NCBI RefSeq assembly: GCF_000271485.2
Contig: NZ_AKVN02000001.1
Location: forward strand, 1,802,001-1,866,000
Length of the DNA: 64,000 bases
Reading direction: 5' to 3'
Origin: Pelosinus fermentans DSM 17108
GTDB lineage: Bacteria > Bacillota > Negativicutes > DSM-13327
Shown here piece after piece: positions 1-64,000 of the stretch. The stretch's first letter is position 1, and every line of letters starts with the position of its first letter. The translations under genes and the position numbers were made by a program. Below the pieces are notes generated by a model, which saw nothing but the letters and a program-made list of their open reading frames with translations, ran no database searches and was not told the origin of the DNA.

Positions 1-1
1 T

Positions 2-775
2 GTGCTCGAAGCGCAGCAAGGACGTGGAACGTTTGTAAAGACGGCTACGGATGATGCGGAAGCGGAAGTCGTCGGTGGAAGACGGGAGAGATTGGTCAAA
101 ATTATTGATGATGCCATGGCAAAAGTAGTAGAGCTAGGTTTCACAGTAGATCAATTTGCGGCAATTGCCAGTATCCGGGCCATTGAAAAGAATCAAGCTG
201 TTAAAGAATTGCGAGTGGCTGTTGTTGATTGTGCTTCTGAATTCATTCAACGCTTTATTAACCAGATTGGTCAAATTGCAAACGTACGATTTGAAAGGGT
301 AATCTTAGCAGAATTAATTGAAGGACGAACTCCCATTGAATTATTGCAGGCTTGTGACTTAGTTGTTACGACGTTGGGGCATCAAGCAGCAGTTGTTGGC
401 TTACTGGGAAAGGCAAGTAAAGTAATTGGCGTAGCTACGGTTCCAAATCTTGATGCAGTTATCAAATTGGCCCGCTTGCCGGCAAACACGCAAGTGGCAA
501 TTGTGGCAAAGAGCGATGCATTTGTATCCAATCTGCAAAATTTACTGGAGAAGACATCAATTAATCATTTGGATTTTACAATAGTCCAATCAAGTGATTT
601 CTCAGAGATTAATAGGATGATTGCTAATTATAAAGCAGTAATTGTCAGTGAAGAACGTGAAATACTTGTACGCCAAATGGTGAGTGAAAGTCAGGAAGTG
701 ATTACGTTCTATTATGAAATTGATCGCGGTTCCTTGAACCAGGTTCTGATGAAGTTAGTCAGTCAAGCACTTTAG
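2..775 (+). CDS. GntR-type transcriptional regulator, 5' end missing
   Basis: The gene runs in from before the window: the first visible residues include a GRGTFV sequence, which in GntR regulators is the end of the winged-helix DNA-binding domain, so the GTG at position 2 is unlikely to be the true start. The remaining 240 residues form an effector-type domain that is not a recognisable FCD or UTRA domain; it has Rossmann-like stretches such as ELRVAVVDCAS and AIVAKSDAF. It lies 48 bp upstream of glmS in the same direction, so the likely job is local control of the glutamate fermentation genes, sensing an unknown ligand. Family is fairly sure; regulatory target is inferred from position only. 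Confidence 0.75.
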   Translation: MLEAQQGRGTFVKTATDDAEAEVVGGRRERLVKIIDDAMAKVVELGFTVDQFAAIASIRAIEKNQAVKELRVAVVDCASEFIQRFINQIGQIANVRFERVILAELIEGRTPIELLQACDLVVTTLGHQAAVVGLLGKASKVIGVATVPNLDAVIKLARLPANTQVAIVAKSDAFVSNLQNLLEKTSINHLDFTIVQSSDFSEINRMIANYKAVIVSEEREILVRQMVSESQEVITFYYEIDRGSLNQVLMKLVSQAL

Positions 776-823
776 ATAGTAGAAATACTAGATATAGATT
801 TTAATAGCAAAGGAGTAGTTAGG

Positions 824-1240
824 ATGGAAAACAATAAAGTAAAAGTGGTTTTGGGGGTTATTGGAGCTGACTGTCATGCAGTAGGTAACAAAATTTTAAA
901 CTATGCCTTTACTTCCGCAGGATTTGAAGTAGTTAATTTAGGGGTGTTGGTTCCTCAAGAAGAATTTGTAAATGCAGCTATTGAAACGGATGCAAAAGCC
1001 ATTCTCGTCGCTTCCTTATATGGACATGGGGAAATTGATTGCCGGGGATTGAGAGAACGCTGCCGTGAGTCCGGCTTAGGTGACATTTTATTATATGTTG
1101 GCGGAAATTTGGTAGTTGGTAAAACTGATTTTACGGAAGTACACGATAAATTTATTGAAATGGGTTATGACAGAGTCTATGAGCCAGGCATACTTCCTGA
1201 TCAAGTGGTCATTGATTTAAAGAATGATTTAGGTTTATAA
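824..1240 (+). CDS. glmS: Glutamate mutase (methylaspartate mutase) S subunit, cobalamin-binding
   Basis: Small subunit of coenzyme B12-dependent glutamate mutase, which converts L-glutamate to (2S,3S)-3-methylaspartate in the cytoplasm. The 138-residue length fits the family (about 137). The base-off cobalamin motif DxHxxG is seen as Asp16, His18, Gly21, with His18 expected to coordinate cobalt; the later VASLYGHGE and VGGNLVVG stretches match the nucleotide-tail pocket of B12-binding domains. Start ATG is preceded by AAGGAG. It is the first gene of a tight set glmS-glmL-glmE-mal. The name is used in the glutamate mutase sense, not glucosamine synthase. Confidence 0.95.
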
Positions 1241-1250
1241 GGGAGTCTTG

Positions 1251-2636
1251 ATGATGAATCATATTTTACTGATTGATTTTGGGAGTACTTATACCAAAAT
1301 TACTGCAGTGGATGTTGACAATGAAATAGTATTAGGCACTGCTCGTGGTATAACTACTGTAGAAACTGATATTATGAATGGACTAAATCAGGCGATCGAT
1401 GCCTTGTTCCTCAAGACGGGTAAACTAACATTTTCAAAAGTATTAGGCTGCTCTAGTGCAGCCGGTGGATTGAAAATGGTAGCCGTTGGATTGGTGCCTG
1501 AACTTACAGCAGAAGCTGCCAAACGTGCGGCTCTAGGTGCTGGCGCCAAAATTATGGGTGTATATGGTAACGAATTAAATGAATATGAAATACAAGAAAT
1601 AGCTCAGTTGCAACCGGAAATTATTCTATTAGCTGGTGGTACCAATGGCGGTAATAAAGAAGTGATTCTGCATAATGCTAGAATGCTTACTACCCTTGGC
1701 AAAGATATTCCTGTCATTGTGGCAGGTAATAAATCGGTAGCACCTCAAGTAGTCAGGACATTATTGGAAGCCATGACGGAGGTAGTACATACTGAAAATG
1801 TAATGCCGAAGTTAAATGAACTAAATATTGAGCCTGCACGTGAAACGATTCGCGGTGTATTCTTAAGGCGGATTGTGGAAGCGAAAGGTCTCAATAAAGC
1901 AAATCAGTTTGTTGATGATGTTGTTATGCCTACGCCGGCGGCGGTATTAAAGGCTGCAGAACTCTTAAGCAAAGGTACCGAATATGAGTCTGGTCTAGGT
2001 GACTTAATGGTAGTGGATATTGGTGGCGCAACTACGGATGTATATTCCATTGCCAAAGGTGATCCTACTAAAACCAATGTAGCCTTGCGAGGACTGCCAG
2101 AACCCTTTGCGAAACGTACAGTCGAAGGCGATCTGGGGATGCGGTATAGTGCGACAGCTTTATTTAAAGCAGCTGGTGCCAAAAGGATTGCAGATTATGC
2201 CCATGTTTCTGCAGAGGATGTGGAGGCATATGTGCAAAAGGTCGAAGCGAATATTGAATATTTACCACAAAATGAAATTGAAAAAAAAGTAGAAATCGCC
2301 ATGGGGAAAGCTTGTACTTCCCTGGCGGTGGAACGCCATGTCGGACAGCTTGAAACGATATTTACATGTTTTGGTTCTGCTTTTGTACAAAAAGGCAAGG
2401 ATCTGAGTGATGTTAAGACGGTGGTAGGTACTGGTGGCGTAATTGTCCATCATGAACAGCCGAAAGAAATTCTAAAGGGTGCAGCATACAGTGAAAGTAC
2501 GCCTGAAATGTTAAAACCTGAATGTCCAAAGTACTTGATTGATGAAGAGTACATTATGGCATCCATGGGGTTATTGGGTGAAGTATATCCGGATGTAGCA
2601 GTAAGAATGATGAAAAAATATATTGTGCGGGGGTAG
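1251..2636 (+). CDS. glmL: Glutamate mutase accessory protein GlmL (MutL), ASKHA-type ATPase
   Basis: Belongs to the MutL family encoded between the two glutamate mutase subunits, thought to act as a reactivase/chaperone for the B12 enzyme. The N-terminus has an actin/Hsp70-type phosphate-1 motif (DFGST, around residues 8-12) and a second nucleotide motif VDIGGATTD in the C-terminal half, typical of ASKHA ATPases. About 461 residues, normal for the family. A TTG at 1248 would lengthen it by one residue, but GGGAG at 1241-1245 spaces best to ATG 1251 or 1254. It starts about 10 bp after glmS and ends 5 bp before glmE. Confidence 0.92.
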
Positions 2637-2641
2637 CAGTA

Positions 2642-4096
2642 ATGGAATTGAAAAATAAAAAGTGGACACATGATCACTTCTATGGTGTACGCGAAGAAAT
2701 ATTGAAACATTGGCCAACAGGTGCTGATGTAAATTTTGAAGAAGCTGTTAAATATCATGAAACAATCCCAGCGAAAAAGCATTTTGCAAAGCGTTTAGTA
2801 AAAGCGAAGAAGAATGGTGAAACCTTAACTCAGCCTAGAGCAGGGGTTGCATTATTAGATGAACATATTAATCTCTTGAACTTTTTGCGTACAGAGGGAG
2901 AAGCGGATCTTCTGCCAACTACGATTGATAGTTATACTCGTCAAAACCAATATGAAAATTGTGCAAATGCAATTGAAGAAAGTATGAAAGCCGGCCGTTC
3001 CTTGCTAAATGGTTTTCCAGCAGTAAATCATGGAGTTCATGGTGTACGTAAGCTGGTAGAAAGTGTAGATGGTCCATTGCAAGTACGTCATGGTACGCCG
3101 GATGCCCGCTTATTAACAGAAATCACGTTAGCAGGTGGATTTACATCCTATGAGGGTGGCGGTATCTCCTATAATATTCCTTATGCCAAAAGTGTTTCTT
3201 TAGAAAAAACAATTTATGATTGGCAGTATAATGACCGCTTGGTAGGTATTTATGCTGAGCATGGCATTGAAATTAACAGAGAGCCTTTTGGACCTTTGAC
3301 AGGTACGTTAGTACCACCTTGCATTTCTCATGCAGTAGCCATCATTGAAGGTATTTTGGCAGCGGAGCAGGGTGTTAAAAATATTACATTAGGTTATGGC
3401 CAATGTGGTAATCTATTCCAAGACGTTGCAGCGATTAAAGCCTTAGAGCAGCTGGCAGAAGAGTATTTGGTAAAACATGGATATAGCGACTGCATATTAA
3501 CAACTGTATTCCATCAATGGATGGGCGGATTCCCGCAAGATGAAGCAAAGGCATTTGCTGTAATTTCTTGGGGCGCAGCAGCTGCTGCTTTAGCAAAGGC
3601 TACGAAAGTTATTGTTAAGACTCCTCATGAAGCCTTAGGGATTCCTACCAAAGAAGCTAATGCGATGGGACTTCGCGCAACGAAGCAATTAATCAATATG
3701 CTGGCAGACCAACCATTCCCGATGACTGCGGAAGTAGATATCGAAGTGGAAATGATAAAAGCAGAAACCCGTTGTATTTTGGATAAAGTTTTTGAACTTG
3801 GCAATGGAGATTTTGCATCTGGCAGTGTTCGTGCCTTTGAGGCCGGCGTTCTGGACGTACCTTTTGCTCCTAGCCAGTATTCCTTGAATAAAATTCTGCC
3901 AGCCCGTGATAATAACGGCGCTGTACGATTATTTGATGTAGGAAATCTACCTTTCACACAGGATATTATTGACTTCCATAAAGCTAAAATTGATGCTCGT
4001 GCAAAAGAAGAAGGACGTAAAGCAAGTTTCCAAATGGTAATTGATGATATTTATGCGATTTCCAAGGGACGCTTAGTAGGCAGACCTAATAAATAA
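2642..4096 (+). CDS. glmE: Glutamate mutase (methylaspartate mutase) E subunit
   Basis: Large catalytic subunit of glutamate mutase; with GlmS it forms the adenosylcobalamin enzyme that rearranges glutamate to 3-methylaspartate. The 484-residue length matches the family (about 483), and the sequence is continuous with family-typical stretches such as [28 protein letters not shown] and [13 protein letters not shown] around the substrate-binding TIM barrel. It starts 5 bp after glmL, consistent with translational coupling. A GC-rich hairpin follows the stop before the lyase gene. Confidence 0.95.
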
Positions 4097-4110
4097 ATCT
4101 TAAATTCAGC

Positions 4111-4145
4111 AGGGCGGCAAAAGGTATTCTGCCTTATGCCGCCCT
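4111..4145 (+). terminator. GC-rich hairpin between glmE and the lyase gene
   Basis: AGGGCGGC at 4111-4118 pairs with GCCGCCCT at 4138-4145, with further A/T pairing inside the loop. No T-tract follows, and the next gene is only about 30 bp on, so an internal mRNA stabiliser or partial attenuator is more likely than a full terminator. Confidence 0.4.
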
Positions 4146-4172
4146 ACATAAAAAGGAATGGAGAGTGTAATC

Positions 4173-5423
4173 ATGAAAATTGTAAATGTTGTATGTTCAA
4201 AAGGTCGTACTGGTTTTTATTTTGATGATCAACGGGCTATTAAAGCGGGAGCTCAGCATGATGGTTTTAGCTATGTAGGAGAAACGGTTACTCCTGGATT
4301 TCATTCCATTCGTCAAACTGGGGAAGCTGTATCCGTAATGATCGTATTAGAAGATGGACAAGTGGCTTACGGCGATTGTGCTGCTGTACAATACAGCGGA
4401 GCAGGCGGACGTGACCCTTTGTTTTTAGCCGAAGATTTTATTCCTGTGATTGAACAAGAAATTAAACCACGTCTCGTGGGTCGTGAATTAACTTCCTTTA
4501 GACAATTGGCAGGCGAAATTGACAGCATGGTTGATGCTAAAACAGGTAAACTCATCCATACTGCACTGCGTTATGGCGTAACCCAAGCAATTTTAGATGC
4601 TGTCTCCAAAGCAAAACATAAATTGATGTGTGAAGTAGTTGCAGAAGAATATAATACGACTGTTAGTGAAACCGCAATCGATATTTTTACCCAGTCTGGG
4701 GATAATCGCTATGATAATGCTGATAAAATGATCATCAAAGGGGCGCAGGTATTACCTCATGCCTTAATTAATAATGTAGAAGAAAAATTAGGCAAGAATG
4801 GTGAATTGCTGCTTGAATATGTTACTTGGCTGAAGAATCGGATACTAAGCTTGCGTACCAGCAATTCTTATAATCCTGTACTGCACATTGATGTATACGG
4901 TACAATTGGTGCTGCCTTTGATTTGGATACCGAAAGAATGGTCTCTTACTTCCGTGAATTAGAAAAAGCGGCTGCTCCTTTAAAACTTCGCATTGAAGGC
5001 CCAATGGACGTAGAAGATCGCGAAAAACAAATGTTAGCGTTAAAAGAAATTACGGCTCGTTTGCACGAAGAAAAGATCAATGTAGAAGTGGTTGCTGATG
5101 AATGGTGCAATACACTGGAAGATATTAAATATTTTGCTGATAATAATGCTGGTGATATGCTGCAAATCAAAACACCGGATTTAGGCGGAATTAACAATAC
5201 CATCGAAGCTGTTTTATATTGTAAAGAAAAAGGCGTAGGTGCATACCAAGGCGGTACTTGCAACGAAACAGATCGTTCCGCACAGGTTTGTGTACATCTT
5301 GCTATGGCAACCAAACCAGTACAGATGTTAGCAAAACCAGGCATGGGCGTGGATGAAGGCATTATGATTGTATATAATGAAATGCAGCGTATCTTGGCTG
5401 TTCGCCAGGCTCGTAAGGCGTAA
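4173..5423 (+). CDS. mal: Methylaspartate ammonia-lyase
   Basis: Enolase-superfamily enzyme that removes ammonia from 3-methylaspartate to give mesaconate, the second step of methylaspartate fermentation. The expected metal ligands and catalytic residues are visible in order: a His in LPHALIN, Asp in HIDVYG, Glu in RIEGPMD, Asp in VADEWC and the catalytic Lys in QIKTPDLGG. I chose ATG 4173 (416 residues, family about 413) over the upstream ATG 4158 because GGAGAG at 4160-4165 is correctly spaced to it. It ends 2 bp before the next gene, so the two are probably co-translated. Confidence 0.95.
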   Translation: MKIVNVVCSKGRTGFYFDDQRAIKAGAQHDGFSYVGETVTPGFHSIRQTGEAVSVMIVLEDGQVAYGDCAAVQYSGAGGRDPLFLAEDFIPVIEQEIKPRLVGRELTSFRQLAGEIDSMVDAKTGKLIHTALRYGVTQAILDAVSKAKHKLMCEVVAEEYNTTVSETAIDIFTQSGDNRYDNADKMIIKGAQVLPHALINNVEEKLGKNGELLLEYVTWLKNRILSLRTSNSYNPVLHIDVYGTIGAAFDLDTERMVSYFRELEKAAAPLKLRIEGPMDVEDREKQMLALKEITARLHEEKINVEVVADEWCNTLEDIKYFADNNAGDMLQIKTPDLGGINNTIEAVLYCKEKGVGAYQGGTCNETDRSAQVCVHLAMATKPVQMLAKPGMGVDEGIMIVYNEMQRILAVRQARKA

Positions 5424-5425
5424 AT

Positions 5426-6358
5426 ATGAGAATGTTAATGCATGAGCAATTAATGTATGCTAGTTATTTTGCACCCAGAGGACGTAATCGTATGTTTGTT
5501 CTGGGGCAGCAGATTAGTGAACGTTATTTGTCACCATTGGATCGTCTAATTGGCATTGTTGGTGGTCCTGGTGCAGGTAAATCTTCCTTAATTAAAGGTA
5601 TGTTTCCTGGATTAGAATTAACAAATGATGATGATGGTGTAAATGTACGTCCCTTGCCTTTGCTCAAAAATATTGAAAAAGATTTCTTTTCCAGTCATAC
5701 CTATCATATTGATATTCGTTTTGAGTTGGCATTTACTCAACTTCATGTATTAGCAGATGCTATTAAAAAAGCATTATCTCATGATAAACGGGTCATAGTA
5801 GAACATTTTGATCTGTTATATCCTGCACTGGGGGCGAATGCTGACGTGCTCTTAGGCGTAGGCGGGGAGGTTATCGCTGTTCGTCCTAATGTTTTTGGTC
5901 CTTTTCCCCAGGAAATTGCTGATGTGGTTGTAAAGACTTTAAAGTATCGTAAAATGGCTCATACTGCTGAAGATCTGACAGAGAGTATTTTATTAAAAGA
6001 TTATGGTGCTATCTTGCCTTTTGGTCACAGAGATGTACATCATGGTTTTGTCCTGGAATATCCTGTAGAGCTTGATGCCGATCTAAAGGAAGTTGAAAAA
6101 AAGGTTAAAGCATTCATTGATGAGGGGCTGAAGGTTTGTTACTCAGATGAAGGGCATATTGAAATTGGTGATGTTTCATGGGCGTGTACGGGACCGCGGA
6201 CCCATGTGCATAATACGGAAGATATTGAAGGTTTTCGTCTGCTCCATGAATATAAATATGACCCTAAAACGAAAACTTACCTTATTATTGGCTTGGTAGG
6301 ACCATTAGAAGAGAATCTTGATGGTTTTTCCAGCATGATCTTTCATGCATCATTGTAA
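5426..6358 (+). CDS. P-loop protein with alanyl-tRNA-synthetase-like SAD motif, function unknown
   Basis: A 310-residue protein whose function I do not recognise. Residues 46-54 are a Walker A motif (GGPGAGKSS), and RVIVEHFD around 122-129 could be a Walker B strand. The C-terminal half resembles the second additional domain of alanyl-tRNA synthetase: His201, His205 and His206 in GHRDVHHGF and Cys254, His260 in CTGPRTHVHNTEDI recall the HxxxH and CxGTHV zinc/editing motifs. It follows mal by 2 bp, so it belongs to the glutamate mutase operon. A role in enzyme maturation, reactivation or nucleotide-driven metal delivery is possible, but this is inference. No B12-binding motif is seen. Confidence 0.8.
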   Translation: MRMLMHEQLMYASYFAPRGRNRMFVLGQQISERYLSPLDRLIGIVGGPGAGKSSLIKGMFPGLELTNDDDGVNVRPLPLLKNIEKDFFSSHTYHIDIRFELAFTQLHVLADAIKKALSHDKRVIVEHFDLLYPALGANADVLLGVGGEVIAVRPNVFGPFPQEIADVVVKTLKYRKMAHTAEDLTESILLKDYGAILPFGHRDVHHGFVLEYPVELDADLKEVEKKVKAFIDEGLKVCYSDEGHIEIGDVSWACTGPRTHVHNTEDIEGFRLLHEYKYDPKTKTYLIIGLVGPLEENLDGFSSMIFHASL

Positions 6359-6378
6359 AAGTGTATAATTAGCTGTAA

Positions 6379-6415
6379 ATGGGTACTGTCTTCTTCAAGA
6401 GAAGGCAGTACCCAT
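6379..6415 (+). terminator. Terminator-like hairpin after the glutamate mutase operon
   Basis: Sixteen paired positions (6379-6394 with 6400-6415, one G-U) around a 5-nt loop, 20 bp after the stop of the P-loop gene. No T-run follows, so it may be a weak terminator or an mRNA 3' end stabiliser that lowers read-through into citD. Confidence 0.55.
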
Positions 6416-6480
6416 AAGAGCATCAAAATCATGATTGCACAAAGATACATATAAAGAATTTTCATTAGGAGGTTAGAAAA

Positions 6481-6774
6481 ATGGCAAGTATTGCAAAAAC
6501 TGCTCAAGCGGGAACCTTAGAATCAAGTGATGTTATGATTACTGTAGCTCCTGGTACCCAAGGAAGCGGTATTGTTATTGAATTAGAAAGTATTGTCCTG
6601 GCTCAGTACGGTGAAGATATTAAGATCATCTTAGAGAAAACGGTGAAGGATCAGGGGATTACGGATATCTATATTAAGGCAGTAGACCGGGGAGCGCTGG
6701 ATTGTACCATCTGCGCTCGGACTCTGGCTGCATTAAGCCGGGCAGGTGCTGTGCTAAAGGAGGAAATCATATAA
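6481..6774 (+). CDS. citD: Citrate/citramalate lyase acyl carrier protein (gamma subunit)
   Basis: Acyl carrier subunit of the lyase complex; it carries the 2'-(5''-triphosphoribosyl)-3'-dephospho-CoA thiol on a serine. The attachment sequence GTLESSD places that serine at residue 15. Length of 97 residues is normal, and AGGAGG lies 8 bp upstream of ATG. It is the first gene of citD-citE-citF-citC, whose stop/start codons overlap. Next to the methylaspartate genes the complex may well act on citramalate rather than citrate; the sequence alone does not separate the two. Confidence 0.93.
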   Translation: MASIAKTAQAGTLESSDVMITVAPGTQGSGIVIELESIVLAQYGEDIKIILEKTVKDQGITDIYIKAVDRGALDCTICARTLAALSRAGAVLKEEII

Positions 6775-7646
6775 TGGATTTAAGAAGAAGTATGTTATTT
6801 ATTCCAGGAAATAATCCCGGAATGCTGCAAAATGGCGGTGTATTTGGCGCAGATTCGGTTATTCTGGATTTAGAAGATGCTGTGGCTCCCATGGAAAAAG
6901 ATGCAGCCCGGTTTTTGGTTGCCCAGGTTCTGCGCACTGTGGATTATGGAGTTAGTGAAACTGTGGTTCGGATTAATCCTTTAGATACCTTTGCTGCTGT
7001 GGATATTAAAGCGATTGTTCCATGTTGCCCTGATGCAATTCTAGTGCCAAAAGTAGAAAGTGCAGCTGATATTCATCAAGTGGCTGCTATGATTGCCGCG
7101 GCGGAAAAACCAGAGCAAACACCTGTGAAGATTATTGCTCTATTAGAAACACCTTGCGGGATTGTCGAAGCGTATCATATTGCGAAGGCGGACCCGAGGG
7201 TAGTTGCTCTTGCTTTAGGTGCAGAAGATTATACAGCAGGTCTGGGGGCTATGCGTACCAAAGAAGGTACTGAGATCTTTACAGCACGTACCATTGTTAT
7301 CAATGCAGCTGCGGCTGCGAATGTTCAATCCATTGATACTCCTTATACCGATGCGAATGACGAAGAAGGTCTGCTTGCCGATACACAGCTGGCTAAGAGA
7401 TTGGGCTTCAAGGGGAAATTGTCCATCAATCCTAGGCAGATTGATGTAATTCATACTGTATTTAACCCAAGTCTAAATGATATTGATTGGGCCCAGCAAG
7501 TCATCCATGCCATTCGTAAAGCAGAAGCTGAAGGATCAGGTGTGGCGTCATTAAATGGTAAGATGGTGGATTTGCCAATTGTAAATCGTGCAGAACGCAT
7601 CTTGCATTTAGCAGAATTGTTAGGTTTGATGGGGGGAGAAAAATAA
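6774..7646 (+). CDS. citE: Citrate/citramalate lyase beta subunit (citryl/citramalyl-ACP lyase)
   Basis: Cleaves the acyl-ACP intermediate (citryl-ACP to acetyl-ACP and oxaloacetate, or citramalyl-ACP to acetyl-ACP and pyruvate). The 290-residue chain has the HpcH/HpaI aldolase-like fold: RRSMLFIPGNNP at the N-terminus, LDLEDAV with acidic metal ligands, VRINP with the substrate-binding Arg, and GAEDYTAGLG. The start is the ATG whose first A is also the last base of the citD stop; AAAGGAGG lies 10 bp upstream. Longer in-frame upstream sequence overlaps citD and is unlikely to be translated. Confidence 0.93.
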   Translation: MDLRRSMLFIPGNNPGMLQNGGVFGADSVILDLEDAVAPMEKDAARFLVAQVLRTVDYGVSETVVRINPLDTFAAVDIKAIVPCCPDAILVPKVESAADIHQVAAMIAAAEKPEQTPVKIIALLETPCGIVEAYHIAKADPRVVALALGAEDYTAGLGAMRTKEGTEIFTARTIVINAAAAANVQSIDTPYTDANDEEGLLADTQLAKRLGFKGKLSINPRQIDVIHTVFNPSLNDIDWAQQVIHAIRKAEAEGSGVASLNGKMVDLPIVNRAERILHLAELLGLMGGEK

Positions 7647-9187
7647 TGAAAAATGCAATTGGACGTGAAATACCTGAAACCATTTCCGGCATAGCAGCAA
7701 TAAAGCCCTTTGCTGGTGCTTTTGCTACCGTACCAGAAATGACACGTCAGGCACCTAAGGTCAAAACCATAAAACCTGCCGATCGCAAATTGGTCGATAA
7801 CTTAGTTGAAGTATTTAAAAAGATACCCGTAACCGATGGAATGACCTTGTCTTTTCATCATCACTTCCGAAATGGTGATGGCGTTGTAAATATGGTCCTG
7901 GCAACTGCGGCGCAGTTAGGATTGAAAAACCTAACCGTTGCGTTAAGTTCTGTCTTTCCTGTACATGCACCGATTATTGAACATGTAAAAAATGGTGTGG
8001 TAACGGGACTTGATACGAATTATATGTCCGGTCCAGTCGCTCAGGCTGTATCGAAAGGATTATTTGATAAACCTGTCGTTCTGCGTACTCATGGCGGACG
8101 CGGACGAGGGATTGAATGTGGTCAGCTTAAAATCGATGTGGCGTTTATTGCAGCGCCGGCAGCTGATGAATATGGTAACCTAAATGGTGTAGAAGGTCCG
8201 GCAGCATGCGGTTCACTCGGTTATGCTTTTCCTGATGCTCAATATGCAGATTATGTAGTGGCTGTGACGGATTATATAGGTGAATACCCTCTATCACCTA
8301 TATCCATACCTCAGACGAGGGTAGATTATGTAGTAAAAGTAGAATGTGTCGGGGACCCTAAAGGTATTGTTTCGGGTACGACTCGTATTACGAAAGATCC
8401 AGTTGGACTTAAAATTGCTGAAACGGCAGCAAAAGTAATTCAAGCTACTGGACTTATAAAAAATGGATTTGCATTTCAAACAGGTGCAGGTGGGGCTTCC
8501 TTAGCAACGGCTGCTTTTGTCCGGAAAATGATGGAGAAGGATAATGTTGTGGGGAGTTTTGCCTTAGGCGGCATTACTGGCTATATGGTGGATATGCTGG
8601 AAAGCGGTTTGTTTAAGAAATTGATGGATGTTCAGGGGTTTGACTTAGAAGCGATTCGTTCTTTATCTACCAATCCAAATCACTTAGAAATTGGTGCTGA
8701 TTTTTATGCAAGTCCATTTAATGCCGGATGCGCCGTTAATCAGCTGGATGTGGTCATTCTAGGAGCTACAGAAATGGACACTGATTTTAATGTGAATGTA
8801 GTTACAGGCTCCGATGGCGTTATTATGGGTGGTTCAGGCGGCCATGCAGATGCAGCGGCAGGTGCAAAAGTTACGATCATCGTAGCCAATTTATTACGTG
8901 GACGTTTGCCCATTATTGTGGATAAAGTGCTTACAGCCACGACTCCAGGTGAAACGATTGATGTTCTTGTTACAGAAAGAGGTGTGGCAGTAAATCCTCT
9001 TAGAGCCGATTTAAAAGAAAAATTCCTGGCAGCAGGATTGCCGGTAAAAGATATACAAGAATTAAAGCAATTGGCAGAGAAAATAGCCGGAGCCCCTAAA
9101 GCAGTAAAGACAGGCGAAAAGATAGTTGCAGTAGTAGAATATCGTGATGGCACGATTATCGATGTTGTGCGTCAAGTGGAGGGCTAG
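7646..9187 (+). CDS. citF: Citrate/citramalate lyase alpha subunit (ACP transferase)
   Basis: Catalyses the exchange of acetyl for citryl or citramalyl on the acyl carrier protein. 513 residues, typical for the family, with coenzyme-A-transferase-like features such as GMTLSFHHHFRNGDG near the N-terminus and SDGVIMGGSGGHADAAAGA in the C-terminal half. Its ATG overlaps the citE stop by one base, and its own stop abuts the ligase start, so the four genes form one translationally coupled unit. Confidence 0.93.
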   Translation: MKNAIGREIPETISGIAAIKPFAGAFATVPEMTRQAPKVKTIKPADRKLVDNLVEVFKKIPVTDGMTLSFHHHFRNGDGVVNMVLATAAQLGLKNLTVALSSVFPVHAPIIEHVKNGVVTGLDTNYMSGPVAQAVSKGLFDKPVVLRTHGGRGRGIECGQLKIDVAFIAAPAADEYGNLNGVEGPAACGSLGYAFPDAQYADYVVAVTDYIGEYPLSPISIPQTRVDYVVKVECVGDPKGIVSGTTRITKDPVGLKIAETAAKVIQATGLIKNGFAFQTGAGGASLATAAFVRKMMEKDNVVGSFALGGITGYMVDMLESGLFKKLMDVQGFDLEAIRSLSTNPNHLEIGADFYASPFNAGCAVNQLDVVILGATEMDTDFNVNVVTGSDGVIMGGSGGHADAAAGAKVTIIVANLLRGRLPIIVDKVLTATTPGETIDVLVTERGVAVNPLRADLKEKFLAAGLPVKDIQELKQLAEKIAGAPKAVKTGEKIVAVVEYRDGTIIDVVRQVEG

Positions 9188-9189
9188 TG

Positions 9190-10239
9190 ATGTTGTGGGG
9201 CACTATGGAAGAGCGGGTAATCAATCTGAATAATGCTAGACAGGTTAGTGCCGTGAGAGAGTTTCTCTCCAGATTTTCCTTAACCTTTACTGAACAAGTA
9301 GACTATACCATTGCCTTATATAAAGATGATTCTATTGTAGCGACAGGTTCGTTTGCTGGAGAAGTATTGCGTAACATTGCGATTGATGAGTCACTGCAGG
9401 GGGAAGGTCTGACGTCAGCAGTCGTCAGCCATTTAATGCAGGAAGCAGGACGGCGGGGAATCTATCATTATTTTATTTTCACCAAGCCTGACAAGGCGCA
9501 TTTATTTAGTGCATTAGGATTTAAAGAAGTTGGTCGGGCAGATCCATATGCGGTGCTTTTAGAAGCTGGTATCGGGTCGATTGATTCGTATTGTAAGGAG
9601 ATGGCTGCTTTGACAGTCCATCTGCCTTCAGGAAAAAGAGCTGGCTTAGTAGTAAACTGCAATCCTTTTACTTTGGGACATCAGGCGGTAATTGCCAAAG
9701 CAGCTAAAGAAAATGCAGCTGTAGTGGTATTAGTAGTCAGTGAAGAGGGATCTGTATTCCCTTTTGACATCCGCTTTTCTTTGGTGAAGCAGGGATTAGC
9801 CGGCTATGATAACGTAGTCGTGCTGCCAGGAGGTAAATATATTGTGTCGGCTGCTACATTTCCTGGCTATTTTACCAAGGGAGACGAAACGGTAACAGCG
9901 CAGACAAGGCTGGATGCTACTATTTTTGCTAAACATATTGCACCTGCCATGGGGATTACTTGCCGGTATATGGGGGATGAACCGTATTGCTTAGTGACAA
10001 AGGCTTATAACCAAGCAATGCTCGAAATTTTACCACAGCATGGGATTAATGTGCTGGAAATGCCAAGGATTTCTGTTCAGGGAGATGCTGTGAGTGCCTC
10101 GAGGGTTCGAGAACTCTTAAGGCAGGAAGAATGGGAGGAAATTCAGACTTTAGTACCAGATACGACTTATCAATTCCTTCGCTCTCCTGCAGCTATTCCT
10201 ATTATAGAAAAAATACAAAGCAGTATATCGAGACATTAA
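9190..10239 (+). CDS. citC: [Citrate (pro-3S)-lyase] ligase
   Basis: Acetylates the prosthetic thiol of CitD using acetate and ATP, switching the lyase on. The first 130 residues look like a GNAT acetyltransferase fold (NIAIDESLQGEGLTSAVVSHL), followed by a nucleotidyltransferase domain starting at VVNCNPFTLGHQ with the HxGH-like element and ending with SASRVRELL. About 349 residues, normal for CitC. ATG 9190 is preferred to GTG 9187 because GGAGG at 9179-9183 is better spaced to it. No citX or citG, needed to make the prosthetic group, follows. Confidence 0.92.
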   Translation: MLWGTMEERVINLNNARQVSAVREFLSRFSLTFTEQVDYTIALYKDDSIVATGSFAGEVLRNIAIDESLQGEGLTSAVVSHLMQEAGRRGIYHYFIFTKPDKAHLFSALGFKEVGRADPYAVLLEAGIGSIDSYCKEMAALTVHLPSGKRAGLVVNCNPFTLGHQAVIAKAAKENAAVVVLVVSEEGSVFPFDIRFSLVKQGLAGYDNVVVLPGGKYIVSAATFPGYFTKGDETVTAQTRLDATIFAKHIAPAMGITCRYMGDEPYCLVTKAYNQAMLEILPQHGINVLEMPRISVQGDAVSASRVRELLRQEEWEEIQTLVPDTTYQFLRSPAAIPIIEKIQSSISRH

Positions 10240-10269
10240 AGGATGTATTGAAAATAAATAAGAGAGTCG

Positions 10270-10337
10270 GTCAGAAATGAATATAGAGATTAATTGCTTA
10301 TTATATAATACCGTTTATCCCTATATTCTATTTCTGA
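10270..10337. repeat. Long inverted repeat downstream of citC
   Basis: GTCAGAAAT plus AATATAG at 10270-10286 pairs with the complementary arm at 10321-10337 with a one-base bulge; the loop is about 34 nt and AT-rich. Position 30 bp after citC suggests the operon's 3' end. No T-run follows. Confidence 0.4.
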
Positions 10338-10441
10338 CTGCTAACATGTGTATAGATAAACAACTTTTAATGCATGATAGATATGTATTTTTTCTTACTT
10401 GCAAAATAGAAAGAATTTTGCAATAAATCATAAGAATAATG

Positions 10442-10470
10442 TATACAAAATACAATTGCCATGCTATAAT
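10442..10470 (+). promoter_or_regulatory. Putative sigma-A promoter of aspA with extended -10
   Basis: TATAAT at 10465-10470 with an upstream TG (10462-10463) makes an extended -10; TATACA at 10442-10447 with 17-bp spacing is a weak -35. The aspA start is 31 bp further on. Confidence 0.5.
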
Positions 10471-10500
10471 CAAGTAAAAGAATAGTGGAGGTGCTGTTTT

Positions 10501-11904
10501 GTGCGCATTGAGCATGATTTTCTAGGAGAAATACAAATACAAGATGAAGTTTATTATGGAGTACAAACGACTAGAGCCTTAGAAAACTTTATTATTACTG
10601 GTCATAGAATGAATACTGATTTTATTGCATCGTTTGGTATTGTAAAAGCAGCAGCAGCCAAAGCTAACATGAGAACTGGCCGTATGCCAATCAAAATTGG
10701 CAATGCTATTGTGCAAGCAGCGCAAGAGATCATTGAGGGAAAGCTGCATGATCAATTTATAGTGGACTGCATCCAAGGTGGAGCGGGAACTTCCATGAAT
10801 ATGAATGCTAATGAAGTCATAGCAAATCGAGCACTTGAAATATTAGGTGAGGCAAAGGGCAATTATGCGCTTATTTCACCTAATAATCATGTAAATATGG
10901 CGCAATCTACTAACGATGTCATGCCAACAGCTATGCGCATCTGTACCATTACAAAGGCCAAAAAGCTGATTGCTGCATTAGAAGATATGGCAGCTGCTTT
11001 TACTGTTAAGGGAGACAGCTTTAATCATATCTTGAAAATGGGTCGTACCCATTTGCAAGATGCAGTGCCTATTACATTAGGACAAGAGTTTTATGCATAT
11101 GTAGAGGCTACTAAACGAGCAATCAAACGCATTAGAGAAAATGTTAAGAATATGCATTTTGTGAATATGGGAGCTACTGCTGTTGGAACTGGTCTAAATG
11201 CGGAACCAGAATATATTGCCTTTGTGATAGAAGAACTTTCCCGCTTAACAGGTGAAGAGATTCATTCTGCTGCTAATTTAGTGGATGCTACCCAAAATAC
11301 CGATCAGATTGCTGAAATTTCCAGTGCCCTCAAAGTTACGGCCTTGGCTTTTTGTAAAATTGCCAGTGATTTAAGACTTATGTCATCGGGACCACGCTGC
11401 GGTTTGGGAGAACTTTCTCTTCCTGCAAGGCAGCCGGGGTCATCGATTATGCCTGGCAAAGTAAATCCTGTCATTCCCGAGGTTGTGAATCAAGTGGCGT
11501 ATCAAGTAATTGGCAATGACTTGGTTATTAGTTTAGCTGTAGAAAATGGACAGTTTGAATTAAATGTTATGGAGCCGGTCATGGCATATAATCTCTTTAA
11601 TTCTTTAACGATATTAACAAATGTAGTCAATACATTAAATCATAAATGCGTGAAAGATATTGAAGCTAATGAAGAACGTTGTCGTGAGATGATTGATAAG
11701 AGTGTAGGAATTGTGACGGCGCTGTTACCTCATATTGGATATGAGCAATCTTCTGCAATTGCAAAAGAGGCTTTAAAAACAGGAGCATCTGTTAAAGAAC
11801 TGGTTATTTCTAAAGGTCTATTAACAGCTGCTCAATTAGAAATTATTTTATCACCAAGTGAAATGACACAACCTGGTATCGCTGGAAAACAATTCTTAAA
11901 ATAA
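10501..11904 (+). CDS. aspA: Aspartate ammonia-lyase (aspartase)
   Basis: Converts aspartate to fumarate and ammonia; fumarate can then serve the reductase encoded downstream. The 467-residue protein belongs to the aspartase/fumarase superfamily: GSSIMPGKVNP is the signature loop with the catalytic serine, TSTNDVMPT-type residues are seen as QSTNDVMPT, and the N-terminal VQTTRALENFIITG favours aspartase over class II fumarase. Start is GTG 10501 with GGAGG nine bases upstream. It is a single-gene unit with its own promoter and an inverted repeat after it. Confidence 0.88.
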   Translation: MRIEHDFLGEIQIQDEVYYGVQTTRALENFIITGHRMNTDFIASFGIVKAAAAKANMRTGRMPIKIGNAIVQAAQEIIEGKLHDQFIVDCIQGGAGTSMNMNANEVIANRALEILGEAKGNYALISPNNHVNMAQSTNDVMPTAMRICTITKAKKLIAALEDMAAAFTVKGDSFNHILKMGRTHLQDAVPITLGQEFYAYVEATKRAIKRIRENVKNMHFVNMGATAVGTGLNAEPEYIAFVIEELSRLTGEEIHSAANLVDATQNTDQIAEISSALKVTALAFCKIASDLRLMSSGPRCGLGELSLPARQPGSSIMPGKVNPVIPEVVNQVAYQVIGNDLVISLAVENGQFELNVMEPVMAYNLFNSLTILTNVVNTLNHKCVKDIEANEERCREMIDKSVGIVTALLPHIGYEQSSAIAKEALKTGASVKELVISKGLLTAAQLEIILSPSEMTQPGIAGKQFLK

Positions 11905-11922
11905 TTGAAATGAATATGGTGA

Positions 11923-11969
11923 ATTTACGGTCAAGAAGTGCATTTACAGTGTACTTTTTGACCGTAAAT
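11923..11969 (+). terminator. Hairpin downstream of aspA
   Basis: ATTTACGGTCAA (11923-11934) and TTGACCGTAAAT (11958-11969) form a perfect 12-bp stem, 18 bp after the aspA stop. The run after it is CTTATG, not a T-tract, so strength is uncertain; bidirectional stem at an operon boundary. Confidence 0.5.
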
Positions 11970-12083
11970 CTTATGGGAAGACTATGTATAGAGTTGCGTT
12001 ACTATAAAAATAGTTATATAACGCAAATATTCTATAAAATTTATATTATTGTGATAGAGTGAGTGGTTTACCTGAAAAGTTTG

Positions 12084-12092
12084 TGATATAAT
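12084..12092 (+). promoter_or_regulatory. Extended -10 promoter element for the class I fumarase genes
   Basis: TGA followed by TATAAT at 12087-12092 is an extended -10 element, 30 bp before the start of the alpha gene. No good -35 is seen, as is common with extended -10 promoters. Confidence 0.45.
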
Positions 12093-12122
12093 ACACTTGA
12101 ATATTAGAATAGGGGGATGAGC

Positions 12123-12968
12123 ATGCGTACAATTGAGGTAGAGCAAATTACTCAGGCGATAGCAAAAATGTGCATGGATGCTTGCTATTATTTGTCCGAG
12201 GACGTGTATGACGCTTTAGTGTCAGCTGGAAGAAAAGAAGAATCGGCTTTAGGTAAAGAAATTATTGGAAAGCTCGTAGAAAACGCCAATATTTCTAAAA
12301 ATGAACAAAGACCTATTTGTCAGGATACTGGTATGACAGTAGTATTTATGGAAGTAGGACAAGATGTTCATTTGGTAGGTGGCAGTTTAGAAGAGGCAGT
12401 AAATGCCGGTGTTGCTAAAGGTTATACAGAAGGCTATTTGCGTAAATCCGTAGTGGCCGAGCCTTTGTTTAATCGTAAAAATACTACAAACAATACTCCT
12501 GCGATTTTACATACTAGCATTGTACCTGGTGACAAAGTTAAAATTAAACTAGCGCCTAAAGGTTTTGGCAGCGAAAATAAAAGTGCCTTAAAAATGCTTG
12601 TACCTGCTGATGGTGTTGAAGGTCTGAAAAAAGTTGTTCTTGATACGGTAAAAACAGCAGGACCTAACGCCTGTCCTCCGATGGTCATTGGCGTAGGTGT
12701 AGGCGGAACCATGGAAAAGGCTACAATACTCGCTAAAAAGGCTCTTTTGCGTTCTGTCAACAAACGTAATGATCATCCTGAATATGCGAAATTGGAAGAA
12801 GAATTATTAGAGATGGTTAACAAAACAGGTGTAGGTCCTCAAGGACTAGGTGGGGTAACTACAGCTTTAGCAGTAAATGTTGAATATTTTGCTACCCATA
12901 TTGCGGGTTTACCAGTTGCTGTTAATATTAATTGCCATGCCACACGGCATGCTGAAGTTGAACTTTAG
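12123..12968 (+). CDS. Class I fumarate hydratase (or mesaconase) alpha subunit
   Basis: Iron-sulfur hydro-lyase subunit of a two-chain class I fumarase. Cysteines placed for a [4Fe-4S] cluster are seen in RPICQDTGM, GPNACPPM and INCHATRH. Class I fumarases are known to hydrate mesaconate to citramalate as well as fumarate to malate, and no other mesaconase is visible near the methylaspartate genes, so either substrate is possible. I use ATG 12123 because AGGGGG at 12111-12116 is well spaced; ATG 12117 abuts the ribosome site. 281 residues. The beta subunit follows after 14 bp. Confidence 0.9.
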   Translation: MRTIEVEQITQAIAKMCMDACYYLSEDVYDALVSAGRKEESALGKEIIGKLVENANISKNEQRPICQDTGMTVVFMEVGQDVHLVGGSLEEAVNAGVAKGYTEGYLRKSVVAEPLFNRKNTTNNTPAILHTSIVPGDKVKIKLAPKGFGSENKSALKMLVPADGVEGLKKVVLDTVKTAGPNACPPMVIGVGVGGTMEKATILAKKALLRSVNKRNDHPEYAKLEEELLEMVNKTGVGPQGLGGVTTALAVNVEYFATHIAGLPVAVNINCHATRHAEVEL

Positions 12969-12982
12969 GAGGTGTAGAGAAG

Positions 12983-13540
12983 ATGGCAGAAGTAAAACGG
13001 ATTACCACTCCATTAACAAAAGAAATGGCTCGTTCCTTAAAAGCTGGTGATAGTGTGTTAATTACTGGAACGATCTTTAGTGCTCGTGATGCAGCTCATA
13101 AGGTAATGACAGAAGCTCTTGACCGAGGCGAAAAATTACCTGTAGATTTTACAAATCAAATTGTATATTATTTGGGACCTACGCCGGCAAAACCAGGAGA
13201 TCCTATTGGTTCAGCTGGTCCGACCACTGCTGGACGTATGGATAAGTATACACCACAGATGATTGAACAAGGTCTTAGTGGCATGATCGGTAAGGGATAT
13301 CGCTCTCCAGAAGTAGTGGAAGCTATGAAAAAAAATAGTACAGTGTTCATGGTAGCTATTGGCGGTGCAGCAGCTTTGATTGCAAAAACCATTAAAGCCT
13401 ATGAGGTGTTAGCATATCCTGAATTGGGCGCAGAAGCATTGGCTAAGCTTACAGTAGAAGATTTTCCTGCAATAGTAGCGATTGACTGTGATGGCAATAA
13501 CTATTACGAAGAAGGTCAAAAGCCCTATCGTAAAATATAA
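12983..13540 (+). CDS. Class I fumarate hydratase (or mesaconase) beta subunit
   Basis: The second chain of the iron-sulfur hydro-lyase, 185 residues. It has the family sequences YYLGPTPA, GPTTAGRMD and MIGKGYRS, which bind substrate carboxylates in the swivelling domain. AGGAGGTG lies 8 bp upstream of ATG. It is coupled to the alpha gene and the pair forms its own unit; whether the physiological substrate is fumarate, mesaconate or both cannot be told from sequence. Confidence 0.9.
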   Translation: MAEVKRITTPLTKEMARSLKAGDSVLITGTIFSARDAAHKVMTEALDRGEKLPVDFTNQIVYYLGPTPAKPGDPIGSAGPTTAGRMDKYTPQMIEQGLSGMIGKGYRSPEVVEAMKKNSTVFMVAIGGAAALIAKTIKAYEVLAYPELGAEALAKLTVEDFPAIVAIDCDGNNYYEEGQKPYRKI

Positions 13541-13612
13541 TCGTCAATTAAGTAATAGAGCGATCTTGAGTCGGACAAGCTAAAGACAGCTGAAAAGTAT
13601 TTAAAGTAGAAA

Positions 13613-13669
13613 GGACCAAGTGCACAGGGGCTGCTGCTGATAGAGGAGTGGCCTAGGGTTACTTGGTCC
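13613..13669. repeat. Inverted repeat in the gap before the fumarate reductase genes
   Basis: GGACCAAGT at 13613-13621 pairs with ACTTGGTCC at 13661-13669; the 39-nt interior is G-rich and may fold further. It sits in the 295-bp gap between the fumarase and sdhC genes, which otherwise shows only a good AGGAGGT site before sdhC. Could be a terminator for the fumarase genes or a leader structure. Confidence 0.4.
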
Positions 13670-13835
13670 ATAGGATAAAACTTTTCTGCTTAGTAAAAAA
13701 GACACTTGCGAATAAATTCACATTTATGTAAATTTATTAAAGGAAAAAACCAAACAGTGTCGAACTAGCTTTATTTGTACAGTGTGTTGGTAAGAAATTT
13801 ATACCAACTATGTAAATATTACAGGAGGTAAAAGC

Positions 13836-14450
13836 ATGAAGAATTTTGATTTTTGGATTCGTCGTATTCATTCTCTATCTGGTGTTATAGCATTGGGTGC
13901 ATTTTTATTGGAGCATATATTTACTGTATCAACAGTAATGGGGGGCCCTGCGAATTTTGATAAATCCGTAGCGGCACTTGCAGCTATGCCTTTTTTGGTT
14001 CCAATTGAAATCATCGCAATCGGAATGCCAATTGCTTTTCATGGTATTTTAGGTGTGGTGTATGCTTTAAAAGCAAAAAATAACCCACTTCGTTATGGTT
14101 ACTGGAACAATTGGATGTTCTACTTACAACGCATTACTGCTTATATTGCCTTTGTTTTCATTATCTGGCATGTATGGACATTGCGTATTGTCGGCAAAGC
14201 AATGGGCGGTCATTTGATTGGTTATGATTTTATGCACAATGTGTTATCTGATCCTTTAACTTTTGGATTCTATGTAATTGGTTTGTTATCATCCGTTTTC
14301 CATTTTACCAATGGATTGTTTGGTTTTTCAATTACTTGGGGAATCGTATCAGGACCACGTGGACAGCGTGTTGTGAGTATCGCAACCTTGGCATTATTTG
14401 TACTCATTTCTAGTGTAGGACTTACAGCTCTTACACATTTTGTGAAATAA
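13836..14450 (+). CDS. sdhC: Succinate dehydrogenase/fumarate reductase cytochrome b subunit
   Basis: Membrane anchor of a type-B succinate:quinone oxidoreductase; five hydrophobic segments are visible across 204 residues, with histidines in RRIHSLSG, LEHIF, HGILG and IIWHVW placed for two b hemes. In an anaerobic fermenter the complex most likely runs as a menaquinol:fumarate reductase, using fumarate from the aspartase or fumarase. ACAGGAGGT lies 7 bp before ATG. First gene of sdhC-sdhA-sdhB. Confidence 0.92.
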   Translation: MKNFDFWIRRIHSLSGVIALGAFLLEHIFTVSTVMGGPANFDKSVAALAAMPFLVPIEIIAIGMPIAFHGILGVVYALKAKNNPLRYGYWNNWMFYLQRITAYIAFVFIIWHVWTLRIVGKAMGGHLIGYDFMHNVLSDPLTFGFYVIGLLSSVFHFTNGLFGFSITWGIVSGPRGQRVVSIATLALFVLISSVGLTALTHFVK

Positions 14451-14472
14451 TTTAAAGTAAGGAGAGAGCTTA

Positions 14473-16224
14473 GTGAAAAAGAAAATTATAGTTGTTGGCG
14501 GCGGTTTATCCGGCCTCATGGCAACACTTAAAATTTGTGAAGCTGGCGGCGAAGTAGAATTATTCTCGTATTGCCCGGTAAAACGTTCTCATTCCCTTTG
14601 TGCACAAGGTGGTATGAATGCTTGTATGGATACAAAGGGTGAAAATGATAGTGTCCATGAACATTTTGATGATACTGTTTATGGTGGTGACTTCCTTGCC
14701 GATCAGACTGCAATAAAAGGCATGTGCGAAGCCGCTCCAAAATTAATTAAAATGTTCGATCGTATGGGTGTTACATTTACTCGTACACCAGAAGGTTTAC
14801 TTGACCTTCGTAATTTTGGTGGTCAGAAAAATAAACGTACTTTATTTTCTGGTTCCACAACAGGTCAGCAGCTTCTTTATGCACTTGATGAACAAGTTCG
14901 TGCATGGGAAGTAAAAGGTGCTGTTAAGAAATATGAATTCTGGGAATTCATTAAAATTATTAAAAATAAAGAAAGCGTTTGCCGCGGTATCGTAGCACAA
15001 GACATGAATTCTATGGAAATCAGAGCTTTCCGTGCTGATACAGTTATCCTTGCAACAGGTGGTCCAGGTATGGTATTCGGTAGATGTACTGCTTCGACAA
15101 TCTGCAATGGTTCAGCAGTATCTGCTGTATATCAGCAAGGCGCTCTTATTGGTAACCCTGAATTTATTCAGATCCATCCAACAGCTATTCCTGGTTCAGA
15201 TAAAAACCGTTTGATGTCTGAAGCTTGTCGTGGTGAAGGTGGACGTGTTTGGGTATATAAAGATGGTAAACCATGGTACTTCTTAGAAGAAATGTACCCT
15301 GCTTATGGTAACCTTGTACCTCGTGACGTGGCATCTCGTGCTATTTACGATGTATGTGTAAATCAAAAACTTGGTATTAATGGTGAAAACAAAGTATATC
15401 TTGATCTTTCTCATATTCCAGCAGATTACCTTGAACGTAAATTAGGCGGTATTTTGGAAATATATTCCGAATTTGTTGGTGATGACCCACGTAAAGTGCC
15501 AATGCAAATTTATCCATCTGTTCATTATTCCATGGGTGGTATCTGGGTAGATGCAAAACATAACACAAACATTCCTGGCCTTATGGCATCTGGTGAATGT
15601 GACTATCAATATCACGGTGCGAACCGTCTTGGTGCAAACTCACTTCTTTCCGCTGCTTATTCTGGTACTGTTTCCGGTCCGGAAGCTATGCGCTGGGCTA
15701 AAGAAGGAGAAAGAGGTTCAGAACTTACTGATGAAGATTTAGCAAAAGCAGCAAAAGAGTGCCAAGAAGAATATGAAGCTATCTTAAAAATGGATGGATC
15801 GGAAAATGCGCATGAACTTCACCATGAACTTGGTGAGGTAATGAACAAATACGTTACCATTGAACGTGTAAATAAAGACCTTGATTATTGTTTTGATGAA
15901 GTAAAGAAAATTCTTAAACGTTGGGATAATATCGGCATAGGCGATAAATCAAGCTGGGCAAACCAGGAAGGTATGTTCGCAAGACAGCTTCGCAATATGA
16001 TTATTTATGCTTTAGTTGTAACAAGAGCAGCACGTATGCGTGATGAAAGCCGTGGGGCTCACTATAAACGTGAATTTCCAACCCGTGATGACGAACGCTT
16101 CATGAAAATAACAGTCGCGGCGTATGATCAAGAAACAGAAGAACCGCAGATCAGTTATGCTGATTTTGATCATTCATTGGTTAAACCCCGTCCTCGTAAC
16201 TATGCTGTTGCCAAGAAAGAGTAA
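14473..16224 (+). CDS. sdhA: Succinate dehydrogenase/fumarate reductase flavoprotein subunit
   Basis: Catalytic subunit, 583 residues. An N-terminal FAD dinucleotide fold (VVGGGLSGLMA) is followed by SHSLCAQGGMNA around the covalent-flavin histidine region, the substrate-binding HPTAIP, RGEGG and HYSMGGIWVD, and RLGANSLLSA near the C-terminal third. Start GTG 14473 has AAGGAG eight bases upstream. The gene lies 22 bp after sdhC and 17 bp before sdhB. Confidence 0.95.
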   Translation: MKKKIIVVGGGLSGLMATLKICEAGGEVELFSYCPVKRSHSLCAQGGMNACMDTKGENDSVHEHFDDTVYGGDFLADQTAIKGMCEAAPKLIKMFDRMGVTFTRTPEGLLDLRNFGGQKNKRTLFSGSTTGQQLLYALDEQVRAWEVKGAVKKYEFWEFIKIIKNKESVCRGIVAQDMNSMEIRAFRADTVILATGGPGMVFGRCTASTICNGSAVSAVYQQGALIGNPEFIQIHPTAIPGSDKNRLMSEACRGEGGRVWVYKDGKPWYFLEEMYPAYGNLVPRDVASRAIYDVCVNQKLGINGENKVYLDLSHIPADYLERKLGGILEIYSEFVGDDPRKVPMQIYPSVHYSMGGIWVDAKHNTNIPGLMASGECDYQYHGANRLGANSLLSAAYSGTVSGPEAMRWAKEGERGSELTDEDLAKAAKECQEEYEAILKMDGSENAHELHHELGEVMNKYVTIERVNKDLDYCFDEVKKILKRWDNIGIGDKSSWANQEGMFARQLRNMIIYALVVTRAARMRDESRGAHYKREFPTRDDERFMKITVAAYDQETEEPQISYADFDHSLVKPRPRNYAVAKKE

Positions 16225-16241
16225 GAAGGAGGTAGATAATA

Positions 16242-17000
16242 ATGGCGGAAATAAAGAAAAAAGTACATTTTATCATAGAAAGACAAGATGGTCCTAATTC
16301 CCAGCCCTATACAGAAGAGTTTGAAGTTGATTATCGTCCTGCGCTTAATGTTGTTGCATCTCTTATGGAAATTCAAAAGAACCCTGTAACAAAAGACGGC
16401 AAAAAGACAACTGCTGTTGTTTGGGAATGTAACTGTTTGGAAAAGGTTTGTGGTGCTTGCATGATGGTAATCAACGGTAAAGCGCAACAGGCTTGTGCTG
16501 CTCTAATTGATCATCTAGAACAACCAATTCGTTTGAGTCCAGCTAGAACCTTCCCTGTTATCCGTGACCTTGCGATTGACCGTTCGGTAATGTTTGAAAG
16601 TTTAAAGCGCATACACGGATGGGTAGATGTAGATGGAACCTGGGAAGTTCATAATGATGCTCCGCGTCAGAATCCAAAAACTGCAACTATTGCTTATGAA
16701 ATCTCTCGTTGCATGACTTGCGGTTGTTGCATGGATGCTTGCCCAAATGTAAATCGGAGTTCTGAATTCATAGGACCGGCTCCTATTGCACAAGCACATC
16801 TATTTAATCTGCACCCAATTGGTGAATATCAGAAAGAAGAGCGTCTAGATGCTTTGATGGAAAAGGGTGGATTGGCAAGTTGCGGCAATAGCCAAAACTG
16901 CGTACAAGCATGCCCTAAAGATATTAAGCTGACTGAGTATATTGCGAAACTAAATCGTGATACGAATAAGCAAGCACTTAAGAGCTTGTTTAATAAGTAA
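16242..17000 (+). CDS. sdhB: Succinate dehydrogenase/fumarate reductase iron-sulfur subunit
   Basis: Electron-transfer subunit linking the flavin to the b hemes; 252 residues. The plant-type [2Fe-2S] cysteines occur in CNCLEKVCGACM with a fourth Cys 11 residues on, and the C-terminal domain has CMTCGCCMDACP and CGNSQNCVQACP for the [4Fe-4S] and [3Fe-4S] clusters. AAGGAGG lies 8 bp upstream. Last gene of the operon. Confidence 0.95.
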   Translation: MAEIKKKVHFIIERQDGPNSQPYTEEFEVDYRPALNVVASLMEIQKNPVTKDGKKTTAVVWECNCLEKVCGACMMVINGKAQQACAALIDHLEQPIRLSPARTFPVIRDLAIDRSVMFESLKRIHGWVDVDGTWEVHNDAPRQNPKTATIAYEISRCMTCGCCMDACPNVNRSSEFIGPAPIAQAHLFNLHPIGEYQKEERLDALMEKGGLASCGNSQNCVQACPKDIKLTEYIAKLNRDTNKQALKSLFNK

Positions 17001-17079
17001 GCTAGTTGGCAAGATCTCATGTATCCACAAAAGTAAGTAATTTACCACTGAGATATATGCAGATTCTTGGAAAACAATA

Positions 17080-17108
17080 TTGACATAATAATTTAATTAT
17101 GTTATTAT
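17080..17108 (+). promoter_or_regulatory. Strong sigma-A promoter upstream of a hairpin
   Basis: TTGACA (17080-17085), 17-bp spacer, TATTAT (17103-17108). Transcription would begin near 17115, immediately before the stem-loop at 17125-17153, so the first product is a short structured RNA or a tRNA-operon leader. Confidence 0.65.
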
Positions 17109-17124
17109 ATTATTTGTGAGTTGG

Positions 17125-17153
17125 CTGTAGCCGAGAAAAATGCTCGGCTACAG
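17125..17153 (+). terminator. Perfect 11-bp hairpin between two promoters
   Basis: CTGTAGCCGAG (17125-17135) and CTCGGCTACAG (17143-17153) form an 11-bp perfect stem with a 7-nt loop. The following bases are TTGATTT, a poor T-tract. It lies between a strong promoter and the tRNA promoter; it could end sdhB transcription or fold the leader RNA. Confidence 0.55.
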
Positions 17154-17195
17154 TTGATTTATGAGTAGACATAAAAAATACTTTTTAAAAAGTAT

Positions 17196-17224
17196 TTGAC
17201 AATTTCCCTGGAATATATTATAAT
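17196..17224 (+). promoter_or_regulatory. Consensus sigma-A promoter of the tRNA-Pro/Gly/Arg operon
   Basis: TTGACA at 17196-17201, a 17-bp spacer and TATAAT at 17219-17224: a full consensus match, starting transcription about 8 bp before tRNA-Pro. Confidence 0.85.
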
Positions 17225-17239
17225 AGATAATGTGATTAA

Positions 17240-17316
17240 CGGGGCGTGGCTCAGCTTGGTAGAGCACCTGGCTTGGGACCAGGGGGTCGCAGGTTCGAAT
17301 CCTGCCGCTCCGACCA
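17240..17316 (+). tRNA. tRNA-Pro (anticodon TGG)
   Basis: Cloverleaf of 77 nt with CGGGGCG/CGCTCCG acceptor arms, T-arm GGTTCGAATCC and encoded CCA. The anticodon loop CTTGGGA between CCTGG and CCAGG gives TGG. First gene of a three-tRNA operon. Confidence 0.95.
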
Positions 17317-17340
17317 TCAAAATTAGTATCCAATTTATGT

Positions 17341-17414
17341 GCGGGTGTAGCTCAATGGTAGAGCGCTAGCCTTCCAAGCTAGTTACGAGGGTTCGATTCC
17401 CTTCACCCGCTCCA
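17341..17414 (+). tRNA. tRNA-Gly (anticodon TCC)
   Basis: 74-nt cloverleaf starting GCGGGTG and ending CACCCGCTCCA; anticodon loop CTTCCAA between CTAGC and GCTAG gives TCC. CCA is encoded. Lies 24 bp after tRNA-Pro. Confidence 0.95.
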
Positions 17415-17432
17415 TTTATGTCAAAAAAATAT

Positions 17433-17509
<77 letters not shown>

Positions 17510-17523
17510 TTAAGAAGTTGAAA

Positions 17524-17550
17524 GTTTGCATACTGTGCAAGCTTTTTTTT
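17524..17550 (+). terminator. Intrinsic terminator of the three-tRNA operon
   Basis: GTTTGCA (17524-17530) pairs with TGCAAGC (17536-17542), followed by eight T residues. Confidence 0.85.
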
Positions 17551-17772
17551 ATTGTCTAAAAGTGCAATAGGACATCTCGTAGATGCAGCGTTAGAATTTA
17601 AATTTAATTAGACTTCTATATTGGAAGGTCATATTTCTTTTATGTAGTGGTCATAATAACTATATCTGTAAATGGAAGATGGATAATGACGTTAATAGCT
17701 TTTGATGCTTGTAAGTAAATTGCCTTTACCAGGCTGGTATCGATTAATAGCGAGCAAGGAGGGAAAATACTA

Positions 17773-17985
17773 GTGGATAATAAAATTAACAGATATAAAA
17801 ACAATGATAAAGTATCGTTTGAGAAGCGAACATTATTTGGAAGCTCTTTAGTGAAAGGAGTTATTGTTAGTTATCGATTTCTTAATTATAGCTGGATATA
17901 TTTAGTGGAATGCGGCAATGAAAAAAAATTAATTGTTGTTCCGGAAGATGAACTCTGGTTATTAGAAGAGGGCAGCGGAGAATGA
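17773..17985 (+). CDS. Small hypothetical protein, 70 residues
   Basis: I do not recognise this protein. It is supported by an excellent ribosome site (AAGGAGGG at 17756-17763, nine bases before GTG) and stands alone between a tRNA terminator and the next promoter. The sequence is basic at the start, has a middle stretch GVIVSYRFLNYSWIYLVECGNEK suggestive of a small beta-barrel (SH3-like) fold, and an acidic end (PEDELWLLEEGSGE). No signal peptide or membrane segment. The 220 bp upstream show no other gene. Confidence 0.6.
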   Translation: MDNKINRYKNNDKVSFEKRTLFGSSLVKGVIVSYRFLNYSWIYLVECGNEKKLIVVPEDELWLLEEGSGE

Positions 17986-18054
17986 AATAAAAGGAACATA
18001 ATGAGCAGTAATGATGCTCGTTGCTGTATTTCTTAATTGCTCGATTCTGTTCTA

Positions 18055-18083
18055 TTGATTTTACTATGAATATTCTATATAAT
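18055..18083 (+). promoter_or_regulatory. Sigma-A promoter of a short leader transcript
   Basis: TTGATT (18055-18060), 17-bp spacer, TATAAT (18078-18083). A terminator-like hairpin follows about 105 bp downstream, before the exported-protein gene. Confidence 0.6.
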
Positions 18084-18189
18084 GTTAGTACATTTATAAA
18101 CAGCTATTTAGAAGAGATGTATATTGAATTTTATATTATATCCTTGGATATATCTTTAGATCGTTGTAATCTATATAGATAAAGAAAGG

Positions 18190-18223
18190 AAGGTGGAGTC
18201 TGTATAGAAGGCTCTGCCTTTTT
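18190..18223 (+). terminator. Intrinsic terminator or attenuator upstream of the exported protein gene
   Basis: The 12-base arm at 18190-18201 pairs with AGGCTCTGCCTT (18209-18220) through Watson-Crick and G-U pairs, followed by TTTTTG. Together with the promoter at 18055 it would yield an RNA of roughly 130 nt unless read through. Confidence 0.65.
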
Positions 18224-18316
18224 GTTTAAACAAAGCATAGTAAAGTCAGTGGCATGTCTATTGTACGAGTATCACTTTTTAGACGGAAAGATATTATATC
18301 ATTAGGAGGTATTATT

Positions 18317-18916
18317 ATGAGAATACTAGGGTCCATTTTCGTATTGCTGGTATTGGTATGCAATCAGGCTTTTGCCATATCTCTTATTAATAGAGATGAA
18401 ATTAAAGCAGCACAGTATTATGGGGAAAAGCATGCTCATATGGAATGGGAAGAGTTCTTATTGCCATGGATTTCTTATGAAGAAAAAACACCAAGGCTTA
18501 ATGAGTTTTCCGAAAAAGCGTATCTATATACGAAGTTTTTATTAATTGCTACTGATGCAAGAGAGAAGCGCCTGAAAGGAATAAGCCCTCAGTTAAAGGA
18601 CAGTGAAGATATCTTAACAAATTATAATGGTTATCTGACCTTTAGCGTGACTTTGTATGGTTCTCAGGAGAAGTTTGGTCAGAACGCTGTTGTTACTTTA
18701 AAGCAAGGTGATGCCTCCGCAAAAGCATATCAGGTGGTTATACCTCCTATAGCAGAAAAGATGGCAAAAAGTACCGAAAAACCTACATATAGATTACAAT
18801 GCTATGTATATTTTTTAGAAAAAAATATAGTTTATGATAAGCCTGTTATATTATCAATTTCTACAAAGGATAAACGGAAGCATAATTTTTATTTTGATTT
18901 TGCGCAGGTGAGATAA
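18317..18916 (+). CDS. Hypothetical exported protein
   Basis: 199 residues with a clear signal peptide: MRILGS followed by a hydrophobic core and a cleavage-like CNQAFA around residue 20. The mature part is a mix of charged and aromatic residues with a C-terminal beta-rich half (LTFSVTLYGSQ, YRLQCYVYFL); no domain is recognised. ATG 18317 is chosen because AGGAGGT is six bases upstream; the longer frame from 18254 lacks a ribosome site and would bury the signal peptide. It is preceded by a promoter and an attenuator-like hairpin. Likely periplasmic in a diderm cell. Confidence 0.7.
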   Translation: MRILGSIFVLLVLVCNQAFAISLINRDEIKAAQYYGEKHAHMEWEEFLLPWISYEEKTPRLNEFSEKAYLYTKFLLIATDAREKRLKGISPQLKDSEDILTNYNGYLTFSVTLYGSQEKFGQNAVVTLKQGDASAKAYQVVIPPIAEKMAKSTEKPTYRLQCYVYFLEKNIVYDKPVILSISTKDKRKHNFYFDFAQVR

Positions 18917-19004
18917 AAAACTAAAAATGTAAGAAACTAAAGATAGATATATTAATGATTCATTATTGCGAGGCGCGTAATGATGTACTAGCGGAGGGTA
19001 GAAT

Positions 19005-20087
19005 ATGGATGATACTACAATTCTGGAAGTCGATTTAGATAAAATTATATATAATACCTCTCAAGTCGTAGAAAGATGTCACCGTTTGGGAATTGCAGTA
19101 TTGGGAGTAACTAAAGGGTTTAGCGCTATGCATCAGATTGTATCAGCTATGGTAGAAGGAGGCGTTGATGGCTTAGCGGATGCCAGGCTTGAAAATATCA
19201 TAGAGCTTCGCAAACGAAATTTTAACCAGGAAATGACATTATTAAGACTTCCACGATTAAGTAATGTTGAAACAATTATTCGGTATGCCGATACGAGTAT
19301 TAATTCGGAAATGACAGTAATAAAGGCTCTATCGGAAACTGCCAAAAGGTTAGGAAAGAGACATAATATAATTTTAATGGTAGATGTAGGTGATCTTCGG
19401 GAAGGATTGATGATTGATCAAGTTCTTGATGCTGTGATGCAAATTTCTAGTTTAAAAGGAGTACATTTATTAGGCTTGGGGACGAATATGGGATGTTTTG
19501 GTGGAATCTTACCCAGTCCAGAAAATCTAGGGATTTTAGTTACATTAGTACAAGCGATAGAGAAAAAAGTAGGAATACGATTAGAAGTAATTTCAGGTGG
19601 TGGAACTTCTAGCTTATCTTTGGTAGAGAAGAACAATGTTCCTGTGGGAATTAATCAACTGCGTATTGGTGAGGGTATTTTGTTAGGTACGGATACAACG
19701 CATAACCGCAAAATACCCTGGTTGCTGCAAGATGCCTTTCTGCTTAGAGCTGAGGTAATTGAGGTAAAATGTAAGCCTTCTGTACCGACTGGAGACATTG
19801 GTAGAGATGCATTTGGGAATATACCTCAATTCATTGATAAGGGAGTACGTAATCGAGCGATTTTAGCTTTAGGTAAACAAGATGTGGATGTAGAAGGGAT
19901 TGTTCCAGTCCGGGAAAGCATAAAAGTTATGGGGGCAAGTAGTGATCATTTAATTCTTGATATTACAGATTGTGAGGAACAAATAAAGGTAGGAGACGAT
20001 GTTGAATTTTCCTTATCTTATTCTGGATTGCTTTCGGTGAGTGATTCTAGTTATGTTACAAAAAAATTCAAAAGAGGGATATTATGA
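19005..20087 (+). CDS. Alanine/ornithine racemase-family PLP enzyme
   Basis: Fold-type III PLP enzyme of 360 residues. The N-terminal TIM barrel has LEVDLDKIIYNT and the PLP lysine in GVTKGFS (about residue 38); SGGGTSSL and RIGEGILLG bind the phosphate, and a beta domain follows. It resembles the ornithine racemase/YhfX branch more than biosynthetic alanine racemases. The actual substrate is not evident. GGAGGG is six bases before ATG. The stop overlaps the start of a GNAT gene (ATGA), so the two are translated together and probably act on the same amino acid. Confidence 0.8.
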   Translation: MDDTTILEVDLDKIIYNTSQVVERCHRLGIAVLGVTKGFSAMHQIVSAMVEGGVDGLADARLENIIELRKRNFNQEMTLLRLPRLSNVETIIRYADTSINSEMTVIKALSETAKRLGKRHNIILMVDVGDLREGLMIDQVLDAVMQISSLKGVHLLGLGTNMGCFGGILPSPENLGILVTLVQAIEKKVGIRLEVISGGGTSSLSLVEKNNVPVGINQLRIGEGILLGTDTTHNRKIPWLLQDAFLLRAEVIEVKCKPSVPTGDIGRDAFGNIPQFIDKGVRNRAILALGKQDVDVEGIVPVRESIKVMGASSDHLILDITDCEEQIKVGDDVEFSLSYSGLLSVSDSSYVTKKFKRGIL

Positions 20088-20551
20088 TTGAATTGGTGCA
20101 AAGTGTTGAACCGGCTTTGATAAAGCGATTAGTAGAGTTAGAAATAAGTGCCTTTGGTCATGGTGGAATGAATGAGTGGCATCTTGTTCCATTCATCAGG
20201 CACGGACGTGTTTTTATTATTCGCAAGGATCGAGAAATTGTTGGTTTGATTCAATACATGCTAGATTGGACGTGTCCTCAAAAAGCATATATGGTTGGCG
20301 TATCTACGGATAAAAAATGGCGGGGGCAAGGGCTGGGAACCAGGCTTCTGCAAGAGAGTTTTAAGAGCTTACATCAAGAAAATATTACAGAAATTGAATT
20401 AACAGTAGATCCGAATAATGTTGCAGCAGTCGCAATATATGAAAAAAAACTTGGATTTCAGATTATAGAACGTAGAGAGAATGAATATGGGATGGGGGAG
20501 AATCGGTTAGTAATGAAACTAACGCTTGCTGATTTTATGAATAAATCATAA
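20084..20551 (+). CDS. GNAT-family N-acetyltransferase (RimI-like)
   Basis: 155 residues with the acetyl-CoA loop WRGQGLGTRLL and the C-terminal VDPNNVAAVAIYEKKLGF, both typical of GNAT enzymes. The start overlaps the racemase stop by 4 bp. Substrate unknown; coupling to an amino-acid racemase suggests a free amino acid or an amino-acid derivative rather than ribosomal protein. Confidence 0.8.
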   Translation: MIELVQSVEPALIKRLVELEISAFGHGGMNEWHLVPFIRHGRVFIIRKDREIVGLIQYMLDWTCPQKAYMVGVSTDKKWRGQGLGTRLLQESFKSLHQENITEIELTVDPNNVAAVAIYEKKLGFQIIERRENEYGMGENRLVMKLTLADFMNKS

Positions 20552-20562
20552 AATAAAAATGG

Positions 20563-20591
20563 TTGACATAATTGGTTAAAACCATTATACT
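20563..20591 (+). promoter_or_regulatory. Sigma-A promoter of tRNA-Arg(ACG)
   Basis: TTGACA (20563-20568), 17-bp spacer, TATACT (20586-20591), 24 bp before the tRNA. Confidence 0.8.
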
Positions 20592-20615
20592 ATTTAAGTA
20601 AGGTAATTACACAAT

Positions 20616-20692
20616 GACTCCGTAGCCCAGCTGGATAGAGCGCTTGACTACGAATCAAGAGGTCGCAGGTTCGAATCCTGCCGGGGTCACCA
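20616..20692 (+). tRNA. tRNA-Arg (anticodon ACG)
   Basis: 77-nt cloverleaf, GACTCCG/CGGGGTC acceptor arms, anticodon loop CTACGAA between CTTGA and TCAAG giving ACG; CCA encoded. Its 3' end borders a tyrosine recombinase remnant, so it is the probable attachment site of an integrated element. Confidence 0.95.
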
Positions 20693-20705
20693 TAGATATT
20701 TCAAG

Positions 20706-20737
20706 GGTTTTACGAGGTTTTCGTAAAACCTTTTTTT
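20706..20737 (+). terminator. Intrinsic terminator of tRNA-Arg(ACG)
   Basis: GGTTTTACGA (20706-20715) and TCGTAAAACC (20721-20730) form a 10-bp stem with a 5-nt loop and a seven-T tail. Confidence 0.9.
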
Positions 20738-20801
20738 CGTTTTTATAGCAGTTTGACAACAACCGTGACAACAACGCGGCCGAACTGCATTTTCTAAACG
20801 G

Positions 20802-21140
20802 TCAATGAAGTGGTGTTTCATGATTGAGTGGAGCAGCCGGAAAGGAAGAGTTGAGCCATGAGGCGATTTTTTCCTGGCCGCCGGATATCCTGTGGGTGTA
20901 GACATTAAGCAGCATTTGCGTGGTACTGTGGCCCAGTCTGTACTGAGCATCTTTGATACTGACGCCGTTGGCTGAAAGGCGACTGGCGTGGTCGTGGCGC
21001 AGTTTGTGAAAGCTAATGTTAAGTTTTGAGGTGTTTTCGCAATGAGGCGCAGACGCGTAAAGCCGGGCAATTGCCTGGTGTGGTAGCGGATGACAGATAA
21101 CCGGTTTGTAAGTGTCACTGCCCGTAAGGTGAGTTGACGG
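20802..21140 (-). pseudogene. Tyrosine recombinase (phage/island integrase), C-terminal remnant
   Basis: Read on the - strand, this frame encodes about 112 residues that are the catalytic C-terminus of a tyrosine recombinase: HKLRHDHASRL supplies the box II His-x-x-Arg, LGHSTTQ the second His, and NVYTHR the nucleophilic Tyr. Two in-frame stop codons lie immediately upstream (near 21141-21146) and the N-terminal arm- and core-binding domains are absent, so it is a dead fragment. It ends 110 bp from the 3' end of tRNA-Arg and points at it, the usual arrangement of an integrase next to its attachment site. Two copies of TGACAACAAC (20754 and 20766) lie between. Confidence 0.8.
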
Positions 21141-21164
21141 TTACTATTCGATTTTCTCACAGGA

Positions 21165-21200
21165 AACACAGCAGCACGCTGATTGGCGTGCTGCTGTGTT
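21165..21200. terminator. Perfect 15-bp hairpin, probable terminator of the Usp gene
   Basis: AACACAGCAGCACGC (21165-21179) and its exact complement (21186-21200) with a 6-nt loop. On the - strand TTTCCT follows the stem, suiting the upstream universal stress gene. Confidence 0.65.
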
Positions 21201-21214
21201 TTGCAAGGGAAGCC

Positions 21215-21243
21215 GAAGAGTGCCGGGCAGCTCTTCTTTTTTT
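21215..21243 (+). terminator. Short hairpin with T-run on the + strand
   Basis: GAAGAG (21215-21220) pairs with CTCTTC (21231-21236) followed by seven T residues. No + strand gene ends here now, so it may be left over from sequence that has been lost. Confidence 0.45.
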
Positions 21244-21255
21244 GTTTCAGTTTCG

Positions 21256-21690
21256 CTATTTAATTACCATTACGGGGATTTTGGTGTATGCTACCAGGGT
21301 ACGCGCCACACTGCCCAGCAATAAGCCGGCAAAGCTACCCAGTCCCCTGGTACCGCAGATAATCAAGTCAGCCCGGTAGGAATCGGCAGGAAGCAAAATT
21401 TCTTTAACGGCATTGCCAAAGAGCGAATGCGTTGTGACCTCAACGTCGTTCGCCTCACAAATAGCCTGGGCTTCTAAAAGAATTTGCTTAATTTCCTGTT
21501 CCGCTGCTTCTCTCACTTCTGGAGACGCATAGGCGCCGGCGGACCGCGTACTAATGGCGGAGGGAACCAGAACCATGACCACGTCGATTGTCGCATGAGC
21601 GAGCTGCGCCATGTGAATGGCCCAGTCCAGTGCTTTCCTGCTGTGTTCGGAGCTGTCGTAGGCAACAACAATTTTTTTCAGATCAATCAT
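21256..21690 (-). CDS. Universal stress protein (UspA family)
   Basis: 144-residue single-domain Usp. The N-terminus KKIVVAYDSSEHSRKALDWA and the C-terminal nucleotide motif GTRGLGSFAGLLLGSVA (pattern G-2x-G-9x-G-S) suggest the ATP-binding subclass. Such proteins are cytoplasmic and respond to stress or starvation; the partner is unknown. AGAGGT precedes ATG. It opens the GC-rich island after tRNA-Arg and appears to be a single-gene unit. Confidence 0.9.
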   Translation of the reverse strand: MIDLKKIVVAYDSSEHSRKALDWAIHMAQLAHATIDVVMVLVPSAISTRSAGAYASPEVREAAEQEIKQILLEAQAICEANDVEVTTHSLFGNAVKEILLPADSYRADLIICGTRGLGSFAGLLLGSVARTLVAYTKIPVMVIK

Positions 21691-21890
21691 TTTTCACTAC
21701 CTCTTTTCCATAAATATACTTATCGTACCGCAGGATGAACCATATCTGTTAACGGCTGCCGTATACATGGTCATAGGTTAACGGGATACGGTTATTCAGG
21801 CTGTCGTAGGCTAACAATTTTTCCAAGGCAGTCATTCCTTGATGACCGCTTGCCATTGGCAGGTAATCGCGCGTCTAACCTCTGCTTGTC

Positions 21891-23093
21891 TTAATTGGGG
21901 CTTTGTTTGGGCTCGTCCATTGGGAAAATGTATCGGTTTCGCCCGGCACCAAGACCGGCATATAGAAGAAGTAACGTGATAATTAGCCATACGACAATAG
22001 AAGAAGTCCAGGTTTGCGTGTAATCAAATAGATAACCAATTATAATCGGACCTGCGGCCGCTAACAAATAGCCCACAGACTGAGCCATTCCCGATAACTC
22101 TGCAGCTTGGGCGCCATTGCTGCTGCGTAGCCCGATAAAAGTAAATGCTAAGCTGATGCAGGCACCTCCGCCAACTCCCATCAAGGCAACTGATGTAGTG
22201 AGCAGTATCATATTTTTACTCAGCAGAAGTCCAAGCAGTCCCATAAAATAGACCAGGCAGAAAATTGCCGTAATACCACGTTGGTCGTTGAGGCGATCAG
22301 CTAATATTGGTACGATAAAAGCGGCAGGGATGGCAATGATCTGGAAAAAAGACAGTAGCCAGCCGGCAGTTGCCATACTTAAGCCATGGCTTTGGAGAAC
22401 TGCAGGAAACCAGGCAATGAAGCAATAAAAAAGAAATGACTGCAGCCCCATAAAGAAGGCCACTTGCCATGCCAGAGAAGAATGCCAAACTGAGTTAGCA
22501 GTGGAAGCTGGTTTTGCGACTTTCACTGCTCTTTCGCGATGATAAAGTTGAGGCAGCCAAAAGATGATGGCTGCTACAGCAACCAAGATCCACACCAGCA
22601 GGGACTGACGCCATCCCCAATGGAGATCGTTGGCAAGCGGCACGCTCATGCCAGATGAAATTCCCGCCGAGAGAGACATGGCAATTGAAAAAATACTGGT
22701 TATTAATCCTACTTTTTCGGGGAATTTTTGTTTTATAATACTGGGGATTAGAACATTACCAACCACAATTCCCGTACCAATCAGAAATGTTCCGGCGAAC
22801 AAGGCGGCACTTCCTCCTGCAGAGCGCAGTAGTATGCCGGCAATTAATACAATAAGGCTAAGAAAGATGGCAAGTTCATTGCCTATTTTGGTGCCTAATT
22901 TAGAAGAGGGCAGCGAAAGTACGGCAAAGGTAAGCAATGGCAGTGTCGTAAGGAAACCAGTCATACCGTTTGAAATACCAAGATCGGACCGTATATCACT
23001 AACGAGCGGTCCTACTGCTGTCAGCGGAGTTCTTAAATTAGAAGCAATAAAGATAATTCCTAAAACGAGTAATACATTCTTGTGTTTTATCAT
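21891..23093 (-). CDS. MFS transporter, CynX/NimT-like
   Basis: About 400 residues with 12 hydrophobic segments. The opening segments (IIFIASNLRTPLTAVGPLV) and an even spread of small residues match the CynX/NimT branch of the major facilitator superfamily, which includes cyanate and 2-nitroimidazole transporters. The substrate cannot be predicted. The 200 bp between it and the Usp gene contain no gene. The ribosome site AAAGGA is rather distant from ATG (about 11 bp). Confidence 0.85.
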   Translation of the reverse strand: MIKHKNVLLVLGIIFIASNLRTPLTAVGPLVSDIRSDLGISNGMTGFLTTLPLLTFAVLSLPSSKLGTKIGNELAIFLSLIVLIAGILLRSAGGSAALFAGTFLIGTGIVVGNVLIPSIIKQKFPEKVGLITSIFSIAMSLSAGISSGMSVPLANDLHWGWRQSLLVWILVAVAAIIFWLPQLYHRERAVKVAKPASTANSVWHSSLAWQVAFFMGLQSFLFYCFIAWFPAVLQSHGLSMATAGWLLSFFQIIAIPAAFIVPILADRLNDQRGITAIFCLVYFMGLLGLLLSKNMILLTTSVALMGVGGGACISLAFTFIGLRSSNGAQAAELSGMAQSVGYLLAAAGPIIIGYLFDYTQTWTSSIVVWLIITLLLLYAGLGAGRNRYIFPMDEPKQSPN

Positions 23094-23372
23094 GGGTGTA
23101 AAGTGTCCTTTCAGTTCTCAATATTCTTAATTAATTACAAATTATGATTGAATTATAGATGAAGTGATTGATAGATAAAAATGTATAATACTGCGCCGAC
23201 CGCACACCACCATGGAGATACACTTTCGAGCCATCCAATGCTTGACACCGCCTTTACGTCACCATCGTCCGACTGATGGGAACAGTTATACTCGTGGCTC
23301 TACTAGCCCAGACCATCCATACATGTTTTTTATCACATTGTTCATGCACTGGCAGCATATCTCCTTAGTGGT
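23094..23372. other. Intergenic stretch with no recognised gene
   Basis: About 280 bp between the MFS gene and the TolC-like gene. The first 100 bp are AT-rich and probably hold the MFS promoter; the rest is GC-rich with only very short open frames on the - strand and no recognised motif. It could be a decayed gene fragment. Confidence 0.3.
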
Positions 23373-24668
23373 TTATTCGCTGCCTATCGCCTTGTCGAGC
23401 CGGGCTTTGCTGATGTTATAGTCAAATAATGAGTTAGTATAGTTGGTTTTTGCCTGGTTTAGTGCCAGTTCGGCATCCATAACATCTAAATTGGTACCGA
23501 CACCGGCACTATAAGCTCTTTGCGCAATAGCAAAATTCACACTGGCTTCTTCAACAGCTATCTTGTTGGTGCTTATTCGTTTTTCTGCTTCCTTCATACT
23601 CAAATAAGCATCGCTGATTTCCAAGGAAATGTTATCCTGTGTTTGTTGCGCTTGTTTCCGTGTGGCTAACTCGCCTGATTGTGCCTGCCTGATTTTGGCT
23701 TTGGTATTGCCGGAGTCAAAGAGATTAAATTGGGTTACCAACATAGCGGTCCAATCTCTGTTCGCCGTGCCTGCAAAGTCGTCATTATCCCAGGCCATGG
23801 TCCCGGTCAGCATAACCTTGGGATGTTGTCCGCTTTGGGCAATTTTGATTTGTGCTTCTTCTATTTTAATATTCGCCTGCTGTTGAGCCATCTCCGGACG
23901 ATGCGCCAATCCATAGGAGGTAACGTCGTCAAGAGCCAAAGGATATTCTTGATAGATTAGCGGTTCTGTCAACGTAATTTCGCTGCGCAGGGGTAAGCCC
24001 ATCGTTTTATTTAGGCTGTAGACGGCTAAATCATAATTGTTTTGCGTTTTTACTAAATCATTTTCCGCATTTGCCAGCCGAACCTTGGTTTGCAGTACGT
24101 CATGCCAGGGTGCCACGCCGATATCGTACATTTGCCGGACACGAGTAAGATGAGCGCTAAAATCATTCACCGTTTGTTTGGCAATTTCTAATAGGGTCTG
24201 GTTTTGCAGCATATTATAATAACCTGTACTGGCCTCTAACTTGAGATGCTGTTTGGTGGCTGTGATTTCAAGCTGAGACACCCTGTGACTGAGTTTCGCT
24301 TGTTCAATTGCGTTTTCCGCTTTGCCGCCAGTGTAGAGCGGAAGGCTGGCGATGATCTGGTTGCTGAAATAGTTATAGGGGGAGACGGCTGCCGGGGAGG
24401 GTGACCACGTGGGCGGAGAATTTGAACGCATATCTGTATGAGTATAATCAATGGATATATTTTTATTGGTTTGTGCCTCTTTCAGCGCCCAAACCGACTG
24501 TTCTTGGCGCGCTTCTGCAATTTGCAATGCCGGATTATTCTTATAAGTCAGAGCAATACTCGCATCAAGTGAGAGCTCCAGCGGCGCTGCCAGGGCAGTT
24601 TGGCAAAATATAACGAAAGCTGTAACCGCCACAAAGACTGTTTTAACGAGAATAAATGGTGATTTCAT
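23373..24668 (-). CDS. TolC-family outer membrane efflux protein
   Basis: 431 residues with a signal peptide ending in a TALA-A type site near residue 28, then two OEP repeats rich in long heptad helices (for example ALQIAEARQEQSVWALKEAQ and AEKRISTNKIAVEEASVNFA). This is the outer-membrane channel that docks with the adaptor and RND pump encoded upstream; it indicates that the cell has an outer membrane. AAAGGAG lies five bases before ATG. It is separated from the pump gene by 318 bp with two hairpins, so it may be expressed at a different level. Confidence 0.9.
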   Translation of the reverse strand: MKSPFILVKTVFVAVTAFVIFCQTALAAPLELSLDASIALTYKNNPALQIAEARQEQSVWALKEAQTNKNISIDYTHTDMRSNSPPTWSPSPAAVSPYNYFSNQIIASLPLYTGGKAENAIEQAKLSHRVSQLEITATKQHLKLEASTGYYNMLQNQTLLEIAKQTVNDFSAHLTRVRQMYDIGVAPWHDVLQTKVRLANAENDLVKTQNNYDLAVYSLNKTMGLPLRSEITLTEPLIYQEYPLALDDVTSYGLAHRPEMAQQQANIKIEEAQIKIAQSGQHPKVMLTGTMAWDNDDFAGTANRDWTAMLVTQFNLFDSGNTKAKIRQAQSGELATRKQAQQTQDNISLEISDAYLSMKEAEKRISTNKIAVEEASVNFAIAQRAYSAGVGTNLDVMDAELALNQAKTNYTNSLFDYNISKARLDKAIGSE

Positions 24669-24879
24669 GGTTTCTCCTTTCGATTGGAATATTTTAAATT
24701 TATCTTGTTTTGCCCGCGATCTTTAGATAAGCAGCACAGTGACAGGGCAATGCGGCGTATCTGTTATTATGCTGCATTGGCCGCTGTCAGTGAGCTTAAC
24801 TGAGATAAAGAATCCTTGATACTCAGAACAGGATGGGTGCAAAATTGCGGGTGGAATTTACAAAAGTTGAAGCAACAGC

Positions 24880-24919
24880 AACAGCAACAGTACGCTGTTT
24901 GAGGCGTATTGTTGCTGTT
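24880..24919. terminator. Sixteen-pair hairpin between the RND pump and TolC-like genes
   Basis: The arm at 24880-24895 pairs with 24904-24919 (one G-U) around an 8-nt loop; the arm is part of a short AACAGC repeat. It lies about 70 bp past the pump stop on the - strand. A second imperfect inverted repeat lies near 24740-24790. Likely partial termination between the two genes. Confidence 0.5.
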
Positions 24920-24986
24920 TTATCTGTCCTGAGCTTCGTGGGCATCATCACTTTTTCTATCTATTCGTTATCATTGCATATCAGGT

Positions 24987-27900
24987 TTATTGATTAATTG
25001 GCTGTCTGGTAGGCTCTGGTGGAGTGTTGTGTATGCGGGTATCCGGCTGTGCCTTATACCAGGTAGCATACATAACCGGCAGCACCAGCAAAGTCAAGAT
25101 GGTTGCTCCCAATAAACCGCCGCCGATGGCAATCGCCATGGAGCCCCATAAAGTACTGGATATCAGCGGAATCATGCCTAGGATAGCGGCTGCGGCTGTT
25201 AGCAAAATAGGGCGAAAGCGGCTGATTGTCGCTTCCACAATAGCGTCCCATAGCGAGTCGCCGGCCACCAGATATTGTTCAATCTGTTCCATCAATATAA
25301 CGGCATTGCGCATAATAATACCGAACAAGGCCAGAATTCCCAATTGGACCACAAATCCCATAGGACTTCCGGTGAGGAGGAGACTGATGGATACACCGAT
25401 AATACCAAGCGGCGCTGTTAAGAGGGTTAACAGCATTTTCGGTATACTTTGCAGCTGCGTCATGAGCAGAATCATAATTACAATCATCATGGCTGGGATG
25501 GGCTCCGCCAGGAACTTGCTGCTTTTAATACTGCGTTCCGTTGCACCGTCAAATTCAATGAAATAGCCGGCTGGCAGACTGCTTCTGAGTTCCTGGAGGC
25601 TGCCGTAAACTTGCTTGGTCACGTCCGAGCCGGTAAGTTTAGACGTGGGATTCAGTTCCGCCTGTACCATAATCATGGGTAGCAGGTCGCGCCGGTAAAT
25701 TAAGCCTTCTTCGGCGTCATAACGGATGGTGGCGATTTGGTCAAGCGGGACATATTTGCCGTTGCCGATATGGATGTTGAGGTCTTTTATCCGTTCAGGG
25801 TTATTACGGTCCTCTTCCGCAAATCGGAGAACCATGCTGACGGTTTTATCATGCTCACGAAATTCGGCAATAGGTGCTCCAGACAACTGGGTTTGGAGGG
25901 ATGCGGCCAATTCATGGGAACTGAGTCCGAGAGCTTTTGCTTTTGCCTGGTCAATCTCCAAGTGGAGCACTTTGCTTTTCTCATTCCAGTTGAGGTTTAC
26001 GTTTTGTGTAGCCGGATGGGCAGCCATGACGGTGCGGGCTTGTTCAGCGATTTCACGAACTTTTTCATGGTCAGGGCCTTTTATCCGCAGCATCACCGGA
26101 TAATCGGGTCCCGTTCCAGTGAATAATAACTTTATATGCCCTCGAACGCCTGTAAATTCGGTGTTTAATAATTGCTCGGCTTTTTGGGCCAGTGTATTAC
26201 GGGCTTGAACATCCTTGGCCACTACAATGAATTCAGCGAAATTCGATTTATTGAAGGTTGGTTCAAAACTGAGCACAAAGCGGGGAGCTCCTTCACCTAC
26301 ATGATAGGTGTAATAGGAAATATTCGGGTCGCCGTCCAATTCTTTAGCAAACTGGCGGGCCACTTCCACGGTGTTGGTCAGCGAAGCTCCTTCCTGTAAT
26401 TTGAGCTGGATGACGAGTTCCGGACGGCTGGAAGCAGGAAAAAATTCCTGTTTGACCAATCCCAAGAGAAAGATAGAGCCGATAAATACGGCGGCAGTAG
26501 CTGTTAGTACGGTTTTGCGGTGACGCATGCACCAAAGTAACAAGCGTTTAAATCGCCGATAAAACGGGGTGTCATAAAGGTCATGGTGCGCATTGCTTTC
26601 ATCGGCTGTTTGCTGGGCCGATTTTATTTTAATAAACTGGTACCCGAGCAAAGGCGTGACTGCTCCGGCAACCAGCCAGGAAGCAATGAGGGCGAAGAAT
26701 ATAACCCAAAAGAGAGTGACGCAAAAGTCAGCGGCAAGCCCTTTGGAAAAACCGATAGGAATAAAACCTGCGCAGGTTATTAACGCACCGGTCAAACGGG
26801 GATAGGCGGTAGAGGTATAGGAAAAACAAGCAGCGTCAAAGCGGCTCCAGCCTTGCTCCAGCTTGACGATCATCATTTCAGTGGCGATGATGGCATCATC
26901 GACCAACAAGCCTAGCGCAATGATGAGAGCCCCCAGCGATATGCTCTGCAGGGCGATGCCTGTCAGGTACATTAAGGTAAAGGTAATGGCAATGACCAAA
27001 GGAATGGTTAGGGCCACGACCACGCCGGACCGCATACCCAGACTGGCAAAGCTTACGATTAAGACGATGACGATCGCTTCCACCAGGGATTCAACAAATT
27101 CGCCGATGGAGGATTTCACAACTTTCGGCTGATTGACAGTTTGATTGATTTCCAGCCCGGCCGGCAGTTCTTGTTTTATTTGGGAGAGAGTGCTATCAAG
27201 ATTTTTACCCAGTGTCAGAATGTTGCCGCCGGGTTCCATCGCCAGCGAAATGCCGACCGCCGGCTGACCGTTATAGAACATTTTCGGGTTGGATGGTTCG
27301 GCATAGGCGCGAGTCACCTTGGCTATGTCTCCCAGACGGAAGGTGCGGCCACCAGCCTGAATGGGCGTAGTGCGGATGTCTTCCAGATTTTCAAACATCC
27401 CGGTAATTCGTAAGTAAGCATTGTCCGATACCGTTTCCAGCATGCCGGCGGCGGCCATGGCATTTTGCTCCTTTAAGGCGGCTGTAATTACGGACGGATC
27501 AAGACCTAAACGGGCCAGTTTGCTATTTTCGATTTCAATATAGATTTTTTCGGTTTGCACCCCCAGGAGCTGGACTTTGCTCACACTGGGAACGCTTAAG
27601 AGAACGCGGCGGATTTTTTCGGCTCTTTCCCGCATTTCCTCGTAGGTATACCCATCGCCGGTCAGCGTATAGATCACGCCATATACTTCATCGAACCGAT
27701 CATTAAAGCTGGGTTGTGAAACGCCTTCCGGGAAGGTTCCTTTGATATCATTCACCATATTGCGGGCTTCCACCCATCTGGCCCGAAGTTCCTTGGCGGG
27801 CACCTGATCTTTGAGATTGACGTAAATCACCGTATATCCCGGTGTAGAGTAACTTTTCAGATAGTCAAGCCCAGGAAGGTCCTGCAGTTTCTTTTCAATT

Positions 27901-28106
27901 TTATCCGTAACCTGCTCTTCCATCTGGCTGGCGGTGGCTCCTGACCAGGCAACGCTGACAATCATTTGTTTAATGGCAAAATCCGGGTCTTCCATGCGTC
28001 CCACATTCTGATAGGAGAAGAGGCCGGCCACAAAAAAGAGGATGATAAAGAAATAAATGAATTGTTTGTGGTTTAATGACCAGGCGGTAAGGTTAAAATG
28101 GCTCAT
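24987..28106 (-). CDS. RND efflux pump permease
   Basis: 1039 residues, the size of AcrB/MexB-like pumps, with one N-terminal membrane helix, two large periplasmic loops and two groups of membrane helices. GLLVDDAIIATEMM in the fourth helix has the paired Asp residues of the proton relay, and the N-terminus FIYFFIILFFVAGLFSYQNVGRMEDPDF is characteristic of HAE-type pumps more distant from AcrB. It exports small molecules or drugs across both membranes with its adaptor and TolC-like partner; substrate unknown. The start overlaps the adaptor stop by 4 bp. Confidence 0.92.
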   Translation of the reverse strand: MSHFNLTAWSLNHKQFIYFFIILFFVAGLFSYQNVGRMEDPDFAIKQMIVSVAWSGATASQMEEQVTDKIEKKLQDLPGLDYLKSYSTPGYTVIYVNLKDQVPAKELRARWVEARNMVNDIKGTFPEGVSQPSFNDRFDEVYGVIYTLTGDGYTYEEMRERAEKIRRVLLSVPSVSKVQLLGVQTEKIYIEIENSKLARLGLDPSVITAALKEQNAMAAAGMLETVSDNAYLRITGMFENLEDIRTTPIQAGGRTFRLGDIAKVTRAYAEPSNPKMFYNGQPAVGISLAMEPGGNILTLGKNLDSTLSQIKQELPAGLEINQTVNQPKVVKSSIGEFVESLVEAIVIVLIVSFASLGMRSGVVVALTIPLVIAITFTLMYLTGIALQSISLGALIIALGLLVDDAIIATEMMIVKLEQGWSRFDAACFSYTSTAYPRLTGALITCAGFIPIGFSKGLAADFCVTLFWVIFFALIASWLVAGAVTPLLGYQFIKIKSAQQTADESNAHHDLYDTPFYRRFKRLLLWCMRHRKTVLTATAAVFIGSIFLLGLVKQEFFPASSRPELVIQLKLQEGASLTNTVEVARQFAKELDGDPNISYYTYHVGEGAPRFVLSFEPTFNKSNFAEFIVVAKDVQARNTLAQKAEQLLNTEFTGVRGHIKLLFTGTGPDYPVMLRIKGPDHEKVREIAEQARTVMAAHPATQNVNLNWNEKSKVLHLEIDQAKAKALGLSSHELAASLQTQLSGAPIAEFREHDKTVSMVLRFAEEDRNNPERIKDLNIHIGNGKYVPLDQIATIRYDAEEGLIYRRDLLPMIMVQAELNPTSKLTGSDVTKQVYGSLQELRSSLPAGYFIEFDGATERSIKSSKFLAEPIPAMMIVIMILLMTQLQSIPKMLLTLLTAPLGIIGVSISLLLTGSPMGFVVQLGILALFGIIMRNAVILMEQIEQYLVAGDSLWDAIVEATISRFRPILLTAAAAILGMIPLISSTLWGSMAIAIGGGLLGATILTLLVLPVMYATWYKAQPDTRIHNTPPEPTRQPINQ

Positions 28107-29221
28107 AGGGCATCACCGGTTGTTTTTACCCTCTGTCCTTCTTTCAATTTATGAACGCCGGCGCTGACAATCAGGTCGCCTGACTGCAGTCCAGCCAGTA
28201 CCTGGATAGTGCCATTACCGAAGGGCCCGGTTTGGATGGGGCGCAGTGTCAGAATATTGTCGTTCACGACCCAGACGGCGGGCGTATCGCCAGTCTGATA
28301 GAGTGCAGACAGTGGAATGGAAAATGCAGTATGGGCAGCGCCGCCGGCTAAGGAAACGGTGGCCGTCATACCCAGTTTGACAGTTGGCGGCGGATTGAGC
28401 AGGCTGACGCGCACTTTGAAGGTACGAGTCGTCGGGTCAGCCATGGGCGCGATTTCTCGCACCTTGCCGTCCAATGTCATGTTAGGCAAGGCCCAGAAGG
28501 TAATGTGGAGCTGTTCGGCGGCTTTTAGTTCTTCCAGCCGGTTTTCAGGAACATTGATTTCGATTTCCTGCTCTCCGTCTTGGATAACGGTGACAACCGT
28601 CTGGCTGGCGCTGACAACCTGGCCGGCCTCGGCGGTGATTGCGGAGACAACCCCTGCTTGATCGGCTTTCAATAAGGTGTAATCCAGCTGATTAGCGCCT
28701 TGCGTATACTGGGCCCCTGCCTGCTGCACAGCAGCCGCCGCTGCATCATAGGCATTGACATACTGGTCATACTGAGCGCGGCTGATCGCGCCGCTGTCCA
28801 GTAATTCCCGGTAGCGGCTCAAATTGCTTTCCGCCAGCCTAAGTTGTGATTGGGCGGAATATACCTGAGCAGAATTACTGCTTACCGTCTGCTGAATGTC
28901 TTTAGCATCAATCTGCATCAGCACATCGCCGGCATTGACTACGCTGCCTAGCTGCACATTGCGTTTGATGATCTTACCGGTGACTTGGAAGGCCAGCTGG
29001 CTTTCCAAGAGGCCGCGTACTTCACCGGCATAGCTATAACCCTGCCTTGCAGTTACTGGCTGGACGACCTGGGTACGGACCACTGGAAGGTTTTCTGGTT
29101 TACTGGTTGTTTTTGCAAAATGTGTTTTTGCCATGACTCCGGCCAGTAGGCATCCTACCGCTAAGGCGGCCAGGGCATAGTAACGTTTTTTTCGGCTGAG
29201 ATTCAGTCGCATGTTGAACAT
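28103..29221 (-). CDS. RND efflux periplasmic adaptor (membrane fusion protein)
   Basis: 372 residues: one N-terminal membrane anchor (YYALAALAVGCLLAGVMA), lipoyl/barrel-sandwich halves (GRVVNAGDVLMQIDAKD-like stretch around residues 95-110), an alpha-helical hairpin (SAQSQLRLAESNLSRYRELL) and a beta-barrel domain. It connects the RND pump to the TolC-like channel. AAGGAG lies seven bases before ATG 29221. It is translationally coupled to the pump gene. A broken TetR gene sits directly upstream in its leader. Confidence 0.92.
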   Translation of the reverse strand: MFNMRLNLSRKKRYYALAALAVGCLLAGVMAKTHFAKTTSKPENLPVVRTQVVQPVTARQGYSYAGEVRGLLESQLAFQVTGKIIKRNVQLGSVVNAGDVLMQIDAKDIQQTVSSNSAQVYSAQSQLRLAESNLSRYRELLDSGAISRAQYDQYVNAYDAAAAAVQQAGAQYTQGANQLDYTLLKADQAGVVSAITAEAGQVVSASQTVVTVIQDGEQEIEINVPENRLEELKAAEQLHITFWALPNMTLDGKVREIAPMADPTTRTFKVRVSLLNPPPTVKLGMTATVSLAGGAAHTAFSIPLSALYQTGDTPAVWVVNDNILTLRPIQTGPFGNGTIQVLAGLQSGDLIVSAGVHKLKEGQRVKTTGDAL

Positions 29222-29266
29222 AGAAACACTCCTTATCGTATATAATCTGTTTTTTCGGAAGAGAAT

Positions 29267-29575
29267 TTACGGTGCGCGCCGGGCGATGCCAAACAGCAGA
29301 ATGTCCAATAACTCCGTCAGCCATTATTTGCACTAGCTTGGTATCGACAGGGCGCAGCTGGCCTCTGGCATGCCCGAATTAATGGCGGCAGCAATTCTCT
29401 GCCACTGGCTCTTGCGTAGCTCCATGATGCTGCCCCATTCCTCCGGGTAATGCCGTTTTAAATCAAACAGAGCGTTCTGGCTGAAAACGGTGAATAATTC
29501 ACGGTATGTAGCGAGAAACAAAATATAAAGACAAATCGTTGGCAGAGAAGCCTGGTTGAAGCAGCAGGCATTTAT
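29267..29575 (-). pseudogene. TetR-family repressor, frameshifted C-terminal remnant
   Basis: On the - strand three successive frames read as one TetR-like C-terminal domain: residues from FLATYRELFTVFSQNALFDL to AAAINSG, then after a frameshift ARGQLRPVDTKLVQIMADGV, then after another shift ELLDILLFGIARRAP and a stop at 29267. The N-terminal helix-turn-helix is absent; an in-frame stop lies at 29576-29578. TetR genes usually head RND operons, so this looks like the original local repressor, now lost, with control taken over by the MarR protein further upstream. Two independent shifts make sequencing error less likely than decay, but this was judged by eye. Confidence 0.7.
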
Positions 29576-29585
29576 TTATAAAAAA

Positions 29586-29600
29586 GTTCACCAGGTGAAC
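29586..29600. promoter_or_regulatory. Operator palindrome, site 1
   Basis: GTTCACCAGGTGAAC, a perfect palindrome around a central base, located upstream of the TetR remnant and efflux operon, next to a -10-like TATAAA on the - strand. Confidence 0.7.
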
Positions 29601-29714
29601 GATAACTTTAAAAGATAAGGATGTCGTTCGCATATTTTCGCAAAGGATATCCTTGTTGCTGAAGCATTGTATTTTAGCTGTAACCAGATAAACTTAATTT
29701 GATTATATGGCGAT

Positions 29715-29729
29715 GTACACCAGGTGAAC
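29715..29729. promoter_or_regulatory. Operator palindrome, site 2
   Basis: GTACACCAGGTGAAC, one mismatch from site 1. Confidence 0.6.
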
Positions 29730-29973
29730 GATTTATTTTACTACAGGCAATAAAATAAATGAATAGGCAAAGAGCCAATCAGACCACATTGCTGCGTGAC
29801 GTCGTATTCACTAGTAAATCTTCCTTTCTCCAGATTGTTTTTTTGCTAAAAGAGAAATAGATGTTGCAGTTCGGCATTAGAGAAATAGTGAAGTGTATGA
29901 TTGGTTTCGATAATCAGTCGTTGGGAAAGTCGGATAGGAAGGGCTTTAAATGCAAAATATTTTTTCTAAAAAA

Positions 29974-29988
29974 GTTAACCAGGTGAAC
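29974..29988. promoter_or_regulatory. Operator palindrome, site 3
   Basis: GTTAACCAGGTGAAC, one mismatch from site 1 and sharing its flanks (a T-run on one side, CGATAA on the other). A weaker relative lies at 30079-30093. Confidence 0.6.
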
Positions 29989-30108
29989 GATAATGAAGAA
30001 TAATTAGAATGCCGGTGGAGAAGGCTTATTTTGCCGGCATTTGTTGCTAAAGATCTCGTTATTCAAATTTCAATATGGGCTAACAGGGTAAACTATAAAG
30101 TGAATTTT

Positions 30109-30567
30109 TTATTCCTGCTGCTCCATGTGGTCAATATACTGATCCAGCTCTTGCAGGATATCGCTGAGAAACAAATATTCTTCCGGCGTTAATGAATTAA
30201 TTTTTTTCATAATGCCATTGTCAAAGGTTTCGTGAAATTCGAAGTGTTGTTGAACGGCAATCCGGCCTTTGTCCGTCAATTCCAAAAGAATATTTTTTTT
30301 ATTGCCGGTTTCCTGATAACGGTAGACCAGATCTTTTTGGATGAGTTTATGGATGACCTTTGGCAGGGCGCTTTTGAAAATACCTTGTCGGTCTGCCAGT
30401 TCGGTCACGGTTATGCCTGGATGTTTGCCAATCATGTCGAGGGTATGAATTTCTGATGAGTATAAGAGGCTGTCTGTGCCAAATTTTTTTGGCTGTTTCA
30501 TTGTCTCAAAAAATTTCCTTGACAATCTGAATAAAAATTTCAACATTTCTTTTCTTTGTTCCACCAT
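30109..30567 (-). CDS. MarR-family transcriptional regulator
   Basis: 152 residues with a winged helix-turn-helix in the middle: HPGITVTELADRQGIFKSALPKVIHKLIQKDLV followed by a charged wing (QETGNKKNILLELTDKG). The helical ends (FFETMKQPKKF and LFLSDILQELDQYIDH) form the dimer interface. Its own promoter has a palindromic operator between -35 and -10 and the same palindrome occurs three more times towards the efflux operon, so it probably represses itself and the pump and releases on binding a small molecule. TGAGG is eight bases before ATG. Confidence 0.9.
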   Translation of the reverse strand: MVEQRKEMLKFLFRLSRKFFETMKQPKKFGTDSLLYSSEIHTLDMIGKHPGITVTELADRQGIFKSALPKVIHKLIQKDLVYRYQETGNKKNILLELTDKGRIAVQQHFEFHETFDNGIMKKINSLTPEEYLFLSDILQELDQYIDHMEQQE

Positions 30568-30621
30568 TGTTTTAACCTCATATCGTTAGTAATATGTCAT
30601 GTTTTGATGTTCTATGATTAT

Positions 30622-30649
30622 ATTGTACACCAGGTGAATTATTTGTCAA
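30622..30649 (-). promoter_or_regulatory. MarR-gene promoter with internal operator (site 4)
   Basis: On the - strand TTGACA (30644-30649), a 16-bp spacer and TACAAT (30622-30627). The palindrome GTACACCAGGTGAAT (30625-30639) fills the spacer, so binding there should block RNA polymerase: autorepression. Confidence 0.75.
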
Positions 30650-31419
30650 GCAAATTGCTACAGGCAACTCACAATGACCGGAGGAGAGGCCGGAGCAGTA
30701 AATTTGGGCTGCTCCACTTAGAGGTAAAAAAAGATGGCTACCACTCTATGTCCGGCCGTCCGCTCTTTGCGGCGCTCTGCTGTTGTTTCGCTAGCGGCCA
30801 AATTATTTGGGGGGGACGCGGCCACGGCAGGGCCCTTCACTCAGCTTAGAAGCAATTGGACGGCGGCGGCACCAGACGGCCCGGTTACGCTGGGACGGAC
30901 TCACCCCCTGCCCCCCTCCCGAGGAACAAACGGGAGGGGAAATTCGGCGCTTCGTTGCCAGGTGGCTGATCAGACGGTTTACCATGAGCAACTGCCAAAA
31001 GCGCGCGGTCGCACATCGTAAGCCTGCCCGGATGCGCTTGCAGGCTGGGTAGGGAAGGCACCGGCCACGGTGGTTGGCCACACCCTCATAAAAATATGCA
31101 ACTGGTTAGGAAAAACTTTCTTTGTATAGCTCCACTTAGAGCCCCGATGATTTGGTGTAGAAGTATTAGTACGATCTGCTCCCAAAGAAAAACGTCCCGC
31201 CGCCGAACTCGCGCTCGAATCCCATACCGCCGCGTCTCGTGCGGACGGACCTTTTGGCAGCAAGGGAGCCGCTGACGATGAACGGAGGTGTGGCGTATGT
31301 GGGGCTAGCTGGTGTGACAGTGGCGAGTAGAGGTTGCGTTGTGGGGGGTGCTACTGGAACAAGCTAGACCGGGATGACCGTAACCCCCGTCCAAGCACAC
31401 CGCCTTTTTTCAACGGGTT
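30650..31419. other. GC-rich gene-free block with strong hairpins and a 13-bp direct repeat
   Basis: About 770 bp between the MarR gene and the epimerase gene. Open frames exist on both strands but overlap each other, have arginine/proline/serine-biased translations and lack good ribosome sites, so I do not call a gene. The 13-mer GCTCCACTTAGAG occurs at 30711-30723 and 31129-31141; CCCCTCCCG/CGGGAGGGG at 30913-30921/30931-30939 forms a 9-bp GC stem. Base composition differs sharply from the AT-rich surroundings. It could be a large structured RNA, a repeat element or a decayed insertion; which one cannot be decided by eye. Confidence 0.5.
30913..30939. repeat. GC-rich hairpin inside the gene-free block
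   Basis: CCCCTCCCG and CGGGAGGGG form a perfect 9-bp stem around a 9-nt A-rich loop. Confidence 0.55.
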
Positions 31420-32496
31420 CTATATGCCCAGTAGGATTTTAAGAATTTTCTGGCTTACATTTGCGACAAGATATTCCGGCGGAGGTTCCCAGTTCTGGCC
31501 TTGATGTAAAACCGTTTGCACAGCCCGTAAGATTGCCGCGGGGTCACAACCGGCAAGCTGATTGCTGCCGGCTTCCAAGGTTTCCGGTCGTTCGGTCACA
31601 TCCCGCAGCGTCACATTCGGTGTTTTATAAAGACAGCACTCCTCCTGAACTGTGCCGCTATCACTCAAAACACAGTAGGCGTTTTGCTCCAACAATACAA
31701 AATCAAACAGACCTAATGGTTCCACGATCTGGATGCCTATTCCGGCAAAGGTCTTTTTCTGTTTTGCCAGCTGGGAGCGGGTGCGAGGATGCAGACTGCA
31801 AATCAGCGGCAGCCCATATGCTGCATAGAGTCCATGCAGGGCTGTGATGAATTTCTCCAGACGGTCCCCGTCGTCGACATTTTCCGTTCGGTGCAGGGTT
31901 ACTAGAAAATAGCCTTGGGCAGCAACACCCATCGCCTGAAGCACCTGGCTTTGTAAAATTTTGTCTGCGTAATGGCTGAGAACCTCGCCAATGGGATTGC
32001 CCGTAACATAAATACGGTTGCCGTCGATGCCTTCCCTCAGCAAATTAGCCCGGCTTCGCTCCGTGTAAGGCAATAGAATATCACTGCAATGATCGACAAT
32101 CCGGCGGTTGCTTTCTTCCGGTACCCGGTCATCATAACAACGGTTGCCTGCCTCCATGTGGTAAACCGGAATGCGCAGTCGTTTGGCGACCAGCGCCGCT
32201 AAGGCGCTGTTAGTATCTCCCAGTATCAGTAGGCGATCGGGCCTTTCCTTTAACATTACCTGTTCACAACCGCGGAGTATCTCGCCTATTTGGCCCATCG
32301 CGGTCTGTGATTGGCAGTCCAGCAGATAATCCGGAGAACGCAGCTTTAGTTCCGTGAAAAATATATCACTCAAGGTCCGGTCAAAGTTTTGGCCGGTATG
32401 CACAAGAATATGCTCACAAAGGTCGTCCAGGAGAGGAATAATCCTGCTTAAGCGAATAATTTCCGGACGTGTGCCCAAAATGGTCATAATCTTCAT
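31420..32496 (-). CDS. UDP-N-acetylglucosamine 2-epimerase-like enzyme (WecB family)
   Basis: 358 residues of the non-hydrolysing epimerase family (GT-B fold). MKIMTILGTRPEIIRLSRII, HTGQNFD, VLGDTNSAL-like (LILGDTNSALAA), HMEAGNRCYDDRVPEESNRRIVDH and SDSGTVQEECC are the family signatures. In company with a CapE/WbvB-like dehydratase and an RmlD-like reductase, it is best read as the last enzyme of UDP-L-RhaNAc/UDP-L-QuiNAc or UDP-L-FucNAc synthesis rather than UDP-ManNAc production. GTG 32499 would add one residue; ATG 32496 has the better ribosome spacing. Confidence 0.85.
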   Translation of the reverse strand: MKIMTILGTRPEIIRLSRIIPLLDDLCEHILVHTGQNFDRTLSDIFFTELKLRSPDYLLDCQSQTAMGQIGEILRGCEQVMLKERPDRLLILGDTNSALAALVAKRLRIPVYHMEAGNRCYDDRVPEESNRRIVDHCSDILLPYTERSRANLLREGIDGNRIYVTGNPIGEVLSHYADKILQSQVLQAMGVAAQGYFLVTLHRTENVDDGDRLEKFITALHGLYAAYGLPLICSLHPRTRSQLAKQKKTFAGIGIQIVEPLGLFDFVLLEQNAYCVLSDSGTVQEECCLYKTPNVTLRDVTERPETLEAGSNQLAGCDPAAILRAVQTVLHQGQNWEPPPEYLVANVSQKILKILLGI

Positions 32497-32699
32497 CACA
32501 GCAACCCCCTTCCATTTTCAAATGTCTATGATCTAAGATTAAATTTTAACTTGGGAGGTCATTAAAACTATGGATTACGAAATAGTTATAATATCAAACA
32601 GACCTCACCTTAGTCAGGGAGCGCAATCGTGTTTAGCGGGCTTGAATAGCAGGATATTTGATGACACAAATTACACCTCGTTTTCATTAAATTTTGAGG

Positions 32700-32754
32700 G
32701 GGGAAGGGTTCAATGAAAGTTTTGCGAGCAAAACTTTCATTTGAACCCTTCCCC
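32700..32754. terminator. Long near-perfect inverted repeat between the epimerase and glycosyltransferase genes
   Basis: The 25-base arm at 32700-32724 pairs with 32729-32754 with a single bulged base and a 4-nt CGAG loop. It lies about 20 bp past the glycosyltransferase stop on the - strand and probably ends its transcript, leaving the epimerase to a separate promoter in the 200 bp that follow, where I see no gene. Confidence 0.6.
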
Positions 32755-32774
32755 TTTATTACTTTTGATAAAGT

Positions 32775-35700
32775 TTACTTTTCCTGCCAGGATAATTGCG
32801 CCTGCCGTTTGCGGCAAATCGTTAAGCCTGCAGGAACAGGAATCGTCATTAATTCATAGTTGCGTGTGTCCTGTGCCAAGATTTCTATCGCCTGACAAGC
32901 GGTTCCGCACCAATTGGGGTCCATCATGGCCTCGTCTTTCGGATGGGTATCATGCAGCAAAATGAGACCGTGGGGAGCCACAAAAGGGAAAAAATTCAGA
33001 AAGTCCTGTAACACCGCCGCTTGCGAATGATCGGCATCGATGAATAGCATATCAATCTGCAGAGGCCTTACCGCTAATTCCCTTGCAAAATCCTGTGTTG
33101 TCCCCTTAAAAAAGCGAGTTTTCGAAGATTGTTGCATGGCTTGCCCGGCTTCCGCGCTGATATCCACGCCAACTAATTGCTCCGCAAAAGGGATAATGCG
33201 GTTAAAAAGATAACACCGGTATAACCCAAGCTCCACGTAGACCTTCGGCTGTATGACACCAGCCAAATGAACAATAAAGTCTTCATGCCAGTTTAATTTC
33301 ACGAATTTTTCAGCCCCCTTGACTTGCGCATATTTTATAACGCCCCATTCTCGGCCTTCATTTCTAACGATTTGACCAATACGGGAAAAATAGAGGTTTT
33401 TGTTATATTCCCATTCGGGCGGACCACCATTTTCATAATAGCCGTCTGGCCGGGGGTGGTACAAGTGCACCGTGGACGCATCGGTTTGACAATAATTGCA
33501 GCCGTTGCTTAATAAGCGTTGGATAAAATCATTGTCATCATAGGCCATGCCTACAAAATCCTCATCGTATCCCCCAATCGTAAAATACTGGCTGCGATGT
33601 AAGGCCATCAAAAACGGCAGCTTGACATTTAAGTCAACGCATTTGTCATAGATATCAGGGTCAGAGGTTCCATCATTGTTATTTATATATTCCAGAAAAG
33701 CTCCATCGCGGTCATCTTTGCCCACTGGAATACCCAGTAATTTGGGATTATCTAAGATAGGCGGCACAAGCTTAGCGATGGTATCATTGTTATGAAACAT
33801 TTCCGCGCAGCCGATAATCAAAATATCCCCGGAAGAGTGCTTTACGCCAATATTCATCGCAAAACCGGGTACCCGCCACACCATCTTGCCGTTTAGATTT
33901 CTGTGTCCGGTAAATACATACTTCAAATTAAGTTTTCCCTTAAACTCGTTACAAACCTCTTCGGTCTCATCCTGTAATCCATCATTAACCACAATGACTT
34001 CAAAATCAAAGGGTATGGTCTGGCGGGTTAAGGACCATAAACCCCATCTTAACAAGTGCACTCTTTGAAAGGTAGTCATAATTATGGATACTTTAGGCCG
34101 GGTTATTTTTCTTTTCCGGTTTTGTTCAGCCATTCGTTCCTGAAAGACCGTGGTCAGCAACCGGTGCCATTTCTCCGTGGCATCCGGCGTATCGGGAATT
34201 ACGTCAAAATCATACTCCGCATAGGAGTGCGCGGTTTGCAAGGAGTTGGTCACAAGCCTGTTTGCTTGCCGCAAGTTGGTCTCTTGCTGCTCGGTTGTCG
34301 CACCCGCTGACCGGAGATCATCTTGTAAAAAAGCAATGGTATAGCGATTGGGATCAATGATATCCATATGCGTGGCGTTTTGAATGATGACTTCCACGTT
34401 TGGGTAATGTTCTGCCAGATAGCTTTGGGCATGGGCGGCATAATCGTCCTGGATATCGGCCAAAGGCGCATCAAGACCAACAGAAGCAGGTAAGGACGCC
34501 AGCAGGGCATCTCCAAAATCTTGTGCTGCTAGTGATCCCATAGCAAGGGCAACTTTTACTTGGCCTGGTGTAGTTTCCGACGGTTCCGGACTACCCAGTT
34601 CGCCCCACTGGAAATGATAAACAATGCTGTTAAAGGCGGTTTGATGTTTGATTCCAACGGGCTGCAGTTTCATCATCAAGACCGTATCGCCGGCGATGCA
34701 TGTTTCTCCCCGCCGGGCAATGACCGGTTTATAAAGATTGCTGCCCATAAGCACCTGTCCTTCCGGATAGCCTCCGACCCGCTGAAAATACTCCTTACGG
34801 ATCAAGAGAGGCATATACAGGCCGCCGTCCGCTACTTTGGCTTCGGTCAATTCACGGGCATACTGTTGAAACTCGCTTTCTTGATAGGATGCATAATCCT
34901 GGCCAAAGTTTCTTTCCACACCGTATTGACCACTAGGCAATCTTCCGGATTCAACCAAGCGGGAAACGACGCAGTTTGTTCCGTTATAAGCCTGCCATAG
35001 ATGATCAAACCAACCCGGCGTAAAGGCCATGTCGGAATTAATAAAAACGACGAAATCTCCCCGGGCCCTGTCAGCCGCAAAATTATAGGCCCGGTAAACA
35101 TTATTAACATACCACTCCTCTTGTTGCTCAGGAGTGTTTGTATAAATATAATGCGGTATATAGTTATCCCGCAAATGACTAAGCACGGCGTCGTTAGCGT
35201 CATTGGCGACAAAGAAAAACTCCTTGTCAGTCATGTCCGTATATCTAAAGACCTGCTCATAAACGAAATCCAACCACTCAACGCTTTTATAGACTAAACA
35301 TACAATGGAAAATTTCGGCCTAAATACTTCTTCCCGGTATTGTTCTACATAGGCCAGGGCCTCAACGAATTTCAAAGGCTGTGGCGCTTCATCATCGATC
35401 CACAAACCTTCCGGGAATAGCTCACAGGGAACCTTTGCCAGAGTCAGGCTATCTTCACTGATCAAACGGTCAAGCATATCATAGCCGCGTTGTCCGTGAG
35501 ATCTGTAAATCAGATATTTATAGGCCAAGTGCTGCTGCGAAGCGAATCCGTAATGCAGTACCTGAATGTCTTCCGCCCAGGCCATGTGTTGAATTGTCAC
35601 AGGATGAGGCTTTTGATGGAGCCCCGGTTTCGGCTCACTAAAGCAAATGCCGGGGACGACCCGCCATAGACGGCAAAACCAACCCAAGTCAAATAAACTG

Positions 35701-36107
35701 TCTAAACGTCGCCAGGAATGACTGCGCCACAGATTCAGCTCATGAAAGCACACGCCATCCAGCTGTCGTTCTTCACAGGTTTTACACCATTCTTGCAGAC
35801 AATGTGCGGCATTGGCAGTCAAAACCTCGTCCGCATCCAGCCATAAGATAAAATCCGGGTTCAGCTTTAGGGCCTCCTGCAGCAGGAGCTGTTTATGGTT
35901 TTGCTCATTAATAAAATCATTATTTGCAGTGCGCAGGACATAGGGGGTTTGCTGCAACATATATTCAAAGCTGCCGTCGGTACTGCCGTCATCATAGACG
36001 ACTAAATCATCCACTAGGGGTTTTACATACGCTGCAAACCGCTCCAAGTTACCTTTACACATTTCATTATAGATCTGGCAAATACATACAATCTTATATT
36101 TTTTCAT
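32775..36107 (-). CDS. Multi-domain glycosyltransferase with C-terminal methyltransferase domain
   Basis: An 1110-residue cytoplasmic protein built of several catalytic units. Residues 4-240 are a GT2 domain (VVYDDGSTDGS at 37-46, LDADE at 90-94); 265-480 a second GT2 domain (FSIVCLVYKS, FINSDM at 355-360); 515-640 a less clear linker with GT-B-like features; 672-930 a third GT2 domain (VSIIMTTFQR, VVNDG at 706-710, YDDNDF). Residues about 985-1095 resemble a class I SAM methyltransferase (VYVELGLYRC, VGVDIS, IDMLFIDADHS, GLILLHDTH). It likely assembles and methylates a repeating surface glycan. The start overlaps the dehydratase stop by 4 bp. Substrates are unknown. Confidence 0.85.
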   Translation of the reverse strand: MKKYKIVCICQIYNEMCKGNLERFAAYVKPLVDDLVVYDDGSTDGSFEYMLQQTPYVLRTANNDFINEQNHKQLLLQEALKLNPDFILWLDADEVLTANAAHCLQEWCKTCEERQLDGVCFHELNLWRSHSWRRLDSLFDLGWFCRLWRVVPGICFSEPKPGLHQKPHPVTIQHMAWAEDIQVLHYGFASQQHLAYKYLIYRSHGQRGYDMLDRLISEDSLTLAKVPCELFPEGLWIDDEAPQPLKFVEALAYVEQYREEVFRPKFSIVCLVYKSVEWLDFVYEQVFRYTDMTDKEFFFVANDANDAVLSHLRDNYIPHYIYTNTPEQQEEWYVNNVYRAYNFAADRARGDFVVFINSDMAFTPGWFDHLWQAYNGTNCVVSRLVESGRLPSGQYGVERNFGQDYASYQESEFQQYARELTEAKVADGGLYMPLLIRKEYFQRVGGYPEGQVLMGSNLYKPVIARRGETCIAGDTVLMMKLQPVGIKHQTAFNSIVYHFQWGELGSPEPSETTPGQVKVALAMGSLAAQDFGDALLASLPASVGLDAPLADIQDDYAAHAQSYLAEHYPNVEVIIQNATHMDIIDPNRYTIAFLQDDLRSAGATTEQQETNLRQANRLVTNSLQTAHSYAEYDFDVIPDTPDATEKWHRLLTTVFQERMAEQNRKRKITRPKVSIIMTTFQRVHLLRWGLWSLTRQTIPFDFEVIVVNDGLQDETEEVCNEFKGKLNLKYVFTGHRNLNGKMVWRVPGFAMNIGVKHSSGDILIIGCAEMFHNNDTIAKLVPPILDNPKLLGIPVGKDDRDGAFLEYINNNDGTSDPDIYDKCVDLNVKLPFLMALHRSQYFTIGGYDEDFVGMAYDDNDFIQRLLSNGCNYCQTDASTVHLYHPRPDGYYENGGPPEWEYNKNLYFSRIGQIVRNEGREWGVIKYAQVKGAEKFVKLNWHEDFIVHLAGVIQPKVYVELGLYRCYLFNRIIPFAEQLVGVDISAEAGQAMQQSSKTRFFKGTTQDFARELAVRPLQIDMLFIDADHSQAAVLQDFLNFFPFVAPHGLILLHDTHPKDEAMMDPNWCGTACQAIEILAQDTRNYELMTIPVPAGLTICRKRQAQLSWQEK

Positions 36108-37168
36108 CGCAAAAATTCTCCATCTGTTTTATCCTCCTGACCAATCAACAAACGGTGTTTTGTCAATAAGGCCAACGTTTCTGCAGAAGTCATGACAAAA
36201 TCACCGGAGCTATATTCTTTTGATAACGCCTGTAGCCCCGGATCTGTTTTAATCAATTCGGGAAGCATCGGCTTGATTGCATAATAATTGCCACGATCAT
36301 AGGTCCGCCAGGCCTCTTCTTCCGAAACGAGAATTTCATGCACCTTTTCTCCCGGACGAATGCCAGTATATTTTATGGATATATTTCTGTCTCTCATCAT
36401 GGCTTTGGCCACATCGACAATACGGGCCGCGGGAATTTTCGGTATATAAATTTCACCGGGCTGAGCTCCTTCGAGGGCGGCAAAAATGGTATCAACCGCA
36501 CTTTCCAGGGGCAATAAGAACCTGGTCATTTCCTTGATCGTAATTGTAACAGGGCCGCCATGCTTGATTTGCTCATGGAACAGGGGAATTACAGAACCCC
36601 TGGATGCTAGCACATTGCCATAGCGTACGCAAATAAACCTCGTCTGGGGAATGGTCACATTGGCAGCAATAAATAGCCGCTCTTGGAGGGCCTTGGAGAT
36701 ACCCATGGCATTCACTGGCTTGCAGGCTTTATCCGTAGAGACTCCAACCACCGTTTCTATGGAAAGCTTATGTTCACGTATCGCCCGGATGATATTTTCC
36801 GCGCCAAGCACATTGGTCAATACCGCTTCATAGGGAAAGTACTCACAAGAAGGCACCTGTTTGAGGGCGGCGGCATTTATGACAATGTCCGCGTCCCTTA
36901 AAACGGAGCAAACGGAATGATACTCACGGATGTCCCCGATTCTGAACTCAATTAGTCGGGCAAAATTGTCATAAACCACCTCATCGGTAGCCTTGCTTTT
37001 GTGTTGGTATTCTATCCGCATAGCGTGCTGTTTCGCTTCATCTCGCGAGAAGATGATAATCTTCCGAGGGGAACCGAGTTCCTTTTGTAAGAGCCGATGA
37101 GTTAACACTTTACCCAGTGAACCCGTACCACCGGTAATGACAATCACTTTATTATCGAATAGCGTCAT
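36104..37168 (-). CDS. UDP-GlcNAc inverting 4,6-dehydratase/epimerase (CapE/FnlA/WbvB-like)
   Basis: Extended short-chain dehydrogenase of 354 residues: VIVITGGTGSLGKVL binds NAD(P), VSTDKACKPVNAMGISKALQE has the Met-x-x-x-Lys active site that replaces the usual Tyr in the inverting dehydratases, and RYGNVLASRGSVIPLF is diagnostic. It converts UDP-GlcNAc to a 4-keto-6-deoxy-L-sugar nucleotide, the first step towards UDP-L-FucNAc or UDP-L-QuiNAc. It starts 2 bp after the RmlD-like gene and overlaps the glycosyltransferase. Confidence 0.88.
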   Translation of the reverse strand: MTLFDNKVIVITGGTGSLGKVLTHRLLQKELGSPRKIIIFSRDEAKQHAMRIEYQHKSKATDEVVYDNFARLIEFRIGDIREYHSVCSVLRDADIVINAAALKQVPSCEYFPYEAVLTNVLGAENIIRAIREHKLSIETVVGVSTDKACKPVNAMGISKALQERLFIAANVTIPQTRFICVRYGNVLASRGSVIPLFHEQIKHGGPVTITIKEMTRFLLPLESAVDTIFAALEGAQPGEIYIPKIPAARIVDVAKAMMRDRNISIKYTGIRPGEKVHEILVSEEEAWRTYDRGNYYAIKPMLPELIKTDPGLQALSKEYSSGDFVMTSAETLALLTKHRLLIGQEDKTDGEFLR

Positions 37169-37170
37169 GT

Positions 37171-38070
37171 TTATTCCCCCTTGGCCGTATCTTTTCGTTT
37201 GGATTTTTGCGAATAATCGTTATACATGTCACGTACCAGTTCCGGCCAAGTTGGCGGGTTATAGCCCGTGAGGGAGAGAAACGTCGAAGAGTCCAATGAT
37301 CGATCAAGTCGAATACTGTCCTCCGGTTCAATGGTAATTTTCTTTTCATACTGGACACTGATGAGTTTCAGTAGCTCATATTTTGAGATTGGATTGGCGG
37401 ATAGGTGGTAAAGCCCCGTCAGTTCCGGACGGGGAATGATGTAATCCCTGATAATGCGTGAAAGTTCAATGGTTGGGAAGCCGGAATAAAGGACCTTTCT
37501 AAAACCACGCACCTTTTCTTTTTGGCTCAGGAACCATTCGACCAATCCGTATTTTCCTTTCAATTCATGCCCGATTATAGAAGTGCGCAGGGTAATACAA
37601 TGCGGGTAAGTTACCTCACCAAGATATTTTGTTCGTCCATAAAGATCATCGGCATTCGAAACATCCTGTTCCGTATAAACTCCTTTTTCTCCATTAAAAA
37701 CGCAATCCGTACTGATATGAATCATGCGCGTACCAGCCGCGCCGCACAGCAAAGCAATACGGTGCGGAAGTAATGCGTTAACGGTAATTGTTGTGAGCGG
37801 ATCTTTGGCCTCCGGCACTTGTTTAATGATGCCAATGCAATTCACTAGGATATCTGGCTTCACTTCAGCAAAAACATTTGCAAGACTCTCTATTTGCTGC
37901 ACATCTACATTACTGCGTACCTTCTTCATCATATCCGGAGGAAGCCAACGCGATAATTCATGCGCAGAGCGGACTGTAGTATAGACATCAAGATTCACAG
38001 CCTCGGAAAGAAAGCGAAACAAGGCATGCCCTAGCATCCCCGACCCTCCCAAGATCAGTACCTTTCTCAT
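37171..38070 (-). CDS. RmlD-like sugar-nucleotide reductase (WbvR-like)
   Basis: 299-residue extended SDR: VLILGGSGMLGHAL at the N-terminus, the catalytic STDCVFNGEKG and YGRTKYLGE (Tyr-x-x-x-Lys), as in dTDP-4-dehydrorhamnose reductases. It lacks the C-terminal cupin of CapF/FnlB, which makes the WbvR type (UDP-L-RhaNAc formation on the way to UDP-L-QuiNAc) more likely; this is inference from length and neighbours. First gene of the sugar cassette. Its promoter must lie in the 38071-38200 region. Confidence 0.82.
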   Translation of the reverse strand: MRKVLILGGSGMLGHALFRFLSEAVNLDVYTTVRSAHELSRWLPPDMMKKVRSNVDVQQIESLANVFAEVKPDILVNCIGIIKQVPEAKDPLTTITVNALLPHRIALLCGAAGTRMIHISTDCVFNGEKGVYTEQDVSNADDLYGRTKYLGEVTYPHCITLRTSIIGHELKGKYGLVEWFLSQKEKVRGFRKVLYSGFPTIELSRIIRDYIIPRPELTGLYHLSANPISKYELLKLISVQYEKKITIEPEDSIRLDRSLDSSTFLSLTGYNPPTWPELVRDMYNDYSQKSKRKDTAKGE

Positions 38071-38529
38071 ACTATTTTCACAACCTTTAAGAAAAAGTTC
38101 CTACACTTTCTTGTGTGTAGGTGCGCGAATAAACAATATGTTCAGTATTGTTACTCAATCTATTTTATTCAGGGCGTGCCTAGATGTTCTTATACCTTAT
38201 TATTTATTAATCGATCAAAAATATTATGCTATTATACGGCAATAGCACAAGGGACGGTTTGGAAAAGTTGGTCATTAGGAATTATCGGTGCTTTGACGAG
38301 AAAGGAATTAAAATATAATTCTGAATTAAAAGACTATTGTTGTTGCTTTCTGTAGTTTTGAAAAATGTACATGTTATAATAACAAGCAATATTAAAAATT
38401 GATAGTTTTCTTTATTGTAAAAAGAAGGGAATTTCAGAATTTATTAGAATAGTAGTAATGGTTATAAAGCTCTCATTATAGAAGAACTATCATTAAAATA
38501 AGTTGGAAATGTAGAGAGGGGGATCATTT
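38071..38529. other. AT-rich intergenic region at the end of the island
   Basis: 460 bp between divergent genes. The composition returns to AT-rich here, marking the probable end of the GC-rich island. An extended -10 (TGT then TATAAT at 38375-38380) would serve the chemotaxis gene. The small open frames here have no ribosome site and are not called. Confidence 0.4.
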
Positions 38530-40497
38530 ATGTTTGAAAGAAATAGTTTAAGAACAAAGTTAATCGTATTCTTTATTTTATTTGCAGTTATTCCTGCGGC
38601 TATTGGTGGAGCAATCAGTATCTATAAAAGTGTAATCACGACTAAAGAGGCGGCGATACATAGCAACAATAATACAGCTTCGCAGATTGCCAAGCAAATT
38701 GAAATTATGCTAGATGACTCAACGGGAATGACTGAAGGATTGGCTGCAAGTCCGACAGCGCGTTCTTTAGAAGGAATTGCCTTACGTGATATGATTATAA
38801 ATTTTCAACAAAAAAATCCTCAATTTGAATTGATCTATGTAATGGATGCAAGCGGTATGCAGGTTGCAAGAACAGCTGGTACGTTAGCGAATCGTGCAGA
38901 TAGGCCTTATTTTATAGAAGCAATGAAGGGGAATACATTTTTTACCGATATTTATATATCTTCTTTTACTAATGCTCCTAGTATAACAATATCTGTGCCA
39001 ATTAAGAATTCAGCAGGAACAATTCTGGGAGTTTTTGCTGCTGATATTGGTTTGCAAAGTCTCTGGGCAATTGCAGATAATGTTAAGGTGGGAAAAAATG
39101 GTTATGTTGAGATTGTCGATCACAATGGTGTAGTGATTGCTTATCCAGATCATGAAAAGGTCTTGAAAAAAGAAAGCTTTGCAGCAATTGAATATGTAAA
39201 AAAAGTAATAGAAGGTCAAACAGGATCAATAGAGACCATTTCAAGCCGTGGTGACAAGACAATTAGTGCTTTTACTCCAGTACCCAAGTATCAATGGGGA
39301 GTCATTGTAAATGAACCGCTAAAAGATGTTTATGATGGGGCTATCACAGCGTCATATATTATTATTGGGATCTTGCTGATTTCTCTAGTTTTGGCTGCGG
39401 TCACAGCGTTTTATATAGCTCGCAGTATTGTTACTCCGCTGCAGAAAGTAGTTCATTCCGTTGAATTAGTAGCAGGAGGCGATTTATCGCATACATTAGT
39501 TGCAGACGGAGTTTTGGAAGTGAATCAATTAGTGCAAGGTGTTAACCAGATGACGGTTGCTTTGCGGAAAATTATTTTGCATACAGCTTCAGTTGCCGAA
39601 TCTGTAGCTGCTTCTGCAGAAGAGTTGACGGCATCAGCTACTGAAGTAGGCAGAGCCTCAGAAGAAGTAACAGCCACAATTCAGGATGTAGCTCAAAGTG
39701 CTACTACTCAAGTGAGGTTATCTGATGAATCTTCTACTATTATAATGGAAATGCAAGCAGGTATTGCGGATGCTGTTCAAGCGGCCTGTGAAGTGGCTGG
39801 CGTTTCAGAAAGAAGTGAACAGTCAGCTGAAGGTGGTCTTAAACAAGTGAATCATGCTGTTCAATTGATGAATAATATTCGTCAAGATGTGGGTGATGCA
39901 GCAGAAAAAATAAATATTCTTGGTGAGAAGTCAAGGCAGATTGGACAAATCGTTGAAGTAATTACAAATATTGCAGGACAAACCAATCTGTTGGCGTTGA
40001 ATGCTGCAATTGAAGCTGCAAGAGCAGGTGAACAAGGACGTGGTTTTGCAGTGGTAGCAGATGAAGTGCGAAAACTGGCTGAGCAATCCCAAGAAGCTGC
40101 AAAAGAAATTGCTGAAATTATCGGTGCAATCCAAAGTGAGACAGTGCAAGCGGTAGATGCAATGGATAAAGGCAGCAAAGAAGTAGGAGAAGGCGTTAAG
40201 GTCGTTTCTGCTTCAAAAGTAGCATTTGAGGAAATTTATGTAGATGTAAAGGAAATGCGAAGACAGGTAGATAGTATCTTAGCACTGATGGATTTGCAGT
40301 TAACTGGAAGTGGACAAGTTGGTCAATCCATCACTGGCATTGCTGATGCATCAAGAACCAATGCTGCGAGTTCTCAAGAAGTGGCAGCAGCGAGTGAAGA
40401 ACAAAATGCCTCTGTACATGAAATCGTGACAGCTGTTTCTGGTTTAGCAACAATGGCTAGTGAGTTACAAGAAGTAGTGCATAAATTTAAAGTATAA
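38530..40497 (+). CDS. Methyl-accepting chemotaxis protein
   Basis: 655-residue transmembrane receptor: a first membrane helix at about residues 10-30, a periplasmic dCache sensor domain (residues 35-270, with [14 protein letters not shown] and [10 protein letters not shown]), a second membrane helix near 278-300, a HAMP domain, and the signalling coiled coil with the conserved tip [43 protein letters not shown]. It ends without a CheR-binding pentapeptide. The ligand is unknown, though dCache domains often bind amino acids or carboxylates. GAGGGGG precedes ATG. Confidence 0.93.
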
Positions 40498-40506
40498 GAT
40501 TGGTAA

Positions 40507-40540
40507 GGTACAACGCTGCCATTACTAGTTGTGTTGTACC
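40507..40540 (+). terminator. Hairpin after the chemotaxis gene
   Basis: GGTACAAC (40507-40514) pairs with GTTGTACC (40533-40540), followed by TTTATC, ten bases past the stop codon. Confidence 0.6.
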
Positions 40541-40783
40541 TTTATCGTATCAATCAATTCTCATTTAGTAAGATATCGTAAGATTAGTCTAATGAAGTTG
40601 TTGTAGAAGATATTTAGTGAAAAAATGAGAATTAGAAAGAATAAAAGACTTTCTGTGAAATAATTATATAAAATGTCCAAATATGGAGATTGTATATATA
40701 AATAATAATTGGTATACTAATGAAGTTGTTGCGAGGCGTTGAAGAAGTTAACTGATTGAAAGTAAAAACTTTTAAAAATTTGC

Positions 40784-40812
40784 TTGACATAACAAGGTGG
40801 ACATGATACAAT
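40784..40812 (+). promoter_or_regulatory. Sigma-A promoter of the His-Gln-Lys-Leu tRNA operon
   Basis: TTGACA (40784-40789), 17-bp spacer, TACAAT (40807-40812), about 48 bp before the first tRNA. Confidence 0.8.
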
Positions 40813-40860
40813 AAATCTTGTCGCTAGGGGATGTTAAGAGAAAACATCGCAGATAATATG

Positions 40861-40936
40861 GTGGCTGTGGTGAAGCGGTCAACACGGCGGATTGTGGTTC
40901 CGTTATTCGAGGGTTCGATCCCCTTCAGCCACCCCA
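40861..40936 (+). tRNA. tRNA-His (anticodon GTG)
   Basis: Cloverleaf with GTGGCTG/CAGCCAC acceptor, anticodon loop TTGTGGT giving GTG, CCA encoded. The extra G typical of tRNA-His is encoded at 40860, opposite the C discriminator base. Confidence 0.95.
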
Positions 40937-40962
40937 TTCATTAACTCTAGTAATAACGATAT

Positions 40963-41038
40963 AGGGGTATAGCCAAGTTGGTAAGGCACGGGACTTTGAC
41001 TCCCGCATCCGTTGGTTCGAGTCCAGCTACCCCTGCCA
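40963..41038 (+). tRNA. tRNA-Gln (anticodon TTG)
   Basis: 76-nt cloverleaf with AGGGGTA/TACCCCT acceptor; anticodon loop CTTTGAC between CGGGA and TCCCG gives TTG; CCA encoded. Confidence 0.93.
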
Positions 41039-41042
41039 TTAT

Positions 41043-41118
41043 GGTTCACTAGCTCAGTTGGTAGAGCACCTGACTTTTAATCAGGGTGTCCCGCGTTCGA
41101 GCCGCGGGTGAGCCACCA
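41043..41118 (+). tRNA. tRNA-Lys (anticodon TTT)
   Basis: 76-nt cloverleaf with GGTTCAC/GTGAGCC acceptor; anticodon loop CTTTTAA gives TTT; CCA encoded. Only 4 bp after tRNA-Gln. Confidence 0.95.
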
Positions 41119-41132
41119 TTTAACTTAATTAT

Positions 41133-41216
41133 GCGGGAGTGGCGGAATGGCAGACGCACCAGACTTAGGATCTGGCGCCGCAAGGTGTAGGAGTTCAAGT
41201 CTCCTCTCCCGCACCA
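41133..41216 (+). tRNA. tRNA-Leu (anticodon TAG)
   Basis: 84-nt class II tRNA with a long variable arm; GCGGGAG/CTCCCGC acceptor, anticodon loop CTTAGGA between CCAGA and TCTGG gives TAG; CCA encoded. Confidence 0.95.
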
Positions 41217-41227
41217 CACAAAATGCA

Positions 41228-41260
41228 AGGCTTTCAGGGTTTTACCTGAAGGTCTTTTTT
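41228..41260 (+). terminator. Intrinsic terminator of the four-tRNA operon
   Basis: The arm AGGCTTTCAGG pairs with CCTGAAGGTCT (with G-U pairs) and runs into six T residues. Confidence 0.8.
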
Positions 41261-41416
41261 ATTGCTGTAAAACCGCCTTCTTATCTCTAGTTCACCCATG
41301 CCCAGACCTGCGACGCCTAGCGGCGATTATAAGTGACGCTCAGCTGCTATCGCGTTTTGCTGGCAGCAACCATCCAAATATCATAACAAGGAGTAATAAT
41401 AATTGAGGTGGCAGTG

Positions 41417-41581
41417 ATGGATGTAGTCGAAATATTAAAAGCGCTGGGTGATGGGACTCGGCTGCGGATTTTGCACTTATTTATAGGAATCAGTTTTCTG
41501 ATTAATTTATTTCAAATCTGGATTCCCTATGACAAAATCAATACGTGGCTTTCTGGGAGAAACCGGATTATGGCACAATAG
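41417..41581 (+). pseudogene. ArsR N-terminus fused in frame to a permease fragment
   Basis: A 54-residue frame with GAGGTGG upstream of ATG. Residues 1-22 (VVEILKALGDGTRLRILHLF) are the start of an ArsR/SmtB regulator; residues 23-54 (IGISFLINLFQIWIPYDKINTWL and on) are a hydrophobic start resembling ArsP/DUF318-type permeases. The helix-turn-helix and metal site of the regulator and most of the transporter are missing. The simplest reading is an internal deletion in an arsR-permease pair that joined them in frame. It may still be transcribed but is unlikely to be functional. Confidence 0.65.
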
Positions 41582-41831
41582 TGAGTTAGTTATTTGAGAA
41601 ATGGAACCGTATTGGAAAAGGGATATCCTTTTGCGGTACGGTTCTATTGCTTTACATAGTTATATATTACCGCGATTGCAGTACATATTACCGTCGTAAA
41701 ATGTTTATTATGATCGCTAATGGCTTGCACGTGCCAGCATAAATTTTGCAGTTAAGTATTCTAGCTAAAATTAACACAATGTTAACAAAGGGTACATTGA
41801 CTAGAAAAACGATCGTAAGGTATCATAAAAA

Positions 41832-41853
41832 CATATTCAAGAATTTAAATATG
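41832..41853. promoter_or_regulatory. Possible ArsR operator upstream of arsC
   Basis: CATATT (41832-41837) and AAATATG (41847-41853) form an imperfect inverted repeat. It lies just after a TTGACT ... TATCAT promoter-like pair (about 41798-41826, 18-bp spacer) and 75 bp before arsC. Confidence 0.4.
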
Positions 41854-41928
41854 ATGTGCTAAAGTTGAAGTGATATGGCAGATGGTTAGCGACAAGACCT
41901 AATAAACATAACGAGAGGAGTGGGCATC

Positions 41929-42375
41929 ATGAAGAAAGCGAAATTGGTCATTATATGTACGCAAAATAGCGCACGCAGCCAACTGGCAGAAGCCTTTTTC
42001 AAAAAATATGGTGATGATATGTTGGAGGTTCACAGTGCAGGTTTTGAGCCTACAGAAGTGAATCCATATGCGGTACAGGTCATGAAAGAGATTGGCATTG
42101 ACATTAGCGGCCAGCATTCCAAAGGTGTTCGGGAGTTTTTAGGGAAAATGTCATTTGGCTACGTCATTGCTGTTTGTAAAAAGGCTGAAGGCAAGTGCCC
42201 CGTGATCTTTCCAGGAGCACGGCAGTTGTTATCCTGGCCCTTTGATGATCCGGCTGCTTTTGAGGGAACAGAAGAAGAAACACGGCAAAAGTTCCGGCAA
42301 GTGCGTGATGAAATTGATGAGAAGGTCAAGGAATGGTTACAGGAATACCGTGGTCAGCAGGATCATCTAAAATAA
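41929..42375 (+). CDS. arsC: Arsenate reductase, thioredoxin-coupled type
   Basis: 148 residues of the low-molecular-weight phosphatase fold. The P-loop CTQNSARS (Cys-x5-Arg) holds the first catalytic cysteine near residue 10, and VCKKAEGKCP supplies the second and third cysteines seven residues apart, as in the thioredoxin-dependent enzyme of staphylococci and Bacillus. It reduces arsenate to arsenite in the cytoplasm. ATG 41929 is used because GAGAGGAG is eight bases upstream; GTG 41920 is part of that site. Confidence 0.93.
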   Translation: MKKAKLVIICTQNSARSQLAEAFFKKYGDDMLEVHSAGFEPTEVNPYAVQVMKEIGIDISGQHSKGVREFLGKMSFGYVIAVCKKAEGKCPVIFPGARQLLSWPFDDPAAFEGTEEETRQKFRQVRDEIDEKVKEWLQEYRGQQDHLK

Positions 42376-42421
42376 AATTGCCACCAGCAGGCAAACCTGG
42401 TGGTTTATGAGGTGGGTTATT

Positions 42422-44074
42422 ATGAAAATTATTATCATTGGTGGGGTAGCGGCTGGCACTTCTGCGGCAGCCAAAGCAAGAAGAAACAATGAAAATGCTC
42501 AAATTACATTATTTGATGCCGACAGTGATGTATCTTATTCGGGATGCGGCTTGCCGTACTTTATTGGAACTGAAGTGGAAGGCCGGGAGCAATTGGTTCC
42601 CAGGGATGCCGCATTCTTCAAACAGAAATATAATGTGGATGTATACACCAGACATCAAGTGTTAGAAATTCAGCCGCAAAGTAAAGTACTTACGGTTCAG
42701 AATTTAGTTACGCAAGAAATCTTTCAGGAAAGGTATGATAAGCTGGTTGTTGCCACTGGTGCAAAATCCGTTGTGCCTGCTATAGAGGGGGGCAATAAGC
42801 CCAATGTATTTTATTTGCGGAATGTAATCAATGCCGACCGTATCCGTGAACAAGTGCTAACAGCCAATCCAAAATCGGCTGTTATTGTCGGGTCTGGATT
42901 TATCGGCCTTGAAATGGCGGAAAACTTAACAGCTAGAGGAATCGCTGTTAGTGTTGTGGAAATGGCAGGGCACGTTATGCCTGCCTTAGATCAGGATATG
43001 GCGGTATACGTAGCCGATCATCTGCTTGAGAAGGGCGTACAGGTAATCGTCAACGATTCAGTGATTCGCCTGGAAGGAGAACCTTCCGTCAGCAAAGTGA
43101 TATTGAAAAGCGGCAAAGAAATCGATGCGGATTTTGTGATAATGGCTGTTGGGGTAAGACCCAATATAGAACTGGCTCAAAAGTCAGGTATTGAACTCGG
43201 ACCAACAGGAGCCATCAAGGTCAATCGGAAGATGCAGACCAATATAGATGATATCTATGCCTGCGGTGACTGCGCAGAAAGTTATTCTTTAATGACCGGC
43301 AAACCTTTGTATCGGCCGTTAGGTTCTACTGCCAATAAAATGGGACGAATCACTGGTGATCAGATAACCGGCGGTGATTTGGAGTTCCGGGGAATTTTGG
43401 GGACAGGTATATTTAAAATGTTTGATATGGCAGTAGGTCAGACTGGTCTTACGGAAAAGGAAGCAAAAAAAGAAGGTTATGAGGTTGTCGTCTGTCATAA
43501 TATTAAACCAGACAAGCCCGAATATTATCACGGCAGTGAGATGGTCATTAAGGCGGTTGCCGATAAAAACACTGGCAAGGTTTTAGGGGTGCAGATTGTC
43601 GGAAGATCTGGCGTCGATAAACGAATTGATGTCTTTGTAACTGCCATTACTTTCGGTGCGAAAGCAGAAGACTTGTTTCACCTGGATTTAGCCTATGCAC
43701 CACCATTCTCCACAACCAAAGACCCGGTGATGTATACCGGAATGATTCTGGATAATGCCATCAGGCGCGGCAGAGTGCTGATGACTCCGGCTGAGGTACA
43801 GGAAAAAATAAAAAATGGCGAAGAAGTGAAGATTATTGATGCTAGGGTGACCAAGCAATACGAAAAAGCCCATGTCGAGGGTGCTGTGAATATCCCCCAG
43901 GAGAATATTCGTAAAGCACTGGATTCCCTTGATAAAGAAATGGTTACAGTGACTTATTGTAACAAAGGGGTTACTGGGAATGCTGCTCAAAATATTCTAA
44001 TCAATCATGGTTTTAAGAACGTATATAACTTGTCGGGCGGCTATAAGAATTATAGCAAGAATAGCAAAAAATAA
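42422..44074 (+). CDS. CoA-disulfide reductase-like flavoenzyme with rhodanese domain
   Basis: 550 residues. Residues 1-450 are a pyridine-nucleotide disulfide oxidoreductase with two dinucleotide folds (IIIGGVAAGTSAAAKARR and AVIVGSGFIGLEMAENL), a single redox cysteine in SGCGLPYF (about residue 43) and the FAD motif DDIYACGDCAES. The last 90 residues are a rhodanese domain with active-site cysteine in TYCNKGVTG. Such fusions reduce CoA disulfide, persulfide or polysulfide. Its place between arsC and arsR suggests thiol supply or repair under arsenic stress. ATG 42422 follows GAGGTGG; the ATG at 42407 precedes that site. Confidence 0.88.
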   Translation: MKIIIIGGVAAGTSAAAKARRNNENAQITLFDADSDVSYSGCGLPYFIGTEVEGREQLVPRDAAFFKQKYNVDVYTRHQVLEIQPQSKVLTVQNLVTQEIFQERYDKLVVATGAKSVVPAIEGGNKPNVFYLRNVINADRIREQVLTANPKSAVIVGSGFIGLEMAENLTARGIAVSVVEMAGHVMPALDQDMAVYVADHLLEKGVQVIVNDSVIRLEGEPSVSKVILKSGKEIDADFVIMAVGVRPNIELAQKSGIELGPTGAIKVNRKMQTNIDDIYACGDCAESYSLMTGKPLYRPLGSTANKMGRITGDQITGGDLEFRGILGTGIFKMFDMAVGQTGLTEKEAKKEGYEVVVCHNIKPDKPEYYHGSEMVIKAVADKNTGKVLGVQIVGRSGVDKRIDVFVTAITFGAKAEDLFHLDLAYAPPFSTTKDPVMYTGMILDNAIRRGRVLMTPAEVQEKIKNGEEVKIIDARVTKQYEKAHVEGAVNIPQENIRKALDSLDKEMVTVTYCNKGVTGNAAQNILINHGFKNVYNLSGGYKNYSKNSKK

Positions 44075-44189
44075 AGCAGTGGTTTAAACATCATATAGTA
44101 ACGATGCAGAAGTAGAAGGAGGGAGCTAATCACTCCCTATCTTCTTTATGACGAAAAAAATAGAAATGAGAAGAGAGGAGGGTATCATC

Positions 44190-44489
44190 ATGGAGGGCGT
44201 AGCGTTGATTTTTAAAGCACTGGGGGATGATATTCGCCTGGAAATTGTACGGATGCTGATTGATAAGGAACTTTGCGTATGTGATATTTTAGCGGCTTTC
44301 GATAAATCACAGCCGGCCATTTCACATCATCTAAAGATCTTAAAGCAATCCGGCATTGTAGTGGATAGCCGCGACGGCAAATGGATTTATTACCGATTAA
44401 ATCCGGAAGCATTTAATCAGGTTGAGGTCTTTTTGCAGTTGTGTAAAACGGCAACGAATGAACGGTATAGAACTTGTAGCCCTAATTAA
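44190..44489 (+). CDS. arsR: ArsR-family arsenic-responsive repressor (copy 1)
   Basis: 99 residues from ATG 44190, which follows GAGGAGGG by seven bases. The winged helix protein has the As(III)-binding ELCVCDIL motif in its recognition-helix region and the DNA-reading SQPAISHHLKILKQSGIV. In the absence of arsenite it should repress nearby ars promoters; a good palindromic operator lies about 115 bp downstream. It sits after the CoA-disulfide-reductase gene and before a truncated ACR3 gene. Confidence 0.9.
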   Translation: MEGVALIFKALGDDIRLEIVRMLIDKELCVCDILAAFDKSQPAISHHLKILKQSGIVVDSRDGKWIYYRLNPEAFNQVEVFLQLCKTATNERYRTCSPN

Positions 44490-44584
44490 AATACAATAAG
44501 CCAGGATAATTTTTAGTTGTCGATTGTAGCTAGGGGCAGGTAGTGCTTTTGCATGCTGGTCATGTAAGTGTTGTTAATTATTTG

Positions 44585-44622
44585 TTGACACATATGAGTA
44601 AAATCGAATATAATCATATTCG
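44585..44622 (+). promoter_or_regulatory. Promoter with ArsR-type operator, upstream of the ACR3 remnant
   Basis: TTGACA (44585-44590), 18-bp spacer, TATAAT (44609-44614). The perfect inverted repeat CGAATAT (44605-44611)/ATATTCG (44616-44622) covers the -10, as expected for repression by an ArsR protein. The only ars gene it now leads to is a truncated ACR3. Confidence 0.65.
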
Positions 44623-44838
44623 AAAGGAAAACCACATCTTGATCCATAGAAGTTGCTAAGAAGTACTTAAGATTTTGGCTGACGAGCGAGAATTTTAAAG
44701 GTGACAAAATTCCAAGAAGATGGTGGCAGTTGGTTAGTAGGCTGTCGAATTTGATAAGGTGAAATTTCGGATAATTGTGTTGGAAGTAATTTAACATCTC
44801 TTGAGTAAACGGTTGTCAAAATTCTTGTTGGATTAACT

Positions 44839-45120
44839 TTGGACTTTTTTGAAAGATATTTAAGTTTATGGGTGACATTTTGTATTGTGATTGGTGTCGG
44901 TTTTGGCAAGGCGTTTCCTGGGGTAGTTGATTCATTGAGTAAAATGGAAATCAGCCATGTGAATTTACCCATTGCAGTTTTAATCTGGCTAATGATTTAC
45001 CCTATGATGCTAAAATTTGATTTTTCCGCTATCCTGAAAGTCGGCGACAGACCGAAAGGACTATTCATCACTTTGTTTGTTAATTGGTTAGTAAAACCTT
45101 TCAGCATGACTCAGCACTAG
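44839..45120 (+). pseudogene. ACR3-type arsenite efflux pump, N-terminal remnant
   Basis: This 93-codon frame reads as the first two to three membrane segments of ACR3: LDFFERYLSLWVTF, VGFGKAFPGVV, NLPIAVLIWLMIYPMMLKFDF and LFITLFVNWLVKPFSM are family hallmarks. It then ends abruptly with a stop, whereas the full protein has about 350 residues. No start codon with a ribosome site is present; only TTG 44839 is available and an in-frame stop lies at 44806. So both ends are damaged and the arsenite exporter is inactive. The following 290 bp show no continuation. Confidence 0.8.
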
Positions 45121-45444
45121 TTTGATTTTGAATCAAAGTCGGTAAAAGAAAAAGCCTAGATATTATTTCTAGTATTGGTAGTCCTACATTGTTTGGCAAT
45201 ATCTGAGGTTCGGGTGAAACTAGAAGCTGCTATTTCGAACCTAGCATCGCTCCTAATACAATTGGTTTCTCAACAAGAAGGTCAAAAATAAACTATGTAA
45301 GGTCTGACTCTTTATGTGACTAAGAAATGCATATGGGATCATATTGACAAAATTAAAGCCCTAATACATGATTAAAAATGAATATAGACATATACTGGGA
45401 ATGCTAATACTTTGTTTGATTTGATGGTAAAGGAGGTAGTCACA
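45121..45444. other. Gap between the ACR3 remnant and the second arsR
   Basis: No gene recognised. TTGACA at 45344-45349 with a weak CATGAT (45367-45372) at 17 bp is a possible promoter for arsR-arsD-arsA. Confidence 0.35.
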
Positions 45445-45804
45445 TTGAGTATAACACGAATCGTAAAAGCTTTAGGGGATGGAACCAGACTTAGGATTGT
45501 AAATTTATTACGAGTTGAAAATTTATGTGTATGCGAAATTGAAGCCATACTCCAAAGTAGTCAGTCTAACGTGTCTAGGCATTTGGCAAAACTTCGCGAT
45601 GCGGGTATTATTTATAGTGAGAAAAAATCACAGTGGGTATACTATGGAATTAACGCAGATATAATAAAGGAGCATTCCTTTATAAAAACTTTATTAGATG
45701 AAGACTTTGGCAAACATCTTCAGTATCAACATGATATAGCTACGCTGAGAACGTATCGTGAACAGAACTATGAATGCGGGCCGTTAGAAACTACAAGTGC
45801 TTAG
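45445..45804 (+). CDS. arsR: ArsR-family arsenic-responsive repressor (copy 2)
   Basis: 119 residues from TTG 45445, seven bases after AAAGGAGGT; the longer frame from 45412 lacks a ribosome site. It has the As(III)-binding NLCVCEIE motif and the helix-turn-helix SSQSNVSRHLAKLRDAGII. It heads arsR-arsD-arsA and should control that set. It differs clearly in sequence from copy 1, so the two probably came from different ars operons. Confidence 0.9.
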   Translation: MSITRIVKALGDGTRLRIVNLLRVENLCVCEIEAILQSSQSNVSRHLAKLRDAGIIYSEKKSQWVYYGINADIIKEHSFIKTLLDEDFGKHLQYQHDIATLRTYREQNYECGPLETTSA

Positions 45805-45891
45805 CACTTGTTTTTATTAAATACTATATGAGTATAATTTAATATAGGCATGTACGATTATTGTAAGGAATAAATTAAAGGGGCGATAAAA

Positions 45892-46263
45892 ATGAGTAAA
45901 ATTGAAATTTTTGATCCAGCAATGTGTTGTGCAACAGGAATTTGCGGACCTGGTATTGATCAAGAGCTTTTAAGAGTGGCTACGACTGTGAATGCTCTTA
46001 CTAAGAAGGGCGTTACGATCATTCGCTATGGTCTTTCTAGTGAGCCGCAAGCCTTTATCGATAATAAGAGGGTAAATGAGTATTTGATGAAGGAAGAAGT
46101 GGAAGTTTTACCGATTACAATCGTAGATGGAGAAGTGGTTAAGACCAGGAGCTATCCGACAGCGGATGAATTTGCTCAGTGGTCAGGTGTAGCGAAAGAA
46201 GAACTAGCCGCTGCTGCTGAAAAAGAGAATGGCTGTGGTTGTGATGAAGGTGGATGTTGCTAA
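45892..46263 (+). CDS. arsD: Arsenite metallochaperone
   Basis: 123 residues. ArsD delivers As(III) to the ArsA ATPase; the essential Cys12, Cys13 and Cys18 are present in DPAMCCATGICGP, and a C-terminal cluster CGCDEGGCC gives additional thiols as in the classical protein. The thioredoxin-like core is normal in length. It lies 87 bp after arsR and 21 bp before arsA. Confidence 0.95.
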   Translation: MSKIEIFDPAMCCATGICGPGIDQELLRVATTVNALTKKGVTIIRYGLSSEPQAFIDNKRVNEYLMKEEVEVLPITIVDGEVVKTRSYPTADEFAQWSGVAKEELAAAAEKENGCGCDEGGCC

Positions 46264-46284
46264 GTCAAAGTAGGAGGCTATTAC

Positions 46285-48036
46285 ATGTATAAATTATTTA
46301 ATCCAGATAATATAAAGCTGACAAAGTATTTATTTTTCACCGGCAAAGGCGGGGTAGGGAAAACTTCGACAGCCTGCGCCACTGCAATTACCTTAGCAGA
46401 TCAAGGTAAAAAGGTTTTATTAGTCAGCACCGATCCAGCATCGAATTTGCAGGATGTTTTCGGTATCAGCCTTACGAGTAAAGGCACTCCCATTCAAGAG
46501 GTACCTAATCTTGTAGTTGCTAATCTGAATCCGGAAGAAGCTGCAAAGGCTTATAAAGAATCAGTAATTGCACCTTATAAAGGTAAGCTTCCAGCAAGTG
46601 TTTTACAAAACATGGAGGAACAGCTTTCCGGGTCTTGCACCGTAGAGATTGCAGCTTTTAATGAGTTTTCTAATTTTATTACCGATGAAAAAACACAAAT
46701 AGAATATGACCATATTCTATTTGATACGGCACCAACGGGTCATACTTTACGGATGCTGCAACTACCATCTGCATGGAGTAATTTTATTAGCGAAAGCACC
46801 CATGGAGCATCTTGTCTGGGGCAATTGTCGGGCCTGGAAAGCAAAAAAGAAGTATATAAGAATGCTGTTAGTACTCTAGCAGATGACAAATTGACGACCT
46901 TGATTTTAATCTCTAGACCTGAATATTCCCCGCTGCAGGAAGCAGAGCGAGCTTCTAGAGAACTGAAGGAATTAGGAGTTCATAATCAGCTATTAGTTGT
47001 GAATGGTGTACTAGAATTAGATGTTGAGAATGATGAAATCGCAGATAAACTATATGCTAAGCAACAAGAGGCATTACGGAATATACCTGAATCTTTACAT
47101 GAAACTCCGACTTATAAAATTCCATTACGCGCCTATAATGTAACAGGAATTAAAAATATCAGAATGCTGTTAAAAGAAGATTATTTAGAAAGCCAAAATT
47201 ATAAGCTAAATAAAGAAGAATTGCCTAAAGTCAAAGCTTTAATTGAGGACCTTTACGCATCGAAAAAAAGAGTAATCTTCACTATGGGAAAAGGCGGCGT
47301 CGGAAAAACGACCTTAGCAGCGGCGATTGCCATTGGTCTTGCTGAGAAAGGGGTAAAAGTACATTTGACAACCACCGACCCGGCAGACCATCTGAAATTT
47401 GTAGTAGAAGAAGGTCATGGAATTCGGCTAAGTAAGATTGACGAGAAGGAAGAACTACGTAATTACACGGAAGCTGTTTTGTCAAAGGCAAGAGAAACAA
47501 TGGCAGAAGAAGACATTGCGTATGTAGAAGAAGATCTTCGCTCTCCCTGCACCCAGGAAATCGCCGTATTTCGTGCTTTTGCTGAGATTGTAGATAATGC
47601 GGATGATGAGATTGTAGTGATTGATACGGCACCTACTGGTCACACGTTGCTGCTATTAGATGCTACACAGAGTTATCATAAAGAAATACAAAAATCCCAA
47701 GGTGATATACCAGAAGCCGTGAAGAACTTATTGCCAAGATTACGAGATGAAAAAGAAACAGAAGTAGTCATTGTAACTCTTCCAGAGGCTACTCCAGTAT
47801 ATGAAGCAATGCGATTACAAGAAGATCTAAAAAGAGCAGGTATTAATAACAAATGGTGGGTTATTAATTCAAGTTTACTCATGACGAACACCCAAAGTCC
47901 ATTATTAAAAACAAAATCCTTAAATGAAATTCCTTGGATCAATAAAGTGGATGAAATAGCGCAAGGCAACTTTGCTGTAATTCCCTGGAAAGGCGAAGAA
48001 ATAAAAGACGAAAAATTAGTAGACTTAATCAGATAA
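46285..48036 (+). CDS. arsA: Arsenite-transporting ATPase
   Basis: 583 residues with two homologous halves, each with a P-loop (GKGGVGKTS at about 20-28 and GKGGVGKTT about 331-339) and the DTAPTGHT switch. Metal-binding cysteines are in HGASCLGQ, GSCTVEIA and SPCTQEIA. It normally binds ArsB or ACR3 and energises arsenite export; no intact partner pump is found in this window. AGGAGG precedes ATG. Confidence 0.95.
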   Translation: MYKLFNPDNIKLTKYLFFTGKGGVGKTSTACATAITLADQGKKVLLVSTDPASNLQDVFGISLTSKGTPIQEVPNLVVANLNPEEAAKAYKESVIAPYKGKLPASVLQNMEEQLSGSCTVEIAAFNEFSNFITDEKTQIEYDHILFDTAPTGHTLRMLQLPSAWSNFISESTHGASCLGQLSGLESKKEVYKNAVSTLADDKLTTLILISRPEYSPLQEAERASRELKELGVHNQLLVVNGVLELDVENDEIADKLYAKQQEALRNIPESLHETPTYKIPLRAYNVTGIKNIRMLLKEDYLESQNYKLNKEELPKVKALIEDLYASKKRVIFTMGKGGVGKTTLAAAIAIGLAEKGVKVHLTTTDPADHLKFVVEEGHGIRLSKIDEKEELRNYTEAVLSKARETMAEEDIAYVEEDLRSPCTQEIAVFRAFAEIVDNADDEIVVIDTAPTGHTLLLLDATQSYHKEIQKSQGDIPEAVKNLLPRLRDEKETEVVIVTLPEATPVYEAMRLQEDLKRAGINNKWWVINSSLLMTNTQSPLLKTKSLNEIPWINKVDEIAQGNFAVIPWKGEEIKDEKLVDLIR

Positions 48037-48066
48037 ATGGTAAAAGAAACGCTAATGAATTAGCTC

Positions 48067-48108
48067 AAAAGAGGCTGTCTCAAATTTTATTTTGAGACAG
48101 CCTCTTTT
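48067..48108. terminator. Strong bidirectional terminator after arsA
   Basis: An 18-bp perfect stem (48067-48084 with 48091-48108) with a 6-nt loop, A-run on one side and T-run on the other, between convergent genes. Confidence 0.92.
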
Positions 48109-48122
48109 ATGTAACTATGGTA

Positions 48123-48602
48123 TCAGGATTGTGTATTATACATGCCCTTGCTTTGCATGTATTGGAAGAGCCCTTGCCCATGTCCTTGCTCTTCTTTTTG
48201 AATGTGGTTAAGCGCTTGACGTGCATTAGGATCAGCAAATTCGAAGATCGCCGTATCATAGGCTCCGGAGACAAATTTTTCTGTCATTAACATATCCGTA
48301 CAGAGAGTACTATCGCTTTGACTTGCAATAGAACCTTGAGGGGATGATGAAGTTGTAGTTGAGTTGCTTTGCCCGGATTGTTGATTTTGCTGTGAAGTCA
48401 TATTGGGAATTTGACCGTTTAGCATTTGGTTGATAGTATTTAGGTGCTGCTGCTCTTGTCCAGCGTAGGAGTTAAACAACTGCTTTAGAGCTGGATCTTG
48501 GGCTTGGTTGGCATAAGACTGGTATTTCTCGACACAGATTTGCTCGTGCTTTTTTTGATCTTCCAATAAAGATTTTTCCTTTGGGGTTAACTGTAGCGTC
48601 AT
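48123..48602 (-). CDS. Coat-F-like (ferritin-like) spore coat protein
   Basis: 159 residues in two helical halves joined by a Gln/Ser/Thr-rich linker of about 35 residues (centre near residue 85). The first half (KHEQICVEKYQSYANQAQD, QEQQHLNTINQML) and the second (TEKFVSGAYDTAIFEF, ALNHIQKEEQGHGQGLFQYM) have the spacing of His/Glu of ferritin-like CotF domains. ATG 48602 is chosen because AGGAGGTG lies six bases before it; the upstream GTG belongs to that site. Probably a spore coat component; metal binding is possible but not shown. Confidence 0.75.
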   Translation of the reverse strand: MTLQLTPKEKSLLEDQKKHEQICVEKYQSYANQAQDPALKQLFNSYAGQEQQHLNTINQMLNGQIPNMTSQQNQQSGQSNSTTTSSSPQGSIASQSDSTLCTDMLMTEKFVSGAYDTAIFEFADPNARQALNHIQKEEQGHGQGLFQYMQSKGMYNTQS

Positions 48603-48787
48603 ATATATCACCTCCTACTACTATTTTGTTTCATAGCTTAAATTTTATTCATAATTGTATAAAGAGGTAAGTGATACAAAGAAAACAGAGTACGAAGAAC
48701 ATCGAGAGTAGAATTTGTTTCTATCTTCTCCGTTGTGTTCTCTGTGTTTTCTCTGTTTTAACAGTGTGGCATTTCTTACAATTTTAT

Positions 48788-50632
48788 TTATTTTTGCAAA
48801 TGAAATGGGATGGTGGTTACAATAACATTTTCTCTTAAAATCAATAAGGTGCGAAGGATCCAGCCTGTTTGGTTATGCAGTAGGCGGTGCCACCATTTCT
48901 TTGTTTGAAACTCAGGAATCAGAATTGTAATATAATCTTCGGGATTTTTTTGATGTTCCAAATTGATAATGTAGTCTAGTATAGGCTGGATCACTAAACG
49001 ATAGGGAGAATATACAGTTACGAGCTCAATTCCAGGATTCCAGCCACGCCATTTTTCTTCGACTTTTCTGCCGATTTCTTCGTCTGTGGCAATATGTAAG
49101 GCTACCACATCATCGCTAATGCTTTTAGCATATTTAAGAGTTTCAGCTACGACACTGGTGGGGGTAGCGATGGGGACGATTACCACATTTCGGCCTGTTT
49201 TTAGATTGGCTTTAATATTTGGATTGAAGTCTTCTAAAGGAAGGTGTAATTGTTCAGCCATATCATTATAATGAGAGCGAATTTTTTTGAATATACAAAT
49301 CATAATAGGGATAAATACTAGTACAAGCCAGGCACCATAAAAAAACTTAGTAATTGCAATAATCAAAACAACGATTCCGGTAACGGTAGCACCGATGGTA
49401 TTCACAGTAGCACGTAGACGCCAACCCATAGTTCTTTCTTTTCTCCAATGAACTACCATACCTATTTGGGCAATCGTAAAGGATAGAAAAACACCGATAG
49501 CATATAATGAGATCAAATGTTCCGTATTTCCTTGATAAATTAGGATTAAAATGCCAGCAACAATACTTAGTAGTACAATGCCATTAGAAAAATTTAATCG
49601 TTCTCCTCTTACTCCCAAATAACGAGGCATATAGCCGTCTCTAGCAAGGATGGATAATAAAAGAGGCAATCCGTTAAAAGAAGTGTTGGCAGCCAGGTAG
49701 AGGACTAACATAGTGGTAATTTGTATATAATAATATGCCCAGCCGCGTCCAAAAGTGAGTTCGGCAATTTGGGATAAGGCTGTTATATCATGTAAAGGTA
49801 AAATGTGAAAATGCATAGTTAAAAATGAAGTGCCAATAAACATAATGCCAAGGATTCCTGACATCCAATAGGTAGTAATCGTAGCATTGCGTGCTCCTGG
49901 AGAACGGAACATCGGGACTCCATTAGAAATTGCTTCAAGACCTGTCATGGAGCTGCAGCCATTTGCAAAGGCTCGAAGTACGAGAACCAGAATTGTCCAA
50001 TCCATTTGCTTTACTAGTGATTCAGGAGGAAAAATAGGTGCTTGATTCGTAAGTGCTTGATATATTCCTGTGCCAATTAATGCGATAATGCCAAGAATGA
50101 AACCGTAGGTAGGAAATACAAATGCGGTAGAGGATTCGCGGATGCCGCGTAAATTTACTAGCATTAGGACTCCGAATAGAATGATTAAATCCATTGCAAC
50201 TTCGTGTTGAGCAAAATGGGGGAAAGCTGAGATAATGGCAGCCGTTCCAGCTGAGACACTTACAGCGACCGTAAGTGTATAATCGGCAAATAAGGCGGCT
50301 GCTGCGGTGAGTGCTGGCATTTCTCCTAAATTCGTAATGGCAACAGAATACGAACCTCCACCTCCTGGATTAACTTTAGCTACTTGTACATATGAAATGG
50401 TAACGATTGCCAAGAGGGCCAGGATAGCCAGAGAAATGGGTGCTAAATAGCCGTAAGCTAACATGCCAGGAAGAGTTAGCATGAGCATAATTTGTTCTGG
50501 CCCGTAAGCTACAGAGGATAAGGCATCAGAAGAAAAAATGGACAGAGCCTTCCATTTGGGGAGTTTTTCATTATGTATCTCTTGATTGTGTAATGGTTTG
50601 CCAATAAGGATTCGTCGAACGAATCGCATCAT
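48788..50632 (-). CDS. APC-superfamily transporter, KimA-like potassium importer
   Basis: 614 residues: twelve membrane segments (from about residue 30 to 440) followed by a cytoplasmic domain of about 160 residues with a Usp-like pattern (RNVVIVPIATPTSVVAETLKYAKSI). The N-terminal FSSDALSSVAYGPEQI and VNPGGGGSYSVA are typical of the KimA/YdaO branch, high-affinity potassium importers that c-di-AMP inhibits in Bacillus. Amino-acid transport is the alternative. The upstream leader has a nested hairpin but does not look like the ydaO c-di-AMP riboswitch. Confidence 0.8.
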   Translation of the reverse strand: MMRFVRRILIGKPLHNQEIHNEKLPKWKALSIFSSDALSSVAYGPEQIMLMLTLPGMLAYGYLAPISLAILALLAIVTISYVQVAKVNPGGGGSYSVAITNLGEMPALTAAAALFADYTLTVAVSVSAGTAAIISAFPHFAQHEVAMDLIILFGVLMLVNLRGIRESSTAFVFPTYGFILGIIALIGTGIYQALTNQAPIFPPESLVKQMDWTILVLVLRAFANGCSSMTGLEAISNGVPMFRSPGARNATITTYWMSGILGIMFIGTSFLTMHFHILPLHDITALSQIAELTFGRGWAYYYIQITTMLVLYLAANTSFNGLPLLLSILARDGYMPRYLGVRGERLNFSNGIVLLSIVAGILILIYQGNTEHLISLYAIGVFLSFTIAQIGMVVHWRKERTMGWRLRATVNTIGATVTGIVVLIIAITKFFYGAWLVLVFIPIMICIFKKIRSHYNDMAEQLHLPLEDFNPNIKANLKTGRNVVIVPIATPTSVVAETLKYAKSISDDVVALHIATDEEIGRKVEEKWRGWNPGIELVTVYSPYRLVIQPILDYIINLEHQKNPEDYITILIPEFQTKKWWHRLLHNQTGWILRTLLILRENVIVTTIPFHLQK

Positions 50633-50670
50633 AGTTGAATCTACCTCCGATATTTATTGTGAAATGTGTT

Positions 50671-50746
50671 TTATCCGATGACTAAACCGCTTTAAGAATC
50701 CCATCTTCTATAAATGGGAGTTAAAGCGGCTAAGTCCGAAGGATAA
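50671..50746 (-). repeat. Nested inverted repeat in the leader of the KimA-like gene
   Basis: Three nested stems on one axis: TTATCC (50671-50676)/GGATAA (50741-50746); a 16-base arm (50680-50695) with its complement (50721-50736), two mismatches; and CCCAT (50700-50704)/ATGGG (50714-50718). It lies 40 bp upstream of the start on the - strand. Could be an attenuator, an RNA regulatory element or a REP-like dispersed hairpin. Confidence 0.55.
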
Positions 50747-51027
50747 GTGCGAATAATAATGCCATAAGATTCGTGATTGTAGCTGGCTGAGGGATGATAG
50801 ACCATTTGGCATAGAATCAATTATACAGTAGTTATGGTAAAAGGAAAGGGTGATTTTAAACCGTTTAGCAATAAATAACAATAATTTATACCAAATAAAA
50901 ATATCTATCGTCAATATCCTTGTGATTAAGAGTATTTTCTTCTATTTAGATCTATTTGCAACAATTCTGGACGATAATGCTGCAAATAGGGGAATGGCAT
51001 GTAGAAAAGTTATAAATGTTTAAATTT
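50747..51027. other. Intergenic region between the KimA-like gene and the repeat peptide
   Basis: AT-rich; near-repeats of a GCCATAAGATTC/GGCATAGAATC type occur at 50761 and 50808. No gene supported; the short frame on the - strand lacks a ribosome site. Confidence 0.3.
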
Positions 51028-51055
51028 AAAGGCACCAGATACCTCCGGTGCCTTT
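51028..51055. terminator. Terminator after the repeat peptide gene
   Basis: AAAGGCACC (51028-51036) and GGTGCCTTT (51047-51055), 9-bp stem and 10-nt loop, 53 bp past the stop of the - strand peptide gene. Confidence 0.65.
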
Positions 51056-51107
51056 AGAGTGTATATACTTATATTTAAGGGTAAGGGGAAGCTTTGCATA
51101 AGAGGTT

Positions 51108-51416
51108 TTAATCGCGACGAGGCCAGCAGGAATTAGGATTGCAAGGTCGAGGCCAGCATTGTTGTTGGCGGGGCCAACACTGCTGATGAGGCGAGCATTG
51201 TTGTTGACGGGGCCAGCATTGTTGTTGACGAGGCCAACACTGCTGACGGGGCCAGCACTGCTGCTGACGAGGCCAGCAAGAAGATGACGGACCGCACCCT
51301 ACAATAATGACTCGTTCATCATCATCGTCATCATCCCAGTCAGACATTTCTGGTCGATCCCATTTAGGTCTTTGTTCGTTATTATCATAGTAATCATCAT
51401 CATCGTCATAATACAT
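51108..51416 (-). CDS. Cys-Trp-Pro-Arg repeat peptide, candidate RiPP precursor or coat protein
   Basis: 102 residues in two parts. Residues 1-36 are very acidic (Asp runs at 4-8 and 28-33) with Tyr and Trp, resembling a leader; residues 41-102 are Cys/Gln/Arg-rich with seven copies of CWPR at 47, 54, 60, 67, 80, 87 and 97 and one degenerate CSPH at 74, mostly spaced by QQQ or QQ. AAAGGAGG lies just before ATG. It follows the radical SAM/SPASM gene by 45 bp on the same strand, so it is the obvious substrate candidate. A spore coat or matrix role is the alternative; both may hold. Not recognised as a named family. Confidence 0.75.
   Translation of the reverse strand: MYYDDDDDYYDNNEQRPKWDRPEMSDWDDDDDDERVIIVGCGPSSSCWPRQQQCWPRQQCWPRQQQCWPRQQQCSPHQQCWPRQQQCWPRPCNPNSCWPRRD
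51123..51283. repeat. Tandem 18-21 bp repeat encoding the CWPRQQ units
   Basis: Imperfect units around GGCCAGCA-TTGTTGTTGACG on the + strand, the reverse of codons for Cys-Trp-Pro-Arg-Gln-Gln. Unit length alternates between 18 and 21 bp, and third positions vary, so the repeat has been kept by selection at the protein level or refreshed by slippage. Confidence 0.8.
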
Positions 51417-51461
51417 ACTTATATCCTCCTTTTTAGTCTAAAGATACTCGCTATATCGAGG

Positions 51462-52694
51462 TTACCACTCACCGGTATAAGGATTATAGGAACAGGCAGC
51501 AGGAGGGGCCAGCCATGACTTATTAGAATCGTTGCCTTGGGCTAACGGACGACAATCCGTGCAAGCATAGCGATATTCACAATCCTTACATTTTTGGATT
51601 TGATTTTTAGTCGTGTGCCAGCATTGTTGTAGTGGATGATCTGTAAGTACATCAGCTAATGAATGCGTGAGAATATTGCCGCATACTTGATTTCTTGCAA
51701 AGATGCAAGGTATGACATCACCTGTAGAAGTAATCGCAATTTTTCCTGCCAGGCATTGGCAGTAAGTCTGAGAAGCTATAAAAGAAGCTTCATCGGTGTA
51801 AAAGGGCGGTTTAATCGGCGGCTTGGTATAAGTAGTTGGAAGTAAATGCTGATCGTCCCCTCTGCCGGTGGGGCGAATAACATCGGGATACGCATCGGGC
51901 ATGCCCAATTCTTCATAAAGCTTAAGAATATTGGGTACTTCGTGTTCGTTGGCTTTCATAATAATAGAAGCAATGCGTAAAGGAATCTTGGCTTCTAATA
52001 TTTTCTTGATGGCAGTCATGGTTTTCGTAAAGCTATTAGGATGCAAGGTTACGCTGTCATGGACGGAGGCGTTATTAGCATAAATAGTTGTAGCGATGTT
52101 TACATTATATTGTTTAAAGAAATCGATACAGTCATCATCAACTAATGTAGCGTTTGTAAAGATTTCGATATATTCATAACCGATTTCATAGGCCTTGATG
52201 ACTAGGTCGCGCCATTTAGGATATAGTAATGGTTCACCGCCAATGAATTGAATATCAGTAGCTCCTGCTGCTTTTGCTTCTTCTATTAGGGAGAGCCAGC
52301 GGTGATGAGGTACGAGATCCAATTCCTTGCGTGAAGGGCCGCTTTCGGAGTAACAGTGTAAACACTTGCTGTTGCAGGCTGCTGTTAGTTCTAACCACAG
52401 AAACTCAAGTTTTGCGGGGGAATCTGGCAAGGAGCGCTCTGGCAAAGAAGCAGAAGATGTTTCGTCAAAGAATCCTAAATCTTTTTGTTCCAACTTATTT
52501 AAGAAATTCATGTATTGTGTGCTTTCGGCAGACGACATATCCCAAAGATCCTCCAAGGCGTTGCTTTGACAGGCACTGAGTAGCCCGGCTGCACTTTGGT
52601 TAATGGAATGAACCTTTCCCGTTTTAAAGTCGTAGATTGCAGCACGAACAGCACCTTTCACTAATTTGCAGTGTTTTTGTAAGTTATAATACAA
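51462..52694 (-). CDS. Radical SAM/SPASM peptide-modifying enzyme
   Basis: 410 residues. Residues 1-60 (VKGAVRAAIYDFKTGKVHSI) resemble the small recognition domain at the head of some SPASM maturases; the radical SAM core has Cys107, Cys111 and Cys114 in CNSKCLHC and GGEPL at 152-156; the C-terminus is cysteine-rich (TYCQCLAG, VIPCIF, KCKDCEYRYACTDC, AACSY), fitting a SPASM domain with extra iron-sulfur clusters. Such enzymes cross-link ribosomal peptides. Start TTG 52694 follows GGAGG by eight bases. The repeat peptide directly downstream is the likely substrate. No transporter or protease is nearby. Confidence 0.88.
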   Translation of the reverse strand: MYYNLQKHCKLVKGAVRAAIYDFKTGKVHSINQSAAGLLSACQSNALEDLWDMSSAESTQYMNFLNKLEQKDLGFFDETSSASLPERSLPDSPAKLEFLWLELTAACNSKCLHCYSESGPSRKELDLVPHHRWLSLIEEAKAAGATDIQFIGGEPLLYPKWRDLVIKAYEIGYEYIEIFTNATLVDDDCIDFFKQYNVNIATTIYANNASVHDSVTLHPNSFTKTMTAIKKILEAKIPLRIASIIMKANEHEVPNILKLYEELGMPDAYPDVIRPTGRGDDQHLLPTTYTKPPIKPPFYTDEASFIASQTYCQCLAGKIAITSTGDVIPCIFARNQVCGNILTHSLADVLTDHPLQQCWHTTKNQIQKCKDCEYRYACTDCRPLAQGNDSNKSWLAPPAACSYNPYTGEW

Positions 52695-52786
52695 CAGATC
52701 AGCCTCCTTTTATGGTGGATTTATTACATAATATGCAAAAAACGGTATCTTGGTGTGTGTCATCTTTCAAAAAAAACAATCGGATG

Positions 52787-52815
52787 TTGACAAAAAATAA
52801 GATTACATATATAAT
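52787..52815 (+). promoter_or_regulatory. Consensus promoter of tRNA-Gly(GCC)
   Basis: TTGACA (52787-52792), 17-bp spacer, TATAAT (52810-52815), 35 bp before the tRNA. Confidence 0.85.
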
Positions 52816-52849
52816 TAATAACGTTGTTGATGACAGTTAAATATAATAT

Positions 52850-52924
52850 GCGGAAGTAGCTCAGTGGTAGAGCATCGCCTTGCCAAGGCGAGGGTCGCGA
52901 GTTCGAATCTCGTCTTCCGCTCCA
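52850..52924 (+). tRNA. tRNA-Gly (anticodon GCC)
   Basis: 75-nt cloverleaf, GCGGAAG/CTTCCGC acceptor, anticodon loop TTGCCAA between TCGCC and GGCGA giving GCC; CCA encoded. Single-gene unit. Confidence 0.95.
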
Positions 52925-52933
52925 TAGAAATAT

Positions 52934-52968
52934 TGAACTCGGCAGTTATTGCTGGGTTTTTTGCATAT
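52934..52968 (+). terminator. Intrinsic terminator of tRNA-Gly
   Basis: A short stem (CTCGGCA with TGCTGGG, G-U pairs included) followed by six T residues. Confidence 0.65.
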
Positions 52969-53151
52969 ATCTTGTTTTTGTTATTTACTTATGGTATCAT
53001 ATGGGGTATGACATTCTAAAGTGTAGTGATTTATGTCTAAAGTAAGGAATTTATTTGAACTAACATAGAAAACATGTTAAAAATGGTAATACTATTTTTG
53101 GCGTTACACATAATGTCGCCAACTAATTACATAGGGAGGATACAATACGAA

Positions 53152-54441
53152 ATGAAAGCAACAATGGAGAAAATAGACAATCATAAAGTGGTCTTTGAAA
53201 TTGAAGTACCTCAAGTGGAAGTAGCAAAAGCAGTTGAAAAGGCATATCGTAAATTATCTAATAAAGTAAATATTCCGGGGTTCCGTAAAGGAAAAACACC
53301 TCGTCGCATTTTAGAAATGCATATTGGTAAAGAAGCTCTATTAGATGAAGCTTTTGAAATCATGGCTAGCCCTGCGTATGCTCAAGCTCTTGAAGATAAT
53401 AAAATTGAACCAGTAAGCCGCCCTCATATTGATGTCGTTACTTTAGCAGAAGATAAAGATTTACTTTTTAAAGCTACTGTAGTGGCAAAACCAGAAATTA
53501 CTTTGGGACAATATAAAGGATTGAAGATTGCTGCAGCAGTAGAAGAAGTTACAGAAGAAAAAATCAACGCAGAAGTGGAAACCATGCGCAATAGTCATGC
53601 CAAAATGGTAGTAGCAGAAGATGCAGTGATTGAAGACGGTGATTTTGCTATTATTGATTTTGAAGGATTTGTAGATGGCGTAGCTTTCCCTGGCGGAGAC
53701 GGCAAAGCCTATCCGTTGCAAATTGGTTCGAACACTTTCATTCCTGGCTTTGAAGAACAAGTAATTGGTGCAAAAGCCGGTTCTGAAATTGATGTAAATG
53801 TAACCTTCCCTGCGGAGTATCATGCTGCTGATTTGGCAGGCAAAGAAGCTGTATTTAAAGTAAAAGTTCACGATGTAAAACGCAAAGAACTGCCAGCATT
53901 GGATGATGAATTTGTTAAAGATGTAAGCGATTTTAATACAGTAGAGGAATTAAAGGCTGACATTAAGAATAAATTAGAAAAGGCTGCTAGTGAAAAAGCG
54001 GATCGTGATTTCCGTAATGAAGCTATTAAGCAAGCAGTGGAAAATGCCACAGTGGAAATTCCAGATGTTATGGTGGAAGACCGTATTTCAAAAATGATCG
54101 AAGATTTAGGTGCCAACTTAGAAAGTCGCGGAATGAAGCTGGATGATTATATGAAGTACATGAACACAGATTTAACAGCATTACGTCAAAATTATCATGA
54201 ATCAGCTGTAGCGAATGTTAAAACTGATTTACTGCTGGAAGCTATTGTAAAAGCTGAAGCATTAGAAGTAAGTCATGAAGAAGTTGATGCTGAAATTGCT
54301 ACGATTGCTAAAGGATACGGTGCAGAAATCGAAGATGTAAAAGCGATTATCAACGGACAAGGAAAAATGTCTACTGTATTTGATTCCATATTACGTAAAA
54401 AAGCAGCTCAACTGATTATTGACAGTGTAGAAAAAGAGTAA
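53152..54441 (+). CDS. tig: Trigger factor (ribosome-associated chaperone/prolyl isomerase)
   Basis: 429 residues from ATG 53152, with AGGGAGGA 11 bp upstream; a frame open to 53074 has no ribosome site nearer the start. N-terminal ribosome-binding domain with GFRKGKTPRR signature (around residues 43-52), FKBP-type isomerase domain (GDFAIIDFEGFVDG, FIPGFEEQVIGAKAG, VKVHDVKRKELP) and a C-terminal helical chaperone domain. It folds new proteins at the exit tunnel. Heads the quality-control gene block. Confidence 0.95.
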   Translation: MKATMEKIDNHKVVFEIEVPQVEVAKAVEKAYRKLSNKVNIPGFRKGKTPRRILEMHIGKEALLDEAFEIMASPAYAQALEDNKIEPVSRPHIDVVTLAEDKDLLFKATVVAKPEITLGQYKGLKIAAAVEEVTEEKINAEVETMRNSHAKMVVAEDAVIEDGDFAIIDFEGFVDGVAFPGGDGKAYPLQIGSNTFIPGFEEQVIGAKAGSEIDVNVTFPAEYHAADLAGKEAVFKVKVHDVKRKELPALDDEFVKDVSDFNTVEELKADIKNKLEKAASEKADRDFRNEAIKQAVENATVEIPDVMVEDRISKMIEDLGANLESRGMKLDDYMKYMNTDLTALRQNYHESAVANVKTDLLLEAIVKAEALEVSHEEVDAEIATIAKGYGAEIEDVKAIINGQGKMSTVFDSILRKKAAQLIIDSVEKE

Positions 54442-54472
54442 TAGAATAATAAATCAATAGAGGTGTTATGCT

Positions 54473-55078
54473 ATGAATTTTGTACCAATAGTAGTAGAGC
54501 AATCAAGTCGTGGGGAACGATCCTATGATATTTTTTCCAGACTTCTAAAAGATCGAATTATATTTATTGGTGGTCCCATTGATGATAATGTGGCAAATCT
54601 TGTCATTGCCCAATTACTGTTTTTGGAATCGGAAGATCCTGAGAAGGACATCCATGTGTACATTAACAGCCCAGGTGGCGTAGTGACAGCTGGATTGGCT
54701 ATCTATGATACCATGCAGTATATTAAACCAGACGTTTCTACCATTTGCCTTGGTTCAGCGGCAAGTATGGGAGCTCTTTTGCTTACTGCAGGTGCAAAAG
54801 GAAAGCGTTATGCACTTCCGTATGCCCGTATCATGATTCATCAACCTTTGGGTGGAACCCAAGGGCAGGCTACCGATATCGAAATTCATGCTAGAGAAAT
54901 ATTGCGACTTAGGGAACTTCTTAACGGGATTCTTATTCAACACACTGGACAGACAAAAGATAAAATTGAGCATGATACAGAACGTGATTTCTTTATGTCT
55001 GCAGAGCAGGCTAAGGAATACGGTCTGATTGATGCTGTAGTTGTCCGTGGAGAAAAACGTCATGAAAGTCCCAAATAA
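54473..55078 (+). CDS. clpP: ATP-dependent Clp protease proteolytic subunit
   Basis: 201 residues, with the Ser-His-Asp triad at Ser98 (GSAASMG), His123 (MIHQPLGG) and Asp172 (TERDFFM). Forms the tetradecameric chamber that works with ClpX encoded next. Lies 31 bp after tig with a GAGGTG ribosome site. Confidence 0.97.
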
Positions 55079-55092
55079 AGAGGTGATATAGT

Positions 55093-56355
55093 ATGTTAAA
55101 ATTTGGGGATGACAAAGGTCAACTCAAATGTTCTTTTTGCGGTAAGTTGCAGGAACAAGTTAAAAAGCTGGTAGCTGGTCCTGGTGTATACATTTGTGAT
55201 GAATGTATTGAGCTGTGTAATGAGATTATTGAGGAAGAACTAAGCGGAGAGATTGATATTGAGCTTCGTGATGTTCCAAAGCCTAAAGAAATAAAAGATA
55301 TTCTTGATCAATATGTAATTGGTCAGGATGCTGCTAAAAAAACATTAGCTGTAGCGGTGTATAACCATTATAAGCGTGTTAATTTTGGCAGTAAAATGGA
55401 CGATGTGGAATTGCAAAAGTCCAACATTGTAATGCTTGGACCAACTGGTAGTGGTAAAACACTGCTGGCTCAGACATTAGCCAAATTGCTAAATGTACCT
55501 TTTGCTATTGCCGATGCAACATCGCTTACAGAGGCTGGATATGTTGGAGAAGATGTGGAAAATATCTTACTCAAACTCATCCAAGCGGCTGATTATGATG
55601 TGGAGAAAGCAGAAAAAGGCATTGTCTACATTGATGAAATTGACAAGATTGCCCGTAAATCGGAGAATCCGTCAATTACTCGTGATGTATCTGGGGAAGG
55701 TGTGCAGCAGGCACTTCTAAAAATTCTGGAAGGTACTGTAGCGAGTGTACCTCCTCAGGGAGGACGCAAGCATCCTCATCAGGAGTTCATTCAAATTGAT
55801 ACAACCAATATCTTGTTTATTTGCGGTGGTGCGTTTGATGGTATTGATAAATTGATCAGCGCTCGTACAGGCAAGAAGAACATGGGCTTTGGTGCTGAAA
55901 TAAGAAGCAAAGGTAAAAAGAACATTGGTGATTTGCTGCAGCAAATTCTGCCGGAAGATCTTTTAAAGTTTGGTCTTATTCCAGAGTTTGTTGGTCGTTT
56001 GCCAGTAGTGGTAACGTTAGATGCTCTAGATGAACAAGCTTTGGTACGCATACTGTTAGAGCCTAAAAATGCTCTAGTAAAGCAATATCAAAAATTCTTA
56101 GAGATTGATAATGTGCAGCTTGAATTTAAAGAAGATGCATTAGATGCTATCGCTAAAGAAGCATTGAAGCGCAATACAGGAGCACGAGGGCTTAGAGCGA
56201 TTATTGAAGGCATTATGTGCAATGTGATGTACGAAGTACCATCTCGTGCGGATGTAGCAAAATGTACTGTAACAAAAGAAGTGGTCTTAAGCAAAGAAGA
56301 GCCTATATTAGTTACAGTTGATCGCAAAGCAAAGAAAAAAGAAGAGTCGGCATAA
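55093..56355 (+). CDS. clpX: ATP-dependent Clp protease ATPase subunit
   Basis: 420 residues. Zinc-binding domain with Cys13, Cys16, Cys35 and Cys38, AAA+ module with Walker A GPTGSGKT and Walker B VYIDEIDK, and the sensor-2 GARGLRAI region. Unfolds substrates for ClpP. Starts 14 bp after clpP. Confidence 0.97.
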
Positions 56356-56375
56356 AGATGATTAATAGAAAAAGG

Positions 56376-56399
56376 AGAGACAATGTCTCTCCTTTTTTA
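56376..56399 (+). terminator. Short terminator after clpX
   Basis: GGAGAGAC and GTCTCTCC pair directly around a 2-nt loop followed by a T-run, 20 bp past the stop. Confidence 0.7.
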
Positions 56400-56484
56400 T
56401 TTACTGTTTTTTACAGGATAAAATCAAGTTGTTTGCCTATACTAAAATCAGAATCAGAATTGTTGGGGAGGAGGTTTTGGATCA

Positions 56485-58161
56485 GTGGATTATGCGATAA
56501 ATATTGTTACAGTAATACAATTCTTTTTTGCAGTTGTTATCGGATTGTATTTTTGGAATTTACTGCGATCACAACAAGGAAACCGGGTAGCAGTTGAACG
56601 AGAATCAAAAAAAGAAATTGACAAATTGCAGAAACTGAGATCAATCTCATTAACGGAACCTTTATCAGAAAAAACTCGACCCACGACTTTTGCTGAAATT
56701 GTTGGGCAAGAAGACGGTTTAAAAGCATTAAGAGCAGCTTTATGCGGACCTAATCCTCAGCATGTGTTAGTGTATGGACCGCCAGGGGTTGGTAAGACAG
56801 CAGCAGCAAGACTGATACTAGAAGAGGCTAAGCGCAATAGTTTATCGCCTTTCTCATCGAATGCAAAGTTTATTGAAATGGATGCTACGACAGCTCGTTT
56901 TGATGAACGTGGAATTGCAGATCCTTTAATTGGTACAGTACATGACCCCATTTACCAAGGAGCAGGTCCTTTAGGGGTGGCTGGCATTCCTCAGCCAAAA
57001 GCTGGAGCAGTAACGAAGGCTCATGGTGGATTGTTATTTATTGATGAAATTGGTGAGTTGCATCATATCCAAATGAATAAGCTGCTAAAAGTTTTAGAGG
57101 ATCGTAAGGTGTTTTTAGAAAGCTCCTATTACAATAGTGAGGATACCAATATTCCAAGTCACATCCACGATATCTTCCAGAATGGTTTGCCAGCTGATTT
57201 TCGCTTAGTGGGGGCGACAACTCGTATGCCCCAGGATATTCCTCCTGCTATCCGTTCGCGATGTGTAGAAATCTTTTTCCGTCCCATATTAGCCGATGAA
57301 GTGAGCAGGATTGTGTATAATGCTGCTAAAAAACTTAATTTTCCGATTGAGGACAAAGCCGTTGAAGTGATTAAACAATACTCTACCAATGGTCGTGATG
57401 GTGTTAATATTGTGCAAATTGCTGCAAGCGTTGCGATTAATGAGTCTAGGCAGTCCATCACTTGTAAAGATGTAGAATGGGTCATAAATTTTGGACACTA
57501 TAGCAGACGACCGGAAAAGAAAGTCCCTGATGCCCCTCAGGTTGGCTTCGTCAATGGATTGGCAGTACACGGGGCTGACATAGGGGCAATTACCGAAATT
57601 GAAGTAACAGCCGTTTCAGGAACTGGTAAACTTACCATAACTGGCGTGGTTGATGAAGAAGAATTAGATGTACCGGGTCGTACCATACGCCGTAAAAGCA
57701 TGGCGAAATGTTCTTTGGAAAATGTTATGACTGTACTTTCCAATTGTTATAAAATGGATATACATAGCTATGATATCCATGTGAATTTTCCAGGTGGAGG
57801 TCCTGTGGATGGTCCTTCGGCAGGAGTGACAATGGCAGTTGCAATCTATTCTGCCATTAAGGGAATTCCCGTTGATAATAAAGTAGCTATGACAGGAGAA
57901 CTTTCCATTCGCGGCTTAATTCGCCCCGTAGGTGGGGTAAGTGCCAAGATCTATGCAGCGGAGCAAGCTGGAGCGTGCCGGGTTTTGATACCAAAAGACA
58001 ATTGGCAAGAGTCTTATCAGGGACTAGCTGTTCAAGTCATAGCAATTGAATCTCTTGAGGAAGCTATCGAAAATGCTTTAATAAAAACAGTCGATATACT
58101 TCACAAAGATACTATAATACCTCAGCCTGAAATTTTAGCAGCGGCAGGTATGGAAATTTAA
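56485..58161 (+). CDS. lonB: Lon-like protease LonB, sporulation type
   Basis: 558 residues: an N-terminal membrane segment (IVTVIQFFFAVVIGLYFWNLL), AAA+ domain with GPPGVGKT (about 97-104) and FIDEIGEL, and a C-terminal Lon protease domain with the catalytic Ser in DGPSAGVTM and Lys about 40 residues later. The short N-terminal part distinguishes it from LonA. In Bacillus the homologue acts in the forespore. Start GTG 56485 with GGGGAGGAGG about 11 bp upstream. Confidence 0.92.
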   Translation: MDYAINIVTVIQFFFAVVIGLYFWNLLRSQQGNRVAVERESKKEIDKLQKLRSISLTEPLSEKTRPTTFAEIVGQEDGLKALRAALCGPNPQHVLVYGPPGVGKTAAARLILEEAKRNSLSPFSSNAKFIEMDATTARFDERGIADPLIGTVHDPIYQGAGPLGVAGIPQPKAGAVTKAHGGLLFIDEIGELHHIQMNKLLKVLEDRKVFLESSYYNSEDTNIPSHIHDIFQNGLPADFRLVGATTRMPQDIPPAIRSRCVEIFFRPILADEVSRIVYNAAKKLNFPIEDKAVEVIKQYSTNGRDGVNIVQIAASVAINESRQSITCKDVEWVINFGHYSRRPEKKVPDAPQVGFVNGLAVHGADIGAITEIEVTAVSGTGKLTITGVVDEEELDVPGRTIRRKSMAKCSLENVMTVLSNCYKMDIHSYDIHVNFPGGGPVDGPSAGVTMAVAIYSAIKGIPVDNKVAMTGELSIRGLIRPVGGVSAKIYAAEQAGACRVLIPKDNWQESYQGLAVQVIAIESLEEAIENALIKTVDILHKDTIIPQPEILAAAGMEI

Positions 58162-58181
58162 GTTTATAAGGTGGTAAAGAT

Positions 58182-58376
58182 ATGGATAGAATTGCTTTAA
58201 TTCTGGTCATTGTTGGGGCTCTGAATTGGCTTTTAGTGGGACTGTTTAAGTTCGATCTAGTAGCCACCATTTTTGGCGGGCAAACCTCTTTCTTAAGTCG
58301 CATTATCTATGTATTAGTGGGCTTATCAGGTATCTGGTCCATCAGTTTTCTAAATAGAGGCAGAAGGTCAGCATAA
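58182..58376 (+). CDS. DUF378 small membrane protein
   Basis: 64 residues with two membrane helices: IALILVIVGALNWLLVGLF and IYVLVGLSGIWSISF, joined by VATIFGGQTSFLSR. GALNWLLVGLF is the DUF378 hallmark. Function unknown. It is 20 bp after lonB with an AAGGTGG ribosome site and likely shares its transcript. Confidence 0.85.
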   Translation: MDRIALILVIVGALNWLLVGLFKFDLVATIFGGQTSFLSRIIYVLVGLSGIWSISFLNRGRRSA

Positions 58377-58390
58377 GATATTGCAGGTTG

Positions 58391-58426
58391 GCAAGATAGC
58401 CTTCTACATAAAGAAGGCTATCTTGC
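58391..58426. terminator. Bidirectional terminator between convergent genes
   Basis: GCAAGATAGCCTTCT (58391-58405) and its complement (58412-58426) form a 15-bp perfect stem with a 6-nt loop, between the DUF378 gene and the FtsH-like gene. Confidence 0.85.
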
Positions 58427-58436
58427 TATTAAAAAT

Positions 58437-59915
58437 TTAAGATGTTGTTAATAATGCTCTGAATTCATCACCATTCAGGCATTCCTTTTCTAACAATAAG
58501 GCGACTGCTGCTTGCAGGGTGGTTTGGCGATTAGAGAGAATGGTATAAACATACTGCTCTGTTTCCTTTATAATGGATGTTATAGTGGCATGTAAAAGAT
58601 CCTTTGCAAGATCTTCTACGGATATGATGCCTAATGTTGACATGCCATTATGAATAATCTCTTTTGCTAAGTCGATTGCCTGCTTAAAGTCATTGGATGC
58701 ACCTGTACTACGATTGCCTAAGTTTATCTCTTCAGCGATTGCACCAGCTAGTGCTACCGCAATTTTATTTTTAATGACATCCAATGTATATAAATACGTA
58801 TCATCTAATGTTGTTTGTCTTACATAACCTAAGGCATTACTGCGAGAAGCAATGTTAATTGTTGCCACAGAACCAGGTCGTGTGATTTCACTTACTAATG
58901 CATGTCCTGCTTCATGGATAGCAATACGTTGTTTCTCCAGTGTGTTAGGTCTTCTATCTAACTTTTCACCCATGATTACTTTATCAATCGCACTTTGAAA
59001 GTGCTTAGATGTGATGGTTACCTTTTCTTCACGCAGAGCCAGAATTGCTGCTTCATTGGTTAAGCTTTCTAAATGGGCTCCTGAAAAGCCAAAGGTATTT
59101 GCGGCAAGTGTTTCTAATGAGACATCTGCTGCTAATGGTTTATTTTTAGTATGCAGGCTAAGGATATGCAAACGTCCTTTTTTATCAGGCAGTTCTACTT
59201 TTACATGTCTATCGAAACGTCCTGGGCGCAGTAAGGCTGAATCAAGGATGTCGATGCGATTGGTAGCGCCAATAATTAATATCTTAACGCTGTCATCAAA
59301 AGAGAGGCCATCCATTTGTACCAAAAGTTCATTTAGGGTTTGGTCATATTCTGTATTACCTGCATTCTGCCCCCGTTTTCCTCCCAGAATATCTAATTCA
59401 TCAATGAAAAGAATTGCACTATCTTTACGTTGCTGCTTGGCGAGGGATTTGGCAGATTGGAACAATTGACGTACACGCTGTGCACCAACCCCGACGTACA
59501 TTTCTACGAATTCTGAGCCACTAGCCGAAAGGAAAACGGAATCTGTAAATTGAGCTGCTGCCTTTGCTAAAAGGGTTTTCCCCGTTCCTGGAGGACCATT
59601 TAATAAAACGCCCTTTAGTGGACGGATGCCTAGATGGCTAAGACGAGTTGAATCTTTTATAAATTCTACGGCTTCTCGTAATTCTTGCTTTGCCACTTCT
59701 TGGCCGCCAATGTCATCAAATTGGATGAGGGAAGAGGTAGATAGTCCCTTCTTATTCACAGCAAAAGACTTCTTAGTAACGTTAGCATAATAAAAGTAGA
59801 TCCCAGCAATAATGAGTGTTGCAACAAAAAATACTAGGATGCCATCAAATCCCTGCCAAAGCATAAAAAAGAGAAGGCCTGCGACTGTACCTATACACAA
59901 CTCTGTTAAATACAT
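58437..59915 (-). CDS. Short FtsH-like AAA+ zinc metalloprotease
   Basis: 492 residues. Two close membrane helices (about 7-40) with almost no loop between them, then an AAA+ domain with Walker A GPPGTGKT at 107-114, Walker B LFIDELDI and RPGRFDRHV, and an M41 peptidase domain with the zinc motif HEAGH near residue 337. Canonical FtsH is about 600-650 residues and has an extracytoplasmic domain of about 70 residues between its helices; that is missing here, and the C-terminal part is short. The gene starts exactly one base after the stop of its upstream neighbour, which encodes an extracytoplasmic domain. Confidence 0.88.
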   Translation of the reverse strand: MYLTELCIGTVAGLLFFMLWQGFDGILVFFVATLIIAGIYFYYANVTKKSFAVNKKGLSTSSLIQFDDIGGQEVAKQELREAVEFIKDSTRLSHLGIRPLKGVLLNGPPGTGKTLLAKAAAQFTDSVFLSASGSEFVEMYVGVGAQRVRQLFQSAKSLAKQQRKDSAILFIDELDILGGKRGQNAGNTEYDQTLNELLVQMDGLSFDDSVKILIIGATNRIDILDSALLRPGRFDRHVKVELPDKKGRLHILSLHTKNKPLAADVSLETLAANTFGFSGAHLESLTNEAAILALREEKVTITSKHFQSAIDKVIMGEKLDRRPNTLEKQRIAIHEAGHALVSEITRPGSVATINIASRSNALGYVRQTTLDDTYLYTLDVIKNKIAVALAGAIAEEINLGNRSTGASNDFKQAIDLAKEIIHNGMSTLGIISVEDLAKDLLHATITSIIKETEQYVYTILSNRQTTLQAAVALLLEKECLNGDEFRALLTTS

Positions 59916-60455
59916 TTATCTCACCTCTTTGTCATCTAATTGTCTGGGGATTACCTGATAGAGATTCCCCGTTGCAGTGGTGAGCTGAAGATATAGATAA
60001 TTCGTATCTATATATACTTGTACTTTTATATCAGAAGCAATAGCCTTTTCTTGAACGCTGTTATACATGGTGCTAAAGTTTCCTGTGGCGAGCCCTTCAA
60101 AAATTTGATGATGAATGGAATAATAAAACTCCTCCAAGGCGGGGGTCTTATGATCATTAAGGATGAGTTTATATCGTTTGGTCCCGATGTTCGTCTTAAT
60201 GGTGTGATTGATACTCTCGTAAGTTGTTTGCAGATTATTGATATTGCTAAGGGTCACATGAATTTCTAAAACGGTTTGAGCTTTGTCTTGGTTGTTTAAG
60301 GTTACAGCTTCCACACCTTCGATTTCTTCTATGGCTAATGTTAATGGTTTCGTCATTGTGTGCTGTTGCCAAAAATAATAGCTGCTGCTGGCAGCAGCGA
60401 AGGTGAATAGGACACTGATGATAATAATTGACCAGTTGTATTTTTGCCAATTCAT
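59916..60455 (-). CDS. Membrane-anchored protein paired with the FtsH-like protease
   Basis: 179 residues from ATG 60455, seven bases after GAGAGGGG. One N-terminal membrane helix (WSIIIISVLFTFAAASSSYYFW), then about 145 residues outside the cytoplasm with two alpha/beta-looking segments (LTLAIEEIEGVEAVTLN, VLEIHVTLSNINNLQ, KVQVYIDTNYLYLQLTT). No family is recognised. Zero-base spacing to the FtsH-like gene argues for a joint complex, perhaps supplying the domain which that protease lacks. Inference only. Confidence 0.7.
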   Translation of the reverse strand: MNWQKYNWSIIIISVLFTFAAASSSYYFWQQHTMTKPLTLAIEEIEGVEAVTLNNQDKAQTVLEIHVTLSNINNLQTTYESINHTIKTNIGTKRYKLILNDHKTPALEEFYYSIHHQIFEGLATGNFSTMYNSVQEKAIASDIKVQVYIDTNYLYLQLTTATGNLYQVIPRQLDDKEVR

Positions 60456-60749
60456 ATATTTTCCCCTCTCAAATACCATGATCAAGAAGCCTTGCCCTGT
60501 GAAAACGTCACTTTCCTAAAAGAGAATCTTGACTTAGCTCTTGGACTAAATCAATGAATAAAATCTATCTAGTTAACATAATATATTATACTATTGATTA
60601 CAAATGGTGTAAAAGGTAAAATTCTACTATTTTCTGCGTTTTTTATTTTATACAAAAAGGATTTTTGCAGGGTAAATAAGAATATTTATAAATGTTAAGG
60701 ATGAAAATAATAGTAATAGGATAAGGACAATTTAAAGGAGATTAATTTT

Positions 60750-63071
60750 ATGCTGAATAAAGTACGCACCATACCGCTGTTGCCCCTTAGAGGCATCTTA
60801 GTTTTCCCATATATGATTATCCATCTTGATGTAGGTCGTGAGAAATCGATTAGTGCATTGGAAGAAGCTATGGTAAATGATCGCTTCATTATGCTTGCTA
60901 CTCAAAAAGATGCGCAGAATGATGCACCAACGCCAGAGGAGATCTTTACATTTGGAACCGTAGCTGAGGTTAAGCAATTATTAAAGCTGCCTGGTGGTAC
61001 GATTCGAGTACTAGTAGAAGGATTGCACCGTGCTGAAGTAATAAAGTATACGGATTCGGAAAATTTTTATCAAGTAGAAGTTAAGGAATTTGATGAACCA
61101 GAAACACGTACTCTGGAAATAGAAGCCTTAACCCGTACAGCCATTGCCCATTTTGAGCAATGGGTAAAGCTGAGTAAAAAAATCCCACCGGAGACTTTGG
61201 TTTCAGTTGTAGTCGTAGAAGAACCAGGTCGTTTAACAGACCTGATTGCCAGCCATTTATCTCTTAAAATTGAAGACAAGCAAGCATTGCTTGATGCTGT
61301 TGATGTAAAAGAGCGCTTGGAGAAATTATGCGAAATTCTTGGGCGTGAGATGGAAATTCTCGAATTGGAAAAGAAAATCAGTGTTCGTGTGCGTAAACAA
61401 ATGGAAAAAACACAAAAAGAATATTATTTGCGTGAGCAGCTAAAGGCGATTCAAAAAGAATTAGGTGAAAAAGACGATCGGGCAGCTGAAGTGGAAGAAT
61501 ACAGAAATAAACTTAAAGAGCAAGAGTTTCCTAAGGAAGTTGCAGAAAAAATTAATAAAGAAATTGAACGTCTTGAAAAAATGCCGGCGATGGTGGCAGA
61601 AAGCGCTGTTATCCGTACCTATCTTGATTGTTTATTGGCACTGCCTTGGACCAAAGAGACTGAAGACATGCTGGATGTTAATAATGCTGAAAAAATATTG
61701 AATGAAGATCATTATGGTCTAGAAAAAGTAAAAGAACGTATTTTAGAATATTTATCGATTCGGAAATTGACAGAAACCATGAAAGGACCAATTCTCTGCC
61801 TTGTGGGACCTCCCGGTGTAGGTAAAACGTCTCTGGCTCGTTCGATTGCTAAGGCAATGGATCGAAAATTTGTCCGAGTCTCTTTAGGTGGTGTAAGAGA
61901 TGAAGCTGAAATTCGCGGCCATCGCCGTACTTATGTTGGAGCCCTGCCTGGTCGAATTATTCAAGGGATACGTACTGCTGGTTCAAAAAATCCAGTATTT
62001 TTGCTCGATGAAATTGATAAAATGAGTGCGGACTTTAGAGGTGACCCGTCTGCAGCGTTGTTAGAGGTTTTAGACCCGGAACAAAATAATACATTTAGTG
62101 ATCATTACGTAGAAGTGCCTTATGATCTTTCCAGAGTTCTATGGGTAGTAACTGCAAATGTGATGCATACCATTCCTCGACCGCTGCTCGATCGTATAGA
62201 AATTATTAATATTCCTGGTTATACGGAAGAAGAAAAAGTCGAGATTTCAAAACGCTATTTAGTTCCTAAACAAGTTCGGGATCATGGATTAACGGATAAA
62301 CAGATTGTTTTTTCTGATACTACCTTACAAAAAATCATTGGTGATTATACTCGAGAATCAGGTGTGCGTGGCTTGGAAAGAAATATCGCTACGTTATGCC
62401 GTAAAGTAGCGCGTCAAATTGTGCAAGAAAAACGTACGAATGTGAAAGTAACGGCACAAAATTTGCACACCTATTTAGGTGCTCCTAGATATCGCCATAC
62501 TCAGGCTGAGCGTCAGCCTCAGGTAGGAGTGAGTACAGGACTGGCTTGGACTGAAGTCGGAGGAGATGTTCTTGCAATTGAGGTTTCTGTTATGAAGGGC
62601 AAGGGTAAATTACTGCTGACAGGTCAGCTGGGTGAGGTTATGCGAGAATCGGCACAAGCAGGCTTTAGCTACATTCGTACTCGTGCTCAGGAATTGGGTA
62701 TTGATGGAAATTTCCAGGAGGAAACAGATATCCATATTCACTTACCAGAAGGTGGTATTCCTAAAGATGGACCTTCAGCAGGCATTAGTATGTCTACAGC
62801 AGTGGTTTCAGCGCTGACTAACAGGGCTGTGCGCAGTGATGTTGCAATGACGGGAGAAATCACCTTACGAGGGCGAGTTCTGCCTGTAGGTGGTATTAAA
62901 GAAAAAGTATTAGCTGCTCATCGTGTTGGTATTAAGACGATCATCATGCCGAAAGAAAATAAACGGGATATAGACGAGATACCTGCAAATGTAAAAAGAC
63001 ACTTGGAATTCGTATTGGTGGAACACATGGATGAGGTGCTAAAAGCGGCATTGGTGAGCAAAAGTGAATAG
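60750..63071 (+). CDS. lon: ATP-dependent protease Lon (LonA)
   Basis: 773 residues. N-terminal substrate-binding domain ([21 protein letters not shown]), coiled coil, AAA+ module with GPPGVGKT near 355 and FLLDEIDKM, and the Lon protease domain with catalytic Ser in DGPSAGISM and Lys in [13 protein letters not shown]. Degrades damaged and regulatory proteins in the cytoplasm. AAAGGAG precedes ATG. The 260 bp upstream separate it from the divergent FtsH-like pair. Confidence 0.97.
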
Positions 63072-63699
63072 TGAAGTAATAAAGAAAGATATGAATATTA
63101 CCAGTGGGCAATATATCGCTTCCGCTGTAAAAATCGATCAGTATCCCGAAGGTGAACTGCATGAGATTGCATTTATGGGACGCTCCAATGTAGGTAAATC
63201 TTCATTGATCAATTCATTATCGAGGCGTAATGGATTAGCGCGTACAAGCGGCAGCCCAGGGAAAACCCAAACCCTTAATTTTTATAAACTGATGGCTAAA
63301 CTCAGTGATACGGATAAACGTGATTTTTTTCTGGTAGATTTACCTGGTTATGGCTATGCCCGTACAGGTAAATCCAATCGGCAGCAATGGGCAAAGTTTA
63401 TTGAAGAATATTTATTAAAGTCTCCCAGGCTGCAACTGGTATGTCAGTTAATTGATATCCGCCATGATCCAATGCAGAGCGATATTAGTGCCTATAAGTG
63501 GTTAATTGAAAATGATGTACCAGTGCAAGTCATTGCAACAAAAGCCGATAAACTCAATCGGATGGCTGTTAAAAAAAATGTGGAAGCAATTCGTAAGGGA
63601 TTAGGAATGAAAGGTGATCATATTATTGCCTATTCTTCCGAAAAAGGTTTAGGACGTCCAGAGTTACTTGACGTAATTGGGCAGATTCTGTTAAAATGA
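63064..63699 (+). CDS. engB: Ribosome biogenesis GTPase EngB (YsxC)
   Basis: 211 residues; overlaps the lon 3' end by 8 bp. G1 [10 protein letters not shown]3 DLPGYGYA, G4 TKADK and G5 YSSEKG are in order, with the family sequence [13 protein letters not shown] between G1 and G3. Required for 50S subunit assembly. GTG 63064 is taken as the start; ATG 63091 is an alternative without a clear ribosome site. Confidence 0.93.
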
Positions 63700-63710
63700 A
63701 ATATAAATAC

Positions 63711-63742
63711 AAGGAGAATAGCATCGGCTGTTCTCCTTTTTG
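63711..63742 (+). terminator. Intrinsic terminator after engB
   Basis: AAGGAGAA (63711-63718) pairs with TTCTCCTT (63731-63738), followed by T residues, 12 bp past the stop. Confidence 0.85.
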
Positions 63743-63792
63743 ATGGAATAACTAACAATTCACTGTTGATTTTGAGCAAAGGAGTGGACTTG

Positions 63793-63927
63793 GTGCAATC
63801 CAGGTTCTTTTCTTTTAAGATATATAGAATGGAATTTTATAAGATGGATATGTTTACTTTGTATATATCAATCAGAATGTTATCTATTACTAAGCGCCGT
63901 TACACTTACCATGTTATGGCATTCTGA
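63793..63927 (+). CDS. Possible small basic protein, 44 residues
   Basis: A short frame with AAAGGAG eight bases before GTG 63793 (a TTG lies one codon earlier). The product would be rich in Phe, Tyr, Met, Lys and Arg without a clear membrane helix or domain. Support is only the ribosome site and position in a 280-bp gap; it may be chance. Confidence 0.25.
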   Translation: MQSRFFSFKIYRMEFYKMDMFTLYISIRMLSITKRRYTYHVMAF

Positions 63928-63976
63928 CTGTTTCATAAGGGTTATTTGGTACAAAATAAATAAAAAGGAGTTGTTT

Positions 63977-64000
63977 ATGCTTACTGCATTTGATAAGAGT
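63977..64000 (+). CDS. Start of a gene cut by the window end
   Basis: ATG 63977 with AAGGAG six bases upstream; the first eight codons read MLTAFDKS. Too short to identify. Confidence 0.5.

Follow-up and report, generated by a model that had tools for sequence, protein, structure and literature searches.

Most of what is known about RiPP enzymes concerns secreted antibiotics, signals and cofactors. The described systems closest to the locus studied here are the sactipeptides (SkfB/SkfA, AlbA, streptosactin GggB and suisactin QmpB) and the ranthipeptides (CteB and PapB). Small consecutive thioether rings are known among the sactipeptides: QmpB makes rings with a single intervening residue, and streptosactin carries consecutive four-residue rings (PMC13361665). 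Anaerobic sulfatase maturases (anSME) are also SPASM enzymes and attack the C-beta of Cys (PMC8326336). In this study, we follow up an earlier note on a stretch of 64,000 nucleotides from Pelosinus fermentans DSM 17108, called the window below, which lies in a genome of 5.0 Mb in two contigs. Our results lead us to propose that the window probably encodes part of a sporulation RiPP-like system, in which a leader-guided enzyme would act on about five coat-type proteins and modify the Cys in each of their C-x-P units, most likely into small thioether rings.

The enzyme and one of its putative substrates form a two-gene operon with the following features.

52694..51462, minus strand: radical SAM/SPASM enzyme ORF of 410 aa, with a TTG start behind AAGGAGG; its parts are an RRE-like N-terminal domain (residues ~1-80), a radical SAM core (C107/C111/C114) and a 7-Cys SPASM domain
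51416..51108, minus strand: substrate-type peptide of 102 aa, with an acidic leader containing PKWDRPEMSDW and then 10 C-x-P units
51297..51416, minus strand: leader region of the peptide (residues 1-40), with the W[DE]xPE[IM]x[DE]W motif, before the first C-x-P
52725..52735, minus strand: CATATTATGTA, the operon promoter's -10-like element, ~30 bp ahead of the TTG start codon
51027..51056, minus strand: terminator-like hairpin with a 13 bp stem (-21.5 kcal/mol, z -6.8)

The earlier note had described a 410-residue radical SAM/SPASM enzyme, a gap of 45 bp and a 102-residue peptide with seven CWPR units, and the ORFs and Pfam searches confirm all of these, with the peptide ORF downstream of the enzyme ORF, both on the minus strand, and the enzyme above cut-off for PF04055 (E 1e-17) and PF13186 (E 2e-7). 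The hairpin has a short U/A-rich tail, was missed by a simple terminator scan and closes the operon, in which, as the note had said, there is no transporter or protease gene. One flank, its ORFs identified by reading, holds tRNA-Gly and then tig, clpP, clpX and Lon-type proteases, and the other holds an amino-acid permease and the Coat_F protein that the note had also pointed to (48611..48123, E 2e-26 in Pfam). A perfect 12/12 TTGACA-17-TATAAT promoter lies at 52787-52815 on the plus strand, ahead of the tRNA-Gly gene and divergent from the enzyme operon. At 44148-48036, two ArsR-like ORFs, an ArsD-like ORF and a double-domain ArsA-like ORF were seen by eye only, as was a 93-aa ACR3-like ORF between them that is possibly a broken arsenite pump gene.

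The enzyme carries the two signatures of radical SAM/SPASM proteins, namely CxxxCxxC (C107/C111/C114) and the seven-Cys SPASM motif C-x9-15-G-x4-C / C-x2-C-x5-C-x2-3-C / C, which here reads C314-x10-G-x4-C330, C369-x2-C372-x5-C378-x2-C381 and C401. All seven SPASM Cys are invariant in an alignment of 50 orthologues and five distant enzymes that adjoin CxP peptides, while residue 338, Cys in 82% of the orthologues and His in the distant enzymes, is a possible extra cluster ligand. An AlphaFold2 model (9 rows) is fair at residues 1-80 and in parts of the core and poor in the SPASM part, with pLDDT mostly below 50 past residue ~275. Its N-terminal domain is RRE-like, with strands followed by helices and pLDDT mostly 55-90, and a profile search of this domain against PqqD/RRE profiles gave zero matches. 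An enzyme-leader fusion model, folded as the in-frame read-through of the operon, was uninformative, with pLDDT mostly below 30 in leader and core. Foldseek placed SuiB, SkfB, MoaA and CteB at the top ranks for the enzyme model; VIA-align gave a Z of 15.1 over 235 residues with SkfB and aligned CteB and TigE through the N-terminal domain with a large rmsd. SkfB is also the nearest solved chain by sequence (E 5e-23). Among the best 25 of 75 matching NCBIfam families, the enzyme reached no cut-off.

In Pfam and NCBIfam, the window peptide has no match above cut-off. The count of exactly seven CWPR units holds, but three further Cys had been overlooked in the earlier note (in CGP, CSP and CNP), and all ten Cys of the peptide stand in C-x-P. 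Homologous peptides were collected with a threshold of four or more C-x-P per ORF; this minimum is thus built into the set, and the near-complete C-x-P fraction is not. Among the resulting 62 distinct leader-bearing peptides, which comprise spore-type peptides and ones with genes elsewhere in the genome, C-x-P accounts for 749 of 770 Cys, the units number 4-26 per peptide, and the leader motif W[DE]xPE[IM]x[DE]W is common to all. In 39 spore-type peptides, x-Pro follows 558 of 562 core Cys, and the other positions around the Cys all vary; position +1 holds F, N, R, Y, W or S, the spacing between Cys is mainly 4 to 7, and Arg is common at +3 (240/561). To judge from these sequences, the conserved parts of the family are the leader motif and C-x-P. 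This is the layout of a RiPP-type precursor: a conserved leader, and a separate core that varies in unit and number, encoded with a modifying enzyme.

The variation within the repeats bears directly on the chemistry. The note had suggested that Trp is joined to Arg in each Trp-Pro-Arg as a three-residue cyclophane, an idea to which the seven CWPR units of the window peptide lend themselves. Across the 749 units, however, x is Trp in only 16% and non-aromatic in 48%, 37 of the 62 peptides have no CWP at all, and orthologous enzymes of about 60% identity pair with CNPN, CRPN or CSPR repeats; in the CxP peptides beside the five distant enzymes, x is rich in D, N, K, S and E. A Trp-Pro-Arg cyclophane can therefore not be the conserved reaction of the family, the aromatic-x-x core motif that marks the three-residue cyclophane class is not conserved here, and we regard this explanation as very improbable. 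Since x is mostly not Trp and often not aromatic, Cys and Pro appear to be at the centre of the reaction. One genome (G005) has two enzyme copies, of which the first goes with CFPR repeats and the second, a 60% identical enzyme, with a CNPN/CRPN-type peptide 2.9 kb away.

Enzyme and peptide recur together. Orthologues of the enzyme (E below 1e-100, 49-99% identity) were found in 50 of 250 Negativicutes genomes, and a profile of the leader and first repeats also matches 50 of these genomes; both occur in 48, the enzyme only in two, the peptide only in two and neither in 198 (kinship ignored). The two peptide-only genomes are incomplete assemblies, and of the two enzyme-only genomes, G025 and G027, the latter has two CxP peptides, both divergent, at a distance of 2 kb from the enzyme. 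In 398 genomes spread over the phylum, the enzyme matched only two distant relatives beyond its own genome and the peptide profile matched its own genome only; searches for the enzyme on plasmids found only partial radical SAM matches. Because the pair recurs across the class, it is not due to chance, and comparative genomics thus gives strong support for a pairing of enzyme and peptide, in keeping with the note's proposal of an undescribed radical SAM/SPASM enzyme-substrate system.

The expectation that the peptide always sits beside the enzyme was correct in that 48 of the 50 enzyme genomes also have the peptide; adjacency itself is usual, not universal, and dispersed copies are often several. 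Most enzyme orthologues have a CxP peptide just downstream. Strict adjacency was dropped as a pairing rule, several orthologues having no peptide within 8 kb and their peptides elsewhere in the genome. The window genome itself has four further CxP peptides, at 2454, 2469.5, 2470.7 and 3687 kb, far from the enzyme, and other genomes have up to fifteen matches to the peptide profile, some of which are two pieces of one gene. In P. fermentans JBW45, whose enzyme is 97% identical to that of the window, the operon peptide (L031 7279-7620) appears frameshifted in its second repeat, with the repeats continuing in another frame, which may reflect either a mistake in the assembly or a mutation of the repeat length.

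Five distant relatives of the enzyme (about 30-36% identity), located by enzyme sequence alone, also adjoin CxP peptides, and these have different leaders. Three of the loci (L077, L079 and L080, at about 5300-9200) have several precursors each, with KLTDExLDKVSGG-type leaders and C-x-P cores such as IGCQPSWSPCEP, and spore-type cores often start with the nearly identical IGCxPSWSPCxP. Together with the peptide of L078 (6/6), the peptides of these loci have 67 of 69 Cys in C-x-P. In another class of the phylum, two peptides with 9/9 and 7/7 C-x-P lie directly upstream of a 36% identical enzyme (L167 5817-7705). The three clusters with ~30% identical enzymes represent a second, non-spore branch of the enzyme family. 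A further distant enzyme (L168, 30%, in G448) has no CxP peptide and probably belongs to another RiPP family. That distant enzymes in non-spore settings also adjoin CxP peptides indicates a tie of C-x-P to the enzyme family that extends beyond spores. These findings also bear on whether the peptides could be plain Cys-rich coat proteins linked through disulfides, with the enzyme acting on something else. Cys-rich repetitive coat and exosporium proteins exist, and the Coat_F neighbour would suit them; against this, disulfides do not need a strict C-x-P, the enzyme and peptide share an operon and co-occur in 48 of 50 genomes, and the non-spore relatives show the same association, which leaves this explanation highly unlikely.

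The distribution of the system follows sporulation. The spoIVA gene was found in 51 of the 250 Negativicutes genomes, with the enzyme in 46; the enzyme occurs alone in four, spoIVA alone in five and neither in 195 (Fisher's p ~1e-39, relatedness ignored). Enzyme and spoIVA occur together in 18 families; in one family (f6), only spoIVA is present. Three genomes (G014, G032 and G048) encode SpoIVA but lack both the enzyme and the peptide, so that the peptide follows the enzyme and not sporulation alone.

A shared promoter points in the same direction. Aligned sites before enzyme and peptide genes show CAC, 17 bases and then CATATTATGTA, an element discovered by reading upstream regions. The exact CATATTATGTA occurs ten times in the 5 Mb genome, and seven of these sites belong to the CxP set: the enzyme operon, four peptides encoded in trans, a small ORF in a peptide cluster and a remnant (L148, G000:C1:596461). 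In this remnant, the frame after CATATTATGTA, read by eye, is leaderless and ends in CWPWQGCWPR-stop, and by its sequence it is a decayed CxP gene. More widely, CATATNATGTA is found upstream of 34 of 48 enzyme orthologues versus 1 of 470 control genes, and 25 trans peptides have the element; of 27 listed misses, about 20 are copies inside operons, where a separate promoter is not needed, and about 7 are genuine misses. None of the four distant CxP enzymes checked has the element, and no clear copy was seen before spoIVA. The Bacillus sigma K consensus has AC at -35, N16-17 and CATAnnnTA at -10. AC-N17-CATATTATGTA matches its -35 and CATA and differs in the final A of CATAnnnTA, so the promoter resembles mother-cell sigma K promoters and is probably closest to sigma K. 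The Bacillus-exact consensus CATANNNTA showed no excess over shuffles on the peptide promoters. As a yardstick for sigma K, dpaA is absent above cut-off from the window genome.

Outside the window, sigK is in two pieces ~7.9 kb apart (profile residues 4-144 and 137-226; G000:C1:2222390-2231000, L171 464-9119). Next to the first piece, in convergent orientation, is the gene of a 517-aa protein whose sequence reads as a large serine recombinase, and AAGGAAATGA stands at both junctions; the arrangement resembles a skin-type element within a Negativicutes sigK.

Taken together, the co-occurrence with spoIVA and the shared promoter make a strong genomic case that the enzyme-peptide system is linked to sporulation, and they support the earlier suggestion that the product stays with the spore instead of being secreted. 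In our preferred reading, the operon is probably a maturation operon that would be transcribed late in sporulation by a mother-cell sigma K-type factor, and four more peptides of the family would be transcribed from matching promoters elsewhere on the chromosome. Binding of the leader motif W[DE]xPE[IM]x[DE]W would fall to the RRE-like N-terminal domain; the radical SAM core, aided by two auxiliary FeS clusters, may then move along the repeat and oxidise one C-x-P unit after another. The likeliest product would be one small Cys thioether ring per C-x-P unit, since several of the nearest relatives make thioethers and Cys is the fixed residue, which also accords with the note's proposal of Cys as a candidate thioether donor. 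The fixed spacing of C-x-P would be compatible with a ring closed on the alpha carbon at +2, which for Pro would be nine-membered by atom count, or with a four-residue ring to +3; since +2 is the sole invariant position near the Cys, the sequences do not single out a thioether acceptor. Once modified, the proteins are probably retained in the spore, as parts of its coat or crust.

Two other reactions on C-x-P have to be weighed against a thioether. The sulfatase maturation motif C-x-P/A-x-R, on which anaerobic sulfatase maturases act, begins with C-x-P, and oxidation of each Cys to formylglycine, an aldehyde that could crosslink coat proteins, is thus the main specific rival. The anSME, which attack Cys C-beta, are among the fold matches of the enzyme, and Arg is common near the Cys of the repeats; this Arg, however, is optional and stands at +3 instead of +4, other families are nearer in sequence than anSME (TIGR03942 is not among the best 25 of 75 NCBIfam families), and the enzyme has Ile331 where anSME have an Asp directly after the second SPASM Cys. 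We therefore consider formylglycine unlikely. Somewhat less doubtful, though still rather unlikely, is another radical SAM reaction such as epimerisation, a C-C crosslink or Pro oxidation: the chemistry of SPASM enzymes is diverse, and Pro at +2, the only invariant partner, could itself be the target, but epimerases would not need C-x-P and the invariance of the Cys argues for a role of its sulfur or C-beta.

The observations of the earlier note are thus confirmed and its interpretation, about half right, is partly supported. An enzyme of this type, Cys-X-Pro proteins and a late-sporulation-type promoter in Negativicutes spore-formers suggest that part of a spore coat is modified like a peptide antibiotic. 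More tentatively, the spore surface of spore-forming Negativicutes might consist partly of radical SAM-modified structural RiPPs, with an undescribed Cys-centred crosslink, for example a 9-membered Cys-to-Pro thioether, in every C-x-P of several dispersed coat proteins, and in other bacteria the same enzyme family would also make C-x-P peptides, with different leaders. A RiPP enzyme here appears to be part of a developmental programme in which the spore-formers of a class have a promoter, a leader and several structural substrates in each genome in common. This makes it testable whether endospore coats contain radical-modified peptides, and the leader WxxPE[IM]xxW with C-x-P provides a simple motif for finding further substrates and enzymes. 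In the open-access literature, we found no prior description of C-x-P RiPPs, Pelosinus RiPPs or radical SAM coat maturation.

Among known systems, sactipeptides and ranthipeptides share with this one a radical SAM/SPASM enzyme that works on Cys and an adjacent short precursor, and the nearest solved relative, SkfB, is a sactipeptide maturase. Here, in contrast, each peptide has 4-26 C-x-P units, genes for export and cleavage are absent nearby, several substrates lie away from the enzyme, the promoter is of sporulation type, the distribution follows spoIVA, and thioethers are only a candidate. The grasp-with-spasm maturase family TIGR04193 is the best NCBIfam match (E 2e-33), mostly through the C-terminal domain including C-Y-N/D-P-Y-x-G-x-W; membership was rejected at 116.5 bits against a cut-off of 175, an ATP-grasp partner is absent at the locus, and a Flavobacterium relative (L038) lacks the CxxxCxxC that the window enzyme has. 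The anSME likewise are SPASM radical SAM enzymes that act on Cys in a C-x-P context and have a comparable core fold (Z 12.5-13.2), whereas at this locus a sulfatase partner is absent and the substrate is a repeat with a leader and many C-x-P per protein. The three-residue cyclophane maturases AmcB and DynA belong to the same radical SAM/SPASM superfamily and give weak, core-level HMM matches, but unlike in their targets, the aromatic first residue of the motif is not conserved in the CxP peptides. Set beside these families, the system would be a new variant of radical SAM RiPP chemistry in an unusual biological setting.
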